NCBI GenBank assembly: GCA_020402865.1
Contig: JADBYT010000008.1
Location: 248,001 to 312,000, forward strand
Reading direction: 5' to 3'
DNA: 64,000 bases
Origin: Bacteroidota bacterium
Lineage (GTDB): Bacteria > Bacteroidota > Bacteroidia > Palsa-965
In this document: positions 1 through 64,000 of the stretch, in pieces
Position numbering within the stretch: the first letter of the stretch is position 1
How the letters are laid out: every line of letters begins with the position of its first letter
Notes under the pieces: model-generated
Databases searched by the model: none
Told to the model about the DNA's origin: nothing
The model's input: the letters and a program-made list of their open reading frames with translations, nothing else
Translations under genes and position numbers: made by a program

Positions 1-1212
1 CCGCGCAACAGCTCGATCAACGGCTTCAACCTCGGTTTCAACTTTACCTATTTCCAGCGCAAAAACGTAGTGAACTACGGTATCGAAGTGCTCGGTTTTA
101 ATACCGATTTCAACTTCCGGAACTCAGTGGACCGGCTTATTCAGCAGAAACAGAGTACATCAGAATTTGCCGGCTTTGTAAAATACAAATGGTTGTCGAA
201 AGATGCCCGCCTTGTTCTTGAGCCTGGCTTCCGCATTATGTATTACGCCACACTCGGCAACACCTCGCCCGAACCGCGGCTTGCCTTCAAATACAACATT
301 TCCGAGCGTGTACGCATTAAAGGAGCTACCGGCATTTACTCGCAAAACCTTATCAGTGCCGTGTCTGACCGCGATGTGGTAAGCTTGTTTTACGGCTTCC
401 TTTCTGGCTCTGACAACATTCCCTCACAGCTTACCATGCCCGACGGCGAGGTGAGAGAAATTACACACCGCCTGCAGAAAGCCAACCATTTTATTTTTGG
501 TGTGGAATGGGAACCGTTCAAAACCACCGAAAACGGTAAACTCACCGTAAATCTGGAAGGCTACCTGAAAGACTTTACACAGCTTACCAACCTTAACCGC
601 AATAAAATTTTTGAAGACGAGCCTCAATTCGCTGATCAGCCGGATGTGCTGAAAAAGGATTTTATTGTGGAAACGGGTAAAGCCTACGGCGTGGATCTGC
701 TGCTTAAATACGAATACAAAGCCATTTACCTCTGGGCTGCCTACTCCTATGGGTTTGTAACCCGCTGGGACGGTGTGATGAATTACCGCCCGCATTTCGA
801 CCGACGCCATAACGTAAACTTAGTGGCTGCCTGGCAGTTTGGAAAAGACGGCAACTGGGAACTCGACGGGCGCTGGAACTTTGGTTCAGGCTTCCCCTTC
901 ACCCCCACACAGGGCTTCTTCGAAAACGTGTCTATCGGCTCTGTGACCAGCGACTACACACAAACCAACGGTACACTGGGCACCATTTACGGCGATATTA
1001 ACTCACGTCCGCTGCCCACCTATCACCGCCTCGATATTACGGTGAAGCGCACGATAGAATTTGAAAAACTCAAACACTCGAAAATGGAAGTGGCGGCCGG
1101 TGTAACCAATGCCTATAACCGCGCTAACATTTTCTATATCGACCGCATTACTTTCAAGCGTGTGGATCAGTTGCCGCTTATGCCCAGCGTGTCGCTGAAC
1201 TTTACGTTCTAA
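1..1212 (+). CDS. TonB-dependent outer-membrane receptor, C-terminal part (truncated by window edge)
   Basis: The frame is open from base 1, so the gene starts outside the window; a GTG at 70 is internal and not the start. About 403 residues are visible. They show alternating aromatic/polar beta-strands, a FDRRHNVNL strand followed by YHRLDITVKR, and a last strand ending PSVSLNFTF with a C-terminal Phe, as expected for the barrel of a TonB-dependent receptor inserted by the BAM machinery. The plug domain and TonB box are not visible, so the substrate cannot be given. A GC-rich hairpin follows the stop codon, so this is the end of its transcription unit. Confidence 0.82.
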   Translation, partial: PRNSSINGFNLGFNFTYFQRKNVVNYGIEVLGFNTDFNFRNSVDRLIQQKQSTSEFAGFVKYKWLSKDARLVLEPGFRIMYYATLGNTSPEPRLAFKYNISERVRIKGATGIYSQNLISAVSDRDVVSLFYGFLSGSDNIPSQLTMPDGEVREITHRLQKANHFIFGVEWEPFKTTENGKLTVNLEGYLKDFTQLTNLNRNKIFEDEPQFADQPDVLKKDFIVETGKAYGVDLLLKYEYKAIYLWAAYSYGFVTRWDGVMNYRPHFDRRHNVNLVAAWQFGKDGNWELDGRWNFGSGFPFTPTQGFFENVSIGSVTSDYTQTNGTLGTIYGDINSRPLPTYHRLDITVKRTIEFEKLKHSKMEVAAGVTNAYNRANIFYIDRITFKRVDQLPLMPSVSLNFTF

Positions 1213-1225
1213 CCTGTTTTTGAAC

Positions 1226-1263
1226 AAAGCCCGCAGTGCTGCATTGCAGTAACTGCGGGCTTT
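1226..1263 (+). terminator. Hairpin terminator after the receptor gene
   Basis: A perfect 12-base inverted repeat, AAAGCCCGCAGT at 1226-1237 and ACTGCGGGCTTT at 1252-1263, begins 13 bases after the receptor stop codon. The T-run after the stem is short (TTT), so termination may be partial. It separates the receptor from pyrG. Confidence 0.7.
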
Positions 1264-1300
1264 GTGCTTGACCGGGGAAAAATGTTTTCAGATTATCTGA

Positions 1301-3001
<1,701 letters not shown>

Positions 3002-3114
3002 CAGCTTGTAATAACTTATCATCTGACGCGCACTTTTTACAAGGTGCCCGTTAGTTTTTTGGCAACCTGCCGGTAAAACTACGTCTTAGTAACTGTTAGA
3101 GAAAAACCCTTACA

Positions 3115-3843
3115 ATGAAAACACGTTTTTTGTTTTGTGTTGCAGCTTTACTTGGCGCTGTGCTGATACATGCACAGGAAGAAACGATCACAAAAAAATG
3201 GCGTTTCGGCCTCTTCGCCTCGCCCGATCTGAGTTTCCGATCGCTGGCCGGAAACACAGGCACTTCGGCACAAATAGCCGGTACGCGTAATCGAATCGAG
3301 ACACCCAAAACAGCCTTTACAGCAGGTGGCGAAGTGCTTTACCGACACTCCGAAAAATGGTCGTTTACCGGCGGCATACAGTTTAGTGTGAAGGGCGATA
3401 AAACAGATGTGCTTACTTTAACTTACAGTGCAGATCCGAGAACAGGATTTGCATCTGTTCCAGCTGGGGAACCAAATACGGTACAGCTCATATACAATTC
3501 GAGGTATATTGATTTGCCGTTGCGTGTGGACTATTATTTTTCACGTAAAAGAATTGCACCGTTTATTTCAGCGGGTGTATCAACCAATATCTTTCTGAAT
3601 GAACGTACTGTGGTGGTGAAAGGATATGAAGATGGTTCGAAGAAAAGATCGGGCAATACGGCACAAAACGGCTACCATCGCGTAAATCCGCAGGTGCAGC
3701 TGGGCGGGGGAATTGATGTGGTTTTACCAACCGGCATATTGCGCGTTTTACCACTTGCACGCATGAGCGTATTGCCGGTAAATTCAGGTTCTGTTGACGG
3801 GTATTTTTATTCGGTGGGATTGGGGCTGAATTATTTTCTTTAG
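3115..3843 (+). CDS. Outer-membrane beta-barrel protein (porin-like, OMP_b-brl type)
   Basis: A 242-residue protein with a signal peptide (MKTRFLFCVAALLGAVLIHA, cleavage near HAQ) and then alternating hydrophobic and polar strands: FGLFASPDLSFRSLAG, WSFTGGIQFSVKG, YIDLPLRVDYYF, LGGGIDVVLP, and a last strand FYSVGLGLNYFL. The order of a self-contained barrel of about eight strands fits the Bacteroidota outer-membrane beta-barrel (PorT-like) families. Ligand and function are unknown. It lies alone between pyrG and a convergent small gene. Confidence 0.7.
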   Translation: MKTRFLFCVAALLGAVLIHAQEETITKKWRFGLFASPDLSFRSLAGNTGTSAQIAGTRNRIETPKTAFTAGGEVLYRHSEKWSFTGGIQFSVKGDKTDVLTLTYSADPRTGFASVPAGEPNTVQLIYNSRYIDLPLRVDYYFSRKRIAPFISAGVSTNIFLNERTVVVKGYEDGSKKRSGNTAQNGYHRVNPQVQLGGGIDVVLPTGILRVLPLARMSVLPVNSGSVDGYFYSVGLGLNYFL

Positions 3844-3849
3844 CGGAAA

Positions 3850-4107
3850 TTATTCAGCAGGAAGCTGATGAAGGATTTGGGTGTATTCTTCTTCCGGAAT
3901 TTCATCCGCAAAATCTTCGTAAGAAAAAGTTAAATCGTACACCCAGTTCCGGTCGGGAAGTATTTTCACTTCGTAGCGGTCAATAAACCAGCGGCTGCCC
4001 ATTTTGCGGATTTCCTCATACTCCGAGGGACTGTTTATACGAAACCAGGAGGTGCCGGTTTTGTAGCGGCGGAATTGCGGGTAAGTGATATCGGGGCGTG
4101 CAGACAC
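3850..4107 (-). CDS. Small conserved Bacteroidota protein of unknown function
   Basis: About 85 residues, no signal peptide or membrane segment, rich in aromatic and acidic residues (SWFRINSPSEYEEIRKMGSR, then ILPDRNWVYDLTFSYEDF). I recognise the general pattern of an uncharacterised Bacteroidota family but know no function. The start is uncertain: GTG at 4107 begins just before the part that looks conserved, while an in-frame TTG at 4137 would add ten residues overlapping the promoter of the divergent nuclease gene. The two genes are divergent with almost no spacer. It converges on the beta-barrel gene, six bases apart. Confidence 0.55.
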   Translation of the reverse strand: MSARPDITYPQFRRYKTGTSWFRINSPSEYEEIRKMGSRWFIDRYEVKILPDRNWVYDLTFSYEDFADEIPEEEYTQILHQLPAE

Positions 4108-4119
4108 GGGCTTTCCTGT

Positions 4120-4127
4120 TAGCTTTG
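4120..4127 (+). promoter_or_regulatory. Bacteroidota -7 element for the AddB-like nuclease gene
   Basis: TAGCTTTG fits TAnnTTTG exactly and ends 18 bases before the ATG at 4146. It supports 4146 as the start rather than an in-frame upstream codon at 4098, which would lie before the transcription start. No clear -33 TTTG is visible. Confidence 0.45.
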
Positions 4128-4145
4128 TACACCACAAAGTTAACG

Positions 4146-7004
4146 ATGCCCGCCTTTCTCGAAAAAGTTGCCGATTTTATTCTTGCGCACCCTGCCGCAA
4201 AGCAGGGGCAGCTTTGCGTGGTATTGCCCAACCGCCGCGCCGGGCTTTTTTTGCGGCACTATCTTGCGCAACGTATTGATGAAGCGCAGTGGGCGCCGGC
4301 GGTGTTTTCGATTGAAGATTTTATTACCGAACTCACCGGCCTGCGCATGGCCGATCAGGCCGAGCAGCTTTTTGCGCTGTACAGCATTTACGCCACCGAC
4401 GAGGCCGGCAATGCCGAAACGTTTGACATGTTCAGCCGCTGGGCGCCGGCGCTGCTGAATGATTTCAGCGAAATAGACAATTACCTTGTGGATGCAAAGC
4501 AATTGTTTGGCAACCTGGCCGACATACGCAATATTGAAAACTGGAGCTTAGGCCAGACGCAGCTTACCGAATTTCAGAAGCAGTACATGAAATTCTGGGA
4601 GGCGCTGGGCCGCTGGTACTACAGCTTTACCGGACAACTGCGCAACGACGAACTGGCCACGCCCGGCATGGCCGCCCGCCACGCGGCCGAACACATTACG
4701 CAGCTTACCAATGCGCAGCCGTGGAGCCTGGTGGTGTTTGCCGGATTTAACGCACTTACTGCGGCCGAGGAAAAAATAATTTCGCGCCTGCGCAAAGCGG
4801 GCAAAGCCGAAATACTGTGGGATGCCGACCGCTACTACTACGCCGATGTGGCACAGGAAGCCGGACGTTTTTTGCGTAAAACAGGCCGCGAACTTTTTCA
4901 GCCCGCCACGCCCGGCGCACCCGAATTTGTGCACACCGAAGACACACTGGCCGGCGATAAAAAAACAATTACCGTGGTGGGCGTGGCCCGCCATGCCGGA
5001 CAGGCCCGCGCCGCTGCACATTTCCTTAAACAGCTGGATGCCGCGGCGCTGCAATCGCCCAAAACGGCAGTGGTGCTGGCCGACGAGCAACTGCTGCTGC
5101 CCGTGCTGCATGCCCTGCCCGAAGAAACCGGCCGTGTGAACATTACCATGGGCTATCCGCTCAGGCATACGGCCGTAGCTTCGCTCACCGACACGCTTTT
5201 CAGCCTGCACGAGCATGCCAGACGCTTCAGCATACGCACGCGCGAAGGCGAACTGAAATATTATCACACCGATCTTTCGCGCCTGCTGCGGCATCCGTGG
5301 GTGCGCATGCTGTTTGCCGCATCACACCTCACCGACAGGCTGGCCGATGCCATGGCGCGGCGCAATGTGGTGTTTATTGCACCCTCGCAGCTTATTGGCC
5401 TTCTTGAACATGTGGATGCCGCCGAAGCCGCGCTGCTGGCCGATTTGCTGCAGCCGTGGAATCAGGTGCAGGATGCGTTTGCAGGCATAAACCGCATGAT
5501 TGCACACCTGCGCAAACTGTTTACGCCCGCCAGCGACGATGATGCGCCTCCGCTTGATTATGAATTTCTCTTTCAGCTGAGCCGCATTGTAAACCGCATG
5601 CAAACACTTACGGCACGCTGGCCGTTTATGAATGATTTGCGCACGCTGCGTTTGCTCATGGCGCAACAGATAAGCCAGGCCGCACTGCCTTTTTACGGCG
5701 AACCGCTGGCCGGTTTGCAGGTAATGGGCTTGCTTGAAACGCGCACGCTTGATTTTGAAAATATCATTCTGCTTTCGGCCAACGAAAATATTCTGCCTTC
5801 GGGCCGTTCGCAGCATTCGTTTATTGTGTTTGATTTGCGCAAAGGCTTTGGCCTGCCGGTGTGGCACGAACGCGATGCGGTGTTTGCCTATCATTTCTAC
5901 CACCTTTTGCAACGCAGCAAAAACGTAGTGATTTTATACAACACCGAAAGCGACACCTTTGGCAGCGGCGAGCGCAGCCGTTTTGTAACCCAGCTGCTGC
6001 ACGAACTGCCGCAGGTGAGCCGCCACGCCACCATTAAAGAAATGCTGTTTGACAGCGGCGTGAAAACCGGCGATGCACCGCCACCCATTGTAGTGCAAAA
6101 AGATGAGGCTGTGCTTGAAAAGCTGCTGGCACTGGCGGCTTCGGGCCTCTCGCCATCGGCGCTGAACAGTTTCCGCGACTGCAGCCTGAAGTTTTATTTC
6201 AGCTACGTGGCACAACTGCGCGAGGCGGAAGAAGTGGAAGAAACCATAGGCGCAAACACACTGGGCACAGTTATACACGCCACGCTGGAGGCCTTGTACA
6301 AACCACACTTAGGCACGCCGCTTACGCCCGAACTTATTCTGACGCTGAAGGCAAAAGCGCCGGCCGTTTGCGAAAAAGAATTTGCCGTGGTTTGTCCGCC
6401 CGACGAAACCGGCTACGGCAAAAACCTGCTCGCCAAACGCATTGCCCTGCGCTACCTGAGCCGCTATTTTGATGCCGAGCACACACGCGTAACACAGCTT
6501 GGCAAAGTCAATATTACCGCTACCGTAGAAGCGCTTGAAGAAGAACTGCGCATACCCATAACCGTAAACGGCCACGAGATGATGCTGCGCGGCACGGCCG
6601 ACCGTATAGACCGCAACGGCAATGAAGTGCAGCTGATAGACTACAAAACCGGCCGCACCGCCGATAAAGAGCTGAAGTTTGCCGAATGGGACGAAATTGT
6701 GAGCAATGCCGAAATAGCCAAAAGCTTTCAGCTGCTCATGTATGCGCTGCTTTACCAGCGCCTGCATCCGGAAACGGAAACCATCACTTCGGGCATTGTA
6801 TCGTTCCGCGATTTGAAAAGCGGCGTGAAAAAAGTGCGCACCCCGTTGGGCGATATGCTGCGCAATGAGGTGCTTACGGAGTTTGAACTGCAGCTCCGCA
6901 ATTTGCTTCAACTGCTTGTTAATCCTGAAATTCCGTTTGCTCAAACTGATGATTGGGACAAATGCCGGATTTGTCCGTTTATACATGTGTGTAACCGGCA
7001 TTAG
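4146..7004 (+). CDS. AddB/RecB-like PD-(D/E)XK exonuclease with iron-sulfur staple
   Basis: A 952-residue protein resembling AddB subunits of double-strand-break-processing helicase-nucleases. The N-terminus (CVVLPNRRAGLFLRHYL) looks like a helicase domain lacking a GK[ST] Walker A. The C-terminal nuclease domain has GTVIHATLEAL with His711 and the catalytic LIDYKTGR with Asp832 and Lys834. One Cys at 679 (FRDCSLKFYF) plus Cys940, Cys943 and Cys949 (CRICPFIHVC) match the four-Cys [4Fe-4S] staple of the AddB nuclease. It probably resects DNA ends for RecA with an AddA/UvrD-type helicase, which is not adjacent here. Start chosen at ATG 4146, downstream of a good -7 element. Confidence 0.85.
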   Translation: MPAFLEKVADFILAHPAAKQGQLCVVLPNRRAGLFLRHYLAQRIDEAQWAPAVFSIEDFITELTGLRMADQAEQLFALYSIYATDEAGNAETFDMFSRWAPALLNDFSEIDNYLVDAKQLFGNLADIRNIENWSLGQTQLTEFQKQYMKFWEALGRWYYSFTGQLRNDELATPGMAARHAAEHITQLTNAQPWSLVVFAGFNALTAAEEKIISRLRKAGKAEILWDADRYYYADVAQEAGRFLRKTGRELFQPATPGAPEFVHTEDTLAGDKKTITVVGVARHAGQARAAAHFLKQLDAAALQSPKTAVVLADEQLLLPVLHALPEETGRVNITMGYPLRHTAVASLTDTLFSLHEHARRFSIRTREGELKYYHTDLSRLLRHPWVRMLFAASHLTDRLADAMARRNVVFIAPSQLIGLLEHVDAAEAALLADLLQPWNQVQDAFAGINRMIAHLRKLFTPASDDDAPPLDYEFLFQLSRIVNRMQTLTARWPFMNDLRTLRLLMAQQISQAALPFYGEPLAGLQVMGLLETRTLDFENIILLSANENILPSGRSQHSFIVFDLRKGFGLPVWHERDAVFAYHFYHLLQRSKNVVILYNTESDTFGSGERSRFVTQLLHELPQVSRHATIKEMLFDSGVKTGDAPPPIVVQKDEAVLEKLLALAASGLSPSALNSFRDCSLKFYFSYVAQLREAEEVEETIGANTLGTVIHATLEALYKPHLGTPLTPELILTLKAKAPAVCEKEFAVVCPPDETGYGKNLLAKRIALRYLSRYFDAEHTRVTQLGKVNITATVEALEEELRIPITVNGHEMMLRGTADRIDRNGNEVQLIDYKTGRTADKELKFAEWDEIVSNAEIAKSFQLLMYALLYQRLHPETETITSGIVSFRDLKSGVKKVRTPLGDMLRNEVLTEFELQLRNLLQLLVNPEIPFAQTDDWDKCRICPFIHVCNRH

Positions 7005-7012
7005 CTGCACTA

Positions 7013-7231
7013 GCTGCGGAAAGTTTACTTTCGGCGAAGCCTGTGACGATGCTGCGGAAAGTTTGCTTTCGGCGAAGCCTGTGACGATGCTGCGGAAAGT
7101 TTACTTTCGGCAAAGCCTGTGACGATGCTGCGGAAAGTTTACTTTCGGCGAAGCCGGTGACGATGCTGCGGAAAGTTTGCTTTCGGCGAAGCCTGTGACG
7201 ATGCTGCGGAAAGTTTGCTTTCGGCGAAGCC
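7013..7231. repeat. 38-base tandem repeat, 5.8 copies
   Basis: Units begin at 7013, 7051, 7089, 7127, 7165 and 7203, the last cut after 29 bases. Copies differ at only a few positions: A or G in TTT[A/G]CTT, one G to A in unit 3, one T to G in unit 4. Each unit contains the imperfect palindromes GAAAGTTTACTTTC and CTTTCGGCGAAG. 38 is not a multiple of three and there are no spacers, so it is neither a coding repeat nor a CRISPR array. It starts eight bases after the nuclease stop codon. Confidence 0.95.
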
Positions 7232-7249
7232 GAAAAAAACTTTCTGCAA

Positions 7250-7280
7250 TATTTAAACAAGTTTGCAACTTGTTTAAATA
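7250..7280. repeat. Perfect 14-base inverted repeat (hairpin)
   Basis: TATTTAAACAAGTT at 7250-7263 pairs exactly with AACTTGTTTAAATA at 7267-7280 around a TGC loop. It follows the tandem repeat and could end transcription of the nuclease gene, although no T-run follows on either strand; alternatively it is the trace of a small mobile palindrome. Confidence 0.85.
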
Positions 7281-7493
7281 AGTACAGTGCATTTACACAG
7301 CCATTTTTAATGCACCATACGGCATGAATTTCTAGCCCTGGCTGTAATGGAAAGCCTGCTACGATGCTTTATGTATTGAAAATGCTCTTGCAATGGAAGA
7401 CAGGAGCGGACGGTATTTTGAAGCACCTGCGGTTCGCTCCTCCTCCTTAAAAAGCATTTTACCCGCAAGTCTGGAGACTTGCCAAATTATTAC

Positions 7494-7587
7494 GAAAAGT
7501 TTATTGCCTGCGGCAATTGAAACTTTTCGCAGCGTTGCAGCGTTGTTGTTCAGAAAAGTTGATCGCCTCCGGCAATTGAAACTTTTC
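7494..7587. repeat. Pair of REP-like palindromic elements
   Basis: Two 35-base copies, 7494-7528 and 7553-7587, start 59 bases apart. Each folds on itself: GAAAAGTT pairs with AACTTTTC around an inner GCC-GGC stem. The copies share the downstream GCAGC..GCAGC pattern too (7529-7540 and 7588-7599). The structure resembles repetitive extragenic palindromes; the chromosome-wide copy number cannot be judged from this window. Confidence 0.85.
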
Positions 7588-7632
7588 GCAGCCGTGCAGC
7601 CGTGTGGTTAAATTGCGAAAACCCGCATAAAC

Positions 7633-7663
7633 TTTTTACACCGTTGCGGGTTTATTACCTTTG
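7633..7663 (+). promoter_or_regulatory. Probable ubiD promoter
   Basis: TACCTTTG at 7656-7663 is a full match to TAnnTTTG; TTTT at 7633-7636 lies 19 bases upstream, a near match to the -33 TTTG. The ATG at 7671 is only seven bases beyond the -7 element, so the transcript would have almost no leader. Confidence 0.55.
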
Positions 7664-7670
7664 AAGACTT

Positions 7671-9506
<1,836 letters not shown>

Positions 9507-9510
9507 TGAT

Positions 9511-9542
9511 ATTGGGAATTTGAGGGGGATTTGAGATATTTG
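9511..9542 (+). promoter_or_regulatory. Possible promoter of the first M48 paralog
   Basis: GATATTTG at 9535-9542 matches TAnnTTTG at seven of eight positions; ATTG at 9511-9514 lies 20 bases upstream as a -33 candidate. Transcription would start near 9549, about 17 bases before the ATG at 9566. Confidence 0.4.
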
Positions 9543-9565
9543 TATTATCCAAGTTAACCTCAAAC

Positions 9566-11908
9566 ATGTCTTTACGGTTTTTCTCTCTGCTGTGCGGGCT
9601 ACTTGCCTTCTCCTGCCTTTATTCACAACAAGCTGACTTCCCGTTGATGTATTCGCACGGGAAGATTCCACGAAAATTTCTTATCAAACCCGAAGCGGCT
9701 GCAAAAGAAGAAATTGATGCGATTAAAGCACAATCAAAACGACTCACTCAGGCCGAGGTCGATTACATCTATATACGGGAATATACGTTTAGTCATTATA
9801 TCACAGAAGGAATAATTACTTATGGCGATGAGATAAGCAATTTCAGCCAACGAATTGTAAACCGCTTACTTGTAAATGATCCTGAGCTTAACAAAAAAAT
9901 CAACGTTTACCTTCTTCGTTCGTATGAAGCCCGCCTCGTATCGTTCGACAACGGAATTATTTTTGTGAGTACCGGACTGTTCTCGAAAATTGAAAATGAA
10001 GCTCAATTAGCCTATCTGCTGGCGCGGGAAATTATTCATATCCGCGAAAACCATGCGCGTGAAAACTACCTGAATACATACTCAGGCGAGAGTAGAAATA
10101 TCCGATATCAGGACAGGGTTTCGGTTTTCTCGGCAGAGCAGGAAGCTGTTACAGATAAAAAGGCTATTCGACTTTTTATTGATGCAGGGTATGCAATGGA
10201 GGAAAGCGTGAAATCACTGACCTTACTTTCATCTTTCGACCAGTGTTTCGGGAATATCAAATTTGACATTTCCTTTTTTGAGCATGATGATTACATTTTC
10301 CCGCTAAACTATCAACTGCAAGAGCTTGTTTTGGCGCCCGCAGACTCGCTGGCCATGCAACTGTTCCCTAATCTTAGCAACCGGATAAACGATCTGAAAA
10401 GCTACATTCAACTGCTTCAGCAGGCAGAAGGGAAATCAGCATTCGAGAATATTTCACAGCTGCAAGTTTGGGCACGCGAGGAAACCATACGCATGTATTG
10501 TATTGATCAAAAAATAAATCATTCGATATACGGCGCCTATGTGATTTTACAAACCGACAGCCAGAATAAAGCCGCCCGCCGCACAATTGCCTATTGCCTT
10601 GCCATAAAAGCAATTTACGAATCGCCGGACCATGCAACCTATTCCACCAATGTAATTGTACTAGAAAAAAATGCCGCATTTAAAGATTATTCAAAAAAGA
10701 GCACTGGAAATAAAGACGAAGAAGTTGCTGAAAAAGTAACACAGGCAGGAGAAGCTCAGCGTGTAAATCATTTTCTCACCAGTATGAGTCACCCTGAACT
10801 TACAATTCTTGCGTTAGATCATAACTGGGGGCTATATCATCAATATGCTACTGAAACAGATGCACTGAAAAGAGTTAAAATGCTGATGAATATCCTAAAA
10901 GCGAATTACGATCTCGGACTGATGGAGTTTTCGCACACTGCTTACCAACCTGTGTTGAATGAAAAAAGTGCCCCGGAAAATTTAACTCAGAACCCGCTTC
11001 CGAAACCAACAGGCAAACCTATAATTACGTTAGAACCACTGCAAGCAAAAGACGCATGGGGTACATACAAGGAAACTCAGGATAATAATCTGGAACAAAA
11101 GATGCAAGGGTATTCGATAAACGACCCTAACGGAGAAAAAGACAAAACATCAAAAATAATTCCCCCTGTAAAAGCAGTAACCTGGCGGAAAGCCGATCCT
11201 GAAAAACAATATGAGTCTGTAATATACAACTATTACGAATATGCGTTTGTAAGCTACATTCATGATGCTGAATTTATTAAGGCGTTTAATCGATCAGCAG
11301 ATAAAATTACAATGGAAAAAACATACAGGGATTTTACCCCTTATGTGGTGTATGAAATGAAGCACAACTCCGGATTGGGAAAAGATAAATTTATACCCGG
11401 TTACATTTACGGTTTAGAAAGACAATATAATTCACGCCTGGAACAGCTTACAATTAACAATGACGGATCGGAAGAAGTACGGAAATATCAGAAAGATGCA
11501 GTCTTCTCTTATTCAGACAACTATGCTAATGCTGCGTTTTACAGTGTACATAATTTAACTGAAAACGACACATTTGCATACTCCTATTACTGTATTTATC
11601 AAACCATACTCAGTGATTTATACAACCATCTTAAAGAAGACCGGTATATAGCACCCGACATTTGCGGAGTGCTCAGGAATAATGTGACCATTTTCTTTAA
11701 AACAAACATCATACTTTCCAGCTACGTCATTAACCAGTCACAATCTGATGGTCGATCAGCCTCCCGCATAACCACTACAGGCATAGACATGGATACCGGA
11801 CGAATAGTACTTTACTGGTATGAGGAAAACAGCATGCTTGCTAAAAGTTATTTGTTAAATACACATTATAGTAACATCAGAAAGAAAATAAGCTACCAGC
11901 CCAAATAA
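9566..11908 (+). CDS. Secreted M48-like protein, catalytically degenerate (REIIH)
   Basis: A 780-residue protein with a signal peptide (cleavage near YSQ) followed by HGKIPRKF, an N-terminal motif shared with its four paralogs in this window. The M48 peptidase region (about residues 50-230) keeps STGLF, ENEAQLAYLLA and the ExxxD motif with its Glu (EAVTD), but the zinc motif HExxH has become REIIH (bases 10025-10039), losing the first His ligand. The C-terminal ~500 residues share EAQRVNHFL..LALDHNW and DMDTG motifs with the paralogs and match no family I know. It is probably periplasmic and inactive or non-canonical. The second paralog follows, with its ATG 111 bases downstream. Confidence 0.8.
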   Translation: MSLRFFSLLCGLLAFSCLYSQQADFPLMYSHGKIPRKFLIKPEAAAKEEIDAIKAQSKRLTQAEVDYIYIREYTFSHYITEGIITYGDEISNFSQRIVNRLLVNDPELNKKINVYLLRSYEARLVSFDNGIIFVSTGLFSKIENEAQLAYLLAREIIHIRENHARENYLNTYSGESRNIRYQDRVSVFSAEQEAVTDKKAIRLFIDAGYAMEESVKSLTLLSSFDQCFGNIKFDISFFEHDDYIFPLNYQLQELVLAPADSLAMQLFPNLSNRINDLKSYIQLLQQAEGKSAFENISQLQVWAREETIRMYCIDQKINHSIYGAYVILQTDSQNKAARRTIAYCLAIKAIYESPDHATYSTNVIVLEKNAAFKDYSKKSTGNKDEEVAEKVTQAGEAQRVNHFLTSMSHPELTILALDHNWGLYHQYATETDALKRVKMLMNILKANYDLGLMEFSHTAYQPVLNEKSAPENLTQNPLPKPTGKPIITLEPLQAKDAWGTYKETQDNNLEQKMQGYSINDPNGEKDKTSKIIPPVKAVTWRKADPEKQYESVIYNYYEYAFVSYIHDAEFIKAFNRSADKITMEKTYRDFTPYVVYEMKHNSGLGKDKFIPGYIYGLERQYNSRLEQLTINNDGSEEVRKYQKDAVFSYSDNYANAAFYSVHNLTENDTFAYSYYCIYQTILSDLYNHLKEDRYIAPDICGVLRNNVTIFFKTNIILSSYVINQSQSDGRSASRITTTGIDMDTGRIVLYWYEENSMLAKSYLLNTHYSNIRKKISYQPK

Positions 11909-11983
11909 ACATACCTGCTACTGAGGAAATCCATGTTTACATTGCGCGTCAATACCAACCCCGCTACACCCGCACGAATTCAT

Positions 11984-12012
11984 TTTGAATTCTGCACTTT
12001 TTTGCATATTTG
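11984..12012 (+). promoter_or_regulatory. Possible internal promoter before the second M48 paralog
   Basis: TTTG at 11984-11987 and CATATTTG at 12005-12012 (seven of eight matches to TAnnTTTG) are separated by 17 bases. The ATG at 12020 follows closely, supporting it over an in-frame ATG at 11933 that lies upstream of this element. Confidence 0.5.
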
Positions 12013-12019
12013 TAACAAG

Positions 12020-14473
12020 ATGCTTAACCTCAAGAACAGCACCTCTTATTCATTTCTGGTTTTGTTTTGCGCACTGTTGCAAGGGCTTTCTGCACAGGCA
12101 CAATACAATGACTATTCATTAGTAAAGTCAAAAGGCGATATTCCCGCAGACTTTATTCAGCCGGTTGATGTGCGTACAAAAAACAGCATTCAACGGCTGG
12201 GGCTTCAATCGGTAAATGCGCAGAATTATGTCTGGGCCTCAGAAAGCGTATTTTCCTATTATGTGAATTCGGGTATGGTTACTTTGGGCGACAGTGTCAG
12301 CCTGCTTTGTACGCAGATAATTGACCGGCTCCTTGTTTCAAACAAAGCGTTGCGACAGAACCTCAATGTGTATCTCCTTCGTTCAAGCAAGCCAGAAATT
12401 TATACGTTCTACAATGGCAATATGCTTGTAAGTACGGGCATACTTGCCCGCACTGCCAATGAAGCGCAACTGGCCTACCTGATTGCACGCGAGATTATTG
12501 TGTACAGAAATATATTTGATGGCCGGCAGATTACTTCCACTAAGCTCAATTTCCAAAAAGACTCTCTTGATTTAGAATCAGCAGTTTTTACACGCTCGGA
12601 AGAAGAAGAAAGCGCCGCTGACCGCCAAGCCTTAAAAATGTATCTCGAAGCCGGATATGATGCTTCTGAGGCGATCACCGCGTTAAAACTGCTCTACAAC
12701 CCTGAAGCCAGCTTTGATGATGTGCCTTTTGATCTGAGTTTTTTTGAGCACGGTGACTATGTATTTCCGCCATCTTACCACTTAAAAGAACTGGTAGCCG
12801 GAGATACAAACTCGTTTAATGAACAAACTAACCTTCAGCTTTCACGACGAATTACTATTTTAAAATCACTCATCCAACAAGTTGAGGCTCCCGGAAATAA
12901 ATTTATTTTACAAACAGAGGCCGAGTTTATTTCGCTCAGCACACTGGCGAAACAGGAAGTAATGCGGCAATTCTTTATTGATCAGCAGCATGAGTACGCC
13001 ATTTATTCGGCATACCTGCTCCTGAAAAAAGACTCCACCTATCAGCCTGCCAAAAGTATTATTGCCCATAGTTTAAATACACTCGCCATCTACAAAACAC
13101 AATCAATACCGGAACCACCTCCCTTAATTTATATCGTTCCGCTGAAACCGGTTGTTAATTCTGTAAATACACCACCTGCTGTATATACAATTCAGCCCAC
13201 TTCTAATATTGCTGGCGAAGCTCAGCACATCAATTACCTTCTTCACCAGTTAAGTTATACCGAATTTTACATTCTCGCTCTTGACTGGCAATGGAAAAAC
13301 CTGAAAGCGTTAAAGAAAGCTGATAAATCAATTGAGCAGACACAGGTGAAACGATTGATGTGGATGTTAAAACACAATTCGGGTTTTTCCCATGTGGCAT
13401 TTTCTCCCGCTCCATTTAAACCAATTTCGCTGGGTGAAAAATATGAAGTAAGGGAAACAACTTCATTTACTTTGAACAGAAAGCCTTCCGTAACACTTAC
13501 GCCACCGTCGCAGCTTTTAAACAAATCGGTAATTGGAAGTGGTGCCCTTAGGGAAAAGCCCAAAGAAGCGCCTGAATTTTCTGCTACACCTAAAAAAAAC
13601 ATCGAACAGATCAGTACACAATACGACATCAAAAACAGTGAAGATGTGTATCAATCAAACACAAATACACTTCCTTTAAAAACAACTTATTTCAACGTAA
13701 AAAGCAGCCGCCTGATTTCCGATGAAAAGGCTATTGTACAATGGAAAGGTATGCCTGATGATTCGGCGTATAGTTATGCCTATGTATATTATCTCTATGC
13801 ATTTACCAGCCACATGAAAGACAGCACGTTTGTGGAAACATTCAGAAAGGCCGGGCCGCAAGGGAATGAAACACCATTGTCAGACTACAGTATGCGAAAT
13901 CGAATTGTATATGATAAAAGAAGTAAATACGGACTAGGAGCCGACACGGTTCTGATTGGGCGCATGCTTGCGGTGAATTACAGCGAAATTAAGCGAACCG
14001 GAACTATTGCTATGGGTGATGAACTTTTAGATGAATATACGCAGTACCAGAGGGAGGCTCTTCAGGTTGCTGCCGGGTATGAAAAGTGCTATCCGTTTAT
14101 ACCGGATTTATCTTCGATAAGCAGTACTGATGTTGCAAGCTATACCAATTGGTGCATGGTTAAAACCTGGCAACGCGAACATGATAATTATTCTGCATAC
14201 GGATTCTCACTACCTACATTTGCCTATACCAGTCTGGGCGATTCAGTAAGCAGGGCATTTCACACTCCTTACATTACCTATACCTACGCTGTGAGCTACC
14301 TGATGCGCTCTACGGTTCCCAAATCGCAGCTTGTTTCTCTGGTGTATGAATTACAAACCGGATACTTGGTGATGTATCTGCATGAAGAAAACAAACGTAC
14401 AGCCACCTTTGATATTCAGAAATGGTATTACCGGTTTTTGCTGGAAAAAACCAAATACCCGCGTTTGGATTAA
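12020..14473 (+). CDS. Secreted M48-like protein, catalytically degenerate (REIIV)
   Basis: 817 residues from the ATG at 12020, where a typical signal peptide begins (MLNLKNSTSYSFLVLF, cleavage near QAQ); an upstream ATG at 11933 would bury the signal peptide. It is homologous along its length to the other four M48 paralogs: GDIPADF after the signal peptide, NGNMLVSTGILA, NEAQLAYLIA, and a C-terminal GEAQHINYLL..LALDWQW. The HExxH motif is REIIV (12488-12502): both His ligands are gone, whereas the motif Glu and the downstream ExxxD (ESAAD) remain. This should not bind catalytic zinc in the usual way. The next paralog starts 27 bases after its stop, so they are probably co-transcribed. Confidence 0.8.
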   Translation: MLNLKNSTSYSFLVLFCALLQGLSAQAQYNDYSLVKSKGDIPADFIQPVDVRTKNSIQRLGLQSVNAQNYVWASESVFSYYVNSGMVTLGDSVSLLCTQIIDRLLVSNKALRQNLNVYLLRSSKPEIYTFYNGNMLVSTGILARTANEAQLAYLIAREIIVYRNIFDGRQITSTKLNFQKDSLDLESAVFTRSEEEESAADRQALKMYLEAGYDASEAITALKLLYNPEASFDDVPFDLSFFEHGDYVFPPSYHLKELVAGDTNSFNEQTNLQLSRRITILKSLIQQVEAPGNKFILQTEAEFISLSTLAKQEVMRQFFIDQQHEYAIYSAYLLLKKDSTYQPAKSIIAHSLNTLAIYKTQSIPEPPPLIYIVPLKPVVNSVNTPPAVYTIQPTSNIAGEAQHINYLLHQLSYTEFYILALDWQWKNLKALKKADKSIEQTQVKRLMWMLKHNSGFSHVAFSPAPFKPISLGEKYEVRETTSFTLNRKPSVTLTPPSQLLNKSVIGSGALREKPKEAPEFSATPKKNIEQISTQYDIKNSEDVYQSNTNTLPLKTTYFNVKSSRLISDEKAIVQWKGMPDDSAYSYAYVYYLYAFTSHMKDSTFVETFRKAGPQGNETPLSDYSMRNRIVYDKRSKYGLGADTVLIGRMLAVNYSEIKRTGTIAMGDELLDEYTQYQREALQVAAGYEKCYPFIPDLSSISSTDVASYTNWCMVKTWQREHDNYSAYGFSLPTFAYTSLGDSVSRAFHTPYITYTYAVSYLMRSTVPKSQLVSLVYELQTGYLVMYLHEENKRTATFDIQKWYYRFLLEKTKYPRLD

Positions 14474-14500
14474 CACACCCCTCAGATCAATATAAAGTCG

Positions 14501-16864
14501 ATGAAAAACTACCGGATCATTTTGCAACTGGCAATGGCACTCATGCCGATTGTAACAGTCGCCCAAACCCTCTTCCACTCGCATGGCACCCTGCCCGCCC
14601 CGCTTACCGGCAAGCCCGACGAGCGTGCAAAGAAAATGGTGGAAGAACGCAAAATGGAAAGCAGTCTGCTTGACGAGAGCGAAACGGCTTTCATTTACCT
14701 CACCGAATACTCGTTTGCCAATTTTGTAAACTCCGGCAAACTTACCGTGGGCGATTCGGTGAGCAACTATGCCGGGCGCATTCTCGACCGCCTGCTGGCG
14801 AAAGACCCGAAGCTGCGGAAGAAAATTACTGTGTACACCCTGCGCTCGACCGAGGTGAATGCGTTTATGATGGCCAACGGCGCCCTGCTGCTGAGCACCG
14901 GACTACTTGCGCATATCGAAAACGAGGCGCAGCTGGCGTTCATTCTCTCGCACGAAATTGTACACTTCCGCGAACGCCACAACCTGCAAGGCTTTCGCAA
15001 CCGCCAGCGTGCGGAGAGCCGCTACTTCGACCCCATGGCCGGTGTGCTGCGCTTTACGCGCGAACTTGAACTGGAGGCCGACGAGGAAGGCGTGAAAATT
15101 TTCCGCAATGCCGGCTATGCCCTGCACGAAGGCTACTCGGCGCTGAAAATGCTGGAACATCACAACTGGTCGTTCGGACAGATTCCGATGTACCCGAGCT
15201 TTTTTGAACACGGCGATTACCGCTTCCCGTCGTATTACACACTCGACAAAATTGCCGAAGTGGAAAAAGACGATGTGGAACGCGACGAATCGCGCAGCAC
15301 GCACCCGGGTCTCGATAAACGCCTGCGCGTAATTGCACCGCTGCTTGGCGATACATCCATGCGCACGCCGCTTTGGCTGGTGTCGGAAAACAGTTTCCGC
15401 ATTGTGCAGCAATTCTGCCGCCGTGAAGTGATTAACCTTTACCTCGAAGAGCGCAACTACCCCGAGGCCATTTACGGCGCATATATCCTGCTTCAGCAAG
15501 ACAGTAAGGATCAGTTTGCGCGTGAGGTTATTGGCAAATCGCTCTACAACCTCGCCATCTATTACAGCGAATCAGAGTTTTACACCTTGCCCGATGTATT
15601 TATCTACGAATCACATCCGCTGTTTAACAACAACAACGATGAGCCTGATTATGTAATGCAGGGCCCGGAAGAAGTACACGGCGAATGCCAGCGGCTGGTC
15701 CATTTTTTCCACCAGCTTTATCCGTTTGAATGGGCAGTACTGGCGCTCGACTGGAACTGGAAACTGAATGAAGAAAGTCAGTTTAACGATCAAACCAACC
15801 AACGCTGCCTCAACCTGATGGAAGTACTCAAAGCCTGGCATTATCTGAAGCCGGAGTATTTCAGCAAAAAAGCATTTTCGCCCACAGATGAAATGCAGCG
15901 CGATGTGTTTGACGGATTCCGCAGGCCAAAAGACATGACCAACACGCGCCTGCCGAAATTCTATCCCAAAAAAATACGCGAAGAAATTTATAACGAAAAT
16001 CGCGGGCGCACTTATTACAGTCTGGCCGAACTGCAGGAAACTATGGAACGTATGGAAAAAGAAATTAAATCGTCTATACGCGAGAAGAAAGAAGCAACGC
16101 TATACGACCCTGCCCTGCTGGTGTTGTACAAAGGCCCCTATCCTTCTGATTCCACGAAACGCGATTCGGTTTATTTCTACTACCGCTATGCGTTTGTTGA
16201 TTACATGAAGGCCAGCAATAAATTCCTGCTTACGTTTGAAGATGTGCGGGAAACTCCCCGCGAAAACCCTTACGATGATCTCGACATCACGGCTCGCAGT
16301 CAGCGCGGATTGTATGGCCCCGAAGGGCTTGGCCTCTCACGCGTAGCGGTGATGGAGCCGCAGGCATACTGGCTGAATGAAAATACAAACACCGGCGAAA
16401 CACAATACGACGGCGATAAAAGCGGCAAAATGTTTACCGCGCAGGAACGATCGCTCTTCAATGCGGCGAAAACGATGGGGGTAACTTTGGTGTATATGAA
16501 TCCGGAGAAAATGAACAGTTCCGACACTGCGCTTTACACCACCTACTGCATGCTGAAAACCTGGCTGAGCGAGCGCAGCGAGCTCGGCGGAAACTCACTC
16601 ATTACCAATACCGCCTATCCCGGTCTGGGCGACAGCATTGCCACGCGGCTTGGTACACCGTATGTAATGAGTAGTTTTTGCACTACCAAAAAAGTAAAAG
16701 GCAAAGGCACCTACACCCGGAATACGACCCTGATCTACGACCTGCGTACCGGGGAAATGGTCATGCTCCATCAGAATATTGATCGTGGTTCAGCGAAAGA
16801 AAACCGGCTGCTGAACTTTTTCAACAACGGCTTCAGAGCCATGAAACGTCCGAAAGACCGCTAA
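14501..16864 (+). CDS. Secreted M48-family zinc metallopeptidase (intact HEIVH)
   Basis: 787 residues with a signal peptide (cleavage near VAQ), the family motif HGTLPAPL, and an M48 domain with GLLAHIENEAQLAFILS, HEIVH (14951-14965) and the ELEAD motif supplying the Glu ligand, so the full zinc site is present. M48 enzymes of this exported type (BepA and LoiP in E. coli are known examples) act in envelope protein quality control; a similar role is inference. The C-terminal region (about residues 270-787) carries ECQRLVHFFHQL..LALDWNW and a final YDLRTGEMVML motif shared with the paralogs. It is the third gene of a head-to-tail set and is followed by a strong terminator. Confidence 0.87.
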   Translation: MKNYRIILQLAMALMPIVTVAQTLFHSHGTLPAPLTGKPDERAKKMVEERKMESSLLDESETAFIYLTEYSFANFVNSGKLTVGDSVSNYAGRILDRLLAKDPKLRKKITVYTLRSTEVNAFMMANGALLLSTGLLAHIENEAQLAFILSHEIVHFRERHNLQGFRNRQRAESRYFDPMAGVLRFTRELELEADEEGVKIFRNAGYALHEGYSALKMLEHHNWSFGQIPMYPSFFEHGDYRFPSYYTLDKIAEVEKDDVERDESRSTHPGLDKRLRVIAPLLGDTSMRTPLWLVSENSFRIVQQFCRREVINLYLEERNYPEAIYGAYILLQQDSKDQFAREVIGKSLYNLAIYYSESEFYTLPDVFIYESHPLFNNNNDEPDYVMQGPEEVHGECQRLVHFFHQLYPFEWAVLALDWNWKLNEESQFNDQTNQRCLNLMEVLKAWHYLKPEYFSKKAFSPTDEMQRDVFDGFRRPKDMTNTRLPKFYPKKIREEIYNENRGRTYYSLAELQETMERMEKEIKSSIREKKEATLYDPALLVLYKGPYPSDSTKRDSVYFYYRYAFVDYMKASNKFLLTFEDVRETPRENPYDDLDITARSQRGLYGPEGLGLSRVAVMEPQAYWLNENTNTGETQYDGDKSGKMFTAQERSLFNAAKTMGVTLVYMNPEKMNSSDTALYTTYCMLKTWLSERSELGGNSLITNTAYPGLGDSIATRLGTPYVMSSFCTTKKVKGKGTYTRNTTLIYDLRTGEMVMLHQNIDRGSAKENRLLNFFNNGFRAMKRPKDR

Positions 16865-16883
16865 GCACCACAACAATTTGCAG

Positions 16884-16929
16884 AAAACAGCGTTTCGTGA
16901 AAACAAACGCTGTTTTTGTTTTTTTAACG
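16884..16929 (+). terminator. Rho-independent terminator after the third M48 paralog
   Basis: AAAACAGCGTTT at 16884-16895 pairs exactly with AAACGCTGTTTT at 16905-16916 around a nine-base loop and is followed by a long T-run (TTTTTGTTTTTTT). It closes the first three-gene M48 unit. Confidence 0.9.
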
Positions 16930-17023
16930 ATCATTCTTTATGAATTCAGGCCTTAATCAGCATCATTCCTGTATCTTTAAGCATACCCATACATTATGAG
17001 GGTGTGTACCCCACAAAACTGCT

Positions 17024-19399
17024 ATGAAAAAATACCTTATTCTCCCGATTTTATTTATTTCTTCGCTCGCACTGGCGCAGCCTGCCGCTCCTGTGCGTGT
17101 GGGGCCGCTTCAGCCTGCCGGTAAACTCCCCGCCAGTTTTACCACGCCCAGTCACCTGATTGCCCAACAAGAGGCCGAACGCCGCAAAGCCGCCGGCGAT
17201 CCGATGGACGAAGGCGAAATGGAATTTACCACCGAGGTAAATTACTATTCGCAGCAACGCCTTACATCCGGCCTCATCCTTTACAACGATCCGATGAGCA
17301 CCTACATTACCGATGTAGCCCGGCTGCTGCTGAAAGACGATACTGCGCTGTTCAACAAGCTGCGCTTCTATGTGTATAAAACACCCGAGCCAAATGCATT
17401 TACATCGGCCACGGGTGTAATTATGATTACCGTAGGTATGCTGGCGCAGGTTGACAATGAGGCTCAGCTCGCCTACATCCTTTCGCATGAAATAATGCAC
17501 TACAAGCAGAAACACATGCTGAAAGGCTTCCGTAAACGCGAAAAGCTGGAAGAGCAAACCGGCAATGCGCCAAGCTATATGTGGAGCCGCAGTTACTTTC
17601 AGTTCACACGTGAGCATGAACTTGAAGCGGATGCAATGGGGTTTGATCTCTACAGCAAATCGAACTACCGGGCACACGAAGCCCTGCGCATGTTTGATGT
17701 GCTTGAATATTCGGATTTACCGTTTGACGATATGACGTTTGACACGCTGTGGTTTAACCGTGGCGATATGAAAGTACCCGGCGGCTATTTCCGTAAAGAG
17801 GTGGATCCGATTTATTCGGATGACAACTACGAAGACCGCAACAGCACACACCCCAACGTGCGCAAACGCCGTATGGCCCTTATCTCGTCGGTTGACAGTG
17901 TGAGTGAAGAAGGCCGGCAGCTTTACATTATTTCGAAAGAAAAGTTTATTCAGTTCCGCGAGCGTTCGCGTTATGAAGTGTGCCGCCTGCACATGCTTGT
18001 GCGCGATTATCCCGAAGCCATTTACTGCGCCTACATGCTGCTGCAGAAGCATCCGAACGATATTTATCTCGAAAAGATGATCGGTTATGCGCTGTTTAAC
18101 CTTACCACCTACAGCCAGACCAAGAGCCAGGGCAATATGTTTTTCGACCCCTCGCAAATGTTTATGAGCTATCGTGGCGGCCGTTATTCAAGACTCAGCA
18201 CGGGCGGTTTTTATCGTTTGCCCAACTGGGAAAAAATGACCGGACAGCAGCAGCAGCTGTTTCACCTGTTTGATAAACTGGAGCCCGACGAATTAACTGT
18301 ACTTACCCTTACCTACAACTGGGATTTGTATCGTGCCGATACTACCGACAGGTTTCAGGCGCAGCTTTGCGACAGTTTGTTTTCCATGCTGGTGTTTAAG
18401 CAAAACCTGCCACGCAGCTATTTCTCCACAATTTCGGCTGAAGCTGCGCGACAGAAACTGCGTGACGACTCATTGCAGCGTGCAAAAGATGTGGGCGAAA
18501 CCGGTGACTCGAAATACTCTCGACTCGACAAATTCAAACTCAATTCAGACAAAGAGCGTTTTGTAAAGTTTGCGTTTGTGGATTTACTCAAAGACTCGCT
18601 TTTTATTGAACGTTTCAATTATTACACCGCGCAACGCACCAGTTTTGTGGATGCCGACGAAACACCCGAATGGCTGCTTCGTCGCGGAATGAGCAAGAAG
18701 GAAAGGGAGGAATGGAAAAAATACCGTGAAGAATCAGGGTGTGAAATAGACAGGCTCGTGGTGATTTGTCCGGAATATGAAACATACCAGCAAAAGAAAC
18801 GCAAGGAGCGTGAACTGGAGCAGGATTATACGGCAAGTGAAAACGGACAGGTATCGCTTTGCGGCGTGATTCGCCGTGAGGCTTCAGCTCAAGGCGTACA
18901 AACCATTTTACTTTCACCGTTTGAAATGGACAGCCTCGACACTGATTCGTTTGCGGCGATGGCCACATTGAATGAATGGTTTTTTGAACGCCTGCGTCAT
19001 GGAAACAACCGTTACACCATGACGTTGAACAACAAACACGAAACTGATTCAATTGCGGCCTTGTACAACGTGCGCTACATCATGTTTACTGCGGTAGAAT
19101 CGGCCACACGCAAACGCATCCAGCGCCCGGTGCTTTACACTGTAACCTGTGTTATTTTCCCTCCTGCGCTTTACAAACTGTTCATACCGCAGGTACGCTA
19201 TCAGTTCGAATCGGCCGTGCTTGATTTGAAAACCGGCGAAGTGATTTATTACAATTACGAGATAAAGCGCAAAGGCAAGGAAAAAGAGCAGACCAACAAA
19301 TACTACAACAAGCTCTTCAAGAAACTGAAAGCGAAAAAACTGCCCAAACCTCTACCGCCCAAAGAAGAAGTACCACCCGAAGAAGCGCATAAACAGTAA
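17024..19399 (+). CDS. Secreted M48-family zinc metallopeptidase (intact HEIMH)
   Basis: 791 residues, signal peptide with cleavage near ALAQ, then AGKLPASF, the shared mature N-terminus. The peptidase domain has GMLAQVDNEAQLAYILS, HEIMH (17486-17500) and HELEADAMG, so all zinc ligands and the catalytic Glu are present. The C-terminal domain is homologous to the other paralogs (QQQLFHLFDKL..LTYNW; LDLKTGEVIYY) and ends in a Lys/Pro/Glu-rich tail. A -7-like TATCTTTA lies at 16972-16979. The 3' end overlaps the next gene by one base (TAATG), so the two are translationally coupled. Probably acts in the periplasm or at the outer membrane. Confidence 0.87.
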   Translation: MKKYLILPILFISSLALAQPAAPVRVGPLQPAGKLPASFTTPSHLIAQQEAERRKAAGDPMDEGEMEFTTEVNYYSQQRLTSGLILYNDPMSTYITDVARLLLKDDTALFNKLRFYVYKTPEPNAFTSATGVIMITVGMLAQVDNEAQLAYILSHEIMHYKQKHMLKGFRKREKLEEQTGNAPSYMWSRSYFQFTREHELEADAMGFDLYSKSNYRAHEALRMFDVLEYSDLPFDDMTFDTLWFNRGDMKVPGGYFRKEVDPIYSDDNYEDRNSTHPNVRKRRMALISSVDSVSEEGRQLYIISKEKFIQFRERSRYEVCRLHMLVRDYPEAIYCAYMLLQKHPNDIYLEKMIGYALFNLTTYSQTKSQGNMFFDPSQMFMSYRGGRYSRLSTGGFYRLPNWEKMTGQQQQLFHLFDKLEPDELTVLTLTYNWDLYRADTTDRFQAQLCDSLFSMLVFKQNLPRSYFSTISAEAARQKLRDDSLQRAKDVGETGDSKYSRLDKFKLNSDKERFVKFAFVDLLKDSLFIERFNYYTAQRTSFVDADETPEWLLRRGMSKKEREEWKKYREESGCEIDRLVVICPEYETYQQKKRKERELEQDYTASENGQVSLCGVIRREASAQGVQTILLSPFEMDSLDTDSFAAMATLNEWFFERLRHGNNRYTMTLNNKHETDSIAALYNVRYIMFTAVESATRKRIQRPVLYTVTCVIFPPALYKLFIPQVRYQFESAVLDLKTGEVIYYNYEIKRKGKEKEQTNKYYNKLFKKLKAKKLPKPLPPKEEVPPEEAHKQ

Positions 19400-19896
19400 T
19401 GCCCAACGATTTTGAAGCCATCCACCGCCGCTTTCGCACTGCCCTTGAAAAAGGCACACCGGGAGCGGCGGCGCTTGCTACACTATGCGACGAGCTGGGG
19501 CTTATACGCACGGGCTCAGTCTTTCGAATGGCGCCCGAAATAAGTCAGGCCTACGCCATTGCCTCCGGCCACAAACCCATCGAAATTCTCATCAGCCCCG
19601 AAATCCTTGCCGATACATTCGACTTTGGTCTGCTCACACGCATACTCGCACACGAGCTTTTGCACGTGCAGCAGCGCACGCGCATATTCCCCATGAAAGA
19701 CCACAATGAGCGCGAATTTGTGGCCTATGCCGATACGCTTCTCCGCACTGATCTTCCGCCTATCGGCTCATTGTATGTGAAAAAGGAGTTTTTGAAAAAG
19801 GGATTGAGTTATTATCCGCAATTATCAAAGTGGAATCAGTGGTGGTACCGGGATGTGAAGGCGGAACTGGAAAAATATGGAAAGATGCTGGGGTAA
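19399..19896 (+). CDS. Small HELLH-motif putative metallopeptidase coupled to the M48 gene
   Basis: 165 residues, no signal peptide. The centre holds HELLHVQQ (HExxH at 19651-19665) followed about ten residues later by EREFVAYAD, whose Glu could be a third zinc ligand. The HExxHxxQ pattern is reminiscent of short gluzincin-like domains such as DUF4157, but the rest of the protein does not let me name a family. Its start codon overlaps the stop of the M48 gene by one base, so the two products are likely made together although only one is exported. Whether it is an active peptidase is unknown. Confidence 0.65.
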   Translation: MPNDFEAIHRRFRTALEKGTPGAAALATLCDELGLIRTGSVFRMAPEISQAYAIASGHKPIEILISPEILADTFDFGLLTRILAHELLHVQQRTRIFPMKDHNEREFVAYADTLLRTDLPPIGSLYVKKEFLKKGLSYYPQLSKWNQWWYRDVKAELEKYGKMLG

Positions 19897-19973
19897 AGAT
19901 CGTAACGCTCCGGCAAATCCGGCTATCGAATTTCGCTTCAATGGGCTTGTCCCTGCAAGCAAAACACGATTGA

Positions 19974-20576
19974 TTATTTGGGTTCACCAGGCCCGAAATA
20001 CTTCACGCCGCAATATGCAAAACAGGATTGCAGCAACTCATATTTACCTGTGCAGAAAGTCCCCCATACCGAATCGGGAAGGTTGCTTTTGAAGCCCCGG
20101 CACTCCAGACAGCATTCAAAATAATACTTCACCCGCCCCCGACTGTCTTCAAACAATATCGCATGCCGGGGTTCATAACAACCGTATTGCACTTCTTCGA
20201 TTAAAGTGGTTTTTGGGGAATAATTGTAATTGTACAGCACATTCGTAAGGCTGTCTGTTTTAACCGAATCAAGAATAATATTATCAATAACATATTGTTT
20301 TTGGAGTACAGAGTCTTTCACAAGAGCCTTTACACCAATCATATATTTTGAAAACGAAATCAGGCGTACAGTTAATTTTTCACTGAATGGTGCACGTTGT
20401 AAACGCTGGCTGAAGCTCAGCGTTCCATTCAGATAGCACTGATTATCGGAAGTCTCTGCAGTTGGCAGTGGCGGAGGCGGAAGGCGTTCGCCTGTTTGCC
20501 TTCGCAAACAAGAACCCAAAAGCAGCAACGCCATAATGACTAATGAACCGGCAAGATGCGGAAAGAGTACACGCAT
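19974..20576 (-). CDS. Putative lipoprotein of unknown function
   Basis: 200 residues. The N-terminal hydrophobic segment ends in the lipobox LLGSC, followed by Arg/Pro-rich residues typical of an exported lipid-anchored protein. The C-terminal third is Cys-rich (FECCLECRGF, GTFCTGKYE, LQSCFAYC), which suggests disulfides or metal binding. I recognise no domain. It is the last gene of a tight unit with the beta-barrel gene (6-base gap) and the fifth M48 peptidase, and converges with the HELLH gene. Confidence 0.7.
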   Translation of the reverse strand: MRVLFPHLAGSLVIMALLLLGSCLRRQTGERLPPPPLPTAETSDNQCYLNGTLSFSQRLQRAPFSEKLTVRLISFSKYMIGVKALVKDSVLQKQYVIDNIILDSVKTDSLTNVLYNYNYSPKTTLIEEVQYGCYEPRHAILFEDSRGRVKYYFECCLECRGFKSNLPDSVWGTFCTGKYELLQSCFAYCGVKYFGPGEPK

Positions 20577-20582
20577 CGGGGT

Positions 20583-21284
20583 TTACAATAAAATCCCTAC
20601 TCCGAAAAACACCGAAAACGCCCGGCGCATACCGAAATCGCGCTGAAAATCGGATGCGGTGAAAACCGGATCTTCGTTTGCACTGATGTTCAGCACATAC
20701 GGTACACTGAAACGCAAACCGGTGTTGGCCACCACACGTTCCCAAAACAACATTTGTGTACCAAAGGCAAACTGCGCCTGTAATACGGTTTGTGTTTCGG
20801 GCTTGCTGCCGTTTATGTAAAGCGGTACATCAAGAGTGTTGGTTACATCGTTATTGTATTTGGCCTGTGCGTACACAAGCTCGGCATCCCAGAATTTACC
20901 AATGGGTGCAATGCCTCCACGGCCTTTACGGAAAGTGCGGAACACCATCGACATCGTTTGCCCGTCGAGTTTGGTGCCAAAATATTCTTCAGCCGCGCCG
21001 TTGAGCGAATAGGTATTGCCTACATCCATATTAAAACGATTGTAGCTCACCCCCAGCTGCGTGCGCCGGCTGATGATACAATGCAGCGCACCGCCGTACT
21101 GATAATTATAAACAAAACGCTGGTCAGAAAGCAAACCAAACGGCGTGGACGAAGCAAAATTGAATGGCATGTATGAACCCTCGGCCTGCACAATGATGCG
21201 GTGACCAAGATAACCGCCTTTGCCTTGTGCAAAGGATGTATAGGAAGCTGCAAGCAGCAGCGTGATAAAGAGAATACGTTTCAT
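20583..21284 (-). CDS. Outer-membrane beta-barrel protein linked to the fifth M48 peptidase
   Basis: 233 residues with a signal peptide (MKRILFITLLLAASYTSFAQ) and barrel-like strands: HRIIVQAEGSYMPFNF, RTQLGVSYNRFNMDV, AQFAFGTQMLFWERVV, NTGLRFSVPYVLNI and a last strand RAFSVFFGVGILL. No enzymatic motif. It begins six bases after the M48 gene stops and is followed six bases later by the lipoprotein gene, so the three are almost certainly one transcript. A partnership between an exported peptidase and a barrel is suggestive of barrel assembly or quality control but unproven. Confidence 0.72.
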   Translation of the reverse strand: MKRILFITLLLAASYTSFAQGKGGYLGHRIIVQAEGSYMPFNFASSTPFGLLSDQRFVYNYQYGGALHCIISRRTQLGVSYNRFNMDVGNTYSLNGAAEEYFGTKLDGQTMSMVFRTFRKGRGGIAPIGKFWDAELVYAQAKYNNDVTNTLDVPLYINGSKPETQTVLQAQFAFGTQMLFWERVVANTGLRFSVPYVLNISANEDPVFTASDFQRDFGMRRAFSVFFGVGILL

Positions 21285-21290
21285 GGCTGC

Positions 21291-23615
21291 TTACTTTTTG
21301 GGGTTGGAGAGTTGACGCATGAGATCATACACATGCAAACGCAAACGCGATTTGGTGTGACGCTGATTACTCATTTCTGTATTCCGGCTGTACACCAGCT
21401 TACCGGTCGATACATCGTACACGATTGTCACAAAGGTTACGCTTTCTGTGGGTGTAAACAGACGGTAAATTACATGCGGTGCAATGGGCAGAATGAGTGC
21501 GCCCGCAGCACGTATGGCCTGCACACGTCGTTTATCGCGATACACATAGCAGGCTGTCCACATAAAATAATTGGTGCCGTACTTTTTGGCCAGCGCCTGC
21601 ATGTCTTCCTGTGAGTATGGCATGAGTTTAGACGGACGCACATCTTCGCGCACGGAAAGCCAGCGGCTGGCGGTATTCATATCGTTAAATGCCGCAGCTG
21701 ATGATGTATCAAGCACAGTCTGATCAAGCAGCGTAAGGTTGATGTTGCACAATGCGGCCGAACGCCGGAGCTCGGCCACAAATTCGGCACGGCCTTCAAG
21801 CGAGGCTGTAATATCAATCGGCACCCGCTCTTTACGCTGATCATACACGGCAAACTGCGGATCCACAAGTACCACACGCTGTATGCCCTGCGGCCCCAGC
21901 AGTTCCGACTTCCGGCGGCGGCGGTATCTGCGCTCTTCAGTTCCGCTCATCTGGTCGAGAATTTCGTTTACCTGCTTCACACTGTCGGCAAACGCGGTCG
22001 ATTTTTTAAACATCTCCACAAAACGGGCATCCTTCAACTCCTCAATAAATGCAAACGACCAGTATTCCACATCGGTATAGATGGAATCAATATCATAATT
22101 ATCCACCGCGCACTGAAAACGATCGCGGGGCGAATCAGACTTCGGCTTTTTCTTCAGTGTAGTATCGGCCGCAGCAATATTACCCAACCGGATCCAGAGC
22201 GAATCGCTGCTCTGGAAATCACTTTGCTTCATCTCGTGGAAAAAGGTAAGCTCGCGGAATAGTCCGGTTGTCCACGTGGCTACATCAGCATCGTTCGGAT
22301 ACTTCAAATGTACAGCCCAGGCATAACGCAACGCCAGCACATTCCACGCTTCCGACTCGGTTTTATTTACCAGTCTGTTAAAGCGGCCCATCTCGCCGGT
22401 GGGCTTTTCACTGCTGCCCATATCACCACCGGTAATCACAAAAATATTTCCCAGCAATGACGCCAGATCGCCAAAATCGAATGTCATGTTTTTATCCAGT
22501 ACACTGCCGTAAAGGGCGCGTGCCATTTCTTTTTCGAGATACGGATTGCCGGGATAATACTGCAGCATGGCATAGGTCATGTAAACAGCATCGCGGTAGT
22601 TGCCTTCATCGCTGTGCAGGGCGCATTCTTCAAAACGTGCCATCATGCGCACACGGTAAAACTGTTTTTCCGACACAAGAAAGTACGCGCCCGTTGTATC
22701 GGTTGCGCTTTTAAACTTGCGCATCATGCCTCTGCGGCGCTTGCCTACACTGGGGTGCGTAGCCAGATCGTTGTCGCCGTCTTCTTCGTCAACCTTGTAG
22801 GGCTTAATTGTGTCGGCCTGATATTTTGACGGAAGCAGGAAATACTGGCCTTCAAAAAATGAGCGGGTAAAGGTGGTGTCGGTAAACGGGAAATCAGCCT
22901 GCGCAAGCAAATCGAAACCTTTTACCGCCGCATGCGGATCGTAGCCCGACTTGAGCATGAGTTCAAATCCTTCTTCGTCGGCTTGTGTTTCCTGCGTGCG
23001 CGAGTAGCTGTGTTTTTTGTAAAAACGGTTGTTCAGCGTAATGCCTTCATACTGCTCGGTGCCTGTGCGCATTTTTTCGGTTTCGAGAAAACCTGTAACC
23101 ACATGGCGACGCTTGAAGTGAATAATTTCGTGCGCCAGTACAAACGCCAGCTCGGCTTCATTCCGCACGCGGGTAAGCAGCCCCACAGTTACAAAAATTA
23201 CGCCCTGATCAGTGGCAAATGCGTTAACAACCGGCGTGCGCAGAATATAGAAATGCAGCTTTTTGCGCAACTCCGGATCGTGTACCAGCAACGAGTCGGC
23301 CACCTGATTTACAAAAAGCCCCATCGAATCATTCACCAGCACTTCGCCACTGAAACGCATCTGATCAACCTGAAAATTGGTGAGCAGATAAAATTCGTCC
23401 TCCGCATCCTGTATAGACTGCTGCTGGCTTTTATCTACCTTCTCAAGGTCGTTTTTATACTTTTCGGCTGTGGGGGTCACAAAATCAGTCGGCAGCGGAC
23501 CATTGGAAACCGGCCGGCGGAAATTGCGCATATCGGGCAGCTGGGCAAACAACGCCGAAGCAAACAAACAGCCAATAAATGCAGCAAGCAGCTGCAAACG
23601 GGGAGAGTTTATCAT
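21291..23615 (-). CDS. Secreted M48-family zinc metallopeptidase (intact HEIIH), reverse strand
   Basis: 774 residues from the ATG at 23615, where the signal peptide begins (MINSPRLQLLAAFIGCLFA, cleavage near FAQ); an upstream in-frame codon at 23660 lies before the probable promoter. Shared mature motif NGPLPTDF; peptidase domain with GLLTRVRNEAELAFVLA, HEIIH (23118-23132) and ETQADEEGF, so the zinc site is complete. The C-terminal domain matches the paralogs (EMGRFNRLVNK..LALRYAW; YDVSTGKLVYS). It is the most divergent member and the only one on the minus strand, heading an operon with a beta-barrel and a lipoprotein. Confidence 0.86.
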   Translation of the reverse strand: MINSPRLQLLAAFIGCLFASALFAQLPDMRNFRRPVSNGPLPTDFVTPTAEKYKNDLEKVDKSQQQSIQDAEDEFYLLTNFQVDQMRFSGEVLVNDSMGLFVNQVADSLLVHDPELRKKLHFYILRTPVVNAFATDQGVIFVTVGLLTRVRNEAELAFVLAHEIIHFKRRHVVTGFLETEKMRTGTEQYEGITLNNRFYKKHSYSRTQETQADEEGFELMLKSGYDPHAAVKGFDLLAQADFPFTDTTFTRSFFEGQYFLLPSKYQADTIKPYKVDEEDGDNDLATHPSVGKRRRGMMRKFKSATDTTGAYFLVSEKQFYRVRMMARFEECALHSDEGNYRDAVYMTYAMLQYYPGNPYLEKEMARALYGSVLDKNMTFDFGDLASLLGNIFVITGGDMGSSEKPTGEMGRFNRLVNKTESEAWNVLALRYAWAVHLKYPNDADVATWTTGLFRELTFFHEMKQSDFQSSDSLWIRLGNIAAADTTLKKKPKSDSPRDRFQCAVDNYDIDSIYTDVEYWSFAFIEELKDARFVEMFKKSTAFADSVKQVNEILDQMSGTEERRYRRRRKSELLGPQGIQRVVLVDPQFAVYDQRKERVPIDITASLEGRAEFVAELRRSAALCNINLTLLDQTVLDTSSAAAFNDMNTASRWLSVREDVRPSKLMPYSQEDMQALAKKYGTNYFMWTACYVYRDKRRVQAIRAAGALILPIAPHVIYRLFTPTESVTFVTIVYDVSTGKLVYSRNTEMSNQRHTKSRLRLHVYDLMRQLSNPKK

Positions 23616-23621
23616 AGCTCG

Positions 23622-23652
23622 TAAATATACATATTGCCGGTCGGGTTTAAAA
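23622..23652 (-). promoter_or_regulatory. Possible promoter of the reverse-strand M48 operon
   Basis: On the minus strand TATATTTA (23629 to 23622) matches TAnnTTTG at seven of eight positions, with TTTT (23652 to 23649) 19 bases upstream as a weak -33. The ATG at 23615 follows within seven bases. Confidence 0.4.
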
Positions 23653-23699
23653 ACCGGCAAAATCGTTTATCAACCACCTGTAAGCGTCGAAAATCAAGT

Positions 23700-25313
23700 T
23701 TATCCGTGCATTTTTTTAATCAGTTCGGAAACCGACTTGTTATAGCTATATGGATCGGTTTCCTTACTTACAATGAGTTTCCTGATTATTGTGCGGACAA
23801 TTTTCTCATTCATTCCATAACATTCGGCAAACAGCGCCCACTCTTCGAAGCTGTGACGATAGGTATTTACAAAGGCTTCATCCACCTGCAAATCAACCAT
23901 GAGTTTATTCACTGCATGCTTTACCGCATTGCGGCGTATGCCCTGATAATACCGTACAATATGTGCCGAAATACGGGCAAGATAATCGTCGGTTTTGTGG
24001 CTGTGTGATGGCGTAATGGTAAGCGCCACATTGCTTTCGGCCAAAGTCAGCAGTGTTTTTCGTGAGCTTCGGTGGTTTTTGCTGCGCGCTATTTTACGTT
24101 GTTCTTCATCAGCCACTTTTCTCAGTTTTGCATTGAGCGAGCGGAACCCGAAACGATGGTAAAACCAGTATGCGCCTGAACGTATGCCGTCTTCATTGTC
24201 TTTACCAATCTGATAGGCCTCCACTTCAATGCTGTGAAGCGAAAACAACTGATGATACACGCGCAGCAATTGCCCCATAATTACAGCCGATTCGCCGCCC
24301 CGGAAAGAGTCGAATATATTGAGGCCAAACAATGCCGTATTACCAAACACCCAGCTGCCGCCATAGGCTGCCGGAAAGCCGTTTTTAAATAACGTATAGC
24401 CAATGTACGACTGCAGCGGCAACTGATGCGGAGCAGTCATGCCATACACCGCCACTGAAATGCCGCGTTCGAGTATGAAGTAGCGCAGCGATACAGGCTG
24501 CATAAATGTGGACGTATCGGTTTCGCGCATGGTAAGTACCATTGCACGGCGTATTACGGAAATGAGCTGATTACGCTGCGCTGCAGAAAGTGTTTCGGGA
24601 GCAGGCAGCGGCGCGTGCAGCAGCTCCTCAAAGTGAATCCGCTTTTGCAACGTATCGTGAAAAAACAAATCAGCATCCTGCACACGATTAAATGCGCGGC
24701 TGAAACTAATATGCTGCGCATCAATAGTTACAAATGCGCGAAGCTCCTGCCAGAGCAGATCTTTAATTTTCGGCTGTGCATCAAGGCTGCGCAATTCTGA
24801 AAGTATAAAGCGCAGTCGGTTGGCGGGACGTATTCCCAGCGCGTCAAGCAGCTCAATATTATCATCCGATACGGCGGCTTTTTCCTTTTCCACCACGGGT
24901 AATGTGGCTTCCAGCACGGCGCTCAGGCTACGTCCACCCTCTTCAAACGAATCGAGCTGCACTGCACAGTGCTTGTCCTCCTCAAGCTGTTCAAGCATAT
25001 CGGCTGTAAATCGCGCAGTCATTCGTGTAAAAGGTAAACCACAATCCTGCAGGGTTGATTTAGGTTTGGCCTGCATATGCCTGAGCAATGTGGCAATACG
25101 TTTCATCTCGCGCACTGCTGCGTCATAAACAAGCCGGTTATCGGGATAAGCCAGCATATACATGAGCATTTCGTGATACGCAAAAAGCTGCTTACCGGCA
25201 TTGAGCGGTATCACCGAAAGTTGTTTCAGCAATGCGGCTTTCTGTGCAGCAGAAGTTGCATCGAACGTATAAAGCAGGGCGCGTAATGACTCAAGCAGTG
25301 AGGCAGGTTTCAT
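23700..25313 (-). CDS. Large protein of unknown function with acetyltransferase-like C-terminal part
   Basis: 537 residues, no signal peptide or clear membrane segment. The N-terminal ~300 residues are mostly helical and unrecognised. Around residues 350-410 there is a stretch with the feel of a GNAT acetyltransferase core: ESAVIMGQLLRVYHQLF, then EVEAYQIGKDNEDGIRSGAY and WFYHRFGFRSLN, the last like the usual Y-x-x-x-GF of motif B. This is pattern recognition only. The C-terminus is basic then helical. It lies 85 bases upstream of the fifth M48 gene on the same strand and may be transcribed into it. Confidence 0.5.
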   Translation of the reverse strand: MKPASLLESLRALLYTFDATSAAQKAALLKQLSVIPLNAGKQLFAYHEMLMYMLAYPDNRLVYDAAVREMKRIATLLRHMQAKPKSTLQDCGLPFTRMTARFTADMLEQLEEDKHCAVQLDSFEEGGRSLSAVLEATLPVVEKEKAAVSDDNIELLDALGIRPANRLRFILSELRSLDAQPKIKDLLWQELRAFVTIDAQHISFSRAFNRVQDADLFFHDTLQKRIHFEELLHAPLPAPETLSAAQRNQLISVIRRAMVLTMRETDTSTFMQPVSLRYFILERGISVAVYGMTAPHQLPLQSYIGYTLFKNGFPAAYGGSWVFGNTALFGLNIFDSFRGGESAVIMGQLLRVYHQLFSLHSIEVEAYQIGKDNEDGIRSGAYWFYHRFGFRSLNAKLRKVADEEQRKIARSKNHRSSRKTLLTLAESNVALTITPSHSHKTDDYLARISAHIVRYYQGIRRNAVKHAVNKLMVDLQVDEAFVNTYRHSFEEWALFAECYGMNEKIVRTIIRKLIVSKETDPYSYNKSVSELIKKMHG

Positions 25314-25373
25314 TTGTGTAAGATAAAATTACCGGTGCAATTGCACAAACCCGCACCCTCACCTTACCAGAAC

Positions 25374-26285
25374 TCATCTTACCTTACCAAACCCGAAAAC
25401 AAGTTTGAAATAAAATTTTGTATTGAACGTATCATAATAAAACGGGCCTTCAAAACGCTCCGCAAATACAGGCTCTATGGGTTGAGCCGGGGAAAGATAA
25501 AGATCACCGGTATTGGTAACAAACGCATAAATATCATCAAACGGCAACGGACTTTCTTCTTCAGGCAAGAGGTAAAGCGACTGCACGCCATTTTCGGTAA
25601 TTACCTTGCCGTAGGGTGAAATGCCGTGCATGGCTCTGAAACTTTTTTGAAGTTGCGGAATGCCGAAATAGACATCACAAAACACAAGTTTACCCCGGGC
25701 ATTTATCTTTCTTACCCCCGCACGCACCACAGGCTGCATCCAAAACTGCATTGTATTACCACTTATTTGCTGCGAAAAAAACACACCACCCGCCAATGCC
25801 TGCCAGCCTAAACCCACATGAAAACCTTTGTTTTTCCAGGCCTTCCTCCCCGACCCGGCACCAAAATCGTACGACAAAAAAACAGGCAGCGAAAATGTGC
25901 CAAATGCAGATGTAATGTTAAAATCATTCAGGTCAAATGCAGGCGCCGCATTCAACGACAATGCGGAATAAGGCCCAGCAATCAATAACGGATAACGCAG
26001 GTTGCAGGTAGCCCCGAGCAGAATACGCCCGCCATTGGGCACAAACCGGTCAACCTTTATAAACGAATGCACATACGGCGGTAAAAAAGGCTGCGTATCA
26101 TAACGAAAAAGCGGATAATATGCGGGCATACGTACTGCTGGACCGCTTATTGCGCCGGAGAGAAAGGAAAAACCCCATACATGTGTAAGGCGTGCCTGCG
26201 CCGCAAGTGAAACACCACCGCAACACATGAAGAGCACAAGCAGCACACGAAAACGCTGACTACATAAATAGCAGTTTGTAGTCAT
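25374..26285 (-). CDS. Outer-membrane protein paralog 1 of 3
   Basis: 303 residues, signal peptide near the N-terminus (LLVLFMCCGGVSLAAQ), then barrel-like segments shared with the next two genes: FSFLSGAISGPA, ILLGATCNLRYPLL, SAFGTFSLPVFLSYDF, GFHVGLGWQALAGG, and a final FYFKLVFGFGKV. The GFHVGLG[WY] motif and the closing YFK[IL]V[FL]G strand are the clearest family marks. No known family is recognised. Its ATG overlaps the stop of paralog 2 by one base (TGATG), so it is the third gene of a coupled operon. Confidence 0.7.
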   Translation of the reverse strand: MTTNCYLCSQRFRVLLVLFMCCGGVSLAAQARLTHVWGFSFLSGAISGPAVRMPAYYPLFRYDTQPFLPPYVHSFIKVDRFVPNGGRILLGATCNLRYPLLIAGPYSALSLNAAPAFDLNDFNITSAFGTFSLPVFLSYDFGAGSGRKAWKNKGFHVGLGWQALAGGVFFSQQISGNTMQFWMQPVVRAGVRKINARGKLVFCDVYFGIPQLQKSFRAMHGISPYGKVITENGVQSLYLLPEEESPLPFDDIYAFVTNTGDLYLSPAQPIEPVFAERFEGPFYYDTFNTKFYFKLVFGFGKVR

Positions 26286-27190
26286 CAGCGGAATGCGTAA
26301 TTATCTATGCGTTGCCTGGCATTGTGCTCCTTCTCAAGTTTACGGGTAGCGCGTCCGTTATGAATATACAAGCCAAATACAATTTTGAAAGAGTAAGAGG
26401 AGTATGCCATTTCCTGCATGCCTTTCCGGCGTTCAAAAATATCTTCGTAAGTGCCATTCCCGGCAAGGCCAAGCGGCACGAACTGAGGTTCGCCGTCTTC
26501 ATTCTTTTCGTATTGCGAAAGTTGAAATTCGCCCGCCAGATCAGCCTCCGTGAGAAAGCCACCCGGTGTGCGCTGAATTCTGATTGTGCTGAAATAAAAA
26601 TCAACAAAGTAATGCTTAGCCCTGAAACCTGCCCTGAACACCGGCATTGTCCAAAACTGAGAACCGTAGTCGGAGATTAATGTATTGTCTGTTTTCGTTT
26701 TCACAAGGCCGGCTCCGAGAAACTCCCAACCCACCCCCAAATGCCAGCCGTAGTTTTTTTCGGAATACCGGGTGGCCTTGTAGCCAAAATTAAAATCGGC
26801 AAGCAGTGGCAACGAAAAATGGCCCAAACGGCCAAGCAGATAAAAAGAGGTAACGCCAAGTGTAGGTGCTGTGCTCAGCGAAAAAGCACTGTTTTTATTT
26901 GGTTCCAGATAATTCCAGCGCAGGTTGTAGGTGGCGCTGAAAATAATTAAGCCCATATCACTGTAAAGCCGGTTTACTGTTTCGGTGCGAAGAAAAACAG
27001 GATCACCGCCTTGTACAGGGCGCTGATAAATACTGATGACCGACTGGATGTTTTGTGCAGGAGGCGCCACAATGCCCGACAGGATACTTACACCTGCTGA
27101 ATGAAAAAATAACCGCTCGTGCTGCGCACTGATTTTACCGGCGAACAGCAGAAGCCATACTGCGATAAATGCAAACGCCGGTTTACACAT
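26285..27190 (-). CDS. Outer-membrane protein paralog 2 of 3
   Basis: 301 residues, signal peptide ending near ISAQ. Same plan as its neighbours: HSAGVSILSGIVAPPA, IIFSATYNLRWNYL, GRLGHFSLPLLADFNF, GWHLGVGWEFLGAGL, MPVFRAGFRAKHYFVDFYFS, and SFKIVFGLYI near the end, followed by a basic tail. Substitutions are spread across the whole length, so the duplication is old. It starts three bases after paralog 3 stops. Confidence 0.7.
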   Translation of the reverse strand: MCKPAFAFIAVWLLLFAGKISAQHERLFFHSAGVSILSGIVAPPAQNIQSVISIYQRPVQGGDPVFLRTETVNRLYSDMGLIIFSATYNLRWNYLEPNKNSAFSLSTAPTLGVTSFYLLGRLGHFSLPLLADFNFGYKATRYSEKNYGWHLGVGWEFLGAGLVKTKTDNTLISDYGSQFWTMPVFRAGFRAKHYFVDFYFSTIRIQRTPGGFLTEADLAGEFQLSQYEKNEDGEPQFVPLGLAGNGTYEDIFERRKGMQEMAYSSYSFKIVFGLYIHNGRATRKLEKEHNARQRIDNYAFR

Positions 27191-27193
27191 TGG

Positions 27194-28159
27194 TTATTGC
27201 TTTGGCGTTGTGGAATGAAAGGCAAAATCAGGTACAAGATGGTTTTGAACGGGATTTTGACGGTTCTTGCGACCTTCGAGGGTAATGCCAAGTACAATTT
27301 TAAAATAGTATTGCGACCATACATTTTCATAGCGGTAATTACCGGCCTGATAATTATCAACGTACCCACCCTGATCGGGCGGCACAGGAGGCATAATCTG
27401 ATCACCGGGTTTTACATACGTGCCACCCGTACCGCCGCCGCCAGTACCGCCACCCGTGCCGCCAGCACCCACCGTGTAAGGTGTTGAAGTAACGCCGGCA
27501 ACGGTTTTTTGCCTGTACATGCGACTGAAATACGCATCCACAAATGCACTGCGGCCATTGGGCAGCAAAAAACGCACACCGCCCCGAACCATGGGCACAG
27601 ACCATACCTCCATGCCAAAATTGGCATTATTGTCGGCCGGCCCGCCATTCACTAGTCCGCTTGCAATCCATTGATAGCCTACACCCACATGAAAACCCCG
27701 GTTGGCGCCATTATGCTTCACCGCATTGTGCCCGCGATTGTAATCGGCGAAAACAGGTGCGGTAACATGACCAATGCGCTGTGATGTATTGAAAATACTG
27801 GACCCGGCTGAAAAAGGAGTACTGATGGAAATGGAATTGAGATACCCCATTTCAATCAGATTAAGCCGGAGATCATACGTTACACTCAGCACAATAGGGC
27901 CGCGATCGGCATACAAACGCTGATACTCTACCGAATAGGCATACGTAGGTGTATAGTTTGGCGACGTAGGGCGATTAAATAAATCGAGTGTGGCTGTGCC
28001 GTATTTTGAAGGCGCACCAATGGATCCGAGAAATGGCGTAATACCAATCGAATGAAAAATCCGCTTGCTGAACTGGGCATGAGTTTCGGTAACCGAAAAT
28101 GTCAAAACCAGTATCAGAATGCAAATAAACCTGTTTGTTAATCTGAAATCGATGTGCAT
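27194..28159 (-). CDS. Outer-membrane protein paralog 3 of 3, with glycine-rich insert
   Basis: 321 residues, signal peptide ending near THAQ. It shares with paralogs 1 and 2 the segments HSIGITPFLGSIGAPS, IVLSVTYDLRLNLI, RIGHVTAPVFADYN and GFHVGVGYQWIASGL. Between the barrel-like part and the last strand (YYFKIVLGITL) it carries a Gly/Thr-rich stretch (GAGGTGGGTGGGGTGG, bases around 27425-27475) followed by a Pro-rich stretch, absent from the other two; it would form a flexible extracellular loop. As the first gene of the operon it probably carries the promoter upstream (28160-28304), which I could not define. Confidence 0.7.
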   Translation of the reverse strand: MHIDFRLTNRFICILILVLTFSVTETHAQFSKRIFHSIGITPFLGSIGAPSKYGTATLDLFNRPTSPNYTPTYAYSVEYQRLYADRGPIVLSVTYDLRLNLIEMGYLNSISISTPFSAGSSIFNTSQRIGHVTAPVFADYNRGHNAVKHNGANRGFHVGVGYQWIASGLVNGGPADNNANFGMEVWSVPMVRGGVRFLLPNGRSAFVDAYFSRMYRQKTVAGVTSTPYTVGAGGTGGGTGGGGTGGTYVKPGDQIMPPVPPDQGGYVDNYQAGNYRYENVWSQYYFKIVLGITLEGRKNRQNPVQNHLVPDFAFHSTTPKQ

Positions 28160-28304
28160 GAGAAGCTGTTATTCATCAATTAAGACGGGAGAAAACAGAA
28201 TGCGTTGCCTTAATATTATTTAGTTAAAAGTTTAGACTACGATTTAAATATAAGCCTATTCTCCGAATACCACAACACACAATTGCTGACCGGCAGAGAC
28301 TAAT

Positions 28305-28976
28305 TTACAGGTGGTAAGATATGCTGCGATCTAAAGATCCGGTACTAAAATCAGCCCAAAACACTACAGGTTCATTCTTCAGCACATAATCTTCATCCAG
28401 CACCGACGCATTGATAAACAAAGTATCGTCAACCTGCACCTGTCCGTAAGCTTCATGGATATGGCCGCAGATATGCACACCCGGCTTTATTTCCTTTACT
28501 TTGAGCAATAAATCTTCGCATCCTACCAGCTGCCCGCGAATGGTGCGGTCGTGAATGGAAAACACCGGGCCGTGTGTAATCAGAATATCCGTATCCGGCG
28601 GAATGAGTTGCCAGTGTTTATCAATGTCCTTGCCCCGCTGCCGGTTAAAGGCCCAGTCGAAAAACCACGGCGACACCGGCGAACCCCAGATGTGTATGCC
28701 CTCAATCCGTACGCCACTATCGTTGAGGTAAATTACATCATCAGGAATCAGTGCGCGCACCTTTTCTTCAGGATATTGCTCAAATAGAAAATCATGATTC
28801 CCGGCAATGAATATTTTGTATGTATAATCGAGCGATGAGAACCAATCCAGAAAACTCTTCACTTCATGTTCTTTTCCGCGCTTGCTTAAATCGCCTGCGT
28901 GAATAATTACATCGCCGGGAGGAAGAATGAGTTTATCATGCTGGCCATGTGTATCGGAAATGGTGATGAATTTCAT
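28305..28976 (-). CDS. Calcineurin-like metallophosphoesterase
   Basis: 223 residues, cytoplasmic. The metallophosphoesterase motifs appear in order: ISDTHGQ (D-x-H), IIHAGDLS (GD), IAGNHDFL (GNHD), LITHGPV (H) and ICGHIHEAYG (GHxH), giving a complete two-metal site. The substrate cannot be predicted; related small proteins include phosphodiesterases and phosphoprotein phosphatases. It is the last of a run of minus-strand small genes, 19 bases after the CPCC gene. Confidence 0.88.
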   Translation of the reverse strand: MKFITISDTHGQHDKLILPPGDVIIHAGDLSKRGKEHEVKSFLDWFSSLDYTYKIFIAGNHDFLFEQYPEEKVRALIPDDVIYLNDSGVRIEGIHIWGSPVSPWFFDWAFNRQRGKDIDKHWQLIPPDTDILITHGPVFSIHDRTIRGQLVGCEDLLLKVKEIKPGVHICGHIHEAYGQVQVDDTLFINASVLDEDYVLKNEPVVFWADFSTGSLDRSISYHL

Positions 28977-28995
28977 GTTTACGATAAAATTAGCA

Positions 28996-29274
28996 TTACA
29001 TTTTCTGCTTCCGGTTAATTGCGCGCAATTCTGATTTTAACGGGCTACGCACATGAATTATCATCGCTTTTTCACAGGCTCCGAATTCTTCATAATTCTT
29101 CTGTGCCTCATTCAGTGATACCCGGTTTGCCCCTCCGCTCAATTCCCTATTCTGATGTTGCAGCGGATCATCTTCCCAAAAACAAACAGGACAAATAAAA
29201 TAGGTTCCTCCGGCTTTTTCAGGAAGTGTATTGTGTCTGCAACAAGGACAAGGATATTTTTTGCGTTTTCGCAT
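28996..29274 (-). CDS. Cysteine-rich CPCC protein
   Basis: 92 residues. The N-terminus KKYPCPCCRHNTLPEKAGG is followed by YFICPVCFWEDDPLQ; the two Cys pairs look like a zinc ribbon and match the CPCC family of small proteins (Pfam CPCC). The function of the family is unknown. It sits 21 bases downstream of the DUF2200 gene in a chain of small genes. Confidence 0.85.
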   Translation of the reverse strand: MRKRKKYPCPCCRHNTLPEKAGGTYFICPVCFWEDDPLQHQNRELSGGANRVSLNEAQKNYEEFGACEKAMIIHVRSPLKSELRAINRKQKM

Positions 29275-29295
29275 AATTCAATAATATGTAGAAAA

Positions 29296-29658
29296 TCAGC
29301 TCCTCAAAATCTTCTCCAGCTTCTTCCCTTTCGCCAGTTCATCTACCAGTTTATCCAGATAACGCACCTGACGGGTAAGCGGATTATCAATTTCCTCAAT
29401 GCGGTAACCGCAAATTACACCGGTAATCAGATGCGCATTCGAATTAAGTGTGGCGCGATTGAAGAAAGTTTCGAATGTTACTTTTTCGTCGATGAGTGTT
29501 TGTAGTTGGGTTTCGCCGAAACCAGTGAGCCATTCAATCACCTGATGAAGTTCGGCCACCGTGCGTCCTTTGTTTTCGGCCTTTCTCACATAATGCGGAT
29601 ATACCGAAGCAAAAGTCATTCTGGCAATGCGCTCATTGTGTTCGGAAGTGACTTTCAT
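29296..29658 (-). CDS. DUF2200 family protein
   Basis: 120 residues with the typical N-terminus ([20 protein letters not shown]), [18 protein letters not shown], and [14 protein letters not shown] near the C-terminus, all of which I recognise from DUF2200. No function is established. It begins one base after the DUF1801 gene stops (TAACATG), so the two are coupled. Confidence 0.85.
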
Positions 29659-29659
29659 G

Positions 29660-30052
29660 TTATTTCAGCCGTTCGAGTTTACCTTTGCGCTTCACTAAGT
29701 TTTTGTAATCCCACTGAATGTTTCTCGATTTACTCAGCCAGCGGGACAGCTCAGCTGTAGCAATCTCAGAAGTATGGTTATAGAAAACCGATGCATCTTT
29801 AAACTTATCCCCTAACACATTCAGATTTTCCTCCTCAAAACCGGCTCCGCTCCAGAACATAAGCCTGATGCCCTTTTTCTGCTTGCTGTAACCCACTATC
29901 GGATTACCGTCCAAAAACCAAACCGGATGCGCATGCCAGATTTTGCTTTCGGCTTCGCTAAGTTCAGCGTCAATCAATTTGGCGAGTGTGTTACAGACTG
30001 CCTGATCTTCGTTTTCTTGCGCGTTGTTGTATGCAGAAATAGCGGTATTCAT
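29660..30052 (-). CDS. DUF1801 (YdhG-like) family protein
   Basis: 130 residues with [34 protein letters not shown] and a C-terminal [13 protein letters not shown], fitting the small DUF1801 fold. The biochemical role of the family is not established. It heads the coupled pair with DUF2200. Confidence 0.78.
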
Positions 30053-30110
30053 ACAAAAAAGGATGAGTGATGTGTTTAACGAAGATAGAAAATTGCGGCT
30101 CAGGGAAAGG

Positions 30111-30446
30111 CTATTTCTTATCGCTCAATTGTTCAAAGTGTGCATGAAAGGTGTGCAGCGGCGCTATTTCCCCGGCATACATAAACACGCGCTGAAACGG
30201 ATCTATTTCTGCGTCAAACCTCACTCCCCCGTTCGGATAAACCCTGAAGGTAACTTTGAGCACGTTGCCGGCTTCTTCACACTTTTCAAGATCAAACGAA
30301 GTATTGAGCGGCAAAATCATTTCGCCTGTTGCCGCAGAAATGCCAAAGCCCTTTACCCAATGACTCATTCTGAATTCATTGTCTTCGGTGAGAAGATTGA
30401 ACTGCGCGTTGAAAACTGGATGTGTTTCGGCAAAGGGATTTTGCAT
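30111..30446 (-). CDS. Small protein of unknown function
   Basis: 111 residues when started at the ATG at 30446 (MQNPFAETHPVFNAQF); an upstream in-frame codon at 30482 adds 12 hydrophobic residues of doubtful value. No signal peptide, mixed alpha/beta, acidic. Sequence such as VLKVTFRVYPNGGVRFDAE suggests beta-strands. I recognise no family. It is 58 bases upstream of the DUF1801 gene on the same strand. Confidence 0.6.
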   Translation of the reverse strand: MQNPFAETHPVFNAQFNLLTEDNEFRMSHWVKGFGISAATGEMILPLNTSFDLEKCEEAGNVLKVTFRVYPNGGVRFDAEIDPFQRVFMYAGEIAPLHTFHAHFEQLSDKK

Positions 30447-30585
30447 ATACAAGTATAGATTGATTTTAGCGATAAGAAACAATGCTGTAGTGGAAAGTGC
30501 ACTTCAAAACAGTACTTTTCAAAACAGATTCAATATTACCTTAATCAGCAGTTACACATTGCCAGATGAAACAATACTTCCAAGG

Positions 30586-32202
30586 TTACTTTACAAATAA
30601 TTTTTGCCGCGTTGAATACTGTCCTTCGCTTACTGAAAGAATATAACACCCGGCAGGAAGGCTACTGATGCTTAATTCCGTTTTTCCTGTCATGGCAAAA
30701 GCTCGCATTACCAGTTTACCTGTGGCATCCAGAATTTGTATCTCGGCGCCGGGCGCACACTCTACATATACAAGTTCATCAGCAGGTTGCGGATAAACTG
30801 TAAAATCAGAAGCGTCATCTGCCAATTGCGGCACAGATACAGTTACACACAGTGAGTCAATTTCCGACTGCGGAAGGTAGCCTGTGCGAAATACATCGTG
30901 CCGGAACATAAGCCATTCGGGGCAACTGCCGGCGCCGGCTTCAATCATAAATGCTTTCCCAGTGTTCAGCGAATCGGGTGTGTAGGTGCCGTAGCCCGCT
31001 ACCACAAATACATCCATCGTTCCGTTCCTGTCGAAATCAGCCACCAGCGGGCCGTGATCGACAAGCAAATAAGGCAATCCGGGCGGGAACTGCGGAAAGA
31101 GATTAAGGTTCCACAGTAATCCGTTGTATGGCTCAACCGCAATTACTTCGCCCATAAAATAGCCCGCTACAAGGTCAAGCGTATCGTTCCCGTTTATATC
31201 GGCAATGGCACATCCTCTGAACGATGAAAACGTGGTTGAATACGACCATTCTGTACTGCCTGTAATGCCGTCAAGTACCCATATCCGTTCATCAAATGTG
31301 ACCCAATCATTATTCGTAACCACTACTTCAAGCGAACCGTCGCCGTCTAAATCCGCCACAGACAATGCAGCCATGCAACTCTTAGGAATACTTCTCGACC
31401 ACAACACCGAACCATTTTGCACATTGAGCGCACGCACCAGACCATTGTTCGAACCAATTACATATTCCAGATCGCCATTCCCGTCCACATCAGCCACTGC
31501 GCCGCCATGATAAGCATTGTACGTTGAAGAGTCAGTGGTAAAGTTTGTCCAGATTGTATCTTCCGACACATAATCATAAGCCCACACATACAATCCGTTT
31601 AAGTTGTAGTGGCTGGCCATGATGATGTCTAATCGTCCGTCGGTATTCACATCCACCAAAGCAGGTTCGGTTTGAATGGTGGAGCCATTGGGATCAACCT
31701 GAATGGTTTTGTTTACCGTTCCGTTTTCGCCGTTTACAATGCGCAACTGCCCGTTGAAATTGCAGAAGAAAATTTCGGGAAAGGGATCAGCATCAATGTT
31801 TGCCACAACTGGCGGCGAATCGCCTCCGCCCGAAGGCACACTCCAGATTAATTGTCCGCTGGCTCCGTTAATACAAAACAAGGTTGGATTGCAGGAACCG
31901 TTCACGATTACGTCAAGCGTATCATCGTTGTTTACATCGTAAATTAACGGAGCTACATCACCGCATCCGCCAATATCAAAAATCCACTTCACTGACCCAT
32001 CTTCGGCATTGAGGCAATGCGCTTTGCCATCGTTGGTATAGGTGGTAAATACAATTTCGTAGTAACCATCCCCATCCATATCAGCCGCAGCCGACGAGCC
32101 AAAAGCGGGTGCAGTGAGCGGGTATGTCCAGTCGATTGAAGGGATCTGAGCAACCAGCGAACTCGCCAGAAATAATGCAGGAAAGAGTAAACGGAGGTTC
32201 AT
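30586..32202 (-). CDS. T9SS-exported FG-GAP/VCBS beta-propeller protein
   Basis: 538 residues from the ATG at 32202 (MNLRLLFPALFLASSLVAQ, signal peptide). Eight acidic FG-GAP loops follow at roughly even spacing: DMDGDGYYEIVF, DVNNDDTLDVIV, NIDADPFPEIFF, DVNTDGRLDIIM, DVDGNGDLEYVI, DLDGDGSLEVVV, DINGNDTLDLVA and DFDRNGTMDVFV, several of which fit calcium-binding DxDxDG. The last ~80 residues (FTVYPQPADELVYVEC, IQILDATGKLVMR, LPAGCYILSV) are a type A sorting domain, so the protein is exported by the type IX system and attached at the surface or released. Some FG-GAP proteins bind glycans or other proteins; the ligand here is unknown. A TTAATTTG -7-like element lies at 32215-32222. Confidence 0.87.
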   Translation of the reverse strand: MNLRLLFPALFLASSLVAQIPSIDWTYPLTAPAFGSSAAADMDGDGYYEIVFTTYTNDGKAHCLNAEDGSVKWIFDIGGCGDVAPLIYDVNNDDTLDVIVNGSCNPTLFCINGASGQLIWSVPSGGGDSPPVVANIDADPFPEIFFCNFNGQLRIVNGENGTVNKTIQVDPNGSTIQTEPALVDVNTDGRLDIIMASHYNLNGLYVWAYDYVSEDTIWTNFTTDSSTYNAYHGGAVADVDGNGDLEYVIGSNNGLVRALNVQNGSVLWSRSIPKSCMAALSVADLDGDGSLEVVVTNNDWVTFDERIWVLDGITGSTEWSYSTTFSSFRGCAIADINGNDTLDLVAGYFMGEVIAVEPYNGLLWNLNLFPQFPPGLPYLLVDHGPLVADFDRNGTMDVFVVAGYGTYTPDSLNTGKAFMIEAGAGSCPEWLMFRHDVFRTGYLPQSEIDSLCVTVSVPQLADDASDFTVYPQPADELVYVECAPGAEIQILDATGKLVMRAFAMTGKTELSISSLPAGCYILSVSEGQYSTRQKLFVK

Positions 32203-32278
32203 ACTGGTAATGTACAAATTAAGTGTTGCATTTCTTATGCTGGTTATCAGTGAAAAAGTTACAGGAAGTTTTTTTTGC

Positions 32279-32315
32279 ATAAAAAAACTCCTGCCTCAAT
32301 AATGAGGCAGGAGTT
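32279..32315 (-). terminator. Rho-independent terminator after gltA
   Basis: AACTCCTGCCTCA at 32286-32298 pairs perfectly with TGAGGCAGGAGTT at 32303-32315 around the loop ATAA. Read on the minus strand the stem is followed by a run of seven T, so it ends the citrate synthase transcript. Confidence 0.95.
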
Positions 32316-32337
32316 GACATATAGCAGTACAATCAAA

Positions 32338-33663
32338 TTACGCGTTTACAGCTGCAATTTTTTTCTTGATACCTTCTGTGGTAATAGAACCCGGACGCTC
32401 AATCGGATGACCGAGGGCGCGATCCCAGATGAGTGACGCAAGTACACCAAGCGCACGAGATACACCGAAAAGAACGGTGTAAAAATCAAACTCGGTGATA
32501 CCAAAGTGCATAAGCAGCGCGCCCGAATGAGCATCTACGTTCGGCCAGGGGTTTTTGATTTTGCCTGTGCCTTCGAGAATGGGCGGTGCTACTTTATAAA
32601 CCATCTGCACAATTTCGCAGAGATTATCTACACCATACGGCTCTTTGATGTAGCGGTTGTAGAAATCCTGCTGTGCGCTGAAACGCGGATCGGTTTTGCG
32701 CAGTACGGCGTGACCGTAACCGGGCACTACACGGCCAGCTTCGAGGGTTTCTTTGATGTAGGTGGCAATCTGCTCTTCGGTGGGAAGTTCAGCGCCAATT
32801 TCTTCGCGCATTTTCAGAATCCACGCAATTACTTCCTGGTTGGCGAGGCCGTGCAGCGGACCGGCAAGGCCGTTCATGCCTGCAGCAAATGCGAGATAAG
32901 GGTCGCTCAGTGCCGAGCCTACGAGGTGAGTAGTATGTGCGCTTACATTACCGCCTTCGTGGTCGGCGTGAATGGTCATGTACAAACGCATCAGGCGCTT
33001 CACATCAAACGCATCGTAGCCCATCATGTGCGCCAGGTTGGCCGCCCAGTCGAGTTTGGGATCAGGTTCAATGTGTTCGTTGTTGTGATATTTTTTGCGG
33101 TAGATGTAAGCAGCTACGCGGGGCAAACGTGCAATAAGATTCATTGAATCTTCGTACACATAATCCCAATAATCCTTTTTACCCACACCTTCGCGGTATG
33201 CTTTAGCAAACAGCGATTCGGTTTGCATGGCCATAACCGCAATGCTGAACATGGTCATGGGGTGTGTGCTTGCCGGCAGTTTATCAAGTGTATCAAACAC
33301 ATGCTTGGGCACAATTGCGCGGCGCGCCCAGTTGTTGCTGATGTCGTATGCTTCTTCTTTGGTGGGCAGTTCGCCTACAAGCATGAGGTAGAAAATACCT
33401 TCGGGCAGCGGTTCGGTACCGTTGGGTGCCTTGGGCAGTTTTTCACGTAATTCAGGAATGGAGTAACCACGGAAACGAATGCCTTCTTCAGCATCGAGCT
33501 TCGAGGTTTCGGTTACCAGGCCGGTAATGCCTTTCATGCCCTGATACACCTGCGCCACGGTGTATTCGCCTAATTTCACATCACCGTGTTCTTTGATGAT
33601 GTTCTTTACTTCGGCCGCCATCGGCCGCGCTTTTTCAATAAATTTTTCCTTCAAACTGTCCAT
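32338..33663 (-). CDS. gltA: Citrate synthase, mitochondrial-like type
   Basis: Condenses oxaloacetate and acetyl-CoA to citrate, entry to the TCA cycle. Recognisable parts are AGPLHGLANQEV with a catalytic His, PGYGHAVLRKTDPR with the second catalytic His, and the mid-region ESLFAKAYREGVGKKDYWD. The PGYGHAVLRKTDPR wording and ~440-residue length resemble the mitochondrial type more than the usual bacterial type. I start it at ATG 33663 (441 residues); an in-frame TTG at 33714 coincides with the predicted transcription start. It follows carA and eno on the minus strand but has its own promoter and a strong terminator. Confidence 0.95.
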   Translation of the reverse strand: MDSLKEKFIEKARPMAAEVKNIIKEHGDVKLGEYTVAQVYQGMKGITGLVTETSKLDAEEGIRFRGYSIPELREKLPKAPNGTEPLPEGIFYLMLVGELPTKEEAYDISNNWARRAIVPKHVFDTLDKLPASTHPMTMFSIAVMAMQTESLFAKAYREGVGKKDYWDYVYEDSMNLIARLPRVAAYIYRKKYHNNEHIEPDPKLDWAANLAHMMGYDAFDVKRLMRLYMTIHADHEGGNVSAHTTHLVGSALSDPYLAFAAGMNGLAGPLHGLANQEVIAWILKMREEIGAELPTEEQIATYIKETLEAGRVVPGYGHAVLRKTDPRFSAQQDFYNRYIKEPYGVDNLCEIVQMVYKVAPPILEGTGKIKNPWPNVDAHSGALLMHFGITEFDFYTVLFGVSRALGVLASLIWDRALGHPIERPGSITTEGIKKKIAAVNA

Positions 33664-33721
33664 AATGTCCGAGTCGCCTTTGCCGGATTGTGCTGTTTTT
33701 GTGTATTTGCTCAAAAGCCCT

Positions 33722-33752
33722 TAAAAGTAGGGAGCAAGAAACGTTTGTGCAA
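33722..33752 (-). promoter_or_regulatory. Probable gltA promoter
   Basis: On the minus strand TACTTTTA (33729 to 33722) matches TAnnTTTG at seven of eight positions and is preceded by TTGC (33752 to 33749) 19 bases upstream. Transcription would start near 33715, giving a leader of about 50 bases before the ATG at 33663. Confidence 0.5.
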
Positions 33753-33849
33753 CCTTTCGCGGCGTTTTTGTGAAACTTTTGTAATAACAATCTGCACCGC
33801 TAAAAGTTTGAGCCTGCACGGGCGTATCTGCTTCGTATTTCCTGCAATA

Positions 33850-33884
33850 GTAAGGCACCAATACCTTTCGGTACGGTGCCTTAC
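33850..33884. other. Strong hairpin between eno and gltA
   Basis: GTAAGGCACC at 33850-33859 pairs with GGTGCCTTAC at 33875-33884; inside it TACC at 33862-33865 pairs with GGTA at 33870-33873 around TTTC, interrupted by a small internal loop. It lies 30 bases past the eno stop. No T-run follows on either strand, so it may act as a transcript-end stabiliser or an inefficient terminator. Confidence 0.75.
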
Positions 33885-33914
33885 AAGGAATTAATGCGCA
33901 TTTAAGCCGCCGCC

Positions 33915-35225
<1,311 letters not shown>

Positions 35226-35237
35226 TCAATGGTTAGA

Positions 35238-36383
35238 TCAGGCATGAACGGGTGCTTTCACCGCATTCATGTTTTCCACAAACTGGTCAAACAGGTAACG
35301 CGCATCGTGTGGCCCCGGATTGGCTTCGGGGTGATACTGCACACAGAACACGTTTTTTACGCGGTGGCGCAGGCCTTCAATGGTGTTATCGTTCAGGTTG
35401 ATGTGGGTAATTTCTATGTCGGGATTGTTGGCCACATCTTCTGCTTTCACCGCAAAACCGTGGTTTTGCGAAGTAACTTCTGATTTTCCGGTGATGAGGT
35501 TTTTAACCGGATGGTTAATGCCGCGGTGCCCGTTGTGCATTTTGTAAGTGCTCAGTCCGAATGCCTGTGCAATGAGCTGATGCCCGAGGCAAATGCCAAA
35601 CACCGGTGTACCGCTGTCGATCAGGGCTTTTACCGTAGCTGTTTCGTTAGGCATTACGCCCGGATCGCCGGGGCCGTTAGAAATCATGTAGCCATCAGCC
35701 CCCCAGGCCATAATTTCGGCTGCAGGTGTGTGCATGGGGAATACTTTCACAAAGCAGCCGCGCTCGGTGAGGCAGCGTACAATGTTTGTTTTCACGCCAA
35801 GATCAAGCAGGGCTACTTTCAGCGGTGCGTCGGCATTACCGGCCGTGTAGGCTTCTTTAGTGGAAACTTTCGACGAAAGCTCCAGACCGGCCATCGAGGG
35901 CACTTTGGCCAGTTCGGCCTTGAGGCTTTCCACATCGAGGTTGCTGCTCGAAATAATGGCGTTCATGGCGCCGCGCTGGCGGATGTGGCGCACAATAGCG
36001 CGTGTATCCACTTCGCAAATACCCACCACACCCTGCTCCACGAAATAATCGCGGATAGATTTGTGCGCACCGGGGCGGGAGTAGATTTCGGAGAACTTCT
36101 TGCACACCAGGCCGGCAATTTTAATTGAGCCTGACTCCACTTCGTCGTTGTGGATGCCGTAGTTGCCAATGTGTACGCTGGCCGCAGTTAAAATCTGGCC
36201 ATAGTAGGAAGGATCGGTAAAGATTTCCTGATAACCGGTCATGCCGGTATTGAAGCAAATTTCGCCGGTAGTAGTTCCAATGGCTCCGGCGGCTTTACCG
36301 TGAAACACGGTTCCGTCTTCGAGCACCAGCACGGCGGGCGGCAGGGCGGTGTATTTAAGGCGGTGTGATTTTGTTTCTTCCAC
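35238..36383 (-). CDS. carA: Carbamoyl-phosphate synthase small subunit
   Basis: Glutaminase subunit of carbamoyl-phosphate synthase, supplying ammonia to the large subunit for arginine and pyrimidine synthesis. 381 residues. N-terminal domain: LVLEDGTVFHGKAAG and FNTGMTGYQEIFTDPSY; C-terminal class I glutaminase: PVFGICLGHQLIAQAFG with the catalytic Cys and QYHPEANPGPHD with His and Glu. Translation starts with GTG at 36383; there is no plausible ATG nearby. carB is not in the window. The gene lies behind the terminator that closes the ribosomal cluster, so it is expressed separately from it. Confidence 0.97.
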   Translation of the reverse strand: MEETKSHRLKYTALPPAVLVLEDGTVFHGKAAGAIGTTTGEICFNTGMTGYQEIFTDPSYYGQILTAASVHIGNYGIHNDEVESGSIKIAGLVCKKFSEIYSRPGAHKSIRDYFVEQGVVGICEVDTRAIVRHIRQRGAMNAIISSSNLDVESLKAELAKVPSMAGLELSSKVSTKEAYTAGNADAPLKVALLDLGVKTNIVRCLTERGCFVKVFPMHTPAAEIMAWGADGYMISNGPGDPGVMPNETATVKALIDSGTPVFGICLGHQLIAQAFGLSTYKMHNGHRGINHPVKNLITGKSEVTSQNHGFAVKAEDVANNPDIEITHINLNDNTIEGLRHRVKNVFCVQYHPEANPGPHDARYLFDQFVENMNAVKAPVHA

Positions 36384-36401
36384 GAGTTGTTTTGGTTTTT
36401 C

Positions 36402-36446
36402 AGATAAAAAAAACGGGATGAGGCAAAATTACCCGATCCCGTTTTT
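36402..36446 (-). terminator. Rho-independent terminator closing the ribosomal cluster
   Basis: ATCCCGTTTTT at 36436-36446 pairs with AAAAACGGGAT at 36409-36419 around a 16-base loop. On the minus strand the second arm runs into a T-run. It stands between rplQ and carA. Confidence 0.85.
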
Positions 36447-36471
36447 GTGTTGAAATCAACTTGCTGACAAC

Positions 36472-36975
36472 TTATTCACCTGCGTTTTCGGTTGAAGTTT
36501 CAGCGGTGCCTTCGGCTTTCTTGGTTTTACCACGGCCACGGCGTGTTGTTTTGGCTTTCTTGCCATCCGATTTGCTGTTGAGCAGGAGTTCATTGTAGTC
36601 CACAAGCTCAATGAGGCACATATCGGCGCTGTCGCCACGACGGCGTGCAGCGGGGCTCGGGTTTACCGAGAGGCTGTAGCGGATAATGCGGGTGTAACCA
36701 CCGGCGCGTGTAGCTACTTTCGGACCTACTTCTTTGAAGAGTTCGGTTACGGCTTCTTTGCTCTGGAGGTAGCTGAACACTGTACGACGGTTGTGCTGGC
36801 TGTCGTCTTTTGCGCGGGTAATGAGCGGCTCCACGTAGCTGCGGAGGGCTTTAGCTTTGGCAACCGTGGTATTGATCCGCTTGTGCATGATCAGCGAACT
36901 TGCGAGGTTCGACATCAGGGCAGCGCGGTGGCCGTCCTTGCGTCCCAGGTGGTTGTTTTTGTTACCGTGTCTCAT
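36472..36975 (-). CDS. rplQ: 50S ribosomal protein L17
   Basis: L17 binds 23S rRNA near the polypeptide exit tunnel. 167 residues; N-terminus [20 protein letters not shown] is diagnostic, followed by [20 protein letters not shown] and [12 protein letters not shown]. The last ~40 residues form a Lys/Arg then Glu/Thr-rich extension ([15 protein letters not shown]) that is longer than in E. coli (127 residues) and of low complexity. Last gene of the cluster, 64 bases after rpoA, followed by a terminator. Confidence 0.97.
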
Positions 36976-37039
36976 GGTCGGTTATTCGGTGTTGTATCAG
37001 CTATGCGTCACCTCACGGTTGCACGGCCGAATTTTGGTA

Positions 37040-38032
37040 TTAGTCTTTATCGAGTTTGTACTTCACCACGTTCATGCCGAAGTGCAGGCCTTTGCTGGCT
37101 ACGAGTTCTTCAAGCTCGGTGAGTGATTTCTTACCGAAGTTGCGGAACTTCAGAAGATCGTTTTTGTTGAAAGAAACGAGGTCGCCAAGGGTTTCCACGT
37201 CGGCCGCCTTGAGGCAGTTCAGCGCACGTACGGAAAGATCCATATCAACCAGTTTGGTTTTGAGCAACTGGCGCATGTGCAGCGAATCTTCATCAAACTC
37301 TTCGCTTGAAGCCTTCTCTACCGTGTCAAGAGTGATCTTGTCGTCTGAGAACAGCATGAAGTGGTGGATGAGGATTTTGGCCGCTTCCTTGAGTGCATCT
37401 TTCGGGTGGATCGAGCCGTCGGTAACGATTTCCATTACCAGCTTCTCATAGTCGGTTTTCTGCTCTACACGGTAGTTTTCCACGGCGTATTTCACGTTGC
37501 GGATGGGTGTGTAGATGGCATCAATCGGAATGAGACCGATAGGAGCGTTAACCGGCTTGTTTTCTTCGGCGGGTACATAGCCGCGGCCTTTCTCGATGGT
37601 GAGCTCAATTTTGAGTTTCACCGAAGGCTCCATGTTGCAGATCACGAAATCGGGATTGAGCACCTGGAAGCCTGAAGTAAATTTACCGATATCGCCGGCA
37701 GTGAGCTGAGTTTTGCCGGTGATGTTCACCACCACTTTCTCACTTTCGGTTGATTCGATCTGGCGCTTGAAACGCACCTGCTTGAAGTTAAGAACGATCT
37801 CGGTAACGTCTTCCATTACGCCTTTGATCGTTGAGAACTCGTGCTCCACACCTTCGATACGGATGGTCGTGATGGCGTAGCCTTCGAGCGACGAGAGCAG
37901 GATGCGGCGAAGCGCGTTACCGATAGTGATGCCGTAGCCCGGCTCCAGCGGACGAAACTCGAAGAGGCCTTCGGTTTCGCTTGACTGGATCATGATCACC
38001 TTATCGGGTTTCTGAAATGCGAGGATGCCCAT
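37040..38032 (-). CDS. rpoA: RNA polymerase alpha subunit
   Basis: Scaffold for RNA polymerase assembly and contact point for activators. 330 residues from the ATG at 38032 ([12 protein letters not shown]), nearly the same as the 329 of E. coli; an upstream in-frame codon at 38107 adds 25 residues that overlap the untranslated spacer. The N-terminal domain has [17 protein letters not shown]; the C-terminal domain has [13 protein letters not shown] and [12 protein letters not shown], the DNA-binding helices. It sits 78 bases after rpsD in the alpha-operon order. Confidence 0.98.
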
Positions 38033-38110
38033 AGTGGTTCTCCGTTGTATGCGGTTGATGTTCGGTTTTAATTGGTGGAGGCTGTTTACGCCGCCTCCCC
38101 GCGCCACTCA

Positions 38111-38713
38111 TTATTTCGAGTACAATTCAACGATGAGCTGTTCTTTGATGTTTTCCGGAATCTGTGTACGCTCCGGGAAACTTACAAATTTGCCTTCCAT
38201 CGTTGAAGCATTGAACTCCAGCCAGGGGAAGTTGCTGCCCGCGCCAACCGAATTATTGATTGACTCGAGGGCTTTCGACTTCTCACGAACGGCTACCACA
38301 TCACCCGGCTTAAGGGTGTATGAGGGAATGTTTACCAACTCGCCGTTAACGGTGATGTGACGGTGTGACACAAGCTGACGGGCACCGGCGCGGGTGGGCG
38401 CAATGCCGAGACGGTAAACCACGTTATCCAGACGGGCTTCGATAAGCTGCAGAAGCACCTCACCGGTAATGCCTTTTGAACGTGATGCACGCTCGAAAAT
38501 CAGAGCAAACTGACGCTCAAGAATGCCGTAGGTGTATTTCACCTTCTGCTTCTCATTGAGCTGGATGGCATATTCTGATTTCTTGGCACGCTTTCCGGCC
38601 TGACCATGCTGGCCGGGACCGTAATTTTTCTTTTCCAGCGCTTTAGAAGGACCATAGATGGCCTCTTTGAAGCGACGGGCGATTTTGGTTTTGGGACCGA
38701 TATATCTAGCCAT
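38111..38713 (-). CDS. rpsD: 30S ribosomal protein S4
   Basis: Primary 16S rRNA-binding protein that nucleates small-subunit assembly and helps decoding accuracy. 200 residues: N-terminus [20 protein letters not shown], then [19 protein letters not shown] and the S4 RNA-binding domain ([16 protein letters not shown]). The N-terminal zinc-binding Cys found in some bacterial S4 are absent, so this is the zinc-free form. In E. coli S4 represses its own operon; no such site could be identified here. Confidence 0.98.
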
Positions 38714-38744
38714 TGTTTTTCGCTGTTACAGGTAATGATTTGGA

Positions 38745-39158
38745 TTATACGCGACGGCGTTTGGGAGGACGGCAGCCGTTGTGCGGAATCGGTGTGATGT
38801 CCACAATTTCGGTTACTTCCAGACCAGAGGTGTTCAGCGTACGGATCGCTGACTCACGGCCTGAACCGGGTCCTTTTACAAACACTTTTACTTTGCGCAG
38901 ACCAGCTTCGTAAGCTACTTTGGCGCAATCGGCAGCAGCCGTTTGTGCAGCATACGGAGTGTTCTTCTTCGAGCCGCGGAAGCCCATTTTACCTGCGCTT
39001 GCCCACGAAATTACCTGACCGGAATTGTTGGTGAGCGAAATGATAATATTGTTGAAGGTGGCGCTGATGTGAGCCTGGCCTACAGCATCGACTTTCACGA
39101 CGCGCTTCTTGGCTACTACTTTGCCACCGCCTTTGCCGGATTGTTGTTGTTTTGCCAT
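38745..39158 (-). CDS. rpsK: 30S ribosomal protein S11
   Basis: Platform protein of the small subunit that contacts mRNA near the exit site. 137 residues. Marks: [37 protein letters not shown] and the C-terminus [17 protein letters not shown]. The N-terminal 20 residues are a Gln/Gly/Lys-rich extension. 62 bases downstream of rpsM. Confidence 0.98.
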
Positions 39159-39220
39159 GATGTTTGGTCTTTTACGCCGCCTGTTGTCTCACGACAAGAG
39201 CAGCGTGAATATCGTTACAA

Positions 39221-39598
39221 TTACTTGGTTGCCTTTTTCTTGTTAGCAACAGTTTTACGCTTGCCTTTGCGGGTACGTGCGTTGTTCTTGGTGGTTTGTC
39301 CGCGAACGGGCAGACCAAGACGGTGACGAACGCCACGGTAAGCGCCAATATCCATCAGGCGTTTGATGTTCAGCTGTGTTTCAGAACGCAGCGCACCTTC
39401 CACTTTCAGGTTATCGTTGATGTAGTTACGAATCTTTGAAAGCTGATCGTCGTTCCAATCCTGAACCTTGGTGTCAAAGTTAACACCAGCTTCGGTGAGA
39501 ATTTTGCGGGCTGTTTGGCGACCAATACCAAAAATGTAGGTCAGTCCGATTTCGCCGCGCTTGTTTTTTGGTAAATCAATACCAGAAATACGTGCCAT
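39221..39598 (-). CDS. rpsM: 30S ribosomal protein S13
   Basis: Head protein of the small subunit that touches the P-site tRNA and bridges to the large subunit. 125 residues: [58 protein letters not shown] and a basic C-terminal tail ([15 protein letters not shown]) that reaches the tRNA. 46 bases after rpmJ. Confidence 0.98.
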
Positions 39599-39644
39599 TT
39601 TTTTGTTTATGTACTGTTAGAGGTAGTCCGAATCCTTTACCAGA

Positions 39645-39764
39645 TTAGCCTTTCTGGCGTTGCTTGAACTTAGGATTCTTCTTGTTGATCACGTAAACGC
39701 GACCTTTGCGGCGCACAATGATGCACTCTGCGCTGCGTTTCTTTACTGATGTTCTGACTTTCAT
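39645..39764 (-). CDS. rpmJ: 50S ribosomal protein L36
   Basis: Translating the minus strand from the ATG at 39764 gives 39 residues: [19 protein letters not shown], then [20 protein letters not shown]. This is L36, one residue longer than the usual 38 because of a Lys before the final Gly. Only one Cys is present, so it lacks the zinc ribbon of the C+ form. It lies in the usual place between infA (31 bases upstream) and rpsM (46 bases downstream). Confidence 0.95.
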
Positions 39765-39795
39765 TTCAGGTCAGGTGTTTTGGGCCTTTCGGCGT

Positions 39796-40014
39796 TTATT
39801 TGTAACGATAAGAAATGCGTCCTTTGGTAAGATCGTAAGGTGAAATCTCCACCTTCACACGGTCGCCGGGAAGAATTTTGATGTAATACATCCGCATCTT
39901 TCCGGAGATATGGGCGGTTATCACGTGGCCGTTCTCAAGCTCAACGCGGAACATCGCGTTGGAGAGGGCTTCTATGATAGTGCCGTCCTGTTCAATAGAT
40001 GGTGTTTTCGCCAT
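39796..40014 (-). CDS. infA: Translation initiation factor IF-1
   Basis: 72-residue OB-fold factor that binds the ribosomal A site during initiation. Sequence [37 protein letters not shown], and the closing [15 protein letters not shown] are diagnostic. It begins seven bases after map in the conserved secY-map-infA-rpmJ order. Confidence 0.98.
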
Positions 40015-40021
40015 GTATGGT

Positions 40022-40810
40022 TTACAATTCGATCTTTTGTTCTTTTAATACCTGCTCGATCTCTTCGAACGATGACAGTATTTCTGCTTTACCCTGGCTC
40101 AGCGCAACCGTATGCTCGAAATGAGCAGATGGCTTGCCGTCGGCCGTTGTAATTGTCCAGCCGTCGCGTTCGTGACGGACTGATTTTGTGCCCATGTTAA
40201 TCATCGGCTCAATAGCAATTACCAGACCCTCCGACAACTTGGGCCCGCTTCCGCGGCGGCCAAAGTTAGGAACTTCCGGCGGTTCATGAAGATTCCGCCC
40301 TATTCCGTGTCCAACCAGTTCACGAACCACTCCGTATCCATGCTTTTCGGCATGGCTCTGGATTGCTTCGCTTACATCGCCCAACCGGTTTCCCGCAGCT
40401 ACCTTTTCAATGCCTTTGTAAAGGCTTTCCTTGGTAACGCGCAACAGCTGCAGCACTTCGGGCTTCACCGTGCCTACCGGAATTGTGTAAGCCGAATCGC
40501 CGTACCAGCCGTTCAGAATCACACCGCAGTCAACTGATACCACATCCCCGTCTTTAATTTCATATTTGCCGGGAATGCCATGTACCACTTCCGCGTTCAC
40601 ACTTGTACAAAGTGTGCCGGTGAATCCGTGAAACCCCTTGAACGCCGGAATTGCTCCGTGATCGCGGATAAAGGTTTCGGCAATTCCGTCGATGTACAAG
40701 GTTGTTACACCGGGACGAATATGCCTTGCCACTTCCGCAAGGGTTTTGCCAACAAGTAAAGAACTCTGTCGTATTAATTCAATTTCTTCCTGCGTCTTGA
40801 GCTGGATCAT
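40022..40810 (-). CDS. map: Methionine aminopeptidase, type I
   Basis: Removes the initiator Met from nascent proteins. 262 residues. All five metal ligands are visible: the two Asp of [17 protein letters not shown], the His of [14 protein letters not shown], the Glu of [11 protein letters not shown] and the Glu of HFEHTVAL. The substrate-binding His of [15 protein letters not shown] is also present. It follows secY by 13 bases, as in most Bacteroidota and Firmicutes spc operons. Confidence 0.98.
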
Positions 40811-40823
40811 GGTAATGCCGGGC

Positions 40824-42170
40824 TTAGAACTGTCCCTGCTGCTGTGCCATGCCCACGCTTGAGCGTCCTTTAATACGGCCTGATTTCATCAGACCATCGT
40901 AGTGACGCATGAGCAGGTAACTTTCGATCTGCTGCAGGGTATCAAGCACTACACCCACAAGGATGAGGATACTGGTACCGCCGTAGAACGAAGCAAATTC
41001 GGGCAGGATGCCGAGCTTTTCAGCAATGGCGGGCAGGATGGCTACGAAAGCCAGCATAATTGAGCCCGGCAGAGTGATGCGCGACATGATCTGGTCAATG
41101 AATTCAGCGGTTTTCTTACCGGGTTTAACTCCGGGAATGAAACCTTCGTTGCGCTTCATTTCCTCGGCCATTGTGTTCGGGTTAACCGTAATGGCGGTGT
41201 AGAAATAGGTGAAGGCAATGATGAGCAGTGCAATTACAATGTTGTAAGCCAGACCGTAGTGATCGCTGAAAGCGCGTACAAACCAGTTGGGCTCATCGCC
41301 GCTGCTGGCAAAACCAACAAGCTGAATCGGAATCATCAGAATTGCCTGAGCAAAGATGATCGGCATTACACCTGCAGCATTCACTTTCAGCGGAATGTAG
41401 TTACGCTGACCGCCGTACTGACGGTTGCCTACAATGCGCTTGGCAAAGTGAATAGGAATACGGCGTGTGCCCTGTACCATGAGGATACAGCCTACAATTA
41501 CGAGCAGCAGGATGGCAAGCTCAACCACAAACACGATCAGACCGCCGCCGCTGCCTGAAAAACGGCTGTCGAACTCCTGAAGCAATGCCTGGGGCAGGCG
41601 CGCCACGATACCGATCATAATGATGAGCGAAATACCGTTGCCAATACCTTTGTCGGTAATCTTTTCACCGAGCCACATGGTAAACATCGTACCTGTAACA
41701 AGAATGAGTACCGACTGGAACCACCAGAAGCCTGAAGGATCTGCAACGGCGCCGGTTTTATCAACTACTTGTGTGCCAATGTAACCCACAGCCTGAAGGG
41801 CAGTAATTACAACGGTGAGGTAGCGTGTGTATTGATTGATTTTCTTGCGGCCGCTTTCGCCTTCACGCTGCATACGCTGGAAGAAAGGTACTGCCATGGT
41901 GAGCAGCTGCAGGATAATTGATGCCGAGATGTAAGGCATAATACCGAGCGCCAGAATAGAAGCATTCTGGAAAGCACCACCTGAGAAAATATTAATCAAT
42001 TGGAGAATGCCTTCTCCTCCATCACTATCGAGTTTGTCGGGATCAACGCCAGGCAGAACCACGAAGGTTCCGAGACGGAAGATCAGCAAAAAGCCCAGCG
42101 TATATAAAATACGCTGGCGCAATTCCTCGATCGAGAAAATATTCTTTATGGTCTCGATGAACTTCTTCAT
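40824..42170 (-). CDS. secY: Protein translocase subunit SecY
   Basis: Channel of the Sec translocon in the inner membrane. 448 residues from the ATG at 42170 (MKKFIETIKNIFSIEELRQR); a codon 36 bases upstream falls inside rplO. Ten hydrophobic segments can be counted, starting with ILYTLGFLLIFRLGTFVVLP; conserved loops include QRMQREGESGRKKINQYTR and the C-terminal RHYDGLMKSGRIKGR. One base separates it from the rplO stop (TGATATG), so the two are coupled. Confidence 0.98.
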   Translation of the reverse strand: MKKFIETIKNIFSIEELRQRILYTLGFLLIFRLGTFVVLPGVDPDKLDSDGGEGILQLINIFSGGAFQNASILALGIMPYISASIILQLLTMAVPFFQRMQREGESGRKKINQYTRYLTVVITALQAVGYIGTQVVDKTGAVADPSGFWWFQSVLILVTGTMFTMWLGEKITDKGIGNGISLIIMIGIVARLPQALLQEFDSRFSGSGGGLIVFVVELAILLLVIVGCILMVQGTRRIPIHFAKRIVGNRQYGGQRNYIPLKVNAAGVMPIIFAQAILMIPIQLVGFASSGDEPNWFVRAFSDHYGLAYNIVIALLIIAFTYFYTAITVNPNTMAEEMKRNEGFIPGVKPGKKTAEFIDQIMSRITLPGSIMLAFVAILPAIAEKLGILPEFASFYGGTSILILVGVVLDTLQQIESYLLMRHYDGLMKSGRIKGRSSVGMAQQQGQF

Positions 42171-42171
42171 A

Positions 42172-42621
42172 TCAGAGAGTTGTGGCTGAACCACCGGCAG
42201 CTTCAATAGCAGCTTTGGCAGTGGCCGAGAAGGCGTGAGCGGTTACGGCAGCTTTGGCTTTCAGTTCGCCGCGGCCGAGGATTTTGATGCGGTCGTTTTT
42301 AGAAACCAGACCGGCAGCGATGAGATCAGCCGGAGCAATGGTGCTCAGTGCTTTTTTCTCGATCAGTTGCTGGAGTACATCGAGGTTGATGCCTTTGTAC
42401 TCTACGCGGTTGATGTTCTTGAAACCGAATTTGGGAACACGGCGCTGGAGGGGCATCTGACCACCTTCAAAACCGCGTTTGGCTGAGTAACCCGAGCGCG
42501 ACTGAGCGCCTTTGTGACCACGTGCCGCGGTACCGCCTTTGCCGGAGCCCTGGCCACGGCCAAGACGTTTGCCCTGGTTTTTGGTAGAACCTTTTGCGGG
42601 TGTAAGGTTGCTTAAGTTCAT
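42172..42621 (-). CDS. rplO: 50S ribosomal protein L15
   Basis: Late-assembly 23S rRNA protein. 149 residues. MNLSNLTPAKGSTKNQGKRL begins the flexible N-terminal arm, followed by GRGQGSGKGGTAARGHKGAQ and GFEGGQMPLQRRVPKFGFKN; the globular C-terminus ends AAIEAAGGSATTL. Placed between rpmD (22 bases) and secY. Confidence 0.98.
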   Translation of the reverse strand: MNLSNLTPAKGSTKNQGKRLGRGQGSGKGGTAARGHKGAQSRSGYSAKRGFEGGQMPLQRRVPKFGFKNINRVEYKGINLDVLQQLIEKKALSTIAPADLIAAGLVSKNDRIKILGRGELKAKAAVTAHAFSATAKAAIEAAGGSATTL

Positions 42622-42643
42622 TTCGTTACGATATTGAATGTGA

Positions 42644-42823
42644 TCAGATAGTTTCCACTTTCACTAAGTGCTGTACTTTGGCAACCATGCCAAGCACTTG
42701 CGGCGTGCCTTCTTTTACAACCGAGCGGTTCATACGCTTCAGGCCGAGGGCGATGAGCGTCTGCTTCTGACGCTCGGGATAGTCGATGCAGCTCTTAATC
42801 TGCGTGATTTTGATCTGGGCCAT
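42644..42823 (-). CDS. rpmD: 50S ribosomal protein L30
   Basis: Translating the minus strand from the ATG at 42823 gives 59 residues: MAQIKITQIKSCIDYPERQK, LGLKRMNRSVVKEGTPQVLG and VAKVQHLVKVETI. This is L30 in length and sequence (compare KxxGLxxxNxxVxxxxxPxxxGMxxxxxHLV). It lies 12 bases after rpsE and 22 before rplO. Confidence 0.96.
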   Translation of the reverse strand: MAQIKITQIKSCIDYPERQKQTLIALGLKRMNRSVVKEGTPQVLGMVAKVQHLVKVETI

Positions 42824-42835
42824 TGTGTGTACAGG

Positions 42836-43354
42836 TTAGCCGTTGAACACTTTATCCATTGAAATGCCACGCTGCTGAGCAACGCTGTGGGCATCGCGGA
42901 GCTGCATCAGGGCCGCCATTGTAGCTTTTACTACGTTGTGCGGGTTTGATGAGCCTTTGCTCTTCGCGAGTACGTCGGTAATACCAACGCTCTCAAGCAC
43001 GGCGCGCATAGCACCTCCGGCAATTACACCGGTACCGTGCGAAGCGGGCTTGAGGAATACGAGCGAGCCGCCGAATTTACCTTCCTGAGGGTGCGGAACA
43101 GAACCGTTCACGATGCACACCTTTACGAGGTTCTTCTTGGCATCTTCAATTGCCTTGGTGATTGCGTCGGTAACTTCCTTCGCTTTACCGAGACCGTAAC
43201 CTACCACGCCTTTTTCGTTACCTACCACTACGATAGCGGTAAAACGGAAAGCACGGCCGCCTTTGGTTACTTTGGTTACACGCTGCACGCCAACCAAACG
43301 ATCTTTCAGTTCGATGTCGCTGGACTTGACGCGTTTTACGTTAACATTTGCCAT
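42836..43354 (-). CDS. rpsE: 30S ribosomal protein S5
   Basis: Decoding-fidelity protein of the small subunit near the mRNA entrance. 172 residues. Diagnostic stretches: [59 protein letters not shown] and [20 protein letters not shown]. 38 bases after rplR. Confidence 0.98.
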
Positions 43355-43392
43355 TTCTGCTGTTGCATTAACCCTTCACAGGGGATGATTCA

Positions 43393-43749
43393 TTAGAATT
43401 GAAGACCTCCTTCGCGTGCTGCCTCGGCGAGTGCTTTCACTCGGCCATGGTACAGGTAACCACCGCGGTCGAATACGATGGTAGTGATACCGGCTGCGAT
43501 AGCTTTCTGGGCAATTGCATTGCCCACCAGCTTGGCCTGATCGATTTTGTTTACTTTCTGGCCGGCGATCGCTTTCTCGCGAGATGATGCGGCTACAAGG
43601 GTAACACCTTTGGTATCGTCGATGATTTGAACGTAGATATCCTTGTTGCTGCGGAATACGCTCAGACGCGGCGAGGCTGTCGTGCCCGACAGGCGCTTGC
43701 GGATGCGCATCTGGATGCGTTTGCGGCGTTGTTCTTTTGTAATTGCCAT
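43393..43749 (-). CDS. rplR: 50S ribosomal protein L18
   Basis: Binds 5S rRNA together with L5. 118 residues: [58 protein letters not shown] and the final [13 protein letters not shown]. Placed 68 bases after rplF. Confidence 0.98.
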
Positions 43750-43817
43750 TGTTCGTGGTGTCTTTATCGCCCGGATTTGGCCGGGAGCCCCTCAGGGGTG
43801 TGTAAGACCTTTGTTTA

Positions 43818-44372
43818 TTATTTACCGGCTGATTTACCTGCTTTGCGGCGCAGTATTTCGCCGGTGAACTTGATACCCTTGCCTTTGTACGGCTCCGGCT
43901 TACGGAGTGAACGGATCTTGGCCGCTACCATACCCAGCAACTCGTTGTCGTTGCATTCGAGAATGATTTTCGGGTTCTGACCTTTTTCAGCAGTGGTGGT
44001 GGCTTTCACTTCTTCGGGAAGTTCGAAGATGATGTTGTGCGAGTAGCCCAGGGTAAGCTCCAGCTGCTGACCTTTGATGGCCGCACGGTAACCTACACCT
44101 ACCAGTTCCTGCTCAGTTTTGTAACCGGCAGATACACCGGTAACCATGTTCTGAATCAGGGCACGGTAAAGACCGTGAAGGGCTTTGTGACGTTTCTGTT
44201 CGGTGGGACGTACTACGGTGAGAACGCCTGCATCAACAGAAACCTGCATATCGGGATCGATTGAGCGCTTAAGCTCGCCTTTGGGACCTTTTACTGTGAT
44301 AAGGTTTTTGTCGCTAACCGTAACGGTAACGCCCTGGGGCAGTGTAATCGGAAGTTTACCAATTCGTGACAT
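43818..44372 (-). CDS. rplF: 50S ribosomal protein L6
   Basis: Supports the factor-binding centre near the sarcin-ricin loop. 184 residues: MSRIGKLPITLPQGVTVTVS, VKGPKGELKRSID, YKTEQELVGVGYRA and the C-terminal KPEPYKGKGIKFTGEILRRK with the conserved GKGI. 21 bases after rpsH. Confidence 0.98.
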   Translation of the reverse strand: MSRIGKLPITLPQGVTVTVSDKNLITVKGPKGELKRSIDPDMQVSVDAGVLTVVRPTEQKRHKALHGLYRALIQNMVTGVSAGYKTEQELVGVGYRAAIKGQQLELTLGYSHNIIFELPEEVKATTTAEKGQNPKIILECNDNELLGMVAAKIRSLRKPEPYKGKGIKFTGEILRRKAGKSAGK

Positions 44373-44393
44373 AGTAGATGATCCTCCGTTAGA

Positions 44394-44792
44394 TTAGTAA
44401 ACAAAACAAAGAACTTCGCCACCTACATTGTCTTTACGGGCTTCTTTGTCGGTCATCAGACCTTTGGAAGTTGACAAAATAGCCACGCCGAGTCCGTTCA
44501 TTACGCGGGGCACTTCAGAAACGCCTGCGTACTGACGAAGACCCGGTTTAGAAACACGAACGAGACCGCGGATAGCGGGCTGTTTGGTAACGGGATGATA
44601 CTTGAGAGCAATTTTGATTACACCCTGCTTGTTTGCAGTTTCATCAAACTTATAGTTGAGAATGTAACCTTTCTCGAAGAGGATCTTGGTGATCGCCTTC
44701 TTCGTGTTGGAAGCGGGAATTTCCACAACACGGTGATTTGCCTTGATGGCGTTCCTCACACGGGTGAGGTAATCAGAGATTGTATCAGTCAT
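44394..44792 (-). CDS. rpsH: 30S ribosomal protein S8
   Basis: Core 16S rRNA-binding protein, in E. coli also the translational repressor of the spc operon. I start it at the ATG at 44792 (MTDTISDYLTRVRNAIKANH), giving 132 residues; the codon at 44837 adds 15 residues that no S8 has. The C-terminal GLGVAILSTSKGLMTDKEAR is diagnostic. A 74-base spacer separates it from rpsN. Confidence 0.97.
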   Translation of the reverse strand: MTDTISDYLTRVRNAIKANHRVVEIPASNTKKAITKILFEKGYILNYKFDETANKQGVIKIALKYHPVTKQPAIRGLVRVSKPGLRQYAGVSEVPRVMNGLGVAILSTSKGLMTDKEARKDNVGGEVLCFVY

Positions 44793-44866
44793 TTTAGTTG
44801 TTTTATATGTTATCCCGCACGCAGGATAATTATACAAAACGCAAAGAGCGTCTGTACTTACTTAGT

Positions 44867-45136
44867 TTACCAGCTTGATTTGGTTACACCGGGGATTTTT
44901 CCGGCGAGAGCCATTTCACGCAGTTGGTTACGGCAGAGACCGAACTGACGGTTGTAACCGCGGGGGCGGCCGGTAACTTTACAACGGTTGCGCAAACGCA
45001 CCGGTGAAGAGTTACGGGGCAGCTTCTGGAGTTCAGTCCAATTGCCTTCTTTCTTAAGCTGTTCGCGCTTTTCAGCGTACTTATCTACCAGCTTTTGGCG
45101 CTTTACTTCGCGCGCCTTCATTGATTCTTTAGCCAT
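44867..45136 (-). CDS. rpsN: 30S ribosomal protein S14
   Basis: Head protein of the small subunit. 89 residues, the long form without the zinc-binding CxxC pairs: [40 protein letters not shown] and [20 protein letters not shown]. 30 bases after rplE. Confidence 0.98.
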
Positions 45137-45166
45137 GTTCCAGCCTTAAACGGGGTGCGAAGATAA

Positions 45167-45733
45167 TTATTTTTTCTGATTTTTGAACGGTAAACCAAAT
45201 TCTGAGAGCAAAGCCTTAGCTTCCTCATCGGTATTGGCCGATGTAACGAAGGTAATGTCCATACCCATGATCTTGGCTACTTTGTCAATATCGATCTCAG
45301 GGAAAATGATCTGTTCGGTCACACCCAGGGTGTAATTTCCTTTTCCGTCGAAGCCTTTCTCGTTGATACCGCGGAAATCGCGGATACGGGGAAGTGCAGT
45401 AGAAACCAGACGATCGAGGAACTCCCACATGCGGTCGCCGCGCAGGGTTACTTTCACACCGATGGCTACGCCTTTACGGAGTTTGAAGTTTGAGATGTCT
45501 TTACGGGAAATGGTTGACACAGGCTTCTGGCCGGTGATGGTAGCCATTTCTTTCAGCGCACCTTCAATGAGCTTTTTATCAGCAACCGCATCGCCGATAC
45601 CCTGATTGAGGCAGATTTTCTCCAGACGGGGAACCTGCATAGGGCTTTTGTAGTTGAAACGCTTCTGGAGCGCGGGCACAGCCTGCTCACGGTAAAGCGC
45701 CTTCATGCGCGGATTGTAGGTCGAGGTAGCCAT
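45167..45733 (-). CDS. rplE: 50S ribosomal protein L5
   Basis: Anchors 5S rRNA in the central protuberance. 188 residues: [59 protein letters not shown] and [20 protein letters not shown]. Its ATG overlaps the rplX stop by one base (TAATG), so the two are translationally coupled. Confidence 0.98.
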
Positions 45734-46056
45734 TACTTGATTGCCTCCTTCGATTTTTTGGAAAAACGTTCGATTTTACCGGTCTTCTCATCAACACGGC
45801 GGCCTACGCGGGTAGCGTTGCCTGAGCCGTCAACGAGCATCAGGTTCGAGATATGGATCGTTGCGGGAACGTCCACGATACCACCATTCGGATATTTCGA
45901 GGTGGGCTTGGTGTGTTTCTTCACAGTCACACCTTCGAGGGTAACGCGGTGCGTGTCGGTATTTACTGACAGCACTTTGTAGCGTTCTTTGCTGCTCTTG
46001 TGCTCGCCAGAGATCACCAGAACAGTGTCGCCTTTTTTAATTTTCAGCTTTGCCAT
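45733..46056 (-). CDS. rplX: 50S ribosomal protein L24
   Basis: Assembly initiator of the large subunit, near the tunnel exit. 107 residues with the KOW motif: [40 protein letters not shown] and [19 protein letters not shown]. It overlaps rplE by one base and lies 14 bases after rplN. Confidence 0.98.
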
Positions 46057-46070
46057 TTTGCTGGTTCTGA

Positions 46071-46439
46071 TTAGAGCACTTCAGGTGCAAGTGAAATGAT
46101 CTTGGTGTAATTGGTATCGCGCAGTTCGCGGGCTACCGGTCCGAAGATACGGGTGCCACGGAGTTCGTCCTGAGCGTTAAGCAGTACGCAGGCATTGTCA
46201 TCGAAACGGATGTACGAGCCATCTGCACGGCTGATTTCTTTTTTGGTGCGTACCACAACGGCTTTCGATACGGTACCTTTTTTCACGTTGCCGGAGGGCA
46301 GGGCGTGCTTAACGGTTACCACAATTTTATCGCCGATAGAAGCATAACGCTTCTTGGTGCCTCCGAGTACACGGATGCAGAGTACTTCTTTTGCTCCGCT
46401 GTTGTCGGCTACTGTAAGCCGGGATTCCTGTTGGATCAT
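46071..46439 (-). CDS. rplN: 50S ribosomal protein L14
   Basis: Interface protein of the large subunit. 122 residues: [60 protein letters not shown] and [20 protein letters not shown]. 35 bases after rpsQ. Confidence 0.99.
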
Positions 46440-46474
46440 CGCGCTTTATCGCTTTACTAATCGTCAGACTTCGG

Positions 46475-46747
46475 TTACTTGGCCCGCTCTACAATTTCCA
46501 CTAAGCGCCAGCATTTGGTCTTACTCAGCGGACGGGTTTCCTGGATGCGAACAACATCACCGATGTTGCACTCGTTCTTTTCGTCGTGTGCGGTGAAGGT
46601 GGATGTCTTCTTCATGAATTTCCCGTATTTCGGGTGTTTCACCTTGCGCTCCACAGCAACCACGATGGATTTCTGCATCTTATTGCTGATCACTGTGCCG
46701 GTTTTCTCTTTGCGGAGGTTCCGGGTAATGGTTTGTTCCATGTTCAT
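46475..46747 (-). CDS. rpsQ: 30S ribosomal protein S17
   Basis: OB-fold protein binding the 5' domain of 16S rRNA. Up to 90 residues; translation may begin at the first Met (46747) or the third residue Met (46741). Marks: [40 protein letters not shown] and [20 protein letters not shown]. 24 bases after rpmC. Confidence 0.97.
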
Positions 46748-46771
46748 CAGTCGTTATTGGGTGTGGAACGA

Positions 46772-46975
46772 TTACTTGGTTGCTGTGTTTGCATTGCGCT
46801 TGCTGATTTCAGTCTGCAGGCGGGCAATGGTGCGGCGTGTGGCACGGATTTTCATTGGGTTCTCGATGGGAGACACCATATGATTGAGCTTCATCTTTGA
46901 GAGCTGACCCTGTTCCTGGGCGAGGTGCTCACGAAGCTCTGCCACTGACAATTGGGCGATATCTTTCTGTTTCAT
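46772..46975 (-). CDS. rpmC: 50S ribosomal protein L29
   Basis: Small helical protein at the tunnel exit. 67 residues: MKQKDIAQLSVAELREHLAQ, LSKMKLNHMVSPIENPMKIR and RATRRTIARLQTEISKR match L29. Placed between rplP (25 bases) and rpsQ. Confidence 0.97.
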   Translation of the reverse strand: MKQKDIAQLSVAELREHLAQEQGQLSKMKLNHMVSPIENPMKIRATRRTIARLQTEISKRNANTATK

Positions 46976-47000
46976 CGCGCTTGGTTATTATTATTCTGCC

Positions 47001-47429
47001 TTAGGCGTTATCGGGTGAGTAATCAGCGCGAACGATGAACTTGGTGGTTACCGGAAGCTTCTGTGCGGCAAGGCGCAGGGCTTCTTTAGCGGTTTCCAGC
47101 GGAACACCTTCTGCTTCGAACAATACAGAGCCGGGTTTTACCACAGCCACCCAGAATTCGGGGGCACCTTTACCTTTACCCATACGTACCTCTGCAGGCT
47201 TACGGGTAATGGGTTTATCGGGGAATACGCGGATCCACACCTGGCCTTCACGCTTGAGGTAACGTGTCATGGCAACACGGGCGGCTTCGATCTGCTTGGC
47301 GGTGAGCCAGCATTCTTCGAGCGATTTGATGGCGAATGATCCGAAAGCGAGCTGGTTGCCACGGGTGGCATTGCCCTTCACTTTCATCTTATGTTGCTTC
47401 CGGAATTTCGTCCGTTTCGGCTGTAACAT
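47001..47429 (-). CDS. rplP: 50S ribosomal protein L16
   Basis: Large-subunit protein close to the A and P tRNA sites. 142 residues: [60 protein letters not shown] and [20 protein letters not shown]. 39 bases after rpsC. Confidence 0.98.
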
Positions 47430-47468
47430 GATCGACTGACGTTAGTACGATTACTTTCTGCTTATGAA

Positions 47469-48236
47469 TTATTTGCTGGCCGGTGTGTTGCTGCTGCCTT
47501 CTTTGCGTGCACCACCGCGGCGCTGGCGGCGGCCGTCGCGGCGCTCGCCTCCTGCGGGAGCCTGACGCTTTTCGCGCTGGGCACCGTTGGCGTTGGGTGA
47601 AAGGTCGATTTTGCCATACAGCTCACCTTTGCAGATCCATACTTTTACGCCGATACGGCCGTAAGAGGTGTGTGCTTCAGCAAGAGCATAGTCAATATCA
47701 GCACGAAGGGTATGCAGGGGAACGCGGCCTTCTTTGTAACCTTCCACGCGTGCAATTTCTGCACCGGCAAGGCGGCCTGAACATTTTACCTTGATACCTT
47801 CGGCTCCCATGCGCATGGTAGAGGCGATAGCCATCTTGATTGCGCGACGGAAAGAGATACGGCCTTCGATCTGACGGGCGATGCTGTCGGCCACCAGACG
47901 AGCATCGAGCTCGGGGCGCTTCACTTCGAAGATGTTGATCTGAACTTCTTTGCCGGTGAGCTTTTTGATCTCTTCCTTGAGTTTATCAACTTCTTTACCG
48001 CCTTTACCAATGATGATACCGGGACGAGCCGTGTGGATCGTAACGGTGATCAGCTTCATGGTACGCTCGATCACAATTTTGGAGATGCTGCCCTTAGAAA
48101 GACGGGCCTTCATGTAGGCGCGGATCTTTTCGTCTTCTACAATTTTCTCGGCATAATTACGGCCACCATACCAGTTGGAATCCCAACCACGCACGATACC
48201 CAGGCGCAGACCGATCGGATTTACTTTTTGTCCCAT
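47469..48236 (-). CDS. rpsC: 30S ribosomal protein S3
   Basis: Head protein lining the mRNA entry channel. 255 residues: [20 protein letters not shown], the KH domain with [20 protein letters not shown], and [20 protein letters not shown]. The C-terminal 40 residues form a Gly/Arg/Gln-rich tail ([20 protein letters not shown]) longer than in E. coli (233 residues). 10 bases after rplV. Confidence 0.98.
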
Positions 48237-48246
48237 TGTTGTGTCT

Positions 48247-48645
48247 TTACGCGGTCTTTATTTCGTCGATAACAAGCGTTACGTGGTTCGAACGCTTGCG
48301 GATGCGGTGGGCGCGGCCCTGCGGTGCTGCAGAGATACGCTTGAGCATGGTAGCGCTGTCAACCATTACAGTTTTTACGAAGAGGGCATCAGCCTGTGCG
48401 GTGCTGCCTGATTTCTTTTCGTAGTTGGCGATTGCCGAGCGGAGAAGTTTCTCCAGACGGCCTGCCGCTTCTTTATTGGTGAAGCGGAGAATATTGAGCG
48501 CCTTGAACACTTCCTGACCACGGATCAGGTCGGCTACCAGACGCATTTTACGCGGCGAGGTGGGTACATTGTTCAGACGGGCGATGTAAGTGCTTTTCAT
48601 CGCGTCCTTCCGAGCTGCAGCCACATTTTCTTTTCTGCGTGCCAT
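48247..48645 (-). CDS. rplV: 50S ribosomal protein L22
   Basis: Its long hairpin lines the exit tunnel, the site where macrolides act. 132 residues: [40 protein letters not shown], and the hairpin [20 protein letters not shown]. 31 bases after rpsS. The N-terminal 20 residues are basic and variable. Confidence 0.98.
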
Positions 48646-48676
48646 TTGTTTGTTGGTCGTTTGGTCGGTTCGTTAA

Positions 48677-48952
48677 TTACTTTTTCTTGTCTTTGTTGCC
48701 GGCATGGCCACGGAACGTACGTGTGGGTGAAAATTCACCAAGACGATGTCCGACCATGTTTTCGGTAACATACACGGGAACGAATTTGTTACCGTTATGA
48801 ACCGCAAAGGTGTGACCAACAAACTCGGGCGTGATCATCGAGCGGCGCGACCAGGTTTTGATAGCCTGTTTCTTGCCCGACGTGTTCATCGCGTCGATCT
48901 TTTTTTCCAGTTTAAGGTCAACATAAGGACCTTTTTTGAGCGAACGTGCCAT
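48677..48952 (-). CDS. rpsS: 30S ribosomal protein S19
   Basis: Head protein pairing with S13. 91 residues: [40 protein letters not shown] and [20 protein letters not shown] are diagnostic. 30 bases after rplB. Confidence 0.99.
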
Positions 48953-48982
48953 GTTTGGTTCTGCTTCTTACGCCTTAGCTAA

Positions 48983-49807
48983 TTACTTTTTGCGGCGCTC
49001 GATGATGTACTTGTTGGAGGACTTTTTCGGGTAGCGGGTCTTGAGACCTTTAGCGGGTTTGCCGCTGCGTGAGCGCGGGTGACCGCCAGAAGCGCGACCT
49101 TCGCCACCACCCATCGGGTGATCAACCGGGTTCATTGCTACACCACGGTTGCGGGGGCGACGGCCCAGCCAACGATTGCGACCAGCTTTGCCGTGCATTT
49201 CCAGGCTGTGATCGGCGTTTGATACCGAGCCAATGGTTGCGAGGCAGGTAATGAGCACCATACGTGTCTCGCCAGAAGGAAGACGAAGTACTGCGAAGCG
49301 ACCGTCACGGGCGCTGAGCTGTGCGTAGGTACCTGCACTGCGGGCAATTTTCGCACCCTGGCCGGGGCGCATCTCGATGTTGTGGATCACGGTACCCAGC
49401 GGAATATCCGACAGGAACATGGCGTGACCTACTTCGGGAACGGCATTTTTGCCTGACATCACGGTCTGACCAACTTTGAGGCCGGTCGGGGCAATGATGT
49501 AACGCTTTTCGCCGTCGGCATATACCACGAGGGCAATGCGGGCAGAACGGTTAGGATCGTATTCGATCGTTTTTACCGTTGCGGGAATATCCTGCTTATC
49601 GCGCTTGAAGTCGATAATGCGATATTTCTGTTTATGACCGCCACCGATGTAGCGCATCGTCATTTTTCCGGTGTTGTTACGACCGCCGGATTTCGATTTC
49701 GGGGCCAGCAGGCTTTTTTCCGGTGTACCGGTAGTAATGCCTTCGCTGGTTACCAGAATACGGTGACGCTGTGCGGGTGTGAGCGGACGAAATTTCTTCA
49801 GTGCCAT
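48983..49807 (-). CDS. rplB: 50S ribosomal protein L2
   Basis: Required for subunit association and peptidyl transfer. 274 residues: [60 protein letters not shown] and the catalytic-centre loop [20 protein letters not shown]. Its length matches the family (273 in E. coli). 24 bases after rplW. Confidence 0.99.
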
Positions 49808-49831
49808 GGCTCCTGAGTTATCTGCCTTTGA

Positions 49832-50122
49832 TTAGAGATTGCTATAGAAATCAATCGTATCACCTTTGCGGAGCGTTACGACGGCCTTTTTGGCGCGGTT
49901 GGCAATACCGACTTGCATTCCGCTGCGTGTGTAACGCTGGCGGACTTTGCCGATGTAGTTCATTGTGTTTACCGACTCAACGGCAACACCGTACATCTTT
50001 TCAACGGCCTGTTTGATCTGAAGCTTGTTCGCCTTCGAGTCAACGATGAACCCGAATCGGTTCAGTTTCTCGGCGGCCTGCGACTGCTTCTCAGTGATGA
50101 TCGGCTTAATGAGTACGCTCAT
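49832..50122 (-). CDS. rplW: 50S ribosomal protein L23
   Basis: Tunnel-exit protein and docking site for trigger factor and SRP. 96 residues: MSVLIKPIITEKQSQAAEKL, FIVDSKANKLQIKQAVEKMY and VESVNTMNYIGKVRQRYTRS. 6 bases after rplD. Confidence 0.98.
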   Translation of the reverse strand: MSVLIKPIITEKQSQAAEKLNRFGFIVDSKANKLQIKQAVEKMYGVAVESVNTMNYIGKVRQRYTRSGMQVGIANRAKKAVVTLRKGDTIDFYSNL

Positions 50123-50128
50123 GGCTTC

Positions 50129-50758
50129 TTAGTTGTTCAACAGGTTTTCAATTGTGTTCACCGAGCTTTCGATCAGGATTACGTTGTTTGCGTTCAGAAT
50201 ATCGTAAGTATTTAATTCTGAAACAGTTACAACTTTAGCCTTGGTCAAATTTCGGGACGACAAATATACGTTTTTGTTCGTGCCGTTTAACACGAGGAGT
50301 GTTTTTTTGTCAGCAACCTTGAGGCTGTTGAGGATCTCCGCGTATTTTTTGGTGGCAGGAGCTTCGAAGTTGAAGTCTTCCAAAACAGTGATATTGCTTT
50401 CTTTTGCTTTGTAAGCAAGCGCCGATTTACGGGCAAGCGCCTTCACTTTTTTGTTGAGTTTGAAGCTGTAATCGCGCGGCTCGGGTCCGAAAGCACGTCC
50501 ACCACCACGGAACAGGGGTGATTTCATGCTGCCGGCACGGGCACCACCGGTGCCTTTCTGGCGCTTAAGCTTCTTTGTGGTGCGGGCAATTTCGGCACGC
50601 TCCTTTGCTTTATGCGTTCCCTGACGCTGAGCAGCAAGGTACTGCTTCACATCGAGATAAATCGCATGGTCGTTCGGCTCAATGCCGAATACCGCATCGG
50701 AGAGGTTCACCTTTTTCGACGTTGCCTTGCCGTCGATGTTATACACTGTGACTTCCAT
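50129..50758 (-). CDS. rplD: 50S ribosomal protein L4
   Basis: Tunnel-lining protein, in E. coli the repressor of the S10 operon. 209 residues: [40 protein letters not shown] and [20 protein letters not shown]. It begins two bases after rplC ends. Whether it also represses the operon here is unknown: the leader shows no recognisable L4 site. Confidence 0.98.
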
Positions 50759-50760
50759 GA

Positions 50761-51378
50761 TTATTTCTCGATGATTACGTATGAATCTTTAGCGCCGGGG
50801 ATAGAACCTTTCACTACGAGGAGGTTCTTTTCGGGCATTACTTTCATAATTTCCAGGTTCTGCTTCTTCACCGTGCGGCCGCCTGTGCGACCAGCCATGC
50901 GCATGCCTTTCATTACACGCGATGCGTCTGAAGAGTTACCGAGTGAACCAGGAGCGCGGAGACGGTCGTGCTGACCGTGGGTTGTTCCACCCACACCGCC
51001 GAAGCCGTGACGCTTCATTACACCCTGGAAACCTTTGCCTTTTGAGATGCCGCTGACGTCAACGAGTTCACCTTCCTGGAACAGCTCCACCGTGATTACA
51101 TCGCCGGTGTTTTTGGCCTCTTCGAAAGAACGGAACTCTACAAGCTTGCGCTTGGGAGTAGTACCGGCTTTCTTGAAGTGACCCTGCATTGCTGAAGAGG
51201 TGTGCTTCTCTTTCTTTTCGTCAAAGGCAAGCTGAAGGGCATCATAACCGTCTTTCTCAACGGTTTTCACTTGCGTTACTACGCAAGGACCAACTTCGAT
51301 CACCGTGCATGGCACATATTTGCCATTGGCACCAAAGATGCTGGTCATACCTACTTTTTTACCTATCAAGCCTGACAT
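50761..51378 (-). CDS. rplC: 50S ribosomal protein L3
   Basis: Early assembly protein reaching toward the peptidyl-transferase centre. 205 residues: [40 protein letters not shown] and the [20 protein letters not shown] loop that carries the methylated Gln in E. coli. 51 bases after rpsJ. Confidence 0.98.
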
Positions 51379-51429
51379 GGTAGTTTTTGATTACTGTTTA
51401 ATTGGTTCTTGTTCTCTGTGTCTGTACGA

Positions 51430-51738
51430 CTAGGGCACTTTGATTTCCACTTCTACGCCGCTGGGCAGTTCGAGCTTCATCAGGGCGTCAACTGTTTTTG
51501 AAGTTGAGCTGTAGATGTCGAGCAAACGCTTGTAGCTGCAGAGCTGGAACTGTTCGCGCGCTTTCTTGTTGACGTGCGGCGAGCGGAGAACCGTGTAGAT
51601 GCGCTTGTGAGTAGGCAGCGGAATGGGGCCACTTACTACGGCGCCGGTTGATTTAACCGTTTTCACGATCTTCTCGGCCGATTTGTCAACCAGGTTGTAG
51701 TCGTACGACTTCAGTTTGATCCGGATTTTCTGGCTCAT
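51430..51738 (-). CDS. rpsJ: 30S ribosomal protein S10
   Basis: Head protein that also serves as NusE in antitermination. 102 residues: [40 protein letters not shown] and [15 protein letters not shown]. It follows fusA by only 15 bases with no tuf in between, so the str and S10 operons are fused. Confidence 0.99.
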
Positions 51739-51753
51739 GTTATCTGGTTGCGA

Positions 51754-53877
51754 TTATACTTTTTCAGCTTTGTTGCCTTTTGCCTTGGCAATTACTTCAT
51801 CGGAAATATTCCGGGGAGCTTCGGCAAAGTGCGAGAATTCCATGGTAGAAGTAGCACGGCCTGAGGTAATGGTACGCAGGGCGGTTACATAACCAAACAT
51901 TTCCGACAGGGGAACTTTGGCTTTCACTACCTGTGAACCTGCCTTAGAGTCCATACCCTCGATCTGGCCGCGACGCTTGTTAAGGTCACCTACCACATCA
52001 CCCATGTTGGCTTCGGGGGTAATAACTTCTACTTTCATGATCGGCTCCAGAATTACCGGGCGGCATGAGGGCAGCGCCTCACGGTAAGCGGTTTTGGCGC
52101 AGATTTCGAATGACAGTGAGTCAGAGTCAACGTTGTGGTAAGAACCGTCGATCAGACGAACTTTGAGTGTTTCGAGCGGATAACCGGCGAGAACGCCATT
52201 GGTCATTGCAGCGCGGAAACCTTTTTCCACTGCCGGGATAAATTCGCGGGGAATGTTACCGCCGGTAATTTCGTTGATGAACTGGAGACCGCCGTTTTTG
52301 TCGGTAGCATCAAAGTCGGCATCAACCGGGCTGATTACTACTTTGATGTCGGCAAACTTACCACGGCCACCGGTTTGTTTCTTATATACTTCGCGGTGCT
52401 CAGATTCGCCGTTGATGCGTTCTTTGTAGTTTACCTGGGGAGCGCCCTGGTTTACTTCTACTTTGAACTCACGACGGAGACGATCCACGATAATTTCGAG
52501 GTGAAGCTCGCCCATACCGCTGATGATGGTCTGGCCGGTTTCTTCGTCGCTCTTCACACGGAAGGTGGGATCCTCTTCAGAAAGTTTGTTGAGTGCAACA
52601 CCGAGTTTATCGAGGTCGGCCTGTGTTTTGGGCTCGATGGCGAGACCAATAACCGGCTCGGGGAATTGCATGGCTTCGAGTACGATCGGAGCATTTTCAG
52701 CACAGAGCGTATCGCCGGTGCGGATATCTTTAAATCCAACCGCAGCGCCAATATCGCCCGCCTCGATGAAGTCGATGGCGTTCTGTTTGTTGGCGTGCAT
52801 CTGGAAGATACGCGAAATCCGTTCTTTGTTGCCGCTGCGGGTGTTCAGTACATAAGAACCGGCGTCGAGACGACCAGCGTATGCACGGAAGAAAGCGAGA
52901 CGACCAACGAACGGATCGGTAGCAATTTTGAAAGCGAGGGCGGTGAAGGGTTCTTTTACATCGGGACGACGTGAAAGTTCTTCGCCGGTATCGGGATTGG
53001 TTCCTTTGATATTGTCTTTATCGAGCGGCGAAGGCATGAGCGCCATCACGTAGTCGAGCATGGTCTGAACGCCTTTGTTTTTGAAGGCAGAACCACACAA
53101 CATGGGAACGATTTTGTTATGTACGCAGGCCTGACGGAGTGCGGCCAGAATTTCGTCTTCAGAGATTGAGTTGGGATCTTCGAAGAACTTCTCCATGAGT
53201 TTATCGTCGAATTCGGCGATAGCTTCGAGGAGTTTTTCGCGCCATTCCATGGCTTCGTCCATCATGTCGGCCGGAATCGGCACCACATTGAAGGTCATTC
53301 CCTGATCTTTCTCGTTCCACTCGATACCGCGGAAGTTAACGAGGTCAACCACACCTTTAAAGCTTTCTTCAGCACCGATGGGGAGCTGCAGCGGAATGGG
53401 ATTGCCACCGAGAACTTCTTTTACCTGCTTCACTACGTTGAGGAAGTCGGCGCCGGCGCGGTCCATTTTGTTAACGAAGCCGAGGCGGGTAACGTTATAG
53501 TTGTTGGCCAGGCGCCAGTTGGTTTCAGACTGGGGCTCAACACCGTCAACAGCCGAGAACAGGAACACCAGACCATCGAGAACACGCAGTGAACGGTTTA
53601 CCTCAACGGTAAAGTCAACGTGACCCGGAGTATCGATGATATTGATTTTGTACTTCTGATTGCGGTAGTTCCACGAGCAAGAAGTAGCCGCAGAGGTAAT
53701 GGTGATACCGCGCTCCTGCTCCTGAACCATCCAGTCCATGGTAGCGGCGCCGTCGTGTACTTCACCAATTTTGTGGTTTACACCGGTGTAGTACAGAATA
53801 CGTTCTGTGGTGGTGGTTTTGCCGGCGTCGATGTGGGCGGCAATACCGATATTACGGGTAAAACGAAGATCGCTCAT
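51754..53877 (-). CDS. fusA: Elongation factor G
   Basis: GTPase that drives translocation of the ribosome. 707 residues. G1 [20 protein letters not shown]2 [12 protein letters not shown]3 [13 protein letters not shown]4 NKMD and G5 GSAFKNKG are all present. Domain IV follows with its conserved tip. An AAGGA sits about six bases before the ATG, one of few Shine-Dalgarno-like sequences in the cluster. Placed 20 bases after rpsG. Confidence 0.99.
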
Positions 53878-53897
53878 TGTGTTCCTTCAACTCAAGA

Positions 53898-54365
53898 TTA
53901 CAGACGGAAGTGCGAGTATGCTTTGTTGGCTTCGGCCATGCGGTGGGTGTCTTCTTTCTTTTTGAAAGCGGCACCTTCTTCTTTCGAAGCGGCAACAATC
54001 TCAGCGGCCAGACGGGCGGGCATTGATTTTTCGTTGCGGCTGCGTGCGTAGCTGATCAGCCATTTGATACCGAGTGCGGTACGGCGCTCGGGGCGGATTT
54101 CCTGGGGAATCTGGAAGGTGGCACCACCTACACGGCGGCTGCGAACTTCCACATTGGGAGTAACGTTGGCAAGTGCTTTCTTCCAGGTTTCGAGACCGTC
54201 CTGTTCGGTGCGCTTGGCAACGATTTCAATCGCATCATAGAAGATGTTATAGGCAGTCGATTTCTTGCCCTGATACATCATATTGTTCACAAAACGCGTA
54301 ACCAGGATATCGTTAAACTTGGGATCCGGGAGCAGAATGCGTTTTTTGGCTCTGGCTTTTCTCAT
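53898..54365 (-). CDS. rpsG: 30S ribosomal protein S7
   Basis: Nucleates the head of the small subunit, contacts E-site tRNA. 155 residues: [27 protein letters not shown]-like region [40 protein letters not shown] and [20 protein letters not shown]. 28 bases after rpsL. In E. coli S7 represses the str operon; not testable here. Confidence 0.98.
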
Positions 54366-54393
54366 GGTTGAGTAAAAATGAAGCGGTCAGCGA

Positions 54394-54801
54394 TTATTTT
54401 TTCTTAGCGCCGGTTTTTGCAGCAGCGCCTGCTTTAGCCTTTTTGGTACCGTATTTAGAACGGCGCTGGTTGCGGCCTTCCACACCAGCGGTATCAAGCG
54501 CACCACGAACGATGTGGTAACGAACACCGGGAAGATCTTTCACACGACCGCCACGAACCAGCACGATTGAGTGCTCCTGGAGGTTGTGTCCTTCACCCGG
54601 AATGTATGCAATAACCTCCACTTTATTGGTCAAACGTACTTTGGCTACTTTACGCAGAGCCGAGTTCGGCTTTTTGGGCGTGGTGGTGTAAACACGGGTG
54701 CAGATTCCGCGTTTTTGCGGGCAGCTATCGAGAGCAGCCGATTTGCTCCGGTTGGGAGCAGAATGGCGGCCTTTGCGCACGAGCTGGAGAATTGTCGGCA
54801 T
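54394..54801 (-). CDS. rpsL: 30S ribosomal protein S12
   Basis: Decoding-site protein and target of streptomycin-resistance mutations. 135 residues: [39 protein letters not shown] and [20 protein letters not shown]. Lys43 and Lys88 carry the wild-type residues, so no classic streptomycin resistance is expected. The last ~15 residues are a Lys/Ala-rich tail. First gene of the cluster, with a leader of about 70 bases. Confidence 0.99.
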
Positions 54802-54833
54802 GTGAAGTTACTTAATTAGTTGGTTTTCAACAG

Positions 54834-54845
54834 TTTTTGCAAAAA
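54834..54845. repeat. Palindrome in the rpsL leader
   Basis: TTTTTGCAAAAA is a perfect 12-base palindrome located about 33 bases upstream of the rpsL ATG, inside the predicted leader RNA. It may be a protein-binding site or chance AT-rich sequence. Confidence 0.5.
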
Positions 54846-54877
54846 TGTGTTTCCCCTAGTCCAGTTTTTGGGGACGG

Positions 54878-54906
54878 CAAAGGTACTAAATCTTTGATAC
54901 AAACAA
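54878..54906 (-). promoter_or_regulatory. Promoter of the ribosomal cluster
   Basis: On the minus strand TACCTTTG (54885 to 54878) is a full match to the Bacteroidota -7 consensus. TTG (54906 to 54904) lies 18 bases upstream and TTTG (54903 to 54900) 14 bases upstream as -33 candidates. Transcription would start near 54871, 70 bases before the rpsL ATG. I saw no equally good element inside the cluster, though I did not search every spacer exhaustively. Confidence 0.7.
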
Positions 54907-55004
54907 CATGCAGTTAAAATATTTTTTCGGGAAACAATAGCTGATTCTCAGGTGTTTTCTAAATCTCATCCCCTGAACCATTTATTTTATTAACAACGAC
55001 CCGC

Positions 55005-56228
55005 ATGAAAAGCGCCATTCTTGTATTACTTTTTCTCCCTGCCTTTCTCAAGTCCCAAACCACATCTACCATCTACGGCCTCGCCCGCAATTTCAATCCT
55101 GCGCAGGTCTATCTGGCATCCATGCAACCGGGTACGGGGGTGGTCACCGAAATTTCATCTTCATCCATTGCACAGGGCTATGCTCTCAATCCACTTTCGG
55201 CAATTGATCCCGTTAACAATAAGTTTTTCTTCAGTGTGGGTGGGCCTTTCTTGCTTTCAGTTGATATGAACAGCGGACTTGCAGATACGCTTGCGCTGAA
55301 CATACCCGCAGGCACTTATTTCGACCTTATGCAATACAACTGTGCTGATTCATCGCTCTACGGTATTTACCGCACTGTTACTCCGGCCGAACTTTTTTTG
55401 TCGAAGGTGAATGTAAATACCGGCGGATGTACCATTATCTCGCCGGCTTCGGTTGGGCAATCCTATTCACTTACTGCAAAATCAACACTTGATCCGGTAA
55501 ACGGCGTGTTTTACTTTATTGCCGGCTCTAACAACGGAGTTATTCTTACCGGCGTTGATATTGTAACCGGGCTAACCGTTTCGCAAACCGGCATCAGTTT
55601 TACCGGCCCCGGCGAGCATTTTGATATGCTTACCTACAACTGCAACGACGGAATTATGTATGGGATAAGCCGTTCAAGCTCACAGCCTGCTATTTACCCC
55701 GCAATCATCAACCCTGTAACTGGTGTGGTAACCAATCTTTCAAACACATCAATGGGCCAGGGTATCCTGGCCAATGGAATGTCGGAAATTAATCCGTTTA
55801 CAAATGCTTTTCACTTTTTCAACGGCTCGTTTCAATCGTATGACCTGATTACGGGCAATATACTCCCCACCCCTGCGCTGAGCTTTTCCACTCCTCCGGG
55901 CAATGTCTATTTCGATCTGATTGCGCGTGATAATTGCAAATGCTTTTTATCCAATCCCGGCGTAGGCATGGCAGAACCTGAGGGTATAAAACCGATGCGA
56001 GTATTCCCGAATCCGGCGGTTACGGGCACAACGGTTTCATTTACTTTCCCGGCATTGAAAGAAAACGGATGGCTGCAGATAATTGATGTGAATGGGAAAA
56101 CTGTATTTACCACGAATGTAGCACGTCAAACTTCGAATTTTACCCTGAACGATATTCGGCTTGCACCGGGTATTTATCAGGTTTACATTCCTGGTGTTTC
56201 TTCAGGAAGATTTATTATTTTTCAATAA
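55005..56228 (+). CDS. T9SS-exported repeat protein, paralog 1
   Basis: 407 residues with a signal peptide (cleavage near LKSQ). Three internal repeats of roughly 95 residues each end in a related motif: YFDLMQYNCADSSLYGIYR, HFDMLTYNCNDGIMYGISR and the shortened YFDLIARDNCKCFL; each repeat also has a DPVNN or DPVNG-like turn. They would form blades of a small propeller, each with a conserved Cys. The last ~80 residues (MRVFPNPAVTGTTVSFTF, LQIIDVNGKTVFTTN, LAPGIYQVYI) are a type A sorting domain, so the protein leaves through the type IX system. Function unknown. Divergent from the ribosomal cluster, followed ten bases later by its paralog. Confidence 0.78.
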   Translation: MKSAILVLLFLPAFLKSQTTSTIYGLARNFNPAQVYLASMQPGTGVVTEISSSSIAQGYALNPLSAIDPVNNKFFFSVGGPFLLSVDMNSGLADTLALNIPAGTYFDLMQYNCADSSLYGIYRTVTPAELFLSKVNVNTGGCTIISPASVGQSYSLTAKSTLDPVNGVFYFIAGSNNGVILTGVDIVTGLTVSQTGISFTGPGEHFDMLTYNCNDGIMYGISRSSSQPAIYPAIINPVTGVVTNLSNTSMGQGILANGMSEINPFTNAFHFFNGSFQSYDLITGNILPTPALSFSTPPGNVYFDLIARDNCKCFLSNPGVGMAEPEGIKPMRVFPNPAVTGTTVSFTFPALKENGWLQIIDVNGKTVFTTNVARQTSNFTLNDIRLAPGIYQVYIPGVSSGRFIIFQ

Positions 56229-56238
56229 AACTTCTCCG

Positions 56239-57465
56239 ATGAAAAAGCGACTAACTGTGGCTGTGTTTTTTGCAGGGTTACTTAATTGTTTGCAGCTTGC
56301 CGCGCAAAGCCCCACTGTTCTGTATGGTCTTGCTCAAAGTCCGGCCAACGGTTTCTATCTCGCTTCACTTGACCCGACTACCGGCATTGTGAATGAAATT
56401 TCTACAACTCCGATAACCGGAACCGTAGCAAGTTGCTATGCCACAATTGATCCGGTAAACGATGTGTACTATTTCTCCAAGTCAGATTCACTCATCGGTG
56501 TAAGTACAAATACAGGTCAGGTAGTAAGCCGTGTGCGGTATAACCTGCCTCCCAACTATTACTTTGAAATGCCGCATTATAATTGTCGTGATTCGCTGAT
56601 ATACGGGCTGTACCGTAACGGAATGGTAAATCAGTTGAGTATGAAACTGGCTACTATTGATCCTCAGAATGGCAACATCACAATAATTTCACCAAGTTCA
56701 ATCGACTCAGGCATTGTAGCTACAACAAAAGGCTCTCTTGACCCGGATGCAGGCATGTATTTTTTCCAAGGGATAAATGGATACAAAGGGGTTGATATTA
56801 CAACCGGCCTTACGGTAACCTCATGCATACCATCCTATACAGGCCCGGGCAACTACTTTGTATTATCGCTCTGGGATTGTGAAGACACCACAATGTACGG
56901 GCTTAGTATGGATGTGAATGCCGGTTTACTTTATCCGGCTACACTGAATATTCAAACCGGTGCAGTAACGAATATTACACAAACCGGTATTCCCACACAA
57001 GCAGTATATATGTGTGAATCTGAAATCAATTCTTCGTTTGGCTTGTTTCATTACAATGACTTTAACGGATATGTAACTGTAAACAGCACTACGGGTAGTG
57101 TACTCAGCAATGTACCGCTTACCTTTTCGCCTACCAACGGATCCCAGTACTTTGTTCTAGTTGCCCGCGACAACTGCAAGTGTTTTCTTACACCGATAGG
57201 CATTGATGAAATGCAGCCACAAACGCTGATGTTACATTCAGAAAATCCGGTTGCACAGGGAGGAAATATTATTATTGAAATCCCCCCGGGAAACAATGCC
57301 GGACAAATTTCGGTGATTGACATTCACGGAAAAGTAATTCAATTATTACCATTAAATAACATCCAAACACGCATTGAATTTTCTGTTGAAATGGCTCCCG
57401 GATGTTATTTTATAAGGAGTGATAATTCATTACCTGTTAAACTAATAGTAACTACTGCCGATTAA
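56239..57465 (+). CDS. T9SS-exported repeat protein, paralog 2
   Basis: 408 residues from the ATG at 56239 (MKKRLTVAVFFAGLLNCLQ, signal peptide with cleavage near AAQ); an in-frame upstream codon at 56161 lies inside the previous gene. Same plan as its neighbour: YYFEMPHYNCRDSLIYGLYR, NYFVLSLWDCEDTTMYGLSM and QYFVLVARDNCKCFL. The C-terminal domain (QISVIDIHGKVIQLLP, MAPGCYFIRSDN) resembles a sorting domain but the usual PNP of its first strand is replaced by ENPVAQGG, so recognition may be weaker. Tandem duplication of an ancestral gene is clear. Confidence 0.75.
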   Translation: MKKRLTVAVFFAGLLNCLQLAAQSPTVLYGLAQSPANGFYLASLDPTTGIVNEISTTPITGTVASCYATIDPVNDVYYFSKSDSLIGVSTNTGQVVSRVRYNLPPNYYFEMPHYNCRDSLIYGLYRNGMVNQLSMKLATIDPQNGNITIISPSSIDSGIVATTKGSLDPDAGMYFFQGINGYKGVDITTGLTVTSCIPSYTGPGNYFVLSLWDCEDTTMYGLSMDVNAGLLYPATLNIQTGAVTNITQTGIPTQAVYMCESEINSSFGLFHYNDFNGYVTVNSTTGSVLSNVPLTFSPTNGSQYFVLVARDNCKCFLTPIGIDEMQPQTLMLHSENPVAQGGNIIIEIPPGNNAGQISVIDIHGKVIQLLPLNNIQTRIEFSVEMAPGCYFIRSDNSLPVKLIVTTAD

Positions 57466-57565
57466 GCAGAAGATTTGACTTTAAAAAAGTTCAAGCCGCA
57501 TTAACATAAACTTATTTATGTATAAAAACAATCAATAAACCGGTTGCAACTACAATATAATAAAC

Positions 57566-57600
57566 AAGCCTGCCTCTATTCAGAAGCGGGCTTTTTTGTT
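57566..57600 (+). terminator. Rho-independent terminator after the T9SS pair
   Basis: AAGCCTGCCTCT at 57566-57577 pairs with AGAAGCGGGCTT at 57582-57593 (one mismatch, one G-T pair) around the loop ATTC and runs into TTTTTTG. Confidence 0.85.
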
Positions 57601-57614
57601 GTTAATTGGGGTGT

Positions 57615-57664
57615 AATGAACATTTTTCAGGTTGTTGTTTTTGGAACAATGGACATTTTTCAGG
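57615..57664. repeat. 17-base direct repeat
   Basis: AATGAACATTTTTCAGG at 57615-57631 and AATGGACATTTTTCAGG at 57648-57664 differ at one base and start 33 bases apart. Repeated motifs of this kind occur near the ends of some insertion sequences such as the IS21 family; no transposase is present, so this may be a remnant or unrelated binding sites. Confidence 0.7.
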
Positions 57665-57967
57665 CTGCAAATAGCTAAAACCCTTACCATTTAAGGCTTT
57701 GGAGCCAATCAAAACTACGCGGAGAAAGCGTTTCAGCGATTTTGAGTACCATTTTTATCTATTAACCCCATAAACAGGCGTTCCGATACCGAAGGCATTC
57801 TTCCAGACACCCTGCTTTTCCGCAATTTCAAAAGAAAAACTTACTCCCCTTTCAATCAAAAGATTATACAAAAGCGCGAACAAAATCAGTGAATATTTGC
57901 GATATTTTATTAGCAATTGGGAGAAACGCATTTTTGTTCGTTGCTTTGCTTGCTGTTTAACTTACTC

Positions 57968-58717
57968 ATGTCATCATCACCCTTCCAACTTACCGGTAAA
58001 ACAATTCTGGTAACCGGCGCATCGTCAGGCATTGGCCGGCAGGTGTGCATTTCGGCGGCCGCATTTGGTGCCCGTGTTATGCTTAGCGGTCGTAATGAAG
58101 CGAGACTGCACGAAACACTTCAGCAGCTTGACGGCACAAACCACCAATTGTTTGCGGCCGACCTGACACAGGCCGACGACAGAGATACATTGATAAAACA
58201 GCTTCCTGCACTTGATGGATTTGTACACAGTGCGGGCATTGTAAAAGCATTTCCGACCCGATTCATCGATCAGTCGAAATTGACTGAAATGGAGGTTAAT
58301 TTTGAAGCACCGGCCTTGCTTACAGCCGGGCTGATGCGCCAGAAAAAGCTTAACCGGGGTGCGTCGCTGGTTTACCTTTCGTCAATTTCGGGGCAGCATC
58401 CGCCCAAAGGCGGCGCCATGTACGGTGCTTCCAAAGCAGCCCTCGAATCGTATGTAAAAGTGCTTGCCCGCGAAACTGCCGCACAACAAATCAGGGCCAA
58501 CTGCATTTCGCCGGGCATGGTAAAAACTCCGCTTTACGATCAGGTAGAAGAAGAATACTCCAAGCCCGAACTCGATAAACACATGGCGCGCTATCCGCTG
58601 GGCGTGGGCTACCCCGAAGATGTAGCCAATGCGGCTATCTATCTGCTTTCGCCAGCTTCGCGTTGGGTTACCGGAATTAATATTATTTTAGATGGCGGCT
58701 TCCTGCTCGGCGACTAA
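57968..58717 (+). CDS. Short-chain dehydrogenase/reductase
   Basis: 249-residue cytoplasmic NAD(P)-dependent oxidoreductase of the classical SDR type. TILVTGASSGIGRQV carries the TGxxxGIG cofactor loop; the catalytic Ser lies in YLSSISGQH and the Tyr-x3-Lys in YGASKAAL. The C-terminus ITGINI-like WVTGINIILDGGFLLGD is typical of FabG-like enzymes. The start is the ATG at 57968. Its stop overlaps the next ATG by one base, so it belongs to the glycosyltransferase operon, where it may modify a sugar or lipid. Confidence 0.88.
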   Translation: MSSSPFQLTGKTILVTGASSGIGRQVCISAAAFGARVMLSGRNEARLHETLQQLDGTNHQLFAADLTQADDRDTLIKQLPALDGFVHSAGIVKAFPTRFIDQSKLTEMEVNFEAPALLTAGLMRQKKLNRGASLVYLSSISGQHPPKGGAMYGASKAALESYVKVLARETAAQQIRANCISPGMVKTPLYDQVEEEYSKPELDKHMARYPLGVGYPEDVANAAIYLLSPASRWVTGINIILDGGFLLGD

Positions 58718-59640
58718 TGACACAGACCCTTCCTGATATTTCCATTGTAATTCCGGTGTACAACAGCCAGTCAACTCTGCCTGTGTTGTATGCCGAAATT
58801 GAAAAGGCAATGGCCGGACAAAACTGGGAGGTGATCTTTGTGGACGATGGCAGCCGCGATGAAAGCTGGCTGCAGTTACGCAAACTCAAGGAGCTGTATC
58901 CGGCGCATATTATTGCCGTAAGGCTGCGCCGCAATTTCGGGCAGCACAATGCCCTGGCCTGTGGCTTTGGCTTTGCACGCGGAATGCTCACTGTGACCAT
59001 GGACGATGATCTTCAGCATCCGCCGTCTGAAATACCAAAACTTCTGGCATGTGCCGCCGAAACAGGTGCCGATGTGGTGTATGGTCAGTATATCAGCAAA
59101 CAGCACCCCGGCTGGCGAAATGCGGGCAGCTGGATTATGCGCCGCTCCTCAGCCTACGTAACCGGGAAAAACGGAAACGGCAGTTCATTCCGTTTGCTCA
59201 AAACCGATATTGCACAAAAACTCAGTGCGCACATCCAGACAGGCTTCCTTTTTATCGACGAAGTACTGCACTGGTACACCAGCCGCATTGCCAGCACACC
59301 GGTTGAACATCATCCGCGACGCGAAGGAAAATCAACCTACAGCCGCATTAAACTGCTGGCACTTTATACCAATATTGTTATTCATTACACCGCGCTGCCG
59401 CTCAAACTCATGACGTGGATCGGGCTGCTTACTTCGCTGGTTACATTTATTCTCGGTGTGCGGTTTATCTGGATGAAAATTGCGCATGGTTCGGTGCCTG
59501 GATTTACCGCAACCATTGTTGTAATTCTCTTCTCCACCAGCCTGCTTATGTTCTGCATGGGTATTATTGGTCAGTATCTGTATAATCTCTATAAAATGCA
59601 GAACCGCCGTCCCTCCTACTCGGTGGAAGAAATTTTATGA
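58717..59640 (+). CDS. GT2 glycosyltransferase of the polyprenyl-phosphate (GtrB/ArnC/DPM1) type
   Basis: 307 residues. The GT-A domain has IVIPVYNSQSTLPVLYAEIE, FVDDGSRDESW and the metal-binding MDDDLQHPP, with RRNFGQHNALACGFGFARG and EHHPRREGKSTYS typical of transferases that load a sugar onto undecaprenyl phosphate. Two membrane helices near the C-terminus (LMTWIGLLTSLVTFILGV and ATIVVILFSTSLLMFCMGII) anchor it in the inner membrane. It overlaps the SDR gene by one base and is 22 bases before the GNAT gene. Confidence 0.88.
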   Translation: MTQTLPDISIVIPVYNSQSTLPVLYAEIEKAMAGQNWEVIFVDDGSRDESWLQLRKLKELYPAHIIAVRLRRNFGQHNALACGFGFARGMLTVTMDDDLQHPPSEIPKLLACAAETGADVVYGQYISKQHPGWRNAGSWIMRRSSAYVTGKNGNGSSFRLLKTDIAQKLSAHIQTGFLFIDEVLHWYTSRIASTPVEHHPRREGKSTYSRIKLLALYTNIVIHYTALPLKLMTWIGLLTSLVTFILGVRFIWMKIAHGSVPGFTATIVVILFSTSLLMFCMGIIGQYLYNLYKMQNRRPSYSVEEIL

Positions 59641-59662
59641 TACCATTTAATGCCCAACCTGC

Positions 59663-60313
59663 ATGATCATTAATGGTTACGGTGTAACACTGGTACGCAT
59701 CAGGCACGAACACATTGAACTTGTCCGAAACTACCGTAACTCGGAGCGGATACGCTCGTTCATGGAATTCAGGGAAGAAATTACACCCGAAATGCAGGAG
59801 GAATGGTTTTGTAAAATAAACAACCGAAACCATGGTTTTTATTTAATAGAACACGACGGTAAATTTATCGGGATGGTGAACGGACGTGATATTGACTGGG
59901 AGAAAAAAACGACCGGATCGGGCGGAATTTTTATCTGGGATGAAAGCTGGTGGAATACTGCGGTGCCTGTAGCGGCGGTTATGCTGCTCATTGAAATATC
60001 GTTTATCCTTGGTCTTGAATACAATTACATCCGTGTGCTGCGCCACAACACACATGCAATTGATTTTAACCGGCAACTCGGTTATCGGTTACTGCCAGGG
60101 CAGGACGAAGCGGAAAATCAGGAATATCTGCTAACGCGCGAAACCTATTTTGAATCAATGGCAAGTCTGAGGCGGTTTCTGCAAAAACGTTTTGGCACGT
60201 CATTCACCTGCACAATAAGCAATGAGCAGGATGATATGGCACAGCATCTTTTTCAACTGGCCGCCGGTTTTACACCCGAACAGCAGGCACAATTTATTAT
60301 TCAACGCGCATGA
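59663..60313 (+). CDS. GNAT-family acetyltransferase
   Basis: 216 residues. The first 150 are a GNAT fold: GVTLVRIRHEHIELVRNYRN at the start, FYLIEHDGKFIGMVNGRDID as the central strand, and HAIDFNRQLGYR near the end of the domain. Enzymes of this type (for example PseH-like) N-acetylate amino sugars of surface glycans; the neighbours make such a role plausible. The last 60 residues are helical and unrecognised. Its stop overlaps the next start by four bases (ATGA). Confidence 0.8.
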   Translation: MIINGYGVTLVRIRHEHIELVRNYRNSERIRSFMEFREEITPEMQEEWFCKINNRNHGFYLIEHDGKFIGMVNGRDIDWEKKTTGSGGIFIWDESWWNTAVPVAAVMLLIEISFILGLEYNYIRVLRHNTHAIDFNRQLGYRLLPGQDEAENQEYLLTRETYFESMASLRRFLQKRFGTSFTCTISNEQDDMAQHLFQLAAGFTPEQQAQFIIQRA

Positions 60314-61080
60314 GCAGCACCGAGGGTATCTGGTATTCGTATTGGGGCAGCGCCTACACGGGCAGTTATCCGGCGTTTTCTGATCCGCATGAATTTGCGT
60401 GGGCGTTGTGGGCCGAAGAAAATTTTGTCCGCATACATAGCGATATAGAACACTGGCTCAATGCGCAGGGCCACACCTTAAAGCCTTATTTCTACGGCAG
60501 TCTTGCTTCGCGGCCCGATGCGTGGAAAACCGAGCCGTTTTATTTCTGGGGCATGCAAAACGATGCCGCCAGCAAAAGCATTCCGGCCCTGCGCGAGTTG
60601 TTTGCCCGTATGCCCGGCCTCACCTCTGCCGCGCTGAGTGTGCTTGATGCCGAAAGCGATATACACCCGCACTACGGCGATACAAATGCCATTGTACGCT
60701 GCCATTTCGGCCTGCAGATTCCGGGCGAATTACCCAACTGCGGACTGGAAGTGAACGGCAAACAACGCGCCTGGGAAGAAGGCCGCTGGCTGGTGTTTTG
60801 TGATGCGCACCTGCACCGGGCATGGAACCACACACCACATAAACGTTATGTACTAATTGTGGATGTGCTGAGGCCGGAGTTTGAAAAAGACAAAAACGAA
60901 ATCTGCGCCAACGTGCGGTCTATGCTGGACCTTCAGGCACTGGAACAAAAGTATCCGCTGGTAAAACGTCTGCCGGGCAAGCTGCGCGGAATGATCAGGC
61001 GCATGCTGAAACGCCGTATTGCCACGCAGTTGAATGAATACGCAAAATTGCAGGCACTCAGTCCTCGTCCGGAAAATTGA
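60310..61080 (+). CDS. Aspartyl/asparaginyl beta-hydroxylase-like dioxygenase
   Basis: 256 residues of the Fe(II)/2-oxoglutarate hydroxylase family (aspartyl/asparaginyl beta-hydroxylase type; the lipid A hydroxylase LpxO is a relative). DIHPHYGDTNAIVRCHFGLQ and the later HLHRAWNHTPHKRYVLIVDV carry the His ligands and the Arg expected to bind 2-oxoglutarate. The C-terminal ~60 residues are basic and helical. It is the last gene of a coupled four-gene operon and overlaps the convergent gene by 23 bases. Substrate, lipid or protein, unknown. Confidence 0.85.
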   Translation: MSSTEGIWYSYWGSAYTGSYPAFSDPHEFAWALWAEENFVRIHSDIEHWLNAQGHTLKPYFYGSLASRPDAWKTEPFYFWGMQNDAASKSIPALRELFARMPGLTSAALSVLDAESDIHPHYGDTNAIVRCHFGLQIPGELPNCGLEVNGKQRAWEEGRWLVFCDAHLHRAWNHTPHKRYVLIVDVLRPEFEKDKNEICANVRSMLDLQALEQKYPLVKRLPGKLRGMIRRMLKRRIATQLNEYAKLQALSPRPEN

Positions 61081-62029
61081 TGCGGCGGATGAGGAAATCG
61101 TACCATTTCTCGCGCGGGCTGCGTTTTTCGTATTTCGTGTAATGACGGCGTTTGCGGCCAAGCTGCGCAAGATCGAGCCGCAGCATGGTGGAATAATGGA
61201 ACGTGGGATTCATTATCCATTTGAAATGACGGGTAAAAAACGGAAGCGAGGCGCCGGGAAATTTTTCGATGCGGAAGTGCGGGTACAAGGTTTTGAGCAC
61301 CTGCCTGTATTCGCGGCGGTTGTGCGCATACTGGTCGGCGTCGCCCCATTGTTTTACAAGTGTGAGGCCGATGTGAAAGGTGAGATGCTTGCCGGTAAAC
61401 AGCCTGAAATCCTGCGCGTGCGCATAGAGGTTATGCATGAGCACGGTATCAAAAAAAGGTATTCCAATGCATACATTGCCAAGTGTAAACAGTGGCAGGA
61501 GTTCAGTTTTAAAAACGATTGTATCGTAGCCGGTGTGTGTTTCTCCGGCTTCGGCATACATTTCTTCAAGCTGATGCGGGCCGGAGAAACGTGCCGGAAT
61601 GCGGCGGCGGTTTATGGCAAAGGCATCGTAGCCTTTTGCGGCGTAGTGTGCCAGCATTTTGTAAAAGCCGGGCATTACAGCAATATCGGCATTCGTATAA
61701 ATGATGTAATCGCTGGGAACAGCGGCAGCGGCTGCATGCAGTACATCGGCAAACACGGGCAGGCGGCGCTGGCTGGCAAATGTGCCAAAACTAAGAATGG
61801 AGCGCCGCAGCGGCGGCAAGGCAGCAAAACCACGCGGCACGGCTACTTCGTCTTCCGCATCGGCAATGGCAAGCAGTGCTACTTCGGCGGCATCGCCGCT
61901 AAGATTTTTTGCACGCCGCATCGACTCCTGCGCCACGGTTTGCGCAATGTCGGCTTCAGAGCCTGCCTCTGCCGTATAAATATTAACAACGTGGTTAAAT
62001 CGCACCATCAGCAGGGTGAAAATAATCAT
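61058..62029 (-). CDS. Putative glycosyltransferase-like protein
   Basis: 323 residues, no signal peptide. The N-terminus MIIFTLLMVRFNHVVNIYT looks like a Rossmann-type first strand; DYIIYTNADIAVMPGFYKML contains a DxD-like NADIAV after a strand, as in GT-A glycosyltransferases. I recognise no exact family. A second possible start is the ATG at 62008. It is convergent with the hydroxylase gene, overlapping it by 23 bases, and lies downstream of ssb behind its terminator. Confidence 0.6.
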   Translation of the reverse strand: MIIFTLLMVRFNHVVNIYTAEAGSEADIAQTVAQESMRRAKNLSGDAAEVALLAIADAEDEVAVPRGFAALPPLRRSILSFGTFASQRRLPVFADVLHAAAAAVPSDYIIYTNADIAVMPGFYKMLAHYAAKGYDAFAINRRRIPARFSGPHQLEEMYAEAGETHTGYDTIVFKTELLPLFTLGNVCIGIPFFDTVLMHNLYAHAQDFRLFTGKHLTFHIGLTLVKQWGDADQYAHNRREYRQVLKTLYPHFRIEKFPGASLPFFTRHFKWIMNPTFHYSTMLRLDLAQLGRKRRHYTKYEKRSPREKWYDFLIRRINFPDED

Positions 62030-62061
62030 TATTCACGCATTCGCCAGTATAATATCCGTCA

Positions 62062-62092
62062 CAAAAAAAACGGCCCCGGAAAAACCGGAGCC
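62062..62092 (-). terminator. Rho-independent terminator after ssb
   Basis: CGGCTCCGG (62092 to 62084 on the minus strand) pairs with CCGGGGCCG (62078 to 62070) with one G-T pair around a five-base loop and is followed by a run of eight T. Confidence 0.92.
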
Positions 62093-62113
62093 GCTAAAAC
62101 TATGTGCTTTCGT

Positions 62114-62668
62114 TTAGAACGGAAGATCATCAGGATTATCACCAAGCACGGCAGGGTGCATCGGATCGCTGGAAGGATCGATGTTGAAGGTTTGCTGCTG
62201 CTGGTAGTTTTGCTGTTGTTGCTGGTAATTGCTGGTTTGCTGGTACCCGGCACCGGTGTTTCCGCCCTGCTGATAGCCGCCGCCCTGCCCCTGCTGGTAT
62301 TGCGGACGCTGATAGCCGCCGCCCTGTCCCTGGTCATTGCTGCGTGTAAGGATAGTGAGGGAATCACCGAAAATTTCGGTGGTATAGCGTTTATTGCCGT
62401 CTTTGTCTTCCCAGCTGCGGCTGCGGATTTTACCTTCAAGGTAAACCTGTTGTCCTTTGCGGAGAAATTTTTCGGCTACTTCAGCCAAACGACGCCAGAG
62501 CACAATCTGATGCCACTCGGTCTGTTCATTCTTGTTGCCGTTTTTGTCGCGGAATGTTTCTGTAGTTGCAAGCGGGAAATTAGCTACTGCAATGCCTCCT
62601 TCGAGATAACGAACTTCCGGGTCTTTACCTAAATTACCGATCAGAATTACTTTGTTAACGCCAGCCAT
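62114..62668 (-). CDS. ssb: Single-stranded DNA-binding protein
   Basis: 184 residues. The N-terminal OB-fold begins [20 protein letters not shown] and continues with [20 protein letters not shown] and [21 protein letters not shown] Gln/Gly-rich linker of about 60 residues follows, then the acidic tip NPDDLPF that recruits partner proteins. It has its own consensus promoter and a strong terminator, so it is a single-gene unit between two minus-strand genes. Confidence 0.97.
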
Positions 62669-62752
62669 AGTGTACGTGTTGGTTAAAAGTGTGTGTCAGG
62701 TTAAATATGTGATAGTTGTATATTGTTGAATGTGAGATATGAGTTAAAAAAA

Positions 62753-62783
62753 CAAAATTAGCACAATACCGCATATCGCCAAA
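62753..62783 (-). promoter_or_regulatory. Consensus promoter of ssb
   Basis: On the minus strand TTTG (62783 to 62780) and TAATTTTG (62760 to 62753) are separated by exactly 19 bases, a full match to the Bacteroidota -33/-7 consensus. Transcription would begin near 62746, with a leader of about 78 bases. Confidence 0.82.
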
Positions 62784-62960
62784 TTGGGACAACTCATTCT
62801 ACTGATTATCAATCCCGAGTAGCTTAGCAAAGATAATATTGTTTAAGTCCTTAACCCGATTTTGCACGATTAATCTTGCAGTTATTTTCAATATTTCTTT
62901 ACAACCCCCTTCTTCCTGTTCATTTTCCCGCAAAATTCATCCTGCAGAAAGAAAATTTCA

Positions 62961-64000
62961 TCACCGTCCATTCAGATAACGGCTTATAAGTACAGGCACG
63001 GCCAGTTTATGAAACGACTTATCATCAACCAGCAGCCAGTCTGATGCAATTTTGCCGGGGAGGGGCTTGTTCAGTTTTACCTCATAAAACCGGGCATGCA
63101 GGCGCTGGTGACTAAGTACATGCAAAAACGCATCAGAAACCTCCGTGATCACGGCCTTGCGGCCGGCTGTCCAGCCTTTCCACTGGTCGGTTTGCAAGGC
63201 ATCGTCGGTTGCGGAAGTGGTTTCTATGAGCGGAAAATCGTAAAGCCCCTGCCAGATATCGCCCGGGCCACGACGTTTTACATAAACGCTGCTGCCACTG
63301 CGCAACACAAAATAATGTAACCAGCGGTCGGTAACTTTGGTTTTGCGGGCTTTTGCGGGAAGCTGGCCAATGCGCCCGGTTTGCCGGGCCACACAATGCG
63401 CGGCCACAGGACATTGCGGGCACTGCGGATTGCGCGGCACACATTGCACGGCGCCGAATTCCATAATGGCCTGGTTGTGTGTGGCCGGATCGCGGGGGTC
63501 GAGCAGTTCGGCGGCAAGCTGGCGGAATTGTTTTTTGCCTGCGGTGCTGTCAATGGGCGTATCCACACCAAACACGCGCGCCAGCACACGATACACGTTG
63601 CCATCTACCACGGGTTCGGCAATATCAAAGGCAAACGAGCCGATGGCAGCGGCGGTATATTCACCAATACCTTTTAAAGCGAGCAGGCCGTGGTAGGTTT
63701 GCGGGAAAATTCCGCCATGCTCCTTTGCCACCAGCTGCGCTGTTTTATGAAGGTTCCGGGCGCGCGAGTAATAGCCGAGGCCTTGCCAGAGTTTAAGCAC
63801 CTGTTCTTCCGAGGCATTGGCAAGGGCAGTTACATCGGGCCAGGTTCGGGCAAAGCGTTCGTAGTAGGCACGGCCCTGTTCTACACGGGTTTGCTGCAAA
63901 ATTACTTCCGAAAGCCATATCAGGTAGGGATTTCGGGTATTGCGCCAGGGCAAATCACGGCGGTGACGGAGATACCATTGGCGTAATTCGGCTGAAAAAT
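62961..64000 (-). CDS. mutY: A/G-specific adenine glycosylase, 5' end beyond the window
   Basis: Removes adenine mispaired with 8-oxoguanine. The frame stays open to base 64000; residues before the TTG at 63953 (LRQWYLRHRRDLPWRNTRNP) fit the MutY N-terminus, so that TTG is not the start and the gene is cut by the window edge. Visible parts: WLSEVILQQTRVEQGRAYY, LKGIGEYTAAAIGS (helix-hairpin-helix), VDGNVYRVLAR with the catalytic Asp, and the [4Fe-4S] cluster CVPRNPQCPQCPVAAHC (C-x6-C-x2-C-x5-C). The C-terminal ~120 residues are the Nudix-like domain that recognises 8-oxoguanine. Confidence 0.96.
   Translation of the reverse strand, partial: FSAELRQWYLRHRRDLPWRNTRNPYLIWLSEVILQQTRVEQGRAYYERFARTWPDVTALANASEEQVLKLWQGLGYYSRARNLHKTAQLVAKEHGGIFPQTYHGLLALKGIGEYTAAAIGSFAFDIAEPVVDGNVYRVLARVFGVDTPIDSTAGKKQFRQLAAELLDPRDPATHNQAIMEFGAVQCVPRNPQCPQCPVAAHCVARQTGRIGQLPAKARKTKVTDRWLHYFVLRSGSSVYVKRRGPGDIWQGLYDFPLIETTSATDDALQTDQWKGWTAGRKAVITEVSDAFLHVLSHQRLHARFYEVKLNKPLPGKIASDWLLVDDKSFHKLAVPVLISRYLNGR

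Follow-up and report, generated by a model that had tools for sequence, protein, structure and literature searches.

Zinc-less members of an exported M48 family of Bacteroidia trace to repeated replacement of one histidine by arginine

The window analysed here, a stretch of 64,000 nucleotides from a Bacteroidota genome, carries five paralogous genes for exported proteins of the M48 peptidase fold (P1 to P5, Table 1). Two of them, P1 and P2, are supported by their sequences as pseudoproteases, which lost their catalytic residues, kept intact reading frames and remained under purifying selection after the loss. On the evidence of the family tree, zinc-less members of this family have at least five separate origins, each through the same His-to-Arg swap. 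Our favoured explanation, to which we give slightly less than an even chance, is that P1 to P5 belong to a family of BepA-like envelope proteins for outer-membrane barrels, in which P1 and P2 would be protease-dead barrel chaperones or structural partners.

Table 1. Position of the genes and zinc-site motifs of the array and of its flanking genes in the window.
Feature	Position	Strand	Details
ubiD-family gene flanking the array	7671-9506	+	Pfam; neighbour of P4 orthologs in genus-mates
P1, exported M48-fold pseudoenzyme (REIIH)	9566-11908	+	780 aa open frame; Pfam; alignment
REIIH replacing HExxH in P1	10025-10039	+	Arg codon CGG
P2, pseudoenzyme (REIIV)	12020-14473	+	817 aa; 846 aa from alternative upstream ATG at 11933
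REIIV replacing HExxH in P2	12488-12502	+	Arg codon CGC
P3, active-type member (HEIVH, ELEAD)	14501-16864	+	787 aa open frame; Pfam; alignment
HEIVH zinc motif of P3	14951-14965	+	
P4, active-type member (HEIMH, ELEAD)	17024-19399	+	791 aa; Pfam; alignment; tree
HEIMH zinc motif of P4	17486-17500	+	
OMPB, putative outer-membrane barrel partner of P5	20583-21284	-	6 bp downstream of P5
P5, active-type member (HEIIH, ETQAD, THP plug)	21291-23615	-	774 aa; start taken as the ATG at 23615
HEIIH zinc motif of P5	23118-23132	-	

The first-pass annotation had described five full-length exported paralogs of 774 to 817 residues between 9566 and 23615, and both the open frames and an alignment over their whole length bear this out. 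The paralogs align end to end, with 20-30% identity to P1 and about 31% between P1 and P2. P1 (29.2 bits), P3 (63.9), P4 (57.9) and P5 (80.3) score above the gathering cut-off of 20.3 bits of the Pfam family Peptidase_M48 (PF01435), whereas P2 falls under it with 16.1 bits (E = 0.01). The zinc motifs read as claimed, with HExxH intact in P3, P4 and P5 and replaced in the two others, and the GxxPxx[FL] and ExxxD motifs are common to all five proteins. The STGLL/NEAQLA block that had also been ascribed to the five is less uniform: STGLL, STGIL or STGLF is limited to P1-P3, whereas P4 and P5 present TVGML and TVGLL, and P5 reads NEAELA. P1 to P4 lie in one direction with short intergenic gaps and P5 on the opposite strand; a scan of the array for promoters and terminators gave counts no higher than in shuffled sequence. 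GC3 is 0.39 and 0.41 in P1 and P2 (9566-14473) against 0.56-0.63 in P3 to P5, a difference that may stem from drift in codon usage or from acquisition of the two genes from a relative of low GC.

According to the structural models, proteins of the family consist of an M48 domain similar to that of BepA, followed by a helical (TPR-like) middle and, at the C-terminus, a domain resembling TolB-N, CsgG and PelC. P5 was predicted with AlphaFold2 from an alignment of 63 rows (pLDDT 90.7, pTM 0.89), and a structure search matched the N-terminal part of the model to BepA (6ait and 6sar, Z 15-17) and to 3c37 (Z 16.9). In the whole-protein model, residues 572-774 match HpaA, PelC, FlgT, CsgG and TolB (Z 8-10, aligned across 112-150 residues), and the last 200 residues match LptE-like proteins at Z ~7. 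What had been taken for a single C-terminal domain of about 500 residues is thus, in the P5 model, a helical part followed by a separate alpha/beta domain. The model of P1 is weaker (pLDDT 75, with a disordered stretch at 467-545); it retains the BepA-like part (Z 16-18; 17.6) and the C-terminal fold (Z ~7.8).

The closest solved structures are those of BepA (YfgC), the periplasmic M48 protease/chaperone of E. coli, for which casein is a known test substrate and which shares with the family an M48 fold followed by helices and, with its active members, HExxH, ExxxD and the HPx4R plug. On the contrary, the family proteins are longer, carry a C-terminal domain absent from BepA, are paired with a small barrel-like protein (OMPB, see below) and include natural zinc-less members; the five proteins score only 21.9 to 68.7 bits against the NCBIfam BepA equivalog NF052400, whose cut-off is 570. 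Similarly, residues 572-774 of P5 have the fold of envelope domains of the CsgG/PelC/TolB-N/LpoB type, but here the fold is fused to an M48 domain, and sequence identity is 4-16%.

The zinc-site losses were located by comparison with the BepA reference residues (PMC7950410, PMC8423444). P3, P4 and P5 keep HExxH, ExxxD and the HP plug residues. In P5 numbering, P1 carries H162R and has Phe instead of the plug histidine (H287F), and it retains the motif Glu, the second His and the Glu and Asp of ExxxD; P2 carries H162R and H166V and has also lost H171 and the plug HP. The edge-strand Asn-Ala is gone from both proteins, neither of which has an equivalent of the plug residue His246 of BepA. One could imagine that P1 still binds metal or cuts through an altered site, as the motif Glu, second His and ExxxD Glu persist in P1 and in the zinc-less member L029; this is scarcely credible, since Arg is not expected as first zinc ligand and the losses extend to the plug His in P1 and to both motif His in P2.

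In a census of family members of at least 600 aa, HExxH is intact in 183 of 194 sequences. The other 11, a number that is low if anything because HE-containing patterns served as seeds for the public-collection share of the census (but not for the class-wide genome search), lack the zinc site, and all of them have Arg at the first His (position 162 of P5). They are P1, P2, a REIAH copy on contig C11 of the same genome, where a second family member reads HEIAH, L029 (genome G022), L180/L250/L251 from three species of one genus, L195/L210, and L239/L240 from genomes G252 and G147. The Asp of ExxxD (P5 position 213) is retained in 11/11, and other losses concern the motif Glu in two, the second His in seven and the ExxxD Glu in eight of these proteins. 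The idea that the motif Glu is kept in every pseudoenzyme had to be rejected, as L239 and L240 read RLVVH and RLIAQ.

On a tree inferred with the zinc-site columns masked, the zinc-less state requires five label changes, four of which are forced by well-supported branches, and a tree uniting the 11 zinc-less members in a single clade is rejected (p-AU 0.0002). This tree and the retention of the motif in most members also indicate that HExxH is ancestral, as the first-pass annotation had presumed. The Arg codons at the first-His position differ (CGG, CGC, AGA), which fits a long-term retention of Arg. As a separate observation, the plug His of HPx4R is replaced by Glu in one member that keeps HExxH (L197:5429-7783).

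Whether the zinc-less copies are maintained or decaying was addressed with codon substitution models. Pairwise NG86 dN/dS gave no usable value for P1, P2, the C11 pair and L029, whose synonymous sites are saturated; branch codon models were run for this reason, and only the rejection of omega = 1 is read from them. Neutrality was rejected on the branches of P1, P2, the C11 copy and L029 (2dL 168, 98 and 56, the omega values themselves being uninterpretable through saturation), on the end branches of P1 and P2 alone (2dL 163), and singly for P1 (2dL 31) and P2 (2dL 15.5). In three sister species, an orthologous pseudoenzyme reading RE-I-[AT]-K has an omega of 0.028, against 0.033 for the active paralog, and the OMPB gene beside the pseudoenzyme has 0.024, which shows that pseudoenzymes of the family and their OMPB neighbours are kept. 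Together with the intact frames, these results agree with the earlier view that the REII copies are maintained rather than decaying. That P1 and P2 are instead duplicates under relaxed selection, heading for loss, is very improbable: their protein branches are longer (1.3 vs 0.5-0.9 in P3-P5), their GC3 is lower and both are absent from the six genus-mates, occurring in this genome alone, but frames of 780-817 codons remain open at a mutual divergence that has saturated synonymous sites, and omega = 1 is rejected for each of the two separately.

P1 and P2 are sisters (support 100/99), outside of which branch P3, their nearest active-type relative, and then L048 of genome G006. A protein search of genome contigs found no ortholog of P1. 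P4 has orthologs in five genus-mates, adjoining ubiD in several of them, and orthologs of P5 also occur in genus-mates; P1-P3 are thus inserted here between ubiD and P4. More widely, a profile built from 24 members matched 112 of the 396 near-complete genomes drawn from the class at E <= 1e-30, i.e., about 28% of the sampled Bacteroidia, and the public genome collection contains at least 529 stretches encoding relatives. In a phylum-wide draw of 296 genomes only the genome of the window was matched, at the stricter cut-off of E 1e-80. Close relatives are metagenome-assembled Bacteroidota; the family also occurs in culturable isolates, among them Fulvivirga sediminis and Acidiluteibacter ferrifornacis (loci L137 and L081).

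No published account of the family or of its convergent His-to-Arg loss was found in the open-access literature, nor any description there of M48 pseudoproteases or of an M48-barrel pair in Bacteroidota, and M48 is absent from a 2024 review of metallopeptidase pseudoenzymes. The array itself, of which the first-pass annotation knew no description, is not unique: in other genomes, two or three active copies stand in tandem.

The most constant neighbour of the family is OMPB, which is found directly downstream on the same strand in 86 of the 125 family genes with enough flanking sequence (median gap 1 bp), and upstream or within three genes in 13 more. OMPB proteins are of 220-280 aa, exported through a signal peptide, and share an N-terminal PGYLGKR signature and an internal IAPxGxY motif; the C-terminal residue is F or Y in 62 of 98 sequences. 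They are predicted from these features to be barrels located in the outer membrane. No Pfam family was found for OMPB, a profile search against solved structures gave no relative, and its weak NCBIfam matches, none above cut-off, include the T9SS protein PorG, OmpW and another outer-membrane barrel family. The likeness to small barrels of the PorG/OmpW type is thus a very weak profile similarity of single members, from which OMPB differs by its own signature. In many tandem arrays the M48C-OMPB pair recurs 1:1, among them those of L078 (three copies of the pair), L076 and L010 (two copies each), and some arrays order two M48C then two OMPB. Among the 11 zinc-less members, OMPB lies directly downstream in six, is adjacent and divergent in one and is not adjacent in four. 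In the genome of the window, which has three OMPB genes in total, none adjoins P1-P4.

Such pairing bears on the role of the pseudoenzymes. The first-pass annotation proposed a multi-subunit or regulatory system in which inactive members could scaffold or inhibit active ones; the pseudoenzymes would then be subunits or regulators that form heteromers with P3-P5, as in the mitochondrial processing peptidase (MPP) alpha/beta. Inactive MPP alpha is known to partner an active metallopeptidase (PMC11266112), the close and co-directional P1-P4 are consistent with co-expression, and an HExxH member is present in every genome that encodes a pseudoenzyme. However, the three sister species, as well as G147 and G252, encode their pseudoenzymes on other contigs than the active genes, several of these genes having an OMPB of their own, and arrays pair M48 with OMPB rather than active with inactive copies; we thus regard such heteromers as unlikely, though worth serious consideration. 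MPP likewise has active and inactive metallopeptidase homologs in one cell (PMC11266112), but it is an M16 enzyme of another fold and family whose heterodimer is proven, whereas heteromers of the present family are hypothetical. Since most family genes, active or dead, are paired 1:1 with OMPB, a barrel partnership is at least as likely as one between M48 proteins.

The same pairing with a putative barrel could also point to an export or secretion assembly, in which a CsgG/PelC-like ring and a barrel would meet at the outer membrane and the M48 domain, inactive in some copies, would act as a gate or as a maturation protease. Ring-forming PelC, CsgG and FlgT are indeed among the best folds for residues 572-774 of P5. 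This assembly is nevertheless improbable, as the fold is shared by TolB-N and LptE-like lipoproteins, which are monomeric, and so does not imply oligomerisation, and as no secreted substrate is linked to the M48-OMPB pair.

In the favoured explanation, that of BepA-like proteins for barrels, P3-P5 would act on OMPB-type barrels by analogy with the action of BepA on LptD. In active copies, a folding intermediate would be held at the edge strand near the zinc site, after which its membrane insertion would be helped or the barrel cut. P1 and P2 would result from duplication of their lineage and loss of the zinc site by His-to-Arg replacement, the plug His and further contacts disappearing later, and would retain only the holding or scaffolding part. 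The co-retention of the two residues suggests that Arg probably stands in for the zinc His as contact of the ExxxD Asp, which is invariably retained, so that the fold would survive metal-free. In BepA itself (PMC8423444, PMC7950410), an edge strand and a His switch link two separate functions, one chaperone-like and one proteolytic.

Some points nevertheless count against this explanation. Protease-dead BepA E137Q has weak chaperone-like activity only and is dominant negative (PMC7950410, PMC8423444), so that a protein that no longer cuts is not necessarily a good chaperone; in addition, P1-P4 adjoin no OMPB, the edge strand of P1 and P2 is altered, and OMPB is without a solved sequence relative. 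The chaperone role, and any barrel partner of P1 and P2, are thus put forward as suggestions. The broader proposal of a Bacteroidia envelope module made of M48, a TolB/CsgG-like domain and a dedicated barrel, with convergent chaperone-only versions in which Arg is locked onto the ExxxD Asp, is more tentative, and we consider it rather doubtful as a whole.

BepA is a single protein that both aids and destroys outer-membrane barrels, two activities that are hard to separate in E. coli. Repeated natural loss of cutting, with the protein and often its barrel partner retained, would provide natural separation-of-function variants, and five origins with one replacement residue represent convergent pseudoenzyme formation in the bacterial envelope. 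Given its frequency in the sampled Bacteroidia, the module is probably also a common envelope part, left without a Pfam or NCBIfam name.

Several neighbouring genes deserve mention. At 19399-19896, a protein of 165 aa with HELLH and no Pfam family above cut-off overlaps the end of P4, and G006 has its ortholog, with HEVLH, next to that of P4. On contig C11 (L010:4992-7351), two proteins of 570 and 216 aa with unassigned family are encoded upstream of the REIAH/OMPB pair, and related genes also precede an M48-OMPB pair in L043 and L049. Finally, positions 25374-28159 of the window encode three tandem paralogous exported proteins of about 300 aa with 28-30% identity, which a search of 20 relatives found in no other genome; they match in number the genome-specific P1-P3, and a link between the two sets is possible.

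Follow-up and report, generated by a model that had tools for sequence, protein, structure and literature searches.

A small HExxH protein behind an M48-like gene in a Bacteroidota genome probably belongs to an unnamed family of putative cytosolic gluzincin-like peptidases

RESULTS

A small gene overlaps the end of an exported M48-like gene

The window analyzed here is a 64,000-nucleotide stretch of DNA from a Bacteroidota genome, in which a short open reading frame begins on the last base of a gene for an exported M48-like protein. The features considered are the following.

17024..19399, + strand: neighboring exported M48-like gene (PF01435, E=1.6e-15), judged a neighbor only and not a partner; orthologues without the small gene in genomes G001, G003, G004, and G005
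19397..19401, + strand: TAATG stop/start overlap of the M48-like gene with the small gene, read in the sequence; not conserved in genome G006
19399..19896, + strand: small protein of 165 amino acids with an ATG start, a putative cytoplasmic gluzincin-like zinc peptidase; full-length homologues in other genomes, no Pfam or NCBIfam model at cutoff
19651..19665, + strand: HELLH codons (residues 85 to 89), predicted to supply two zinc ligands and the general base; HExxH in 63/63 strong copies read
19705..19716, + strand: NERE codons (residues 103 to 106), with E104 or E106 as the predicted third ligand; NERE in 63/63 strong copies read

The first-pass annotation had described a 165-residue protein with HELLHVQQ and a downstream EREFVAYAD, and translation of 19399–19896 bears this out, with HELLHVQQ at residues 85 to 92 and NEREFVAYAD at residues 103 to 112. 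It had also described the protein as lacking a signal peptide. Consistent with this, Kyte-Doolittle averaging over 19-residue windows revealed neither a hydrophobic export stretch nor a membrane one (maximum mean of 1.2, at residue 61), and the protein is probably cytoplasmic, judging from its sequence. The gene is single copy in its own genome, where two more local matches (E of 0.27 to 0.58) are noise, and scanning the protein against Pfam and NCBIfam yielded no model at its cutoff.

The upstream gene is, as first annotated, the fourth in a row of M48-like genes beginning at 9566, 11933, 14501, and 17024. The reported one-base TAATG overlap was also confirmed, the last A of the TAA stop codon (19397–19399) being the first base of the ATG (19399–19401). 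M48-like genes of the window encode proteins of about 780 to 850 amino acids, most with a signal-like start. The 17024 gene begins with a hydrophobic signal-like stretch, and all but one of the four M48-like genes upstream of the small gene have hydrophobic starts (means of 1.6 to 1.9); the exception, the 11933 gene, scores 0.5 when read from its first start codon. The overlap is real but ordinary, since similar junctions occur elsewhere in the window, at 58717 (TAATG) and at 26285 (TGATG). In G006, the sole other copy found in the genus, a gap of approximately 40 to 50 bases to the M48 gene takes the place of the overlap.

The M48-like genes of this genome vary among themselves. Two of the five in the window (9566–11908 and 11933–14473) have lost the zinc motif and carry AREIIH and AREIIV versus HExxH, which suggests that they encode pseudo-enzymes within an expanding cluster of M48 paralogues. 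A cluster of further M48-like matches to the 17024 protein lies outside the window, on a different contig of this genome (G000, contig C11, 122478–126926). Separately, an exported-looking protein of 217 to 259 amino acids is encoded directly behind an M48-like gene (20583–21284 with 21291–23660), and this pairing is also present in G003, G004, G006, and G008 (L041, L042, L044, and L051), with an overlap of a few bases in three of these four. By eye, it appears better conserved than the pairing of the small gene with M48.

Residue conservation and structure models point to a gluzincin-type zinc site

Relatives of about the same length as the small protein were roughly 22 to 41% identical and were aligned in A4, which comprised 61 rows (the window protein, the G006 protein, and 59 others). 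Residues H85, E86, H89, Q92, N103, E104, R105, E106, A109, Y110, P120, F131, and Y138 are invariant in A4, whose row selection pattern itself required HExxH and E..[AS][YFH]. Not one of the 63 strong copies read lacks HExxH or NERE; these copies are the 61 A4 rows, a longer relative (L057), and L082. The last of these was the sole strong unbroken copy lost to the pattern; it keeps HExxH and NERE and has Gly at position 109. Left out of both A4 and the neighbor count described below were L058, L059, and L060 (weak, local matches), L057 (longer), L082, and L117 (a Riemerella copy in two pieces).

The putative zinc peptidase motif proposed at first is thus above chance, and the retention of HExxH and NERE in every strong copy points to a zinc site of the gluzincin type. 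In such a site, one zinc would be held by H85 and H89 of HELLH together with E106 or E104 on the following helix, and E86 would activate water for peptide-bond cleavage inside the cell. E106 is favored as the predicted third ligand by an ExxA spacing that the M48 genes also have (E199, A202, and D203 in A5), and E104 is favored by alignment with projannalysin.

AlphaFold models, built from two sequences, had a mean pLDDT of 57 for the window protein and 72 for the G006 relative. The G006 model begins with two helices, followed by three strands, a short helix, the helix with HExxH, the helix with Glu, and further helices, an order that would be the one expected of a zincin core, with the strands of low confidence. 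Both models put NERE on the helix that follows the one with HELLH and are too weak for the geometry of the glutamate. Searching with both weak models (Foldseek and VIA-align) returned mostly helical rows with no significant match and no zincin among the matches listed, and a search of a viral structure library gave nothing significant.

The family is widespread in some Bacteroidota and patchy within them

Among 59 genomes, the window's own and its relatives, the only further copy was that of G006, from the same genus and 41% identical. A contig scan with the window protein as a single query found no further copy, and a scan with a two-row alignment found the G006 contig only. Profiles reached further. 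In the class, the two-row profile matched 7 genomes out of 395, G000 and G006 included. A seven-row profile matched 10 of 395; its matches in G007, G115, and G152 are local and weak. The G007 match (E of 0.005), seen also in a search of 12 genomes, lies in a 453-amino-acid frame that does not encode a full-length relative. Matches were found in 15 of 395 genomes of a phylum sample that overlaps the class samples. The relatives are concentrated in a few groups. They were present in 54 of 249 genomes of one genus (g60) and in 92 of 148 genomes of one family (f22), with a family-wide sample of f54 contributing 1 of 299 genomes, that one also of genus g60. The f22 family is probably Weeksellaceae, since plasmid records of Riemerella anatipestifer carry a 62%-identical copy next to sufD. 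Matches in plasmid records came from four Riemerella records. The R. anatipestifer copy beside sufD (L117, about 4820–5330) is in two pieces and is absent from the PLSDB gene table.

Members are small, single-domain proteins of about 165 to 175 amino acids, and most are stand-alone proteins of 166 to 180; the relative in G256 is longer (252 amino acids) and carries both HExxH and NERE. Copies that are split or carry stop codons were seen in G729, G917, G837, and G884, so the gene is dispensable. In a tree, the window and G006 proteins sit on a long branch apart from the other 59 A4 members, which would make recent transfer of the small gene from the f22 or g60 lineages unlikely.

A mobile or phage origin was considered and rejected. 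No relatives were found in viral contigs or phage records. A PHROGs search with alignment A2 gave weak families of unknown function (best E of 0.0011), and the one match from PADLOC was weak (E of 0.03). Scanning the 61 A4 members gave best E values of 0.0058 with Pfam and 0.0034 with NCBIfam, both to unrelated models. The accessible text of the literature searched on minigluzincins, eCIS core/DUF4157, and HExxH proteins held no description of this small-protein family.

Homologues at 59 loci outside the genus have no M48-like neighbor

The first-pass annotation had seen in the small protein a cytoplasmic partner for the exported M48 peptidase and had proposed a survey of whether its homologues always sit beside M48 genes. 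To this end, loci were fetched for 30 of the 57 g60 matches and 30 of the 95 f22 matches, with L082 omitted, and the neighbors at 60 loci (some 1.5 kb to either side) were compared by blastp (E<=1e-3) with the five M48 paralogues of the window. An M48-like neighbor within about 1.5 kb was found at 0 of 59 loci outside the genus and at 1 of 60 overall, that of G006, from the same genus as the window. Full-length homologues instead adjoin unrelated genes in many genomes. An M48 domain profile run on the same neighbors found none, even in G006, and adds little because the G006 flank reaches just the C-terminal portion of the M48 gene. In longer stretches from G252, G297, G227, and G200 (about 6 kb on each side), the M48 domain profile matched nothing at E<=1e-3.

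Conversely, an orthologue of the 17024 M48 gene, 49 to 54% identical, is present in G001, G003, G004, and G005, and the small gene left no trace in the stretches fetched around this orthologue (E<=10, frames of at least 80 residues). The G005 genome is 66% complete, and its M48 locus itself was read.

A dedicated cytoplasmic partner, whether a chaperone, a quality control protein, or a processing factor of the exported peptidase, would account for the small gene being adjacent to M48 and in the same orientation in the window and in G006, its two carriers in the genus (in G006 it also lies directly behind the M48 gene), and for the one-base overlap in the window. Against this, G006 lacks the overlap, the two proteins would reside in different compartments, all 59 neighborhoods examined outside the genus are without an M48-like gene, and four genomes have the M48 orthologue without the small gene. 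On the 60 loci examined, we reject the partnership as a general rule; as an explanation of the small gene it seems very improbable, and the proposed link is probably just gene neighborhood.

A gene that we take to be SufD-like precedes 14 of 30 f22 copies, and genes that are presumably CsaA-like and/or exonuclease-like follow 16 of 30. In g60, a presumed RadA-like gene lies upstream in 14 of the 29 copies counted. These names were assigned by recognition of the sequences, and the only annotated neighbor among them is sufD, in Riemerella.

Neighborhoods that hold no conserved substrate or partner, together with a patchy and dispensable gene and a small, soluble-looking product, would also suit a non-proteolytic, zinc-binding cytoplasmic regulator or sensor, in which the HExxH fold binds a metal or a partner. 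We consider this unlikely, if not implausible, since every one of the 63 strong copies read retains the catalytic glutamate E86, which would be superfluous in a mere metal site.

DISCUSSION

The small protein belongs to a conserved family that is probably best read as an unnamed group of small, cytosolic, minigluzincin-like putative peptidases, with the place of the window gene behind an M48 gene being an accident. Under this reading, the position of the gene would reflect local gene order, and the two genes would share a transcription unit at most. Of the ideas in the first-pass annotation, that of a different type of gluzincin stands as the best reading, and that of a cytoplasmic partner for an exported M48 peptidase is not supported. 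A bolder version, in which a minigluzincin-like cytosolic lineage new at the family level in Bacteroidota has been recruited in the window's genus to the precursors or turnover of the exported M48 paralogues, strikes us as very remote indeed.

The M48-partner reading was a tempting case of guilt by association, which is corrected here. What takes its place is a compact putative metallopeptidase family, common in some Bacteroidota and without a name in the Pfam and NCBIfam releases searched, whose members could be directly expressed and assayed.

Several known systems resemble the small protein around its predicted active site. M48 (PF01435) proteins share with it an HExxH followed by ExxA on the next helix, but the small protein has no PF01435 match, and hhalign gave a probability of 15% over only 13 columns around HExxH. 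DUF6782 (PF20573), a putative metallopeptidase family, is similar over residues 69 to 103 around HExxH; the score, however, is 15.5 bits versus a cutoff of 27, and 1 of 61 members matched at E<=0.1.

A likeness in the active-site helix is offered by eCIS_core/DUF4157 (PF13699), with its HEL.HV.QQ-like pattern. The available text of one report (PMC8213781) describes DUF4157 as also a putative metallopeptidase and as a core domain of eCIS systems, with a role still to be studied. In G152, a 504-amino-acid frame (L060, 1423–2934) encodes an eCIS_core domain (E of 4.8e-32) and then a second HExxH with PEREFLAFY, a stretch that the small-protein family profile matches at E=9.8e-4. The small protein might, then, be a domesticated relative of HExxH domains of the injected-effector or eCIS_core type. 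The link is worth keeping because the second HExxH of the G152 protein is accompanied by so similar a motif, and the 252-amino-acid relative in G256 and the eCIS_core scores, though weak (E=0.06 for the window protein; best E of 0.035 among the 61 A4 members, with 6 of 61 at E<=0.1), are in keeping with it. However, the window protein scores 14 bits versus a Pfam cutoff of 22 and matches over about 15 residues around HExxH, and most copies are stand-alone proteins among housekeeping-like genes. Furthermore, no eCIS model was found among the Pfam matches of ten neighboring proteins in the window. We regard this derivation as doubtful and improbable.

The known proteins that the small protein would most resemble are the minigluzincins (MEROPS M95), which include projannalysin (4jix) and proabylysin. 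Projannalysin was the best profile match among solved structures, with E values (0.06 with A2 and 0.12 with A4) that are not significant, in an alignment that spans HExxH and the following Glu. The solved chain has 112 residues versus 165 for the small protein, and the invariant NERExxAY motif sets the small-protein family apart; like the small protein, however, minigluzincins are small and soluble, with HExxH followed by a Glu some 13 to 17 residues on.
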